In this document: piece by piece, positions 1-25,814 of the stretch
How positions within the stretch are numbered: position 1 is the first letter of the stretch
How the letters are laid out: each line of letters begins with the position of its first letter
Virus record (IMG/VR): IMGVR_UViG_3300027734_000287
Coordinates: 1-25,814 of that record
DNA: 25,814 nucleotides
Reading direction: 5' to 3' (one strand)
Origin: a virus
Position numbers and translations under genes: made by a program
Notes under the pieces: model-generated
Told to the model about the DNA's origin: nothing
The model's database searches: none
What the model saw: the letters and a program-made list of their open reading frames with translations, nothing else

Positions 1-2
1 CA

Positions 3-1643
3 GCGTTAGGTACATTAAAACCACGCACAACACCAACAGGCGCAGCTAGATTTGTTCCTTATTCACAATACGGTACACCTACTACACCAACTGATTACTC
101 ACAGCTTTACCAAAACTTAGGTATATCTCCGTTCGGTGGCGGATCTGTCTCTCCAAGTGCTTCAACTCCAACAGGTCCAACACCACCTACAGGCGGATTG
201 CCTTCAATGCCTTCAACAATGTCACCTACAGGAACAGTAACTGCGCCACCTACAACAACTACAGCACCACAATACTTCCAAGACGCTGACGGAAATATTT
301 ATAACGCTAGTGGTGATTTAGTGTATGACACAACTACAAGCTCAGTGACGCCTGCCGCGCAAGCTTCTGTAGCAAGTTCACCGCTTATGGCAACATCACA
401 AACAGCTTCTGCTCCTATGAGCGGTTTAGCTGTAACTACACCTGAAGCTACATCATCTTATTATTCTTATGGATCAGATATAAAACCATCAGATGTATTA
501 AACTCTAAAAAAGGTGGAGCAATAAGAAAGTTTGCTGACGGTGGTATGAGCGATTTAGCAATTACCTCTACCGCATCTCCATCTGATTCACTTGGAGGTT
601 TAACTTATAATGACTTACAAAGTGGATGGAATCAAGCTGACTTATTAAAGGCAATTAGATCATTCTATCCTGATAATTTAAGCCCTTGGTTGCAACCAGG
701 TCAAACTGAATATGATTATATAAACAGTGTTGCTCGTCAATACGATGGTCTTACAGGAACACCAATTAGACTCAGATCATACAATCAACAACCTGATGGT
801 GGATTCCAACTTGGATTAGATCCAAATAATACGCAATATCTTTCATCAGATTTCTATGCACAAAATGATAGCACAACACCTATCACAACACCTATTTATG
901 ATTTAGTAAAAGATACTTCACCATCTTTCTCTAATCCAAATACTGTTCAATCAGGAGATGTGCAGTTACCAGGTCAATTTTATGATTATAAAAATCCTTA
1001 CGAAATGGAAATCAACGACGACATGGGACCAATAGCTTATAACAATGGTATGCCTGAACAAAGACAAGACTTAATGCCAACACAAGGTCCTGCTATGCCT
1101 ACGCAAGGACCCGCTATGCCTACACAAGGTCCTGCAATGCCACAGCAAACACCGTTCTCTACTTCACCAACATTTAAATTTAGTGGTGCAAACAATCCAT
1201 TACTGACAGGATTAAGACAAGGTCCTGTTCAACAACCATTTATGTTAATGCCTAATGGCACTTTTGCACCGCGTGAAGAAATTTCAACATCAAGAACATA
1301 CGCTCAAGGTGGTTCACCACATGGCAACCCAAATATCCCTATGTCAGATAGCCATAATCCAAACGTACCTGTAGTAGAAGGTAGACAAGATTATAGAGAA
1401 GGTGCTTATGTACAAGGAGCAGGTGACGGTCAATCTGACGACATTCCTGCAATGCTTGCTGACGGTGAATACGTTATCGATGCAGAAACAGTAGCACAAT
1501 TAGGTAATGGATCTAACAAAGCAGGTGCTAAAATGCTAGATACATTTAGAGAAAATATTCGCGCACATAAACGAAGCGCACCTACACACAAAATACCGCC
1601 AAAGAGTAAATCTCCATTGGCTTATCTTAAAGGAGCAAAATAA
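3..1643 (+). CDS. Virion-associated protein, 5'-truncated by the window edge
   Basis: The reading frame is open from the first complete codon (base 3), so the gene starts upstream of the window; the first internal ATG is at 198. About 546 residues are visible. The N-terminal part is rich in Pro, Thr, Gly and Ser (low complexity). The segment KKGGAIRKFADGG is encoded near 509-547, and a three-copy heptapeptide (MPTQGPA) lies near 1074-1136. Near the C-terminus is a DDIPAMLADGEYVIDA segment of the DGEYVI type, which I recognise from virion/tail proteins of many uncultured phages. It overlaps the next gene by one base (TAATG), so it belongs to a late structural operon. A structural or ejected role is inferred from context; the exact function is unknown. 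Confidence 0.75.
   Translation, partial: ALGTLKPRTTPTGAARFVPYSQYGTPTTPTDYSQLYQNLGISPFGGGSVSPSASTPTGPTPPTGGLPSMPSTMSPTGTVTAPPTTTTAPQYFQDADGNIYNASGDLVYDTTTSSVTPAAQASVASSPLMATSQTASAPMSGLAVTTPEATSSYYSYGSDIKPSDVLNSKKGGAIRKFADGGMSDLAITSTASPSDSLGGLTYNDLQSGWNQADLLKAIRSFYPDNLSPWLQPGQTEYDYINSVARQYDGLTGTPIRLRSYNQQPDGGFQLGLDPNNTQYLSSDFYAQNDSTTPITTPIYDLVKDTSPSFSNPNTVQSGDVQLPGQFYDYKNPYEMEINDDMGPIAYNNGMPEQRQDLMPTQGPAMPTQGPAMPTQGPAMPQQTPFSTSPTFKFSGANNPLLTGLRQGPVQQPFMLMPNGTFAPREEISTSRTYAQGGSPHGNPNIPMSDSHNPNVPVVEGRQDYREGAYVQGAGDGQSDDIPAMLADGEYVIDAETVAQLGNGSNKAGAKMLDTFRENIRAHKRSAPTHKIPPKSKSPLAYLKGAK
1074..1136 (+). repeat. Three tandem 21-bp coding repeats
   Basis: Three consecutive 21-base units (1074-1094, 1095-1115, 1116-1136) each encode MPTQGPA, and a degenerate fourth copy begins at 1137 (MPQQ). 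The copies differ mostly at third codon positions, which suggests selection on the peptide rather than a very recent DNA duplication. Confidence 0.9.
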
Positions 1644-2692
1644 TGGCTGATATATTCCAAGGTGTACCGTTACCTACAATCACCCAAACAGAACAAAGAC
1701 AACAAGTCTTACCTGAGTTTTATACAAACTACCTACAAGATATTGCTAACTTAGGTACAAATGCTATTCAACAAGGCGGTGTTGCAGGTTTCTCTCCTTT
1801 ACAACAACAAGCATTTCAAATGGCACCAAACGCGGCGTTTAGTGGTGCACAAACAGCAGGTGACGCGGCTTCTTTATTAGGCGCTTCAGGTACAACAGCT
1901 GCTCCTTCTATGGTTGGCGCATACATGAATCCATACACAACAAATGTTGTGGATGAAATGGCTCGTCTACAAAATCAAAACATTCAACGTAGCGTTATGC
2001 CTGCGTTAAGAGGTGCAGGTGTTGGATCAGGTAGCTTTGGATCAACTCGTCAAGCTAATGTTACAGGTCAAACGTTAGCTGAAATGCAACGTAACTTAAC
2101 AGGTCAACAATATAATGCATTAAACACAGGTTACAATACTGCAATGACAGCGGCTCAAGCTGATTTAAGCCGTCAACTACAAGCAGGTCAAGGTTTAGGT
2201 AATGTTGCACAAGATCAGTATCAAATTGGTACGGGAGGATTAAAAACATTAAGTGAGTTAGGAACACAGCAACAAAACTTAGGTCAAAAACAATTAGACT
2301 ACCCAATGCTTCAAGCTCAAAATTACGCTAAGTTATTCCCTGTATCTATCCCTGTAGGTGAAACAAGTCAAAAAGTTGGGCCAGGCACGGGTGGGCAGTA
2401 CGGATTAAGTCCATTACAACAAATCTCAGGATTAGCTTCTACTATTGGTGGTATGATGGGCGTAGGCAATCAACCTAGCACTACAACATCTACAGGAACA
2501 GGTACGAAGCCAACATCAAGTGTAATTAGATCTCTATTAAGCTCTGCAGGTATAGATGAAAACTCAATTGCAAACACTATTGCAACAGGTATTTCCCAAG
2601 GCATATTTGGCGCTAAAAAAGGTGGTAGCGTTAGATCTATAAAACTACCTTCTCATATTACAGATCGTTTAAAAAATAAAGTGAGAAATTAA
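1643..2692 (+). CDS. Putative internal virion / ejection protein
   Basis: A 349-residue protein starting at an ATG that shares one base with the preceding stop (TAATG). It is rich in Gln, Ala, Gly and Thr. Segments such as AYMNPYTTNVVDEM (around residue 93) and GSGSFGSTRQAN followed by a Gln-rich helix resemble a virion protein type that recurs in podovirus-like genomes. No catalytic motif is visible. The C-terminus carries KKGGSVRS followed by a basic tail, a tag echoed in the neighbouring proteins. It lies between the truncated upstream virion gene and a coiled-coil protein, in the position where T7-like phages carry ejection proteins. The assignment is by composition and order, not by a defined domain. 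Confidence 0.65.
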   Translation: MADIFQGVPLPTITQTEQRQQVLPEFYTNYLQDIANLGTNAIQQGGVAGFSPLQQQAFQMAPNAAFSGAQTAGDAASLLGASGTTAAPSMVGAYMNPYTTNVVDEMARLQNQNIQRSVMPALRGAGVGSGSFGSTRQANVTGQTLAEMQRNLTGQQYNALNTGYNTAMTAAQADLSRQLQAGQGLGNVAQDQYQIGTGGLKTLSELGTQQQNLGQKQLDYPMLQAQNYAKLFPVSIPVGETSQKVGPGTGGQYGLSPLQQISGLASTIGGMMGVGNQPSTTTSTGTGTKPTSSVIRSLLSSAGIDENSIANTIATGISQGIFGAKKGGSVRSIKLPSHITDRLKNKVRN

Positions 2693-2694
2693 TT

Positions 2695-4314
2695 ATGGCA
2701 CTCGAACAATTTCAAACCAACGAGCTACCTGAAGAAATTCCTGCGGAAGTTCCTGAAGCTCCAAAACAAGCTACAAGAGAAAAAGCTTATGCTGATGATG
2801 CGACTGTTCGTCTACAACAAAAAAGACGTGAGTACGATGCACACTTACAAAACCTAATTGATAAGGCATCACAAAGACAATTAAATTACAATCCTAAGCT
2901 TCTTGCTTTAGGAGCAGGTCTTCTTACACCAGGTAAAACAGGAAACTTCTTTGAAGGTTTAGGTCTTGGTACAAAAGGGTACATGGAAGCAGGCGAAAAA
3001 GAAGTACAAACAGAAATGGAAAGAGCAAAGCTTGAGAATGAATTACGCACAGGTCAGATTGGTCAACTAGAAAAAGATTACGCTTTACAAAAAGATCTTG
3101 AAGGTAAACAGTACCTCAGGGATGTCTTGTCAGGCAAAATTGGTCAGGATGGCGCGCTTGTAAAGCCTACAACATTGGCAGGTAACAAAATGACTGTACC
3201 TGATGCTTACGCTTTAATTGAATCAGCCCAAACAACAGGTAAACGTATTACACCTGCTATGATAGCTGCTGCTCCGACTAAAGAAACACGCGATTTCATA
3301 GAAAAGATGTACGACAACCAACAGAAAGAAGCTGAGTTAGAGCAAAAAGATTACGGATCAACAAAAACAACATTGCCTGTTATTGGTGAGCCAACAGAAA
3401 CCATTACTATTAAACAAGTAAAAGAAATTGAAAAGCTAGATAAAGCAACAAGAAACATGCCTGCACCTGAGCGTGAAGCAATATTTAATCAGTACTATCA
3501 AGACAAAGGTATTTTGGGTAAACGGGATGTTGTTTCTACGACAGGAAAAGTTACTCAACAATTTGAAACACCACAACAAAGAGCTACTCGAGTTGAAGGA
3601 GAAAAAGAAACAGTTAAAGAAACTGCAAAATCAAATGTAAAAGATATTGAGTTTCTTGAAACAAGACGTGATAGCGCTGTTGATCAGATCAATGATGCTA
3701 AAGCTGTTTACAGTATAGCGACTGATCCAAAAACTAAGAATGCATTCGGTATCTTAGCAAGACCTGGTATTGCTGCTACTGTAGGTGAAATCCTTCGCGA
3801 ACCTCTCAAGTTTGGTGATATTAGTGTAGGTGTTTCTAATATTGAAAATATTGTTCGTAAAGCAGGTGGTACACAAGAAGAAATTAACGCTGCCGCTGTG
3901 GTAGCTAGATCTATGGCTAAACTTGAATTAGGATTCAGCCAAGTATTTAAAGGTCAAGGGCAAGTCTCTGATAACGAACGACTCATCGTGCGCAACGTAG
4001 GTCCACAAATTTCAGACAATCCAAAAGTAGCCGCGCTTAAAGCAGAAAGTATTATAGCTCGTGCTGAATACGATAGCGCTCTAGCAAATAAATTTGCACA
4101 ATGGCAAGAAAGCCATCCTAATGGATCTGTAAGACAATTTAAGGGATCAACTGAATACAATTCAATTAAGGTAGGTTACGATAATAAACTTGGTAATATC
4201 TTGAGTAAATATGGATTTACACCTGCAAGAATAGAATCTGATAAGCCATCCGCTCAACCTAAAAAAGGTGGAAGTCTTTGGCAGGCTATACAAAATGCTA
4301 AGGAAAATGAATAG
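2695..4314 (+). CDS. Putative coiled-coil internal virion protein
   Basis: A 539-residue, highly charged and mostly helical protein that starts two bases after the previous stop. The N-terminal 60 residues are acidic and then Lys/Arg-rich. A hydrophobic Gly-rich segment (LLALGAGLLTPG, about residues 71-82) follows, then long charged heptad-like helices. The stretch around GFSQVFKGQGQVSDNERL (about residues 412-429) resembles a conserved segment of structural proteins in uncultured phages. The C-terminus ends with PKKGGSLWQAIQ plus a short charged tail. It is probably part of the ejected core together with its neighbours; no enzymatic motif is visible. Confidence 0.65.
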   Translation: MALEQFQTNELPEEIPAEVPEAPKQATREKAYADDATVRLQQKRREYDAHLQNLIDKASQRQLNYNPKLLALGAGLLTPGKTGNFFEGLGLGTKGYMEAGEKEVQTEMERAKLENELRTGQIGQLEKDYALQKDLEGKQYLRDVLSGKIGQDGALVKPTTLAGNKMTVPDAYALIESAQTTGKRITPAMIAAAPTKETRDFIEKMYDNQQKEAELEQKDYGSTKTTLPVIGEPTETITIKQVKEIEKLDKATRNMPAPEREAIFNQYYQDKGILGKRDVVSTTGKVTQQFETPQQRATRVEGEKETVKETAKSNVKDIEFLETRRDSAVDQINDAKAVYSIATDPKTKNAFGILARPGIAATVGEILREPLKFGDISVGVSNIENIVRKAGGTQEEINAAAVVARSMAKLELGFSQVFKGQGQVSDNERLIVRNVGPQISDNPKVAALKAESIIARAEYDSALANKFAQWQESHPNGSVRQFKGSTEYNSIKVGYDNKLGNILSKYGFTPARIESDKPSAQPKKGGSLWQAIQNAKENE

Positions 4315-4316
4315 CT

Positions 4317-5558
4317 ATGGAAATGGATTTCACAAAAGTTAAGCTTAATAAAGAACAACAAAACAACGCGTTCTTAATTGGCTCTAAAGCTCAAGAGGTA
4401 GGTATTGATCCTGATCTTGCGTTAGCTTTTGCTTGGCGTGAAAACAGATTCCAAACTAAAGGCAAGTCACCAAAAGGAGCTACAGGTATTATGCAAATCA
4501 TGCCTGCTAATGCCAAAGCTTATGGATACTCAGTAGAAGATTTACAAGATCCAAATCATAATATTGACATTGGGTTAAGATTGTTTAAAGAAAACCTTGA
4601 CATGTTTCAGGGTAACGAACGAGCAGCGCTTGTTGCTTATAACGCTAACCCTAATGTAGCTAAACGCTATTTAAAAAATGGCGAAACCCCTGAGTCTATT
4701 CCTGAAGAAACTAGAATCTATTTAGAAGACATTGATAAGATTCGTCCGTTAGTACAAAGAGACGAAGAGGTGCAAGAAGAAACACAAATAGAAGACGATA
4801 ACTTTTCTCCTGTAGAAGCTCTTCCTGCTCACTTAGATGAAGAACCAAAAACGCTTGAAGAAAGATCTCCTCTTGATAAAGCACTACTACCTGCAACAGG
4901 AGCTTTATTAGGTACAGGATTAGGCTTTAGTGAATACATGGGTAATAAACCTAAAGCACCTGCTACAAGCATACCTCCAACAGATCCTAGATTTGGTACA
5001 ACAGAGTTTGGTACATCGGGTCGAGCAAGAGAAGCAGGCTTTAATTTAGAGACTCAACGCAGAGCAGAACAAGCCGCTAAAAATAAAGAATTAATTGAGC
5101 GTATGAGAAGGTCAGGCATTATCATGCAAGATAGTCCTGTATTAAAGATGGGTCCATTAACAGCTACAGATACAGGTTTATTAGTTCCCCCACAAGCTTT
5201 AGAAGGTAAGCCTCTCACGAAATTTCAAAGAGTTAAAGAAGGATTTAAATCTATCCCAAGAGGCATGGGAGAATTTATTGGAAAACACTCACGCATTACA
5301 GGTCCATTAGCAGGTTTGGGTGCGGGCTTTGCGGCTGATACTGCAAGAGAAAGATTTGAAAAAGGTCAGATTGGTGGTGGATTATTATCTGCCGCTGAAG
5401 CACTTACCGCAGGTACAGCACTTACACCCACAGTTCCTGCACCTGTAAGAGGTGTAGCAGGCGCATTAAGTATTCCATTGATAGGTGCTGAATATCTATA
5501 TGGTAAGTATGGTCCTCAATATGAAAGCGTCACTAAACGCTTCCCGCCAAAAAACTAA
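4317..5558 (+). CDS. Virion protein with N-terminal SLT lytic transglycosylase domain
   Basis: A 413-residue protein. Residues 15-140 form a soluble-lytic-transglycosylase (goose-lysozyme-like) domain. The probable catalytic Glu42 sits in AWREN, followed by GATGIMQIMP (residues 54-63) and the AYNANP segment (about residues 108-113). Such domains cleave the glycan strands of peptidoglycan and, in virions, open the cell wall during DNA entry. The C-terminal half has Gly/Ala-rich hydrophobic segments (LPATGALLGTGLGF; a second one near residues 338-350) that could insert into membranes. It is the last gene of the virion cluster, which fits an ejection protein analogous to the SLT-bearing T7 gp16, though far shorter. 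Its stop overlaps the stop of the convergent gene. Confidence 0.85.
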   Translation: MEMDFTKVKLNKEQQNNAFLIGSKAQEVGIDPDLALAFAWRENRFQTKGKSPKGATGIMQIMPANAKAYGYSVEDLQDPNHNIDIGLRLFKENLDMFQGNERAALVAYNANPNVAKRYLKNGETPESIPEETRIYLEDIDKIRPLVQRDEEVQEETQIEDDNFSPVEALPAHLDEEPKTLEERSPLDKALLPATGALLGTGLGFSEYMGNKPKAPATSIPPTDPRFGTTEFGTSGRAREAGFNLETQRRAEQAAKNKELIERMRRSGIIMQDSPVLKMGPLTATDTGLLVPPQALEGKPLTKFQRVKEGFKSIPRGMGEFIGKHSRITGPLAGLGAGFAADTARERFEKGQIGGGLLSAAEALTAGTALTPTVPAPVRGVAGALSIPLIGAEYLYGKYGPQYESVTKRFPPKN

Positions 5559-5568
5559 AGCTCTTTAG
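5549..5568 (-). terminator. Possible rho-independent terminator of the leftward operon
   Basis: Read on the minus strand, the last codons of the SprT-like gene form a short dyad, CTAAAGAGCTTTAG (5555-5568), followed directly by six T residues (5549-5554). The stem is short and AT-rich with a small loop, so this is a weak terminator at best. No terminator facing the plus-strand genes was found here. Confidence 0.4.
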
Positions 5569-5899
5569 GGTCAAACCCATATATACCTGCAATCTTTGCA
5601 GTCCAAGCTTTAAATGTCTTATCATGTTTCTCGTAATGAGATTTTCCTTGTATGAAAAGTAACATATGCACCATCTCATGAAGGATAGTCTTACATATAT
5701 TTTCAAAGTGATCTTGTCTTGCTAGGGATATAGTAATGGTGTGTGGATCAGGGATATACTCACCAAGAACATCGTCTCGATCTGATATAACCCATATAAT
5801 CTTTGAAGCTGTAGGCATTTTAATCTTGTCGAACGGAGGCAGTTTACATAGTAATGTGTAAATAGCTTTGCAATGCTCCTCTGTTCTTAGGACTGTCAT
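5555..5899 (-). CDS. SprT-like zinc metalloprotein (HExxH)
   Basis: A 114-residue protein with the zinc-binding motif HEMVH at residues 74-78 and a likely third ligand at His92 (KHDKTFKAW). This is the SprT/WSS1-like arrangement of HExxH followed by a His about 15 residues later. SprT-like domains are found in proteases that act on DNA-protein crosslinks, but phage copies are uncharacterised. It is shorter than bacterial SprT and lacks a recognisable C-terminal zinc ribbon. The start overlaps the upstream stop (ATGA) and is preceded by a GGAG ribosome binding site. It is the last gene of the leftward operon and meets the virion operon tail-to-tail. Confidence 0.75.
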   Translation of the reverse strand: MTVLRTEEHCKAIYTLLCKLPPFDKIKMPTASKIIWVISDRDDVLGEYIPDPHTITISLARQDHFENICKTILHEMVHMLLFIQGKSHYEKHDKTFKAWTAKIAGIYGFDPKEL

Positions 5900-6102
5900 G
5901 TCTTATACCATCTCCAAGTTCTACTATTCATACCTGCTTTTACTTTAGGTGGCAATTTAATCAATCCTAAAGCCTCTAACTCGTCAAGCTTGTGGTTATT
6001 AATTCCTGTTGCAATCTTAATTCTATTGCGGGTTGTATCTTCATACTTTTCTATATGATCATTAACTACTTTTGCTAGTTCTTCAAATGTTCTTTTCTTC
6101 AT
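5896..6102 (-). CDS. Small putative winged-helix protein
   Basis: A 68-residue protein. The middle (NRIKIATGINNHKLDELEAL, then GLIKLPPKV) looks like a helix-turn-helix with a short wing, and the C-terminus ends with an aromatic and basic segment (RTWRWYKT). A DNA-binding role is possible but rests only on this pattern. It lies in the leftward operon, four bases overlapping the SprT-like gene and three bases after its own upstream neighbour, which indicates co-transcription. No specific family was recognised. Confidence 0.6.
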   Translation of the reverse strand: MKKRTFEELAKVVNDHIEKYEDTTRNRIKIATGINNHKLDELEALGLIKLPPKVKAGMNSRTWRWYKT

Positions 6103-6105
6103 TTT

Positions 6106-6321
6106 CTAATGTATTTGTTTCGGTAAGATGACAGTTTGGCTATTTAAATGATTTATAAGGTCATCATAATCTTCTTCTGACCCCTCTGAAGCGTTCAACA
6201 TTCTTAGGCGTGAGTTTACAATAGCGCTTAAATCAATCGCCGTAATTTGAAAGTCTTGAACTTCTTTCATTAAAAAAGAGTCAACATCCTTTACGATATA
6301 TAGTATCTGATCGTCTGTCAT
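6106..6321 (-). CDS. Hypothetical small acidic protein
   Basis: A 71-residue acidic protein with no recognised domain. Its ATG overlaps the stop of the upstream gene by four bases (ATGA), which supports translation coupling in the leftward operon. It appears helical and charged (for example KDVDSFLMKEVQDF near the N-terminus), and no membrane segment or cysteine cluster is visible. The function is unknown. Confidence 0.6.
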   Translation of the reverse strand: MTDDQILYIVKDVDSFLMKEVQDFQITAIDLSAIVNSRLRMLNASEGSEEDYDDLINHLNSQTVILPKQIH

Positions 6322-6539
6322 CTCGAATTAAATTTCCCTTCTTCAAAGCATTGTAGATGGCTCTTGATAAAAAGATGCGGACGCACCTCTTCCCATAGGT
6401 CGCCGTCAACGCACTTGATGCGTTTGTCTTTGAGTGGTTTCGGTTCAAACTTATTGATTGTGATGTCCACACTTACAAGCATCATAGTGGTTACGGCTAC
6501 AGTTCCTATAATACCAAACATCCATTCTCTATTGGTCAT
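6318..6539 (-). CDS. Small single-pass membrane protein downstream of the endolysin
   Basis: A 73-residue protein with one N-terminal hydrophobic segment (about residues 8-25, FGIIGTVAVTTMMLVSVDI) and a hydrophilic remainder with two cysteines (Cys43 and Cys64). This topology suggests a signal anchor with the C-terminal part in the periplasm. A ribosome binding site (GAGGATAA) precedes the ATG. It is immediately downstream of the SleB-type hydrolase in the same operon, so a holin, pinholin or spanin-like lysis accessory role is conceivable. That is inference from position only. Confidence 0.6.
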   Translation of the reverse strand: MTNREWMFGIIGTVAVTTMMLVSVDITINKFEPKPLKDKRIKCVDGDLWEEVRPHLFIKSHLQCFEEGKFNSR

Positions 6540-6564
6540 ATATTTATCCTCAAATCTATAGACA

Positions 6565-6933
6565 TTAGTAAAAAATGTGATTATTGATGACTACTCTGAT
6601 TGGTTTGCGATTAGCCCATGTAGGCTTAGGTTTAAGATTGATTTCATGAAAGTGATCAGCTCCTTTCGATGTGTCGTTAACTTTAAAAGTTAAGATTTTT
6701 TGTGCAAGTAATATAAATGGTCTGAGTTCATAAGAGCTACGCTCGGGCGGTTTAAGCTTGCCATACCAAGAAAATTGCATAGGTCTTGCCATTTCAGTAC
6801 AAACGCGTTTTGGATTAAAGTCAGCGCGTCGATACAAGACCATTCCTACGGCGATTTGACCTGCTTGAGGCTCACCGCGTGCCTCCATGAACATTGTCTG
6901 CGCCAAACATGTAAGCGCTAGAGTTTCTATCAT
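6565..6933 (-). CDS. SleB-type cell wall hydrolase, probable endolysin
   Basis: A 122-residue protein matching the Hydrolase_2 / SleB-CwlJ family along its whole length. It has AQTMFMEARGEPQAGQIAVG (residues 11-30, with the probable catalytic Glu17), MQFSWYG (about 52-58), the GADHFHE segment and a terminal HIFY. Family members are peptidoglycan hydrolases, and in phages they act as endolysins. No signal peptide is evident, so release would need a holin. The strong ribosome binding site AAGGAGATAATC supports the start. It lies in the leftward operon with recombination genes rather than in the virion operon. Confidence 0.88.
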   Translation of the reverse strand: MIETLALTCLAQTMFMEARGEPQAGQIAVGMVLYRRADFNPKRVCTEMARPMQFSWYGKLKPPERSSYELRPFILLAQKILTFKVNDTSKGADHFHEINLKPKPTWANRKPIRVVINNHIFY

Positions 6934-6969
6934 GATTATCTCCTTTTTTAAGGCTCTTTGCGAGAGAGC

Positions 6970-7197
6970 TTACTTACGATCCTCCAACACTCTTGCTACA
7001 TCCTTGTTGAGTGATCGTACAATCTCTACGCATCGAGCATGCTCTTTAAGACGAACGCTGTCAGAAATCACAGCCTCAATCTTACGGGCGTACTCAATGA
7101 TGTCTAACGGCTCACCTTGTGGATCGGTATATAAGCCATTAGGATCATTGTTGTCACAGTAAAAAAATATTTGTTTGATTAAATCTTCGTTAAGCAT
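6970..7197 (-). CDS. Hypothetical protein
   Basis: A 75-residue protein, mostly helical and charged, with one CDNNDPNGLYTDPQGEPLD stretch in the first third. No domain was recognised. A GAGG ribosome binding site precedes the ATG. It is sandwiched between the PD-(D/E)XK nuclease gene (eight-base gap) and the endolysin gene, so it is part of the leftward operon. The function is unknown. Confidence 0.65.
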   Translation of the reverse strand: MLNEDLIKQIFFYCDNNDPNGLYTDPQGEPLDIIEYARKIEAVISDSVRLKEHARCVEIVRSLNKDVARVLEDRK

Positions 7198-7205
7198 AAT
7201 TACCT

Positions 7206-8012
7206 CTACTTGTGTTTATTTTTTAATTGCCAAAATTTTAATAATGAGCAAAACATCTCAAAGCCTCTTTGTAAATCTTCTTCCGACCATTCGATTATTT
7301 TGCACAAACCTGCTTGCGTGCGAGAGACAAAGATGTTGGCACAGCGAGCGTTGGGTATACCTAACCCCACTCGATATGCCGATAATTGCATTAAGTGTTC
7401 ATCATATCCTACCACATCTTTAGGATCAGTAAAATCCTTTGTCTTAATATCTACCACAATTCCGTTACCTGTAGGGTCATTTGTTGCGTGTAAGTCACAT
7501 TTTCCTGCAAAACCTAGCTCATGACCAAAAGAACGCTCTGCAATCCATCCAACTCTTCCGTATTGCTCTTCTAACGAACGAACGCACCCTTGAACATGTT
7601 CTTGATGCTTATCATGCGAAATGCCCTCAAAAAACGATTCTATAGCTGTATGAATCTCTGTACCAAGATCAGCCGCGTTACGTCCTTGTTGTTTTGAATC
7701 TTGAATAATACGATCAATATAGTCTTGCTCTGATTCACCTTCTCGTTTTGTTGATGTAAGAGCCGCCATTAAAACTTGAGTTTGCATCCATGCTACTAAC
7801 GCAGGCTTATTTGCTACACCTAATACCGTAGTCACTGAGGGTACATAATCATGCTCTCTTGCATCCCTTAATGTAGTGTTGCGCTCTTTGCCATTCTTAC
7901 CAATCATTGTATATTGAGGTATGCCGTCACGCGTGTACCAATGGTTTGATTCTGATGCGCGAATCTTTGGTGGTTCTGATGCGTAAAATAAACTTTTGCT
8001 TTGCTCAGTCAT
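7206..8012 (-). CDS. PD-(D/E)XK family exonuclease (RecB/Cas4-like)
   Basis: A 268-residue protein with the signature of RecB-like PD-(D/E)XK nucleases. His121 lies in GTEIHTAIE, Asp173 in GFAGKCDL, Asp188 and Lys190 in VVDIKTK, and the QLSAYR motif at residues 209-214 supplies the Q-x3-Y element. Such phage enzymes resect DNA ends for recombination or processing. The gene follows the ssDNA-binding protein and HNH/DUF3310 genes and starts one base past the latter's stop, with a GAGAGGGAT ribosome binding site. The likely role is DNA recombination or replication-intermediate processing together with that ssDNA-binding protein. All the expected catalytic residues are present. Confidence 0.88.
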   Translation of the reverse strand: MTEQSKSLFYASEPPKIRASESNHWYTRDGIPQYTMIGKNGKERNTTLRDAREHDYVPSVTTVLGVANKPALVAWMQTQVLMAALTSTKREGESEQDYIDRIIQDSKQQGRNAADLGTEIHTAIESFFEGISHDKHQEHVQGCVRSLEEQYGRVGWIAERSFGHELGFAGKCDLHATNDPTGNGIVVDIKTKDFTDPKDVVGYDEHLMQLSAYRVGLGIPNARCANIFVSRTQAGLCKIIEWSEEDLQRGFEMFCSLLKFWQLKNKHK

Positions 8013-8013
8013 G

Positions 8014-8688
8014 CTATCCCTCTCTTAAAAATCGATGTAATTCTTTGGCGTAAAATTCTATCTTTGCTGCTTCTTGAACTGAGTCATCTTTAAGACCGAT
8101 GCGCGTATTATATTTTTCAATATTGCCACGCAAAAAACCTATGTACTGCTCAGGTGGAAACTTAGCCCTAATGTAATCAAGCATTTCAATCCCACCTTGG
8201 GTGTAATGTGGGGGGTGATTGACCATGTCAGGTTTTGGCTTATTTTTATTTTCTCTATCTATTTCCATATGCCTTTCCTTATGGTGGCGTTTACATAGCC
8301 ACACAACATCAAGCGGTTTACTATAGTCTTCATGATGAGCAACTACATTCTCTTCGGTTCCACATCGCTCACAAGGTTGTCTAACTAATTTCCCTGTTTG
8401 GATTGCGTAACCTACCTCTCCATGTGCTTTTGTTTTTAGTTTATTTTCTTTAAGCCAAAACTTCTTGTGTGGTGCAACTTGTTTAAAAGATAATAATTTT
8501 TTATTTTTTTTGCTTTGAGTAACTTTTTTGTTGTGACAAATTTTACACTGACCACACAACCCATCCCTATTAATAGCTGACTTATAAAAATCTGTAGAAG
8601 GCTTTGTTTCATAGCATTCACTGCAAATTTTTACAAGCTTTATGGGCTGTTGATCAGGGTGATTTGCGTTATTCGCAATAATCACCAT
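8014..8688 (-). CDS. Zinc-ribbon / HNH nuclease / DUF3310 fusion protein
   Basis: A 224-residue protein with three recognisable parts. Residues 20-55 hold a zinc ribbon (Cys22-x2-Cys25 and Cys48-x2-Cys51). Residues 100-140 hold an HNH-type domain (Cys106-x2-Cys109, AHHEDYSKPLDVVWLC, then HH at 135-136). Residues 155-220 match DUF3310 (VNHPPHYTQGGIEMLDYI, then NIEKYNTRIG). DUF3310 usually occurs as a stand-alone small phage protein; its function is uncertain. The frame is continuous, with no stop between the parts. The gene starts two bases after the ssDNA-binding gene and has no clear ribosome binding site of its own, so coupled translation is likely. Confidence 0.82.
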   Translation of the reverse strand: MVIIANNANHPDQQPIKLVKICSECYETKPSTDFYKSAINRDGLCGQCKICHNKKVTQSKKNKKLLSFKQVAPHKKFWLKENKLKTKAHGEVGYAIQTGKLVRQPCERCGTEENVVAHHEDYSKPLDVVWLCKRHHKERHMEIDRENKNKPKPDMVNHPPHYTQGGIEMLDYIRAKFPPEQYIGFLRGNIEKYNTRIGLKDDSVQEAAKIEFYAKELHRFLREG

Positions 8689-8690
8689 AG

Positions 8691-9338
8691 TTAGAACGGT
8701 AAATCGCTTTCCATGTCATCAAAATTTGCGCTTGGTGCAGAATTGCCTGCACTAGGTCCGCCATGTAAACGTTCCCATTCAGGGGATTGCCTAATCTTAT
8801 TTTTAAGATTATCAGAGAACGACTCAAACAATTCCATGTCAACGTCATCAATAGAGAATAGTTTTAATTCATTTTTACCTTCAGGTAAACCATTCTTTTT
8901 CATTGAGGAAGGTACAGGATTGATCGTAGCAATATTTGTATATGTATTGCCATTATTTTGAGTTTCTACAACTGAAAGCATTGCCCATTGACCTAGAACA
9001 TTTTTAAGCTCAAAGCCTTTAAGCTCTTCAGGTGCAAAGTCTTTACCTCTCCAAGTTTGTAAATCTTTTCTTAGCGTTGACTTTTCAGCCAAAGTAAGTG
9101 TGAAGTTTTTAGAGACAGTCATTGGATCACCTTTAGATGTTACTGTTGCATTTCCTTGGGCGTCTTCTGAATGCACTTCAAATTGAAACATAACTTTATG
9201 CAATTGTTTTACATTGCCCATGTACGTTGATTCTTGTGTACCAAGATCAATAATTCTATAACATCTAGCAAGATGCATGCCTGTTGGTACAGGGATAAAA
9301 TTACTATTACCACCTTCTGTTTTCGCTACTAAGCTCAT
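8691..9338 (-). CDS. DUF669-like phage ssDNA-binding protein
   Basis: A 215-residue protein resembling a phage family of predicted single-stranded DNA-binding proteins (DUF669-like, OB-fold). The N-terminal pattern is FIPVPTGMHLARCYRIIDLG, followed by HKVMFQFEV and the LRKDLQTWRGKDF segment (about residues 89-101). The C-terminus is a flexible Gly/Ser/Asn stretch ending in DDMESDLPF, an acidic tip with a terminal Pro-Phe like that of bacterial SSB (DDDIPF), which recruits repair proteins. It is immediately upstream of the HNH/DUF3310 and PD-(D/E)XK genes, consistent with a recombination/replication module. It overlaps the preceding gene by 32 bases. Confidence 0.75.
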   Translation of the reverse strand: MSLVAKTEGGNSNFIPVPTGMHLARCYRIIDLGTQESTYMGNVKQLHKVMFQFEVHSEDAQGNATVTSKGDPMTVSKNFTLTLAEKSTLRKDLQTWRGKDFAPEELKGFELKNVLGQWAMLSVVETQNNGNTYTNIATINPVPSSMKKNGLPEGKNELKLFSIDDVDMELFESFSDNLKNKIRQSPEWERLHGGPSAGNSAPSANFDDMESDLPF

Positions 9339-9540
9339 TCTTTTCTCCTAAGTTTGTATTAAATCTAACGTCTCTAAATTGACCATCGGACAATCCACAT
9401 TCAAATCGGATCATATTCCAATCGTCAGGTGTTGCAATTCCACTTACAGCACGAGTCAACGCTTGTATCAGCATTTGTTGTCGTTCTTGATGCGCCTGAT
9501 GCCACATAGCTTGTTGATAATCGTCTTCATAGCCATCCAT
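9307..9540 (-). CDS. Hypothetical protein
   Basis: A 77-residue protein with a Gln/His-rich helical N-terminal half (DDYQQAMWHQAHQERQQ) and no recognised domain. A consensus ribosome binding site (AGGAGG) lies five bases before its ATG, which strongly supports translation. It overlaps the next gene by 32 bases and the previous one by 14. Second gene of the leftward operon; the function is unknown. Confidence 0.7.
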   Translation of the reverse strand: MDGYEDDYQQAMWHQAHQERQQMLIQALTRAVSGIATPDDWNMIRFECGLSDGQFRDVRFNTNLGEKNELSSENRRW

Positions 9541-9781
9541 AAAAACCTCCTAGGATAAAGCCAATTAAAACTATCACAGACACTATCACAATCAACATGT
9601 CAGGAGTTATTTGAAATCTATTGACAGGTTTATGTTTTCGTGCAAGCAGTGCTTCTTGTAACTTATAAGCGTCTTTATCTATACGAGCTTCAAAGGGTTC
9701 TTGATAGAGCAAGCCTATCTTGATACCTGCTTTAGTCATATAGGGTGGTACTTTTCTAAACTTTTTATAGTTCGCTTCCAT
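9527..9781 (-). CDS. Small C-terminally anchored membrane protein, first gene of the leftward operon
   Basis: An 84-residue protein starting at MEANYKKFRK. This start was chosen over an in-frame ATG 45 bases upstream because it has a strong ribosome binding site (AGGAGGAAAGAG) and because the upstream candidate lies only about ten bases from the -10 element. The first 60 residues are basic and soluble. The last 23 form one hydrophobic segment (from MLIVIVSVIVLIGFILGG to the end), so the protein is tail-anchored with the N-terminus probably cytoplasmic. As the first early-type gene it may act on the host envelope or on replication localisation, but no function can be assigned. Confidence 0.7.
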   Translation of the reverse strand: MEANYKKFRKVPPYMTKAGIKIGLLYQEPFEARIDKDAYKLQEALLARKHKPVNRFQITPDMLIVIVSVIVLIGFILGGFYGWL

Positions 9782-9816
9782 TCTCTTTCCTCCTAATAAA
9801 GTATTTGAGTAAAGCG

Positions 9817-9846
9817 AATATAGCATAATTTAATTATTTGTTGCAA
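9817..9846 (-). promoter_or_regulatory. Leftward sigma70-type promoter
   Basis: On the minus strand, TTGCAA (9841-9846) is followed after 18 bases by TATATT (9817-9822), preceded by TGC, which gives an extended -10 (TGCTATATT). It lies just upstream of the first leftward gene. The -35 hexamer is palindromic and is the same six bases used by the rightward promoter. Confidence 0.75.
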
Positions 9847-9869
9847 TCTTTTTTTTAATTGTGTAATAT
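9841..9869 (+). promoter_or_regulatory. Rightward sigma70-type promoter
   Basis: TTGCAA (9841-9846) and TAATAT (9864-9869) are separated by exactly 17 bases. It lies 27 bases upstream of the HTH gene, whose ribosome binding site is AAAGGAG. The shared -35 with the leftward promoter means RNA polymerase cannot easily occupy both at once. Confidence 0.78.
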
Positions 9870-9896
9870 CGAGTTAATTTCAGAAAGGAGAGCAAA

Positions 9897-10103
9897 ATGC
9901 AACTGAAAGATTATTTTGAGAACAAACCGCACGGTAGTAAAGTAATATTCGCTAAAAGTCTTGGTATCACAAAGACTTGGCTTTCGTTAATCATGAGTGG
10001 TAGAAAGTTACCTAGCGCGTCGTTATGTGCAACGATAGAAAGAATTACAAACAAGAAAGTAAAAAGGAAAGATTTGCGACCTGATTTATTTGGTGGAGTA
10101 TAG
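9897..10103 (+). CDS. YdaS/Cro-like helix-turn-helix regulator
   Basis: A 68-residue protein with a Cro/CI-type helix-turn-helix at about residues 13-45 (FAKSLGITKTWLSLIMSGR) and the RKDLRPDLF segment (residues 58-66). The latter is typical of the YdaS family, whose members are Cro-like phage regulators. The ribosome binding site AAAGGAGAGC precedes the ATG. It is the first gene of the rightward operon and sits directly beside the divergent promoter pair, so it probably regulates one or both promoters. No CI-type partner repressor was seen in the window. Confidence 0.85.
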   Translation: MQLKDYFENKPHGSKVIFAKSLGITKTWLSLIMSGRKLPSASLCATIERITNKKVKRKDLRPDLFGGV

Positions 10104-10105
10104 AT

Positions 10106-10801
10106 ATGCACTATTTTGAGTTCAACATTAAAGACTACAGAGCTGATGCATTTCAACTAACGCTTATTCAACACGGCGCATACAAACAACTTATAGATCA
10201 ATATTGTTTGAATGAATCACCTTTAACTTTAGATTTAGAAGTTTTGTTTTATGACTTATTAATAAGAGGTGATGATGAAAAGAAAGCTATTGTATTTGTA
10301 TTGGAAAAGTTTTTCGATAAGACCGAGAATGGTTATGTTCACAAACGATGTGACGCTGTTATTCAAAAGTTTCAAGCGAAAAGTAATCAGTCTCGTAATG
10401 CGGTGAACACAAGATGGGCAAAAGAAAAGGGTAAGGATACGGACGTAATACGAGAATCATACGACCGTAATACGAACCAAGAACAACCAACAAATAACAA
10501 AAAACCAAAAAACATATATTCAGGAAAGTCAGATAGGTTTGATGATTTTTGGAGCGCATGGCCAAGTGGGGAGCGCAAGCAGTCAAAAGCAGATTGCAAA
10601 AAGAAATGGCAATCTAAAGGGCTAGATGAAATTGCGGACAAAATTATCAGTCATGTAGAAAAAATGAAATTAACTGATCAGTGGATAAGGGGTTTTGAGC
10701 CTATGCCCGCCACATATTTAAATCAGGAGCGTTATTTAGATTTTGATGAGCCAAGCTCTCAAGCGGGAATACCAATCAACATGTTAAGAAAAGCTATATG
10801 A
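10106..10801 (+). CDS. DUF1376-type phage replication protein
   Basis: A 231-residue protein. Residues 1-90 match DUF1376 (YFEFNIKDYRADAFQLTLIQ, then a GAYKQLID segment and HKRCD). The C-terminal part (residues 145-210) has the FWSAWP...RKQSKADCKKKW pattern common in phage replication initiators and helicase loaders. Between them is a hydrophilic linker (about 105-140). Two 22-bp-spaced iteron-like repeats are embedded in the linker-coding DNA (10437-10475), recalling lambda O, whose gene contains the origin. It sits two genes upstream of a DnaB-type helicase. Replication initiation or helicase loading is the likely role; this is inferred from domain family and context. Confidence 0.8.
   Translation: MHYFEFNIKDYRADAFQLTLIQHGAYKQLIDQYCLNESPLTLDLEVLFYDLLIRGDDEKKAIVFVLEKFFDKTENGYVHKRCDAVIQKFQAKSNQSRNAVNTRWAKEKGKDTDVIRESYDRNTNQEQPTNNKKPKNIYSGKSDRFDDFWSAWPSGERKQSKADCKKKWQSKGLDEIADKIISHVEKMKLTDQWIRGFEPMPATYLNQERYLDFDEPSSQAGIPINMLRKAI
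10437..10475 (-). repeat. Two iteron-like repeats inside the replication gene
   Basis: Read on the minus strand, two 17-base units, TCGTATTACGTCCGTAT (10437-10453) and TCGTATTACGGTCGTAT (10459-10475), are spaced 22 bases start to start. Each contains the dyad TACG-NN-CGTA. They encode residues of the interdomain linker. The same element occurs three times at 21010-21070. Confidence 0.85.
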
Positions 10802-11157
10802 TTGGGCTAGATCAACTTCTTGAGGTTAGAAAAAATGGCGTTACACCCGAAGCAATTAATATTTGGGTTGGCGAAGATAGTGATCCACATTATGAGGGTG
10901 TGTGGCACAAGTATTCAGACACACAAAAATACCCTGCTGTTTTGATAGAACCTAAAGACAACTTAGATTCTTTTGACTTCAGGGGTATGTTTGGACTTGT
11001 TGTATTCATCAGGGGTGATAATTCTAACAGGATGCTTAAAGTTTTTGAAAAGATAAATAAATGCAAGCCTGAAAGAGTTTTTATTTTTAATTGTGGAAAA
11101 GTAGATATTGAAATTTTAGATAGTAAAGGATTATTAAGTGGAATTCTTGACGCCTGA
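10798..11157 (+). CDS. Hypothetical protein between replication protein and helicase
   Basis: A 119-residue protein with no recognised domain. Its ATG overlaps the stop of the DUF1376 gene (ATGA), and it overlaps the GTG-started helicase gene by 20 bases, so all three are translationally linked. Alternating hydrophobic strands such as MFGLVVFIRG and ERVFIFNCGKVDIEIL suggest an alpha/beta fold. The position between initiator and helicase suggests an accessory replication role, but nothing in the sequence proves it. Confidence 0.7.
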   Translation: MIGLDQLLEVRKNGVTPEAINIWVGEDSDPHYEGVWHKYSDTQKYPAVLIEPKDNLDSFDFRGMFGLVVFIRGDNSNRMLKVFEKINKCKPERVFIFNCGKVDIEILDSKGLLSGILDA

Positions 11158-12088
11158 GGAAATAGATTTCGAAAAGTATTTAAAAGAAACTGAACAGTAT
11201 CAGAAGGTTCGTCCTGTCAGTGTATTTATTGATGACATTGAAGAGAACATAAAAAATCCGAAGCCTGATGAAAAATGTTTTACACCTTGGAAGGGTGCTG
11301 AAGCAACATTTCACTTTAGGGCGGGTGAGGTTACGGTTTATGCAGGAAGTAATGGTGGTGGCAAATCTTTAATTACAGGTCAAGTAGCGTTGAGCTTGAT
11401 TAAACAAAAGCAACGTGTATGTATAGCTTCTTTCGAGATGAAACCAAGCAAAACTATTTATCGCATGTTGCGACAATTTGCAGGTGAAGATTTAGATAAT
11501 CCTTTTATTAAAGATAAAGCAAATCATTTTAAATCAGCGCTTGAAAAGTTTAAAAAGTTTACAGAAGAAAAACTTTGGTTATATGATCAGCAAGGTACGA
11601 TGACGCCTGATCAAATTATTGCGGTTACTAGATACTGTGCCATCGAATTAAAAATTCAACATATGTTTATAGACTCACTTATGAAATGTATGAAGGCTGA
11701 AGACGACTACAACGCGCAGAAAGCTTTTGTCGATGAGCTGACAGCAATTGCAAGAGATCATAATATGCATATACATTTAGTACACCATATTAGAAAACTT
11801 GGCAATCAAGAGCTTATGCCTTCTAAGACAGATCTTAAAGGTAGTGGTGCTATTGCAGATCAAGTGGATAATGTATTACTTATGCACCGCAACAAAAAGA
11901 AAGAGCATGATATTAGTCAAGGAAAAGAAGTTGCTGATGATGTGCCTGATGCTTATCTAATGTGTGAGAAGCAACGTAATGGTGAACATGAAGAGTGGTA
12001 TAAGCTTTGGTATCATAAAGAAAGTCAACAGTTTTTAGATTCGCCCGATGGTTTTGTTATGGTATTTGAAGATGGTGGCAGGTTTTAA
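11138..12088 (+). CDS. DnaB-type replicative helicase (RecA-fold ATPase)
   Basis: A 316-residue protein starting at GTG (11138), chosen because AAAGGA lies about seven bases upstream. It has a RecA-fold ATPase core: Walker A GSNGGGKS at residues 70-77, a Glu in ASFEM near residue 100, Walker B HMFIDSL with Asp179, and HLVHHIRK near 213-220 (the H-motif region of DnaB-like helicases). It lacks the N-terminal DnaB domain and any primase domain, so it corresponds to the helicase core only. It would unwind DNA at the replication fork, probably loaded by the DUF1376 protein two genes upstream. A RadA/KaiC-like ATPase is the alternative. Confidence 0.85.
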   Translation: MEFLTPEEIDFEKYLKETEQYQKVRPVSVFIDDIEENIKNPKPDEKCFTPWKGAEATFHFRAGEVTVYAGSNGGGKSLITGQVALSLIKQKQRVCIASFEMKPSKTIYRMLRQFAGEDLDNPFIKDKANHFKSALEKFKKFTEEKLWLYDQQGTMTPDQIIAVTRYCAIELKIQHMFIDSLMKCMKAEDDYNAQKAFVDELTAIARDHNMHIHLVHHIRKLGNQELMPSKTDLKGSGAIADQVDNVLLMHRNKKKEHDISQGKEVADDVPDAYLMCEKQRNGEHEEWYKLWYHKESQQFLDSPDGFVMVFEDGGRF

Positions 12089-12294
12089 TGGTAGACAAAG
12101 GTAACATGAGTCGAGAATTTCTTTATCAGTGTTTGGTTCGAGATGTTATTAAAAAAAGAATTGCTGATAGAGACAAAGCTTTTGAGTTCTTAGGTCGATG
12201 GGATATGCATCATAAGGATTCAAAATTAAGGGAAGATGTTTTATATCAATGGCAAAAGGGCAACCGCGGAAAGGAGGGTGAATGGTATGACTAA
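12088..12294 (+). CDS. Hypothetical small protein
   Basis: A 68-residue, charged, helical protein with no recognised domain. Its ATG shares one base with the helicase stop (TAATG), and its end overlaps the next gene by eight bases. It is rich in Lys, Arg and Asp with several Trp residues. Part of the rightward replication operon; the function is unknown. Confidence 0.65.
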   Translation: MVDKGNMSREFLYQCLVRDVIKKRIADRDKAFEFLGRWDMHHKDSKLREDVLYQWQKGNRGKEGEWYD

Positions 12295-12562
12295 CGAAGT
12301 AAATAAACAATTACTTGATGCTTTAGAGGCGATGTGTGAGATATACATTCCTGAAGACGAAAGTCTTGAGAATGATGCTGTAGCAGGGTACGCGATGAAT
12401 ATTTTAGAAACGGCTAGAAAGATTGAGGTCGCTTATAAAAACAAACCGCTACCTGAAGACGATGTATGGGACTTGGTAAAGGATATTAATCCCCACGATC
12501 CAATGTACCCGATACATTTTGCAAGAGCAGTTGAACGTAAACATGGCATAGGAGCGGAATAA
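12287..12562 (+). CDS. Hypothetical protein
   Basis: A 91-residue acidic protein. The start at 12287 (MTNEVNKQ) was chosen over an in-frame ATG at 12236 because GGAAAGGAGGG lies just upstream and because the longer form would overlap the previous gene by about 60 bases. The PEDDVWDLVKDINPHDPMYP stretch is distinctive, but I do not recognise a family. It ends in a TAATG overlap with the next gene. Confidence 0.65.
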   Translation: MTNEVNKQLLDALEAMCEIYIPEDESLENDAVAGYAMNILETARKIEVAYKNKPLPEDDVWDLVKDINPHDPMYPIHFARAVERKHGIGAE

Positions 12563-12822
12563 TGGCTGAAGAAGAAAAGAAAGAACAGAAACTTGTAATG
12601 GATGATTCAACAGGATTGTTTTCGTTTGAGAAAGATACGATTACTGTCGAAGAACATAATCAAGAGATGCTTAAAACAATGGAAGAGTTTGCTGAAGTCC
12701 TTGAGTTGTCTATTTTAAGAGAGCGCGACGCTTGTGCTAATGTTGCGCTTGAATTAAAGAGTGATGAGATTGCTAAAGCTATTCGTGAGCGCGTCCCTGC
12801 GCAAAGTACGTCGGTACATTGA
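12562..12822 (+). CDS. Hypothetical acidic protein upstream of RusA
   Basis: An 86-residue protein rich in Glu and Lys, predicted largely helical, with no recognised motif. One-base overlaps on both sides (TAATG at 12562 and TGATG at 12822) place it firmly in the operon. The function is unknown. Confidence 0.65.
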   Translation: MAEEEKKEQKLVMDDSTGLFSFEKDTITVEEHNQEMLKTMEEFAEVLELSILRERDACANVALELKSDEIAKAIRERVPAQSTSVH

Positions 12823-13166
12823 TGGAGCTTACTTTACCGTTCCCTCCGTCAGTCAATACTTATTGGAGAACTTTCCAAGGTCGTATGTTAATTAGTAAAA
12901 AAGGAAGGGAGTACAGAAAAGCCGTGGCAGACGAAATCATTTTACAAAAATGTAACAAGCATTTAAAGGGAAAGATTAAGATGACTATCGAAGCGTGGAG
13001 ACCTGACAATCGAAGACGCGACTTAGACAACTTACTTAAAGCGCCACTCGATGCATTAACGCATGCGGGTGTGTATGAAGATGATCAGTTGATTGTTGAT
13101 TTAAGAATTTTTTGGGCAGAAGATCAAGCAGGGAAATTAAAAGTGAAAATTGAGGAGATAGAGTAA
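12822..13166 (+). CDS. rusA: RusA-family Holliday junction resolvase
   Basis: A 114-residue protein matching RusA along its length. It has the N-terminal PPSVNTYWR pattern and the acidic catalytic region RRRDLDNLLKAPLDAL followed by GVYEDDQLI (about residues 61-86), with the conserved aspartates. RusA dimers cut Holliday junctions, and in phages they resolve branched DNA before packaging. The ATG at 12822 was preferred over a TTG one codon upstream because it forms the usual one-base overlap with the preceding stop. Its position after replication genes is typical. Confidence 0.9.
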   Translation: MELTLPFPPSVNTYWRTFQGRMLISKKGREYRKAVADEIILQKCNKHLKGKIKMTIEAWRPDNRRRDLDNLLKAPLDALTHAGVYEDDQLIVDLRIFWAEDQAGKLKVKIEEIE

Positions 13167-13495
13167 TGGAACTTAGAGACCCACACAAAGCGGTTGATTA
13201 CATTTTAAAAAATGCAAAGGCACACGCTAAAGCAAAGGCAGAACGAAATTATTTAGAAGAGTATCGCAAGTCATTAAAAGCAATGCTTATGAAGCAATGT
13301 ATGGAAACTGCTATTGGTGCACAAGAGCGCGAAGCATACGCTCATCCTGAATACAGTGCGCTACTCGATGGCATTAAAGTTGCAATGGAAGAAGAAGAGA
13401 AGCTTCGATGGGATTTAATTGCGGCGCAGGCAGCGATTGATATTTGGAGAACAGAACAATCTAATTTAAGAGCTGAAGGAAAGATAACCATATAA
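13166..13495 (+). CDS. Hypothetical helical protein after RusA
   Basis: A 109-residue protein, almost entirely helical and charged (KNAKAHAKAKAERNYLEEY near the N-terminus), with a likely coiled-coil character. Proteins of similar size and composition often follow rusA in phage genomes, but I cannot name a function. One-base overlaps with both neighbours (TAATG) indicate tight co-translation. Confidence 0.72.
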   Translation: MELRDPHKAVDYILKNAKAHAKAKAERNYLEEYRKSLKAMLMKQCMETAIGAQEREAYAHPEYSALLDGIKVAMEEEEKLRWDLIAAQAAIDIWRTEQSNLRAEGKITI

Positions 13496-13707
13496 TGAAT
13501 ACACAGAAATTTTTAGACTTTTCAAAGACAATGTTTTTCTTTGTTTTAGTCATTCCAATTTATGTTGGGTTACTCGATGCATTCTTTTTTGCAATTACAG
13601 GGTATACATACACAGGCGTTGATTGGACTTGGCAACGCGTACTTGCTGTATTGGTATTTTATTTTATTCGTTTAGCTTACATAGCTTCTAAAAAGGAAAA
13701 AAAATGA
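13495..13707 (+). CDS. Small two-pass membrane protein
   Basis: A 70-residue protein with two hydrophobic segments (about residues 13-35, MFFFVLVIPIYVGLLDAFFF, and 46-64, RVLAVLVFYFIRLAYIA) and a Lys-rich C-terminus. This is a hairpin topology with both ends probably in the cytoplasm. Class II holins have this shape, so a holin role is possible. It is not adjacent to the endolysin, and nothing else supports that role. Confidence 0.65.
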   Translation: MNTQKFLDFSKTMFFFVLVIPIYVGLLDAFFFAITGYTYTGVDWTWQRVLAVLVFYFIRLAYIASKKEKK

Positions 13708-13925
13708 TTCAAGAACCAATGAACAACACATCATTGATAGAGTACTACACATCATACACACTCAAAAATAATTTAAGTATTGAGTTTGATGAATTTAAAA
13801 ATCTTGTAAGGCTTATTGAAAGTCATCACGGTATTGATGATGACAACGAAGCAAAAGACGCACTAGAAAACATCGAACACGAGATCATTGCGCGTGCTTG
13901 TCGCAGTGGCGTGTGTGAGGATTAA
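13704..13925 (+). CDS. Hypothetical acidic protein
   Basis: A 73-residue acidic protein with a four-base overlap (ATGA) with the preceding membrane-protein gene. The second half (GIDDDNEAKDALENIEHEII, ending ARACRSGVCED) is helical with two Cys near the C-terminus. No recognised domain; the function is unknown. Confidence 0.62.
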   Translation: MIQEPMNNTSLIEYYTSYTLKNNLSIEFDEFKNLVRLIESHHGIDDDNEAKDALENIEHEIIARACRSGVCED

Positions 13926-13927
13926 TC

Positions 13928-14089
13928 ATGGCAGAGTTTGTAGCAGTATTTTTATTGTACACATTTAAAGCTGATTGGTATTGGTGGATTGCATTCATTT
14001 TATTAATTGGCATGGAGGGATGGGCTGAGTATAGAAAAATTATGCGCACCTATTATAAATCTAAGGAGAAACATAATGGACAGCAATGA
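13928..14089 (+). CDS. Small membrane protein, 53 residues
   Basis: An ATG-started frame two bases after the previous stop. Residues 3-13 are hydrophobic and a Trp-rich segment follows (ADWYWWIAFILLIGM, about residues 15-29), giving one or two membrane passes, then a basic C-terminal tail. It overlaps the next small gene by 14 bases. No obvious ribosome binding site other than coupling. Unknown function, possibly an envelope-targeting or holin-like microprotein. Confidence 0.55.
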   Translation: MAEFVAVFLLYTFKADWYWWIAFILLIGMEGWAEYRKIMRTYYKSKEKHNGQQ

Positions 14090-14147
14090 TATTTTTATTT
14101 TGCTAGTCGTATTGTTAATCGCACTATTTGCAATAGCGCTTCAATGA
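14076..14147 (+). CDS. 23-residue single-pass membrane microprotein
   Basis: A very short frame with a strong ribosome binding site (AAGGAGAAACATA before the ATG) and a start-stop overlap (ATGA) with the following HNH gene. After five polar residues it is a single hydrophobic helix (IFILLVVLLIALFAIAL). The signals suggest that it is translated. It may be a membrane-active peptide or may serve mainly to couple translation of the HNH gene. Confidence 0.5.
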   Translation: MDSNDIFILLVVLLIALFAIALQ

Positions 14148-14452
14148 CCAAAGATGAAAAGAAACACTTGGATTCTGTTGCTCAGCTTGGTTGCATTGTA
14201 TGTGCAAAGCTTGGCTACGGAGAAACTCCTGCGGAAATACATCACCCAAGAACCAAGGCGCGTGGCATCGGGCTCAAGGCATCCCACTACGATGCAGTTC
14301 CTTTATGTCCCGAGCACCATAGAGGACAGAGTGGAGTGCATGGTATGGGAACCAAAGGGTTTGCTAAGCACTACGGGTTTGACGAATCCGATTTACTTGA
14401 AACCACCAAAATACTTTTGGAACAACTAAAAAAAAGTAAAATAGGGGGTTGA
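14144..14452 (+). CDS. Ref-like HNH nuclease
   Basis: A 102-residue protein matching the C-terminal domain family of the P1 Ref RecA-dependent nuclease. It has LGCIVCAKLG (residues 15-24), AEIHHPRTKARGIG, ASHYDAVPLCPEHH and GVHGMGTKGFAKHYG. The paired Cys and His residues of the HNH/zinc site are all present. Ref makes RecA-dependent double-strand breaks; phage homologues of this short form usually lie among recombination genes, as here. It is the last gene of the rightward operon before a new promoter. Four-base overlap with the preceding microprotein. Confidence 0.82.
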   Translation: MTKDEKKHLDSVAQLGCIVCAKLGYGETPAEIHHPRTKARGIGLKASHYDAVPLCPEHHRGQSGVHGMGTKGFAKHYGFDESDLLETTKILLEQLKKSKIGG

Positions 14453-14477
14453 CATACGTTTAACTTCGTGTTATACT
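14449..14477 (+). promoter_or_regulatory. Near-consensus sigma70 promoter
   Basis: TTGACA (14449-14454) and TATACT (14472-14477) are separated by 17 bases. The -35 overlaps the last codon of the HNH gene. It starts the methyltransferase-containing accessory unit. The predicted transcript begins at or next to the hairpin at 14485-14500. Confidence 0.85.
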
Positions 14478-14484
14478 TGTATTT

Positions 14485-14500
14485 AGATCAATGTCGATCT
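14485..14500 (+). promoter_or_regulatory. 5'-terminal leader hairpin (AGATC-N6-GATCT)
   Basis: A 5-bp stem with a 6-base loop begins seven bases after the -10 element, so it should form the extreme 5' end of the transcript. It is followed by ATAAAAGCGAAAGGA, a 15-base string found identically in the leader at 18934-18948. Confidence 0.6.
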
Positions 14501-14524
14501 ATAAAAGCGAAAGGAAAGCGAATC

Positions 14525-14779
14525 ATGGCAAGAGTATTAGTGAATCATCATCGCAATGTAGCGATTGAAGTAAGTCGTAAAGATAAATGGACAACGCTTA
14601 TCATGGGATGGCTTCCACACAAACGTGTCAAGATGCTTAACAGCGATGTTGACCGAGAGTGGGAAGAGTTTCTTGGTTACGATGTCAAGAAGGTAGCAAA
14701 GCGTTTCATGAAACCCGTCAATGGTTGGGTGGAAGACACAGCTATGGACGATCTCAAATCAATTGTGAAGGGAGCGTAG
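14525..14779 (+). CDS. Hypothetical protein, first gene of an accessory unit
   Basis: An 84-residue basic protein. The start at 14525 (MARVLVNHHR) was chosen because it follows the AAAGGAAAGCG ribosome binding site. An in-frame ATG at 14468 would lie between the promoter elements and is impossible as a transcribed start. No domain was recognised; the protein looks like a compact alpha/beta fold with several Trp and Lys residues. The strong promoter and dedicated leader suggest abundant early expression. The function is unknown. Confidence 0.7.
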   Translation: MARVLVNHHRNVAIEVSRKDKWTTLIMGWLPHKRVKMLNSDVDREWEEFLGYDVKKVAKRFMKPVNGWVEDTAMDDLKSIVKGA

Positions 14780-14781
14780 CT

Positions 14782-14916
14782 ATGACTCGATTAGAACTGA
14801 TAGCGCAGATTGTAAAAGAAATGACTCAAGATTTAAAAGAAGACAATGATCGCGCAGAAGAGAGAGAGCAACAGCGCGAAGCACAAAAGAAAATGGATGA
14901 CGATGAGATTCATTGA
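14782..14916 (+). CDS. Hypothetical small acidic helical protein
   Basis: A 44-residue protein starting two bases after the previous stop with AAGGGAGCG upstream. It is a single charged helix (MTRLELIAQIVKEMTQDLKE, then Glu/Arg/Gln-rich). It overlaps the start of the methyltransferase gene. It may mainly serve translational coupling, or it may be a small regulator; no function is assignable. Confidence 0.55.
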   Translation: MTRLELIAQIVKEMTQDLKEDNDRAEEREQQREAQKKMDDDEIH

Positions 14917-15982
14917 ACTGTTTGCAGGTATTGGTGGCTTTCGCTTAGGTCTTGAACGCGCAGGTCACCAATGCGTTTGGTCAAATGAAATCGTCGATAG
15001 AGCTAGGCGCATATACGAATATAATTTTAAGGACGCACCCGATGGAAGAGACATTAGAGATATTCAACCCGAAGAGATCCCCGATACAGACCTCCTTGTT
15101 GGAGGATTCCCATGCGCAACTTTCTCCGTCGCAGGTCGACGTACAGGTTTCTCTACAGAGGATACAAGAGGAACTCTCTTCTTTGAAATCTGCCGAATTG
15201 CTGAAGCAAAAAGAATACCGTATCTTTTCCTTGAGAACGTCAAAGGATTGCTTAATCACGACCATGGAAGGACTTTTGGAGTCATCCTCGCTACGTTGGA
15301 TGAACTTGGGTATGACGTTCAATGGGAATGTGTTAACAGCAAAAATTTCGGAGTCCCACAGAATCGGGAGCGAGTTTTTATTGTCGCAAATCTTAGAGAT
15401 AGAGCCCGACCAAAAGTATTTCCTATCGGAGAGTGCTTTGCAGAGAATGATGTCTCGCGCGAAGAAACACAAGGAGAAGGGGAACGGGTTTCAACAAACT
15501 ATTTACCAACGCTCGACGCACACTACTATAAAGGTGGCGGAACTCGAGCAGTCATCGACGAATCAGATGGACATGTTCGCACAACCCAATGGAGACGCAC
15601 TCACTTCAGAGATATAAAGGGTGACTACACCCCTACGCTTACAGCTAACATGGGTACAGGTGGTAACAATGTACCTTACATCGAAGTCAAAGCTGTACTC
15701 ACTCCCGACCGCAAAGAGAAAAGACAAAATGGTAGACGCATCAAAGAACATAACGAACCCTCATTTACAATCACAGCTCAGGATCGTCACGGCGTGTTAG
15801 TAGGCTCATCACTACGAAAGCTTACACCGCTCGAGTGTGAGCGCTTGCAATCGTTTCCCGATGATTGGACGAAGTGGTATAGCGATGGATCGCTCGTATC
15901 TGATAATCAGCGTTATGAGCGCTGTGGTAGAGCAGTCACAGTCAATGTCATTCACGAAATAGCAAAGAGGTTACCACTATGA
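14903..15982 (+). CDS. C5-cytosine DNA methyltransferase
   Basis: About 359 residues from the ATG at 14903 (an ATG at 14897 is an equally possible start). The ordered C5-MTase motifs are all present: I (FIELFAGIGGFRLGLE), IV with the catalytic Cys (GGFPCATFSVAG), VI (ENVKG), VIII (QNRERVFIV), IX (RKLTPLECERLQSFPDDW) and X (GRAVTVNVIHEIA). The target-recognition region between VIII and IX cannot be read for specificity. No restriction partner is present, so it is an orphan enzyme that would methylate phage (and host) DNA, probably to evade restriction. It overlaps the next methyltransferase gene by four bases. Confidence 0.93.
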   Translation: MRFIELFAGIGGFRLGLERAGHQCVWSNEIVDRARRIYEYNFKDAPDGRDIRDIQPEEIPDTDLLVGGFPCATFSVAGRRTGFSTEDTRGTLFFEICRIAEAKRIPYLFLENVKGLLNHDHGRTFGVILATLDELGYDVQWECVNSKNFGVPQNRERVFIVANLRDRARPKVFPIGECFAENDVSREETQGEGERVSTNYLPTLDAHYYKGGGTRAVIDESDGHVRTTQWRRTHFRDIKGDYTPTLTANMGTGGNNVPYIEVKAVLTPDRKEKRQNGRRIKEHNEPSFTITAQDRHGVLVGSSLRKLTPLECERLQSFPDDWTKWYSDGSLVSDNQRYERCGRAVTVNVIHEIAKRLPL

Positions 15983-16620
15983 AGTCATGGACGTTTGAAT
16001 CGAGAGAGGTTGCAAACAAGTTCGATAAACATGTAAGGGAACAGCTCCCTTGGTACGACATGATTACAGACGCTGTAGTTTATATCACGCGCAATTATTT
16101 AACCGAAGGTAACAGAGTTGTTGACATCGGTGCATCGACAGGAAACTTATCAAGAAAACTTTTACCATTAGTGAATGAGCGCAAAGGAAGAGTGTTAGCG
16201 ATAGAAAAAAGTTTACAGATGTGCAACAACATGGTTGGCATGGAAGAAATTGGCGTGATGAATGCAGACATTACAGACATCGATATACCCGAAGCACAAG
16301 TTTACATTTTGTTTTTGACAATGATGTTTATACCTGTAGACAAGCGACAAAGATTACTCGATGCAATTCAAGACAAAGCAAAGGTGGGTGGATGTCTGAT
16401 CATTGTTGATAAGATATGTGATCACAGCGGATACTTTAGTACAGTCATGAAACGATTGACGTGGCATTGGAAGATACAGCAAGGCGCAGAAGCTGAAGAC
16501 ATCATAAATAAAGAAATGTCGCTCGCAGGTGTACAGATTCCTATGGATAATTATTTTCTTGATGATGCAAAAGAATTTTTTAGGATGGGTGAGTTTGCGG
16601 GGTGGGTAATTGAATACTGA
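15979..16620 (+). CDS. CmoA-like class I SAM-dependent methyltransferase
   Basis: A 213-residue protein with a Rossmann SAM-binding core. Motif I is RVVDIGASTGNLSRKL (residues 46-61), an acidic strand end follows in LAIEKS, and then the LFLTMMFIPVDKRQRLLDAI segment. The order and spacing resemble CmoA (carboxy-SAM synthase of tRNA wobble-uridine modification), but the substrate cannot be inferred with confidence. No DNA-MTase (D/N)PP(Y/F) motif is visible, which argues against adenine methylation. Its start overlaps the cytosine methyltransferase stop (ATGA). Other candidate roles are RNA, small-molecule or modified-base methylation. Confidence 0.75.
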   Translation: MKSWTFESREVANKFDKHVREQLPWYDMITDAVVYITRNYLTEGNRVVDIGASTGNLSRKLLPLVNERKGRVLAIEKSLQMCNNMVGMEEIGVMNADITDIDIPEAQVYILFLTMMFIPVDKRQRLLDAIQDKAKVGGCLIIVDKICDHSGYFSTVMKRLTWHWKIQQGAEAEDIINKEMSLAGVQIPMDNYFLDDAKEFFRMGEFAGWVIEY

Positions 16621-16780
16621 AAATATACGAAAAGAATTTACTGAGCACATTATAAATAATTGGAAACCTGAGCACCATGATTTTCGAATAAAAAAAGATG
16701 GGGAGTATTGGAGTTGGGCTATGCAGGATGCATGGGATATTTGGAAAGCTTGTCATAAATTTTATATGGAGATAAAATGA
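16610..16780 (+). CDS. Hypothetical 56-residue protein with TTG start
   Basis: The frame opens right after an in-frame TAA at 16607-16609, and the only plausible start is TTG at 16610, preceded by the G-rich GGGGTGGG. The protein is Trp-rich (EYWSWAMQDAWDIWKACHK), a pattern I recognise from many small uncharacterised phage proteins. It ends in an ATGA overlap with the next gene, and it fills what would otherwise be a gap. The function is unknown. Confidence 0.6.
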   Translation: MNTENIRKEFTEHIINNWKPEHHDFRIKKDGEYWSWAMQDAWDIWKACHKFYMEIK

Positions 16781-17004
16781 TTTTACTTACAGAAAAAGAA
16801 AGACAGTTATTAAAAGAGTCAGCAAGCAACATAAGCGTGCATGCATTTCAGAGGTTAGTACCTCATCAAAGGCGTGCGTATTGGGAGACACTTGATCGCG
16901 CTATTCATTCGATCATGGTGACACACCCTGAAGCATTCAATGAAAAAGCTATAAAGGATATGCATGAGAAAATGAAAAACAAACAAGCTTACGCGAGGTA
17001 TTAA
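16777..17004 (+). CDS. Hypothetical protein
   Basis: A 75-residue basic, helical protein with start-stop overlaps on both sides (ATGA at 16777, TAATG at 17004). A GGAGATAAA ribosome binding site precedes the ATG. No recognised domain; the function is unknown. Confidence 0.65.
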   Translation: MILLTEKERQLLKESASNISVHAFQRLVPHQRRAYWETLDRAIHSIMVTHPEAFNEKAIKDMHEKMKNKQAYARY

Positions 17005-17186
17005 TGGCAACGCAGACAACACACAAAAGCAAACGACACGCCAACCCTATGCAAACAAGGAACGGCAAGCCTAGGCTCAAGGCGTTTGATTTAAAAGAGC
17101 TCTATGCCTTATTAGAAAAGACTGAAAAGGGTAAGAAGCGCCATAAGATAGCTAAAGAGATCGCTAGAAAAACTAGCATAGGTTAA
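17004..17186 (+). CDS. Hypothetical small basic protein
   Basis: A 60-residue, strongly basic protein (Lys/Arg-rich at both ends, HKIAKEIARKTS at the C-terminus). Nucleic-acid binding is possible from charge alone. The DNA for its last residues contains a perfect hairpin, GCTAG-AAAAA-CTAGC (17163-17177), without a proper T-run, so termination there is uncertain. It is the last gene before the pqqA-like unit. Confidence 0.6.
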   Translation: MATQTTHKSKRHANPMQTRNGKPRLKAFDLKELYALLEKTEKGKKRHKIAKEIARKTSIG

Positions 17187-17199
17187 TGGTTTTCTTGAT

Positions 17200-17250
17200 G
17201 CGTACGATAAAGCGTACGGTACATAATACGATCATACACACGGTGTGTAT
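17200..17250 (+). promoter_or_regulatory. pqqA upstream control region: direct repeats, -10-like box and palindrome
   Basis: The direct repeats GCGTACG (17200-17206 and 17212-17218), a -10-like CATAAT (17222-17227) and a perfect inverted repeat ATACACAC-G-GTGTGTAT (17234-17250) lie in the 85-bp gap before pqqA. No good -35 is seen at the right distance, so the promoter may depend on an activator. The inverted repeat starts six bases after the -10, the same geometry as the leader hairpins of three other units, so it may act as an RNA hairpin, an operator, or both. Confidence 0.5.
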
Positions 17251-17271
17251 AACTTTTAAAAGGATAATATT

Positions 17272-17343
17272 ATGTGGACAACTCCATCAGCTACAGAAAT
17301 GAGATTCGGCTTTGAAGTAACTATGTACGTTATGAACAAGTAA
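17272..17343 (+). CDS. pqqA: PqqA-like pyrroloquinoline quinone precursor peptide
   Basis: A 23-codon gene with an AAGGA ribosome binding site seven bases before the ATG. The peptide begins MWTTPSATEMRFGF and continues with EVTMY. It has the length of classical PqqA (23 residues in Klebsiella) and shares with it Trp2, Pro5, Arg11, Gly13, Glu15, Val16, Thr17, Tyr19 and Asn22. Glu15 and Tyr19 are the residues that PqqE crosslinks and that become PQQ. No pqqB-F genes are in the window, so the host would have to supply the maturation enzymes. The gene stands alone, with its own upstream control region and a strong terminator 32 bases after its stop, like an inserted moron. An increased PQQ supply for methanol or glucose dehydrogenase during infection is an inference. 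Confidence 0.9.
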   Translation: MWTTPSATEMRFGFEVTMYVMNK

Positions 17344-17375
17344 TGGTTATCGTTACAGATTGCTATTAAATTAAG

Positions 17376-17398
17376 GGGAGCTTCGGCTCCCTTTTTTT
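17376..17398 (+). terminator. Rho-independent terminator after pqqA
   Basis: A GC-rich 6-bp stem GGGAGC / GCTCCC closed by a TTCG tetraloop (17376-17391) is followed by seven T residues. This is one of the clearest terminators in the window and isolates the pqqA unit. Confidence 0.92.
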
Positions 17399-17582
17399 GT
17401 GTAATATATATTACTTTTTTGCGTTTAATTATTAAAGTTTCATGCAAATTGTTTTCATTCTTTTCTATATAAATCAATGATTTGAGTGAAAACGGATGTA
17501 AAGTATGCTTTACAGGCAAAAACCGTGCCAACTACCCTAGTTTTGATAAGTAAAATCAATCAAAAATAGTTGATTTAGGCCA
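17399..17582. other. Non-coding AT-rich spacer with clustered inverted repeats
   Basis: No convincing gene was found between the pqqA terminator and the next promoter. The spacer holds a perfect dyad TGTAAAG-TATG-CTTTACA (17497-17514), the 18-base element GCAAAAACCGTGCCAACT (17516-17533, repeated at 18823-18840) and two overlapping dyads, TTTTGAT-N11-ATCAAAA (17541-17565) and AAATCAA-N10-TTGATTT (17553-17576). The last two end just before the -35 of the following promoter, which suggests operators. Confidence 0.6.
17516..17533 (+). repeat. 18-base repeated element, copy 1
   Basis: GCAAAAACCGTGCCAACT matches 18823-18840 at 17 of 18 positions. Both copies lie between a terminator or dyad and an accessory promoter, 49 and 36 bases before the respective -35. 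Confidence 0.75.
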
Positions 17583-17611
17583 TTGTAATTCTTGATTGTT
17601 TAATATATAGT
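17583..17611 (+). promoter_or_regulatory. Promoter of the ArdC unit
   Basis: TTGTAA (17583-17588) and TATAGT (17606-17611) are separated by 17 bases. A hairpin CTATC-ACTT-GATAG (17619-17632) starts eight bases after the -10, as in the other leader units. Confidence 0.6.
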
Positions 17612-17618
17612 TACATCA

Positions 17619-17632
17619 CTATCACTTGATAG
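17619..17632 (+). promoter_or_regulatory. 5'-terminal leader hairpin (CTATC-N4-GATAG)
   Basis: A 5-bp stem with a 4-base loop sits at the predicted 5' end of the transcript. Downstream is ATGAAAGCGAAAAAT, a degenerate form of the shared AAAAGCGAAAGGA leader string. It contains a six-codon mini-frame (17650-17670) that overlaps the next start codon. Confidence 0.5.
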
Positions 17633-17666
17633 ATAACTTAAATAAACAAATGAAAGCGAAAAATAT

Positions 17667-17945
17667 ATGAAAACATTAGTACAAAACACACAAGTAGACA
17701 CATTAGGTCTACTACTAGCTCAACAAGCTGATCTTACCGCTAAGATAGACGCTATCAAGGCAAACCTTAAAGAAGAAGGTCAAGGCATATACGAAGGCGC
17801 TATGTACAAAGCCAACGTTATCGTCTCAACCCGTTCAACTGTCGATTTCAAACAAGTATTCGCTGAATGCTCTGTACCTGCCGAAGTTATTGCTCGCAAT
17901 ACTAAAGCACAAGAAATCATAACCGTTAAATTAACTTCAAGATAA
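17667..17945 (+). CDS. Hypothetical protein upstream of ArdC
   Basis: A 92-residue protein. The N-terminal half is helical (LGLLLAQQADLTAKIDAIKA), followed by a beta-like stretch (GAMYKANVIVSTRSTVDFKQ). Proteins of this pattern occur in many phages near replication or antirestriction genes but have no assigned function that I can recall. It has no good ribosome binding site of its own; a mini-frame MKAKNI ends across its ATG and may couple translation. It is co-transcribed with the ArdC gene ten bases downstream. Confidence 0.68.
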   Translation: MKTLVQNTQVDTLGLLLAQQADLTAKIDAIKANLKEEGQGIYEGAMYKANVIVSTRSTVDFKQVFAECSVPAEVIARNTKAQEIITVKLTSR

Positions 17946-17955
17946 GGGGATGACC

Positions 17956-18723
17956 ATGAAAACAGTACCATTCGCAGAATTACTAAAAGAAGCTGTAAAC
18001 AAAGAAGGCATTCTATCAACTTGTTACAGCCGTTTCCATCAATACAGCATTGGCAATCAGTTATGGTTATGGGATCAAGTCAGCCAACGTGACGAACAGC
18101 TTGGCCCCGTAGCAACCCTTAAAAAATGGAATGAGCTTGGTCGCAAAGTTAAAAAAGGATCTAAAGCTTACGCAATGCTTTTACCTGTAACAGTACCTAA
18201 AAAGGATAAGGCAGGCAAAAAGATCGAAGGCAAGTTCTCAAGATTCTTTATGCCACGCGATCTATGGTTCACAGTGCACCAAACAGAGGGTGAAGACTAC
18301 GTTGAAACGCAAGTCACACCTGAGTGGGATAAGCAAAAAGCCCTCGAGACATTGCTTATCAAAGAGAATGCTTACGAGTCAGCTGACGGTAATGTGCAAG
18401 GTTACGCAAGCTTCCACAGCTTCGCGATCAATCCTATTGCTATCTACCCACACAAAACAACCTTCCATGAGCTCGCTCACATCGTACTAGGTCACACTAC
18501 TGAGCACACTATGTCAGATTCTGAAACTACCCCACACGATATTCGTGAGGTAGAGGCTGAGTCAGTAGCTTACATCCTATGCTCGATCCTAGGCTTAAAT
18601 GGGTTAGAAGAGTCCCGTGGATACATTCAGCATTGGTTGAAGGATAATCAGATCGATGACAGGTCAGCGCAAAAGATATTCACTTGTGCTAATACGATAC
18701 TTAACGCAGGAAAGGCGGTTTAA
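17956..18723 (+). CDS. ardC: ArdC-like antirestriction protein with zincin domain
   Basis: 255 residues from the ATG at 17956, preferred over the ATG at 17950 because AAGGGGA is at a usable distance only for the later one. The N-terminal domain (about residues 1-125) matches the ArdC ssDNA-binding fold (FHQYSIGNQLWLWDQ, then GPVATLKKWNELGRKVKKGS). The C-terminal domain is a zincin-like metallopeptidase with HELAH at about residues 171-175 and EVEAESVAY near 198-206. ArdC proteins protect incoming DNA from type I and some type II restriction. It lies in the same accessory region as the cytosine methyltransferase, so both may serve counter-defence. Terminated by the hairpin at 18793-18816. Confidence 0.9.
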   Translation: MKTVPFAELLKEAVNKEGILSTCYSRFHQYSIGNQLWLWDQVSQRDEQLGPVATLKKWNELGRKVKKGSKAYAMLLPVTVPKKDKAGKKIEGKFSRFFMPRDLWFTVHQTEGEDYVETQVTPEWDKQKALETLLIKENAYESADGNVQGYASFHSFAINPIAIYPHKTTFHELAHIVLGHTTEHTMSDSETTPHDIREVEAESVAYILCSILGLNGLEESRGYIQHWLKDNQIDDRSAQKIFTCANTILNAGKAV

Positions 18724-18792
18724 AGACCATTTTTAAGCGTTTTAAGGCACTTTTGGGGTCAGGGTGAAGGGTTACCCTACCCTAAGGCAAAT

Positions 18793-18816
18793 AGAGGCTT
18801 TAAATGCCTCTTTTTT
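18793..18816 (+). terminator. Rho-independent terminator after ArdC
   Basis: The stem AGAGGC / GCCTCT (18793-18798 with 18806-18811) has a 7-base AT loop and is followed by a run of T residues (18811-18816). The 69 bases between the ArdC stop and the stem hold no recognisable gene. Confidence 0.85.
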
Positions 18817-18822
18817 GTGCAT

Positions 18823-18840
18823 GCAAGAACCGTGCCAACT
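18823..18840 (+). repeat. 18-base repeated element, copy 2
   Basis: GCAAGAACCGTGCCAACT differs from the copy at 17516-17533 at one position. It sits between the ArdC terminator and the next promoter. Confidence 0.75.
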
Positions 18841-18876
18841 CATATAAAAATAATTAAAAAAAGTTTGGTTGGGGTA

Positions 18877-18904
18877 TTGACATCCCTGTTGTTTAATATA
18901 ATAT
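18877..18904 (+). promoter_or_regulatory. Promoter of the third accessory unit
   Basis: TTGACA (18877-18882) is followed after 16 bases by TAATAT (18899-18904). An overlapping TATAAT at 18897-18902 gives a 14-base spacer, which is less likely. The segment TTGTTTAATATA also occurs in the ArdC-unit promoter, indicating related promoters. Confidence 0.75.
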
Positions 18905-18912
18905 TACACCTA

Positions 18913-18928
18913 CGAACACATTGGTTCG
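18913..18928 (+). promoter_or_regulatory. 5'-terminal leader hairpin (CGAAC-N6-GTTCG)
   Basis: A 5-bp stem with a 6-base loop starts nine bases after the -10 and is followed by ATAAAAGCGAAAGGA (18934-18948), identical to the leader of the gene at 14525. The stem sequence is entirely different from that leader's AGATC/GATCT while the geometry is kept. Confidence 0.6.
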
Positions 18929-18954
18929 GTTAAATAAAAGCGAAAGGATTCAAA

Positions 18955-19185
18955 ATGTCAGTAACTTACAGAGGTAAAACTTACTACCATTTAATCGATG
19001 GTGGCAAATCTAATAGCGCAGAGTTAGCTAGACTAACTAAACTTAATGAAGAGGACTTAGAGCTTAAAGTGTTAGGCACAGGCCCTGCTATTGATCGTAT
19101 TAATGCAGAGCTTCAACAAATCTCTAACTCATTCATCACTTACAAAATTAAAAAGCTATCAGTTGATAGCATTGGGGGTGTGTGA
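18955..19185 (+). CDS. Hypothetical protein
   Basis: A 76-residue protein with a strand-rich N-terminus (VTYRGKTYYHLIDGG) and a helical middle; no domain was recognised. The ribosome binding site AAAGGA is in the shared leader. It ends in a TGATG overlap with the next gene. First gene of a unit of at least nine tightly packed small genes. Confidence 0.68.
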   Translation: MSVTYRGKTYYHLIDGGKSNSAELARLTKLNEEDLELKVLGTGPAIDRINAELQQISNSFITYKIKKLSVDSIGGV

Positions 19186-19367
19186 TGAAAGCAAAAAGAT
19201 ACATCGTAACATTGTTTGGTAAAGGCGGTCCTCTTAACACAGTTGATTCAGATAATGCATGGCATCCTGCATCATGGATGACTTACAGGGGTGACATGGT
19301 TAAAGTTTTTGACCGTTTAATCGGTGAATTTTTACCTGACTATTACATTCAAAAGGATGGTGAATAA
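19185..19367 (+). CDS. Hypothetical protein
   Basis: A 60-residue protein. The ATG at 19185, within TGATG, was preferred over the GTG one codon upstream; GGGGGTG lies upstream. It has a beta-like N-terminus (KRYIVTLFGKGGPL) and two Trp in the centre. No domain is known. It ends with a one-base overlap to the next gene. Confidence 0.62.
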   Translation: MKAKRYIVTLFGKGGPLNTVDSDNAWHPASWMTYRGDMVKVFDRLIGEFLPDYYIQKDGE

Positions 19368-19561
19368 TGCAACTCTACTACGCACTCACAGACAATGACC
19401 TAGTTGACCTAGGCATGCACGCATCACCTGCAAGCGCTGATTACATGGCTGTTGATTCATTCAACATGCATTGCGCTCCGTACGGTTATATGGTTGTCAC
19501 AAACAGACAGCTTGAAGCAATTAAAAATTTACTTGAAAAACGTGGCGTTGGAATTTACTAA
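19367..19561 (+). CDS. Hypothetical protein
   Basis: A 64-residue protein with a TAATG start overlap. The sequence alternates hydrophobic strands (LYYALTDNDL, YGYMVVTN) and ends with a charged helix. No recognised domain; the function is unknown. Confidence 0.62.
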   Translation: MQLYYALTDNDLVDLGMHASPASADYMAVDSFNMHCAPYGYMVVTNRQLEAIKNLLEKRGVGIY

Positions 19562-19571
19562 GGAGAAAATA

Positions 19572-19946
19572 ATGAGAACATTAAGCGTAAACGGTTTAAA
19601 AGAGTACAGTCCTGAGCATGACGCGATCATGCGTGAAGCTCTTGTACCTGTGACAGGGTACTACGATGCTTCAGGTCTTTGGTCAGTCAAGGTTCCTGAG
19701 CAGTTCACATTCGTTGAGTTTAAAAGCGGATGGGATCAGGATGACTACATCCACAATCGCAAGGCGCACGAGATTGCTGTGGATCTTGGCGTGCGGTTCG
19801 AGGTTATGCAAGACTATCCTCGCTACACTACCGCTCACTGCGTTGACGCGCTGAGGTTCTACTTCGATCACCTTGAGGACGCTTATATGTTTATAGGCGC
19901 TGTCAAGCTTGCAATGCTCCGCGACATGGAAGAGGTGACAGCATGA
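19572..19946 (+). CDS. Hypothetical protein
   Basis: A 124-residue acidic protein. The start at 19572 (MRTLSVNGLK) was chosen because AAGGAGAAAATA precedes it; an in-frame ATG at 19452 lies deep inside the previous gene. It is rich in Asp, Glu and aromatic residues; no catalytic pattern is recognised. The GC-richer codon use of its second half (and of the following gene) differs from the AT-rich neighbours, which could reflect a separate origin. Confidence 0.68.
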   Translation: MRTLSVNGLKEYSPEHDAIMREALVPVTGYYDASGLWSVKVPEQFTFVEFKSGWDQDDYIHNRKAHEIAVDLGVRFEVMQDYPRYTTAHCVDALRFYFDHLEDAYMFIGAVKLAMLRDMEEVTA

Positions 19947-20080
19947 GCTACATGGTGATTGATGCGGTGACCGATGAGATCGTCGAGAGCAACTTCGAGT
20001 GTAAAAATCACGCGGAGTTGTTCATCGAGGTGCATGGTAAAAATTATCCTGACGCAGAACTTTTTGTGGAGGTAAGTTAA
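19943..20080 (+). CDS. Hypothetical 45-residue protein
   Basis: Starts with a four-base ATGA overlap with the preceding gene and ends two bases before the next. It is acidic, with a single Cys at residue 20 and an alternating strand/helix pattern (MSYMVIDAVTDEIVES). Its tight fit between genes supports translation; the function is unknown. Confidence 0.55.
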   Translation: MSYMVIDAVTDEIVESNFECKNHAELFIEVHGKNYPDAELFVEVS

Positions 20081-20082
20081 TC

Positions 20083-20526
20083 ATGGCACGTCCAATGTAT
20101 GAATCACAAGTTGACCTCACGCACGAAAACAAAATGAAAACTTTTTTAGAAGCCAAGTGGAATTGCACGCTACAAAAGTTACCACTCAAATATCAACTTG
20201 ATTGGTTAGCGATGCGTGGTAAAGATCCTTACGCGTTTATAGAATTCAAACATCGTGAGAAATTATCGTTCAACGCATATCCACGCTATATGATCTCACT
20301 CGACAAGTGGATGAAAGCAAAACAGCTATGCAAGGAAGTAGAGATCCCATTCATTATGGTGATTACATTCACCGAGGGAACTTACTACGGTGTGTTTGTA
20401 AACAATTTGGTAGACGTGACGTATGGCTTCGGTGGTCGTTATGATCGAGGTGATGCACAAGATGTTGAGCCGATGGTGTACTTACCATTAAATATATTTA
20501 AGAAAATTATTTTTGGGAGCGAATGA
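20083..20526 (+). CDS. Putative PD-(D/E)XK-fold protein
   Basis: A 147-residue protein. Asp40, then Glu54-x-Lys56 in AFIEFKHRE, with an upstream Glu23 in a helix, follow the E...D...ExK layout of restriction-endonuclease-like folds. The segment after it (YPRYMISLDKWMKAKQLCKE) fits the helix that follows the core strand in this fold. The rest contains a strand-rich stretch (IPFIMVITFTEGTYYGVF). A nuclease or DNA-binding role is plausible but rests only on this pattern. GGAGG lies upstream of its ATG. Confidence 0.6.
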   Translation: MARPMYESQVDLTHENKMKTFLEAKWNCTLQKLPLKYQLDWLAMRGKDPYAFIEFKHREKLSFNAYPRYMISLDKWMKAKQLCKEVEIPFIMVITFTEGTYYGVFVNNLVDVTYGFGGRYDRGDAQDVEPMVYLPLNIFKKIIFGSE

Positions 20527-20798
20527 TGATTGGTACAAAAGAAAATATTAAGATTGGTGACATCGTTCGAGCTTACGATTTTGCGCCGAGAGAAGGATGC
20601 CCTGATTGTTTTATTGTTGGGAAGGTGACTGACCTCGATGGTCAATTCTTTGTAGCTAAAACTTTAACGCGTGTTTGGAACGGCAAGGTTGATAATCAAG
20701 GTAATGAAAGAAGTCAAGTGCAACATACTTTCCGTGCATTATGCCAAGGTGAAATGGGCTTTGACATAGGCTACGAGCGTGTTACAATACTGTCATGA
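20523..20798 (+). CDS. Hypothetical protein
   Basis: A 91-residue protein starting in an ATGA overlap (a second ATG follows immediately, so 20526 is an alternative). It looks like a small beta-barrel (IKIGDIVRAYDF, CFIVGKVTDLDGQFFVAKT) of the kind seen in many phage accessory proteins. Two Cys lie in GCPDC. No function is assignable. Confidence 0.65.
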   Translation: MMIGTKENIKIGDIVRAYDFAPREGCPDCFIVGKVTDLDGQFFVAKTLTRVWNGKVDNQGNERSQVQHTFRALCQGEMGFDIGYERVTILS

Positions 20799-20974
20799 GT
20801 CAGCATAGATATGTTGGTTTAATCGATGGCGAAAAAATGCGTGGCTTTCATTCACGCGTAGAATTAGAACATTGGTTAAAAGATAAACCCGAAGCAACCT
20901 TTGTTAGGTATTCAGTAAAGCGCGAAAAGAAACCAAAATTAGATTTGAGTGAATACGAACTAGCGCCTTTCTAA
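20795..20974 (+). CDS. Hypothetical 59-residue protein
   Basis: Starts with an ATGA overlap to the preceding gene. It has a strand-like start (HRYVGLIDGEKMRGF), then a charged helix and a basic segment (VKREKKPKLD). It is the last gene of this accessory unit; the iteron-like region begins three bases after its stop. The function is unknown. Confidence 0.6.
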   Translation: MSQHRYVGLIDGEKMRGFHSRVELEHWLKDKPEATFVRYSVKREKKPKLDLSEYELAPF

Positions 20975-20976
20975 TA

Positions 20977-21004
20977 TTGTTTATTGTTATTTGTTTATTG
21001 TTAT
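20977..21004 (+). repeat. Two perfect 14-bp AT-rich tandem repeats
   Basis: TTGTTTATTGTTAT occurs twice in exact tandem (20977-20990, 20991-21004), directly before three iteron-like repeats. An AT-rich direct repeat next to iterons is the layout of a DNA unwinding element in iteron-type replication origins. Confidence 0.85.
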
Positions 21005-21009
21005 TGGTT

Positions 21010-21070
21010 GGTATTACGTCCGTATCAATCATCGTAATACGTCCGTATGTTTTCCGTAGTACGCCCGTAT
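21010..21070 (+). repeat. Three iteron-like repeats, candidate replication origin or operator array
   Basis: Three 16-base direct repeats, GGTATTACGTCCGTAT (21010-21025), CGTAATACGTCCGTAT (21033-21048) and CGTAGTACGCCCGTAT (21055-21070), are spaced 23 and 22 bases start to start, so they lie on one face of the helix. Each contains the dyad TACG-NN-CGTA. The gap between genes here (20975-21164) contains no reading frame that I trust. The same element is found twice within the DUF1376 replication gene. Confidence 0.9.
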
Positions 21071-21125
21071 AAAATTTCCCCGAAAAGAAAATACAAACTA
21101 AAAACAATTTGTACCTACTTATTGT

Positions 21126-21154
21126 TTGACTTATCCCTATTGTCCGTTTACATT
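21126..21154 (+). promoter_or_regulatory. Possible promoter for a near-leaderless terS transcript
   Basis: TTGACT (21126-21131) and TACATT (21149-21154) are separated by 17 bases. The predicted start point (about 21161) is only a few bases before the terS ATG at 21165, and no ribosome binding site precedes that ATG. Confidence 0.4.
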
Positions 21155-21164
21155 CTATTGCATT

Positions 21165-21737
21165 ATGTCAGAGACAGCTATCACAAAGAAGAGAGTCGTA
21201 TCATCTTACGAAGATAAGGATGAAGAGACTCGTGCGTCAAGTAAACAATCTAACAAGGGCTCGACTGTAGGTAACAAGGGTGGAAGACCTACGCTCTATA
21301 GTCTTGAGATTGCTTTGGAGATATGCGATAGGATTGCTGACGGTGAGAGTTTAGTTAAGATTTGTAGCGATGCGAAGATGCCGAAGAAGACTGCGGTGTA
21401 CGAGTGGCTGTTGCGTCACAAAGAGTTCGCGGAGATATATGCGCGCGCGAGAGAAGATCAAGCTGACACATTGGCTGACGAGATTCACGCAATCAGTGAT
21501 GAGCTACCACAACAGATCGTTGATGACAAGGGTAAGACTCGTTATGACTCAGCGTACGTTCAATGGCAAAAGAATAGAGTGGACGCTCGCAAGTGGGTGG
21601 CCGCGAAACTTAAACCTAAGAAGTATTCAGACAGGATCGCACACGTTGGTGACAACGAATCAGACGCGATCAACATCAATGTCAACATCTTTGACGAAAT
21701 GATTAAGAACCTCGAACTAAAGAGACAGGCCAAATGA
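21165..21737 (+). CDS. terS: Terminase small subunit
   Basis: 190 residues from the ATG at 21165. An in-frame ATG at 21126 would lie in the promoter and adds an unlikely N-terminus. The pattern GRPTLYSLEIALEICDRIAD, then ESLVKICSDAKMPKKTAVYE and WLLRHKEFAEIYARAREDQA, is that of the phage terminase small subunit family with an N-terminal helix-turn-helix. It recognises the packaging site and recruits TerL, which is three genes downstream. The first 40 residues are polar and probably disordered. The neighbouring repeats at 21010-21070 could also be part of the packaging recognition region. Confidence 0.85.
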   Translation: MSETAITKKRVVSSYEDKDEETRASSKQSNKGSTVGNKGGRPTLYSLEIALEICDRIADGESLVKICSDAKMPKKTAVYEWLLRHKEFAEIYARAREDQADTLADEIHAISDELPQQIVDDKGKTRYDSAYVQWQKNRVDARKWVAAKLKPKKYSDRIAHVGDNESDAININVNIFDEMIKNLELKRQAK

Positions 21738-21826
21738 CCGACCTTGTAAACGGCTTTTATATATTAGGTGGATTACTTCTTGCAGGGTTCATCTTCTTTA
21801 TTGTTGCTGACTACTTTGATAAATGA
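21734..21826 (+). CDS. 30-residue single-pass membrane microprotein
   Basis: A short frame with ATGA overlaps at both ends (terS stop, and the next gene at 21823). Most of it is one hydrophobic helix (about residues 8-25, FYILGGLLLAGFIFFIVA) with an acidic C-terminus. Its placement between terS and terL with perfect coupling suggests that it is translated. It could be a small holin-like or membrane-active peptide; this is unproven. Confidence 0.5.
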   Translation: MTDLVNGFYILGGLLLAGFIFFIVADYFDK

Positions 21827-22002
21827 GTTTCGAGAAACGTAAGGCTGACGCGTTCCTAACGACCAAGCTTAAACAAGAGATTAAGTCATATGAGCTAGAC
21901 GATGGTCAGCTCGATGAGAAGCAGTACGCAAAGATAAGAAAGCTCGTAGGTTACGAGTTAGATAAATCGACAGGAGAGGTCGTAAAGTTATTTGATGAAT
22001 GA
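21823..22002 (+). CDS. Hypothetical 59-residue protein between terminase genes
   Basis: Starts in an ATGA overlap and ends eight bases inside terL. It is a charged helical protein (FEKRKADAFLTTKLKQEIKS, then a Lys/Glu-rich second half). No family was recognised. Its position between the terminase subunits suggests a packaging-associated or structural small protein, by context only. Confidence 0.6.
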   Translation: MSFEKRKADAFLTTKLKQEIKSYELDDGQLDEKQYAKIRKLVGYELDKSTGEVVKLFDE

Positions 22003-23440
22003 TGTTGTTGATTTACTTAAAGACAAAGAAGTAGAAGCGCAGTTTAAATCGCTACCCATTGCTAAACAGATAGCGATAGCGTGGCGCATGAAGTGGTTAA
22101 CGCAAGCGCACGATCACCAAATACTTCCTCACGGTGATTGGGCGATATGGTTACTATTAGGTGGTCGAGGTGCGGGGAAGACTAGAACGTCTGCTGAGCA
22201 GATAGGATGGTGGGCTTGGGAACAGCCCAACACACGATGGTTAGTATCCGCACCGACATCGATGGACGTACGCGGTACATGTATCGAAGGTGAATCAGGA
22301 TTGCTTAACGTGATACCTGAGATCCTTATTGCAGACTATAACAAGTCATTGCTCGAGATCAAGCTGACGAACGGATCATTGATCAAAGGCATATCAGCGT
22401 CAGAACCTGATCGATTCCGCGGTGGACAGTATCACGGCGCGTGGCTAGATGAGTTGGCGGCGTGGGATTACTTACAAGAAGCATGGGACATGATTCAGTT
22501 CTCAGTGCGGTTAGGTAAAGAGACAAGGATCATTGCATCAACGACACCACGTCCTAAAGACTTGATCGTTGACTTAGTAGGAAGGTCTGATGACGGTAGT
22601 GGTGAAGTCGTTATGACAACCGCGTCAACGTACGCGAACATAGACAACTTAGCACCAAGCTTTCAACAACAGATATTGCAGTACGAAGGAACGAAGCTAG
22701 GTCGACAAGAGATCTATGCCGAACTGATTGACCCTGAAGAGGGTGGCATTGTTAAAAGAGATATGTTTAAGTTATGGGACGCGAAGAAACCATTCCCTAA
22801 GTTTGAATACATCATACAGAGTTACGATTGCGCATACACAGAGAAGACCATCAATGACCCGACAGCGTGCTTAGTCTTCGGCGTGTTCAAACCGATGGAT
22901 GGCCCAATGGCGGTGATGTTGATAGATGCATGGCAAGAACGCATGCAGTACCCTGACCTAAGAAAGAAAGTGCAGGAAGAGTATGAAGTTAGTTATGGTG
23001 CAGATAGCGAGTCTGACACAGGAGAGTTTGTCAAAGGTAAGCGAGTTGATCTCATCCTTGTCGAAGATAAGGCGAGTGGAATCAGTCTCATACAAGATAT
23101 GCAACGGGCGCATCTACCTGTGCGAGCTTACAATCCCGGTAGAGCGGACAAAGTACAGAGACTTTCCATTGTTGCAAACATTATCGCTCATGGACGCGTG
23201 TGGATTCCCGAGTCATCAGTACGACGTGGATATGTTCGTGATTGGGCCGAGGGCTTTGTGTCGCAGATATGTTCGTTTCCTGAAGCTACGCATGATGACT
23301 ATGTGGACGCGTGTACGCAGGCGCTTCGGTATCTAAGAGACGCAGGCATGTTAGAGATTGACCCGAGACCTTACGACGCATCAGAAGATTATGCTGACGC
23401 TTATGAATACAAAGAGAGAGTCAATCCTTACTCCGTGTAA
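21995..23440 (+). CDS. terL: Terminase large subunit (ATPase/nuclease)
   Basis: 481 residues from the ATG at 21995, preferred over the TTG one codon upstream. The ATPase domain has Walker A LLGGRGAGKTRTS (core at residues 56-63), Walker B AWLDELAAWD (Asp152, Glu153) and the coupling motif IIASTTPRP (about 179-187). The C-terminal RNase-H-like nuclease domain starts near residue 270 with SYDCAYTEK (Asp278), continues with LILVEDKASG and ends with HDDYVDACTQAL, supplying the acidic metal ligands. It drives DNA into the procapsid and cuts the concatemer. The portal gene is not in the window, which is unusual for an adjacent gene. Confidence 0.95.
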   Translation: MNDVVDLLKDKEVEAQFKSLPIAKQIAIAWRMKWLTQAHDHQILPHGDWAIWLLLGGRGAGKTRTSAEQIGWWAWEQPNTRWLVSAPTSMDVRGTCIEGESGLLNVIPEILIADYNKSLLEIKLTNGSLIKGISASEPDRFRGGQYHGAWLDELAAWDYLQEAWDMIQFSVRLGKETRIIASTTPRPKDLIVDLVGRSDDGSGEVVMTTASTYANIDNLAPSFQQQILQYEGTKLGRQEIYAELIDPEEGGIVKRDMFKLWDAKKPFPKFEYIIQSYDCAYTEKTINDPTACLVFGVFKPMDGPMAVMLIDAWQERMQYPDLRKKVQEEYEVSYGADSESDTGEFVKGKRVDLILVEDKASGISLIQDMQRAHLPVRAYNPGRADKVQRLSIVANIIAHGRVWIPESSVRRGYVRDWAEGFVSQICSFPEATHDDYVDACTQALRYLRDAGMLEIDPRPYDASEDYADAYEYKERVNPYSV

Positions 23441-23588
23441 GAACATATGTGACCTAGACATTAAGAAGCAAACATGTAAGACATGCAAGCGTACAGAAGA
23501 CGAGATAGCAGGTTGGTTAGATTACACACCAAGCGAACGCAAAGCTGTAATGAAACGCATCAAGGATAGTAATGGGCATAGTAAGTAA
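23403..23588 (+). CDS. DUF1289 small cysteine protein
   Basis: 61 residues from the ATG at 23403, overlapping the terL end by 38 bases; an ATG at 23391 is an alternative. The TPCKNICDLDIKKQTCKTCK motif with four cysteines, followed by RTEDEIAGWLDYTPSERKAV, is the DUF1289 signature. The cysteines probably bind a metal; the family's function is not established. DUF1289 is common as a bacterial gene, so this may be a host-derived acquisition. It overlaps the next, very large gene by 17 bases. Confidence 0.8.
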   Translation: MNTKRESILTPCKNICDLDIKKQTCKTCKRTEDEIAGWLDYTPSERKAVMKRIKDSNGHSK

Positions 23589-25814
23589 AACTGTTAAAGG
23601 TGGTTTAGAAGCTATCGCTAAGAAAGCGCCACGCATGTCCGAAGCTTTAGAAAAGCATGTAGGTAAACGCCTATACATTACGCAAGCCGACAGAACTAAA
23701 CTAGATTACCCAAACAAATTCTTAGGCGGATCAGGTTTCGTTGACTTGTCAGAGATTGACCCCGCATTATATGCAGACAAAGCATGGGCGGTTCAAACAC
23801 CGGGCATTGCTAAGACAATGGTTGGATCAATGGCTCAACATCCCGAAGAAGCTATATGGACAAACCTCCAAGGATCACCTTATCAACATAGATCAAACAG
23901 AGTTGTGTTTGACAAAATTATGGATAGATTCTACAAAGCTGTAGAAGAAGATAAGCTTACTCCCGAACTACACCAAACAATTAATAGACGCCTTGCTAAC
24001 ATCAAAGATCCTAAGACAGGCAAGACATTTTTTCCTGAAGACGTAGACATTTTATCCCCTGAGTTTGATCAACACGCAAACACATTCCATCAACGCGCAT
24101 TCATTGCTGACGTACTTGGTGGTAAAGGTGTAGGCGGTAAGAAGGGATCAATCATTCCTTATGAAGACATCATGAGAGAGACAACAGATCCGCTTGTACT
24201 AGAAGCTAAGACGGGTGACATAGGTAACAGACTATTCTCGTTGTCAGGTAACATCGAATACCGTCCTGAGTTACATCCCGCTTTCCATACATCGTTAGGT
24301 GGTCGCAAAGAATCAGACGCATTCAAAGCCGCGCCACAAGAAATTGTGCTTAAAGATTATTACAAAGAATTTCAGCAAAAACTTGCAGACAAAAACCAAC
24401 CTATTCGTCTTCCAACATACTATGACCTAACACGAGGCTATGCTCCTAACGTAAAGATCACAGACGAGATGATAGAGAACCTTAACAAAGAAGGTTACGC
24501 AGGCGGTGGCTTCTTAAAGCTTGGCAAGAAGATAGGAGAGAAAGCCGCTGAAACAGTTGCAAAGAAAGCTATGAAAGAATTACCCGAAGCAAGCGCGTCA
24601 GGTAAGACACCAATCGCTACAACAGTAGGAACATATAGAAAAGCTTCACCAATCCTACTAGAAGACATTAAAGACGTAAACGCACCTATCCTTGACTACG
24701 GTGCAGGTATGGGATTGGGCGCAGAAGAGTTACGCAAGACGTTCCCTAACGTAAAAACATTAGAGCCCTTCTATGAAGGTAAGTTTGATTTTACAGACCC
24801 ATCCAAAGTTCCGTCAGGTGAATTTAAAGGCCTTACAAACTTTAGCGTTCTTAACGCTGTGACACCTGAAGTCAGAGATTCTATTGTAGAGAACATCGGA
24901 CGCGTAATGGACAGAGGTGGCGTAGGTTTAATTACTGCACGCTCACCGTCAGCTGTTATGTCAACCAAAGGTAAGTTAGCTGACGAACCAAACGCAATGA
25001 TCACGCAAAAGGGTACATACCAAAAAGGATTTGATACTGACGAACTCCGTGAATATATTAAATACATTCTAGGTTCTGACTTTGAACTTGAACCACTAAA
25101 AGGATTAAGTGGTACATCCGTCAAGGTTAAAAAGAAAGCAGATGGGGGAACAATTACTACACCTGAGATTGAAGTTAAACCCGAATACGAAACACTAAAA
25201 GAAATTCCTCGCGGAAAAATATCAGGCAAGATTGCTGACATATTAAAACCTGCATCAGAGTTCCTAGGTAAGTATGAAGTGCTTCCACAAATACCTCTTA
25301 TTGGTGGTACAAGCGTAGCTGAACTTACGGGCGTAGAAGGATTACAAACGTTAGCTGACGACATGAGCCGCGGATACAGACCTATCCGTAACTTAGAGCG
25401 TGGCAAACTGCAAACATCATTCTTTGATCCACGATTAACAGATGCAGCTGATTTAGCAACAACCGCACTCGGCGGTGTAGGTTTAGCAAAGAACTTAGGT
25501 AAGACAGCTATCAAAGAAGGTATGAGACAAATACAAACAGGTGAAGGCATGCTAGGTCGCAACGTAATGAACCCACGCATGAACATTATTAAAGACCCAG
25601 GCGGTATGTTAGTTGGCGGTGAGAAAGCTTTAGATGATGAGTTAATTAGTATAAAAAGAACTGAAAATAATTTTCCTCATGCCCACCAATACTTTGTACC
25701 TGAAGGTGACAGAGCAGCCCTTAAAGATCCTAACGCAGTTGCATTAAATGCATGGATTGATACAAAGGTTAAAAAGTACATTCGCAATCAAGCAGGATCA
25801 AAAGATGACCCAAT
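23572..25814 (+). CDS. Large polyvalent-type protein with embedded methyltransferase domain, 3'-truncated
   Basis: The frame from the ATG at 23572 stays open to the window edge, giving more than 747 residues. The N-terminal 300 residues have no recognised fold; they contain the segments RLYITQADRTKLDYP and RLPTYYDLTRGYAPN. A YAGGGFLKLGKK tag follows near residue 313. Residues of about 345-525 look like a SAM-dependent methyltransferase (ILDYGAGMGLGAEELRK near 373-389, then FSVLNAVTPEVRD and GGVGLITARSP). A KADGG tag lies just after it. The architecture fits the large polyvalent proteins that phages are thought to carry in the virion and inject. It follows terL, where the portal would normally be. 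Substrate and role are unknown. Confidence 0.72.
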   Translation, partial: MGIVSKTVKGGLEAIAKKAPRMSEALEKHVGKRLYITQADRTKLDYPNKFLGGSGFVDLSEIDPALYADKAWAVQTPGIAKTMVGSMAQHPEEAIWTNLQGSPYQHRSNRVVFDKIMDRFYKAVEEDKLTPELHQTINRRLANIKDPKTGKTFFPEDVDILSPEFDQHANTFHQRAFIADVLGGKGVGGKKGSIIPYEDIMRETTDPLVLEAKTGDIGNRLFSLSGNIEYRPELHPAFHTSLGGRKESDAFKAAPQEIVLKDYYKEFQQKLADKNQPIRLPTYYDLTRGYAPNVKITDEMIENLNKEGYAGGGFLKLGKKIGEKAAETVAKKAMKELPEASASGKTPIATTVGTYRKASPILLEDIKDVNAPILDYGAGMGLGAEELRKTFPNVKTLEPFYEGKFDFTDPSKVPSGEFKGLTNFSVLNAVTPEVRDSIVENIGRVMDRGGVGLITARSPSAVMSTKGKLADEPNAMITQKGTYQKGFDTDELREYIKYILGSDFELEPLKGLSGTSVKVKKKADGGTITTPEIEVKPEYETLKEIPRGKISGKIADILKPASEFLGKYEVLPQIPLIGGTSVAELTGVEGLQTLADDMSRGYRPIRNLERGKLQTSFFDPRLTDAADLATTALGGVGLAKNLGKTAIKEGMRQIQTGEGMLGRNVMNPRMNIIKDPGGMLVGGEKALDDELISIKRTENNFPHAHQYFVPEGDRAALKDPNAVALNAWIDTKVKKYIRNQAGSKDDP

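Follow-up and report, generated by a model that had tools for sequence, protein, structure and literature searches.

The stretch of viral DNA analyzed here, which we call the window (IMG/VR virus record IMGVR_UViG_3300027734_000287, 1 to 25,814; 25.8 kb), carries two arrays of short repeats, one inside a replication initiator gene (array 1) and the other in the gap between ORF 20795–20974 and terS (array 2) (Table 1). The initiator (ORF 10106–10801) matches Pfam family DUF1376 (PF07120) with E = 1.9e-20 (73.5 bits, against a gathering cut-off of 30.1), and its PHROG matches are primosomal or replication initiation proteins. Behind it stand a 119-aa ORF, for which we found no Pfam or PHROG match and no PDB relative, and a gene for a DnaB-like helicase, with the terminase genes 10 kb further downstream in the same orientation. 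This order resembles that of SPP1 genes 38-39-40, which encode an initiator, a helicase loader (gene 39) and a DnaB-type helicase; the 119-aa ORF occupies the position of gene 39. A small HTH protein of the YdaS_toxin family (E = 9e-10) is encoded at 9897–10103, immediately upstream of the initiator, and a 21-bp tandem repeat of 3.2 copies lies in a coding region at 1074–1141. We take the ATG at 21165 as the likelier start of terS, because the TTG at 21126 falls within a promoter-like site.

Table 1. The two arrays of the window and the genes around them.
Feature	Position	Strand	Basis or remark
Replication initiator gene, N-terminal DUF1376 domain, 231 aa	10106..10801	+	Pfam, PHROG
Coding iteron unit 1, CGTATTACGTCCGTAT	10437..10452	-	Unit scan, 0 mismatches
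Coding iteron unit 2, CGTATTACGGTCGTAT	10459..10474	-	1 mismatch; 22 bp from unit 1
AT-rich tract beside coding iterons	10476..10515	-	GGTTnTT-type heptads on minus strand; putative DNA unwinding element
119-aa ORF between initiator and helicase, no assigned family	10798..11157	+	
DnaB-like replicative helicase	11138..12088	+	DnaB_C E=1e-20; phrog_5482 E=1e-71
59-aa ORF directly before intergenic array	20795..20974	+	
Intergenic AT-rich tract, TTGTTTATTGTTATTTGTTTATTGTTATTGGTTGG	20975..21009	+	7- and 14-bp tandem repeats; shared, inverted, with coding copy
Intergenic iteron unit 1	21010..21025	+	Unit scan, 1 mismatch
Intergenic iteron unit 2	21033..21048	+	0 mismatches
Intergenic iteron unit 3	21055..21070	+	1 mismatch
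Promoter-like site TTGACT-17-TACATT between array 2 and terS	21126..21154	+	Consensus scan only
Terminase small subunit (terS), Sf6 type	21165..21737	+	PF20901 E=1.9e-37
Terminase large subunit	21992..23440	+	Terminase_6N E=7e-24

The longest of the window's inverted repeats pairs 10454–10505 with 20979–21030 (52 nt, 83% identity) and resumes after a one-base shift at 10430–10453/21032–21055 (24 nt, 83%), while BLAST gives 84% identity across 10437–10505. When the window was scanned with the 16-bp unit CGTAWTACGNCCGTAT, allowing up to two mismatches, five matches were found (chance expectation 0.01), two on the minus strand of the initiator gene, three on the plus strand before terS and none elsewhere. 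Local alignment of the linker-coding segment of the initiator gene with the intergenic site scored 47, compared to 13.0±2.0 when dinucleotide-shuffled linkers were aligned with the 1.1 kb ahead of terS. The inverted duplicate that a preliminary description had reported between 10437–10500 and 20984–21048 is thus real by repeat search, BLAST and unit scan alike; both repeat units that it named were recovered, but it had overlooked the third intergenic unit. An AT-rich tract is also common to the two copies and flanks the units on the same side in each; as the copies are inverted, the tracts face each other across 10.5 kb.

Array 1 and its AT-rich tract correspond to codons 111–137 of the initiator gene. 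In an AlphaFold model (32 relatives), residues ∼1–111 form a winged-helix-like domain of helices and a β-hairpin with a long C-terminal helix, residues 111–140 are a disordered linker, and residues 145–212 form a second domain. A sequence search of the PDB returned no relative, and comparison of the modeled fold gave weak winged-helix matches with Z of 5–6 (the ORC2 winged helix, plasmid RepA/Rep initiators, and the MarR/ArsR type), which are consistent with, but no proof of, DNA binding by the DUF1376 protein. The array thus falls in a predicted disordered linker, a segment in which the protein can accommodate it, like the lambda origin in gene O. A peptide that recurs in the linkers, TNNxxPxTNN, is specified by minus-strand GGTTnTT heptads both in the window (10476–10515) and in the isolate DUF1376 phages (L193–L207); the heptads beneath this peptide suggest that selection acts on the DNA, as an unwinding element.

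Lambda carries iterons and an AT-rich region midway through gene O (PMC7466680), and in lambdoid phages, as in the window, both elements lie in the initiator coding sequence between the two domains of the protein, so that the earlier likening of the coding copy to gene O holds. The two systems differ in that lambda has a single array of four 19-bp imperfect inverted repeats, whereas the window has 11-bp phasing and a matched array 10.5 kb away, and in that Pfam places the window's initiator in DUF1376 and not in a lambda O family. P1 oriL, within repL, offers a further likeness: an AT-rich element inside the initiator gene is needed there for lytic replication, although a paired distant array like the window's is not described in the abstract of that work (PMC9948254).

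To follow the two sites among relatives, we collected viral contigs through their TerS and helicase matches. Array classes differ completely among these related contigs, yet the two sites of one contig carry the identical class: TACGtcCGTA in the window and L002/L250, TGTTCAAC in L026 and L032/L174, AACCnnCGGTT in L102 and L157, AACCAATCG in L130, AACCGAATCGG in L112, L116, L123 and others, and GCGATGGCAATGC in L092/L298 and L093. When iterons alone were compared, the coding array of the window scored 25 against its own intergenic array and 6 against those of L026 and L174; the coding arrays of L026 and L174 scored 25 and 24 against their own partners and 8 each against the window's, and that of L001 (GCATTGCG class) scored 27 against the intergenic array of L018. 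Overall, own pairs scored 24–27 and other classes mostly 6–12, with values up to 19 for the GCATTGCG class. Across 28 clusters the matched pairs summed to 573, compared to 386±20 for shuffled pairings, and none of 100,000 shuffles reached 573 (p≤1e-5, a value that, like the positional p-value below, overstates independence because the loci are kin to one another); the number of different array classes is the stronger argument. In L013, L016, and L018, unrelated iterons precede terS even though TerS is 93–98% identical and the right flank, including the region of the promoter-like site, is 94–99% identical.

The co-variation between the two loci that the preliminary description had proposed to look for is therefore present in related contigs, and the independent change that it had named as the contrary outcome is not what they display. 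Because the sequences at the two sites have been replaced jointly, the paired arrays probably work as a unit, much as the two origins of SPP1 do, and the joint change of class supports the earlier proposal of shared initiator sites, as putative sites, at both loci.

The second array also keeps its place. In a test that assumed no site beforehand, 35 dereplicated loci were compared, and 23 of them had their best off-gene match to the linker in the 1.1 kb preceding terS, where 6.6% per locus, or ∼2.3 loci, would be expected (binomial p∼3e-19). The remaining 12 loci failed this test, and some low-scoring positive loci may be chance matches; at least one positive (L144) matches an AT-rich stretch and not iterons. 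Together with the joint change of class, this constancy supports the idea of a two-site system raised in the preliminary description. The spacing from initiator to terS is 7–11 kb in most loci. Arrays of both kinds show a phasing of 11 bp, close to one turn of the helix, with z = 11.5 for coding arrays, z = 10.4 for terS-proximal arrays, and z = 10.2 for the linkers of 15 isolate DUF1376 phages; a 7-bp periodicity (z = 4.8 in coding copies, z = 7.3 in isolate-phage linkers) comes from the GGTTnTT heptads.

Organization of the second site is less uniform. In the window and its close relatives (a clade with L250, L026, and L174) it is a distant non-coding copy of the same organization, with the AT-rich heptads duplicated alongside the iterons in the same order, while in most of the wider family it has 11-bp units without a matching AT-rich tract. 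In L092/L298 and L093, array 2 lies inside the small ORF preceding terS, the counterpart of the window's 59-aa ORF; in L116 (16361–16388) and L274 (12562–12598) it is placed within the 5′ portion of the region matched to TerS, where it apparently encodes a disordered N-terminus. The relative orientation of the two arrays varies among relatives, while all 76 comparisons made show helicase and terminase pointing the same way. That inverted copies might recombine and flip the segment between them, as had been suggested, finds no support in either observation, and the copies are only 83% alike, which also argues against such inversion.

Since the linkers of isolate DUF1376 phages are phased likewise, coding iterons look general for DUF1376 phages, and the second array is a feature of the window's lineage. 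A scan of the 15 isolates gave a possible second array only in Acinetobacter phage phiAC-1 (L203/JX560521.1), where a GCATTGCG-class array occupies an intergenic gap between convergent genes (22078–22110), ∼19.3 kb from the initiator array and roughly opposite to it on the 43-kb circular map. With a candidate in one isolate of 15, pairing is not a general property of all DUF1376 phages, and the second site is dispensable for DUF1376-type replication in general. No initiator was found when we attempted to close contig L041. In MW202545, whose TerL is 64% identical, the replication module is of another kind ("primase-like") and we saw no array ahead of terS, so that it has no bearing on the pair.

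Comparison of initiators gives a lead on which part of the protein reads the array. The window and L002 have the N-terminal domain, segment 84–125, and array class in common, and their C-terminal domains are unrelated; L001 has the same C-terminal domain as the window and largely the same N-terminal domain, but differs in the basic stretch 84–110 and in array class. Across these three initiators, C-terminal domains are swapped independently of array class. The pattern points to the N-terminal half of the initiator, perhaps its last helix, as the candidate reader, and it is a lead only, because stretch 84–110 adjoins the array in the DNA and linkage alone could produce the same pattern.

The closest precedent for this arrangement is SPP1, in which oriL lies inside gene 38, an intergenic oriR lies ∼12–13 kb away, and the same initiator, G38P, acts at both; bound oriR has been proposed to stall the fork and so trigger concatemer synthesis (PMC6316719, PMC3485210). 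SPP1 and the window both have one array in the initiator gene and a second between genes, with repeats and an AT-rich tract at both, and their spacings are comparable (10.5 kb in the window). The likeness that we draw is one of arrangement, and the window's initiator has a DUF1376 domain. SPP1 differs further in that its oriR lies in the late region with moron genes, whereas array 2 directly precedes terS, many relatives of the window have no AT-rich tract at array 2, and array sequences in the window's family switch class as a pair. We propose that the window's pair may work like that of SPP1, without claiming membership in an SPP1-type system.

With modest confidence, we lean towards a scheme drawn by this analogy, in which two matched arrays serve one DUF1376 initiator, array 1 being the main origin and array 2 an oriR-like site. 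Array 1, inside the linker coding sequence and next to its AT-rich tract, would most likely be the main (theta) origin: the winged-helix-like N-terminal domain would bind its 11-bp-phased units, the AT-rich tract would melt, and the DnaB-like helicase encoded just downstream would be loaded there. Cumulative GC skew reaches its lowest value near array 1 and does not turn at array 2; gene strand confounds this measure, but within that limit the profile fits array 1 as the main origin. Array 2, ahead of the terminase promoter and terS, would be bound by the same protein and would most likely act as oriR does, by assembling a second initiator complex that serves as a late origin or fork barrier and promotes the change from circle replication to concatemers packaged by the terminase. 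The lack of a matching AT-rich tract in most of the wider family argues against a full-origin role for array 2, and "second binding site" is for this reason a safer term than "second origin". Also weighing against the scheme are the single candidate second array among 15 isolates, the lack of a skew turn at array 2, and the 12 loci that failed the positional test.

The main rival, which we consider possible but rather unlikely, is that array 2 controls transcription: initiator bound before the terminase (late) promoter would couple late genes to replication and have no replication role at that site. The array lies directly upstream of the promoter-like site and terS, its position before terS is conserved, and its iterons often come without the AT-rich tract in the wider family, so that binding, not melting, is what is conserved. 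An operator would have no need of the AT-rich heptads that the window's clade duplicates as well, however, and arrays within the TerS 5′ region or the preceding small ORF (L116, L274, L092/L298, and L093) indicate that the place relative to the promoter is unfixed. Less probable still is a titration or handcuffing site, paired with array 1 through the initiator so as to limit or time initiation in the style of iteron plasmids; matched arrays for one protein at similar spacing would suit it, and looping or titration could tolerate the unconserved orientation, but the constant place of array 2 beside terS is left unexplained. Packaging sites (pac) are often found next to terS, and array 2, adjoining terS, might be the pac/cos site recognized by the small terminase and resemble array 1 by descent or chance. 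We regard this as very improbable, and largely refuted, because TerS and array vary independently in L013, L016, and L018 and the arrays match the initiator linker of their own contig. That the two copies are alike by accident, or through a single duplication without common function, scarcely merits consideration: low-identity two-copy repeats are common and some low-scoring loci could be of this kind, but the loci change class together and the second copy holds its position, and the shuffled-pairing, positional, and iteron-only comparisons refute it.

Our search of the open-access literature found no description of DUF1376 as an initiator or of its link to arrays, of array pairing or paired class switching, or of the 11-bp rule. 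By linking a "domain of unknown function" to defined DNA sites, the joint change of the two arrays serves as a natural experiment, and one that tells us that the second site matters. It also bears on the repetitive TNNxxPxTNN linkers, for which it suggests a cause: what is kept appears to be the DNA rather than the peptide. More broadly, and only tentatively, a widespread group of aquatic tailed phages may use a two-site replication system in which initiator specificity and both arrays, mostly separated by 8–11 kb, are swapped together as matched parts, the second array tying the mode of replication to the start of packaging. In that case DUF1376 would serve as the iteron-binding domain in a large family of phage initiators. 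The pair offers a comparative test, across many other phages, of the SPP1 model in which a second site leads to concatemer replication.

Follow-up and report, generated by a model that had tools for sequence, protein, structure and literature searches.

The window, as we call the whole 25,814-nucleotide stretch analyzed here (a 25.8-kb IMG/VR record), carries a genuine gene for PqqA, the peptide from which the cofactor PQQ is made. It is highly probable, in our assessment, that this is a functional stand-alone pqqA on a Methylophilaceae phage, and that it supplements the consumable PqqA and thereby lets the host keep making PQQ for methanol dehydrogenase. We favor this reading because the encoded peptide is identical to host peptides, the gene has its own ribosome binding site and terminator, it is under purifying selection, no PqqE passes its cut-off in the viral records searched, and the gene is conserved within the phage lineage.

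The pqqA gene and its signals

The gene comprises 23 codons and a TAA stop and is accompanied by the following elements.

17272..17343, plus strand: pqqA coding sequence, product MWTTPSATEMRFGFEVTMYVMNK; the crosslink is predicted to join Glu15 and Tyr19
17259..17264, plus strand: Shine-Dalgarno-like AAAGGA, ending 7 nt before the ATG
17373..17398, plus strand: intrinsic terminator, AAGGGGAGC-TTCG-GCTCCCTTT and then a T run (hairpin 17373-17394)
17234..17250, no strand assigned: short inverted repeat ATACACAC-G-GTGTGTAT in the pqqA leader, just 5' of the ribosome site

All residues that the original prediction had named as typical of PqqA (W2, P5, R11, G13, E15, V16, T17, Y19, and N22) are present in the translation, and the crosslink core, E15-V-T-M-Y19, fits the pattern E-V-T-x-Y. 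The peptide passed both curated PqqA models with bit scores about twice the cut-off: 41.3 bits for Pfam PF08042 (cut-off 21.1, E 1.4e-10) and 38.5 bits for NCBIfam TIGR02107 (cut-off 20, E 6.9e-10). PF08042 matched none of 14 control genomes. Alignment found identical peptides in Methylophilaceae; at two such host loci (L173 and L182), the DNA differs from that of the window at 9 and 8 bases, respectively, and the differences are synonymous. The predicted identity as PqqA was confirmed. Since the peptide is identical to host peptides, its binding by PqqD and crosslinking by PqqE are likely. Searches with the peptide returned no PHROGs family and no PDB match.

The ribosome binding site and strong terminator anticipated by the prediction were both borne out. 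AAAGGA stands at a good distance from the start codon, and a Shine-Dalgarno-like motif precedes viral pqqA in 116/116 copies. The terminator stem has 9 pairs and begins ∼30 nt past the pqqA stop; the 62 nt downstream of that stop gave a folding z of -4.1, with no shuffle equally stable. The stem occurs once in the window and is retained in five of six aligned relatives. Within 130 nt, a terminator was found for 52/113 viral pqqA copies, 91/120 host pqqA copies, and 17/600 other ORF ends at the same loci, counts that are descriptive and come from non-independent sequences.

Upstream, the inverted repeat is a possible operator or leader hairpin, judging from its sequence. Related pqqA leaders (L342, L343, L347, and L348) differ in sequence and still form short hairpins; a conserved leader structure was nevertheless unconvincing, the leaders as a group being weakly structured. 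We recognized no sigma-70-like site on the plus strand just upstream of pqqA, and an Rfam search gave no match. An antisense reading was also considered. We rejected it because an in-frame stop interrupts the opposite strand of pqqA, although a longer minus-strand ORF in another frame overlaps the gene, and because variation in pqqA falls mostly at third codon positions when read on the plus strand.

The phage lineage and other carriers

The contig is viral, in line with the phage origin originally proposed, and encodes both terminase subunits and replication genes.

14846..15982, plus strand: C5-cytosine DNA methylase (PF00145, 1.6e-81)
15979-16620: methyltransferase near phrog_4752 (tRNA methyltransferase; 3.3e-45), adjoining the DNA methylase
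17950..18723, plus strand: ArdC-like antirestriction protein with a metallopeptidase-like C-terminus (PF08401, 4e-11; phrog_7245, 7.8e-16)
21126..21737, plus strand: terminase small subunit (phrog_1482, 7.4e-41)
21992..23440, plus strand: terminase large subunit, used as lineage marker (PF03237, 7.1e-24)

Other genes encode a DnaB-like helicase, a primosomal protein, a RusA-like resolvase, and an ejection-protein-like product. Host contamination was rejected on account of the terminase and replication genes and of the synonymous differences from host loci with the identical peptide; pqqA is a host-like metabolic gene within a genuine viral genome, as expected of an auxiliary metabolic gene. 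When positions 5.5-21.9 kb of the window (16.4 kb) were compared with 120 Methylophilaceae genomes, every genome gave a match. Among the matches listed, with two candidates scored per genome, only the pqqA region at ∼17244-17418 (with the ribosome site and sometimes the terminator) was hit, at 76-92% identity. PqqA was present in 60/60 sampled Methylophilaceae genomes, at 1-12 copies (mean 4.6); in published counts, genomes hold 3-12 copies of pqqA and mostly a single set of pqqBCDE (PMC4109929).

Close relatives of the large terminase are present in IMG/VR. Within the phage collection, a spring-water phage matched it best (64% identity), followed by Caulobacter GB2A-like phages (41%), and because these best matches lie elsewhere, the window phage is, by its terminase sequence, of a lineage separate from the cultured methylophages. 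PqqA was found in 5/5 terminase relatives with ≥83% identity and ≥4.8 kb of upstream sequence (7/7 including two with shorter upstream sequence) and was absent from the 17 tested relatives with 69-77% identity and the same upstream coverage; this survey was limited by coverage, most other relatives being short fragments. One relative in the 69-77% range with less upstream coverage (L299) does carry PqqA. PqqA thus marks a low-GC terminase clade, with a GC content of 39-44% in carriers and 47-58% in tested non-carriers, a split that fits pqqA tracking the host. From PqqA, GC content, and clade, we infer a Methylophilaceae methylotroph as the host of the window phage. A methylotroph host had been predicted, and the known hosts of carriers are indeed Methylophilales methylotrophs.

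The gene recurs in related phages, where the original prediction had asked to look for it, and in unrelated ones. An IMG/VR scan for the core GFEVTMY returned at least 120 stretches, 120/120 of which encode PqqA; this motif fixes residues 13-19, Glu15 and Tyr19 included, and the conservation of these two is therefore partly built in. Outside the motif, Trp2, Pro5, and Arg11 are kept in all 116 aligned viral copies. Terminase relatives matched by the HMM only also keep Glu15 and Tyr19; L345 carries V16I and L346 carries M18L. Nine phage records of cultured Methylophilales/Methylophilaceae hosts carry PqqA (P19250A, Venkman, MEP301, MEP401, MEP402, and four Melnitz isolates), as does one spring podovirus; taxonomy names further Methylophilales phages beyond these nine, and others outside this set include MEP431-434 and HIM624-A. 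The expectation that so short a gene would escape automated annotation held in the phage records examined, where there is either no feature or a hypothetical protein called over pqqA on the opposite strand (L003, 2067-2195; L006, 3961-4056). Publications on cultured methylophages in the openly licensed literature do not mention a phage pqqA.

Five viral contigs (L011, L020, L025, L031, and L035) carry a divergent PqqA, whose sequences suggest phages of non-Methylophilaceae hosts. A search with the alphaproteobacterial PqqA motif found three contigs, one with a plausible PqqA: an IMG/VR contig (L259) encoding the alphaproteobacterial-type MKWSAPIVQEVCVGMEVTSYESAEIDTFN, with no PqqE on the record, which could be a prophage edge. 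When phage lineages were grouped on shared protein content, 21-41 groups resulted, one of them large and mosaic; the number depended too strongly on the threshold and was set aside. The record of "Acinetobacter phage MD-2021a" (L007, CAKLQF020000010.1) was excluded, as it looks like a mislabeled bacterial chromosome; in it, pqqBCD and a gene for a radical SAM protein lie beside a polyphosphate kinase gene.

Substrate without pathway, selection, and rival explanations

PqqE was above cut-off in 0/38 and 0/50 viral records (0/88, window included) and in 6/7 host genomes; the sole host lacking it is a 0.9-Mb single-cell-type assembly that is probably incomplete. Of the PqqB, PqqC, PqqD, and PqqE set, the search covered PqqE, and its absence means that no complete PQQ biosynthesis operon (pqqBCDE beside pqqA) is present. 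A PQQ alcohol (methanol) dehydrogenase was above the family cut-off in 1/38 viral records and is absent from the window. Because PqqE occurs in none of the 88 records and the dehydrogenase in one of the 38, the pqqA phages, on their gene content, bring the substrate and not the pathway, as had been proposed for the window phage. The one record with the dehydrogenase (G010, 72 kb; L050, 34049-35731) also encodes PqqA and resembles published Baikal viruses.

Repeated re-capture from hosts could mimic purifying selection, and we therefore sought phage-specific signals. A whole-gene dN/dS of 0.09 was discarded because the search motif had fixed codons 13-19. Outside the searched core, dN/dS was 0.16 for 106 distinct viral copies and 0.21 for hosts. 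Arg11 is encoded by AGA in 33/116 viral copies and 0/120 host copies (the host search pattern allowed AGA; these counts, too, are descriptive), and dN/dS within the viral AGA group was 0.15. With dN/dS of 0.15-0.16, a phage-only codon, and conservation within the clade, the evidence is that selection has kept pqqA in this phage lineage.

These results bear on whether pqqA is a non-adaptive passenger, a short, multicopy, self-contained gene often captured from hosts and soon lost. Hosts do hold many stand-alone pqqA copies with a ribosome site and terminator; however, purifying selection, the AGA codon with its low dN/dS, and the presence of pqqA in every close terminase relative with coverage all argue against a mere passenger, which we regard as quite improbable. 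The same abundance of a short, conserved host gene could make it an integration site, so that the phage copy would be an attP core matching host pqqA and not a gene in use. A search covering the tyrosine family of integrases found none in 28 viral records, window included; the DNA is no more than 76-92% identical to that of hosts and differs at synonymous sites; and several carriers are phage isolates that lyse their host. Such a site is barely credible.

The peptide might instead act as a decoy or brake that ties up PqqD/PqqE or in some other way holds back PQQ production by the host, since a PqqD-binding peptide without turnover would inhibit and the phage has no accompanying PqqE. An inhibitor would be expected to have its reactive Glu/Tyr changed or missing, or to have drifted away from the substrate, whereas the window peptide matches the host substrate letter for letter and the relatives matched by the HMM only retain Glu15 and Tyr19, and we consider a decoy very unlikely. 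PQQ has several uses, and PQQ from the phage peptide could serve outside methanol oxidation, in redox protection or with another PQQ dehydrogenase; the window itself lacks a methanol dehydrogenase. Against this, carriers whose hosts are known infect methylotrophs, and pqqA accompanies a PQQ alcohol dehydrogenase in one viral record, a pairing also described from Lake Baikal. We hold this other destination for PQQ to be unlikely.

Proposed function and comparison with known systems

In the published pathway, PqqE joins Glu to Tyr within PqqA with the help of the chaperone PqqD; PqqF/G, PqqB, and PqqC then carry out the remaining steps to PQQ (PMC10906245). Under substrate supply, the reading that we prefer, the peptide would be produced from the replicating phage genome during infection, bound by host PqqD, and crosslinked at Glu15-Tyr19 by host PqqE; host PqqF/G, PqqB, and PqqC would then cut and oxidize the crosslinked peptide to PQQ. 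The replicating template would yield more of the single consumed component, and PQQ would keep methanol dehydrogenase active, sustaining carbon and electron flow during phage replication. Because each PQQ costs one PqqA, raising the template dosage of this substrate would be a phage's best investment in the pathway; hosts are organized along similar lines, with multiple copies of pqqA and mostly a single pqqE. Both PQQ and methanol dehydrogenase probably persist for a long time, and the gain within a single infection is for that reason not obvious.

It is fairly probable that supplying the consumable precursor alone is a general strategy of Methylophilaceae phages, gained or kept in several unrelated lineages, with pqqA near-universal and host-diagnostic in methylophages and with substrate dosage, not an enzyme, as the contribution. 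Phage auxiliary genes usually encode enzymes; here, the phage appears to provide a stoichiometric substrate peptide, which would indicate that the PqqA level is a limiting step in infected methylotrophs. Since pqqA has been overlooked in the isolate genomes examined, current estimates of how viruses affect the oxidation of methanol in lakes and coastal seas are probably too low. The gene offers a 69-base marker for spotting methylotroph phages, and cultured phage-host pairs already exist for direct study, such as OM43 strain H5P1 with Venkman or Melnitz; the medium described for this work includes PQQ, which might hide an effect of phage pqqA.

The idea of a phage PqqA is itself already known (PMC7678222; PMC13188868); what is new is its breadth, its stand-alone form, and its absence from isolate annotations. 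A virus-encoded PqqA was reported in 2020 in the Lake Baikal population VP_266, together with methanol dehydrogenase, and was likewise proposed as an auxiliary gene for Methylophilaceae methanol oxidation (PMC7678222). However, VP_266 is T4-like and encodes the dehydrogenase, whereas the window phage belongs to another lineage and has PqqA alone. Metagenomic viruses of reservoir sediment, described in 2026, also include pqqA, which the available part of that report lists with pqqE and pqqD among phosphorus-cycle genes and interprets as phosphate solubilization, with no tie there to methylotroph phages (PMC13188868). The cultured phages P19250A, Venkman, MEP301, MEP401, MEP402, and Melnitz share with the window a PqqA gene of 23-24 codons, but in the records examined theirs is unannotated. 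Host PqqA of Methylophilaceae (TIGR02107/PF08042) is of equal length, identical in peptide at two host loci, and likewise stand-alone with a Shine-Dalgarno motif and terminator; the window copy differs in lying on a phage genome without PqqE, in its synonymous changes, and in its AGA arginine codon.
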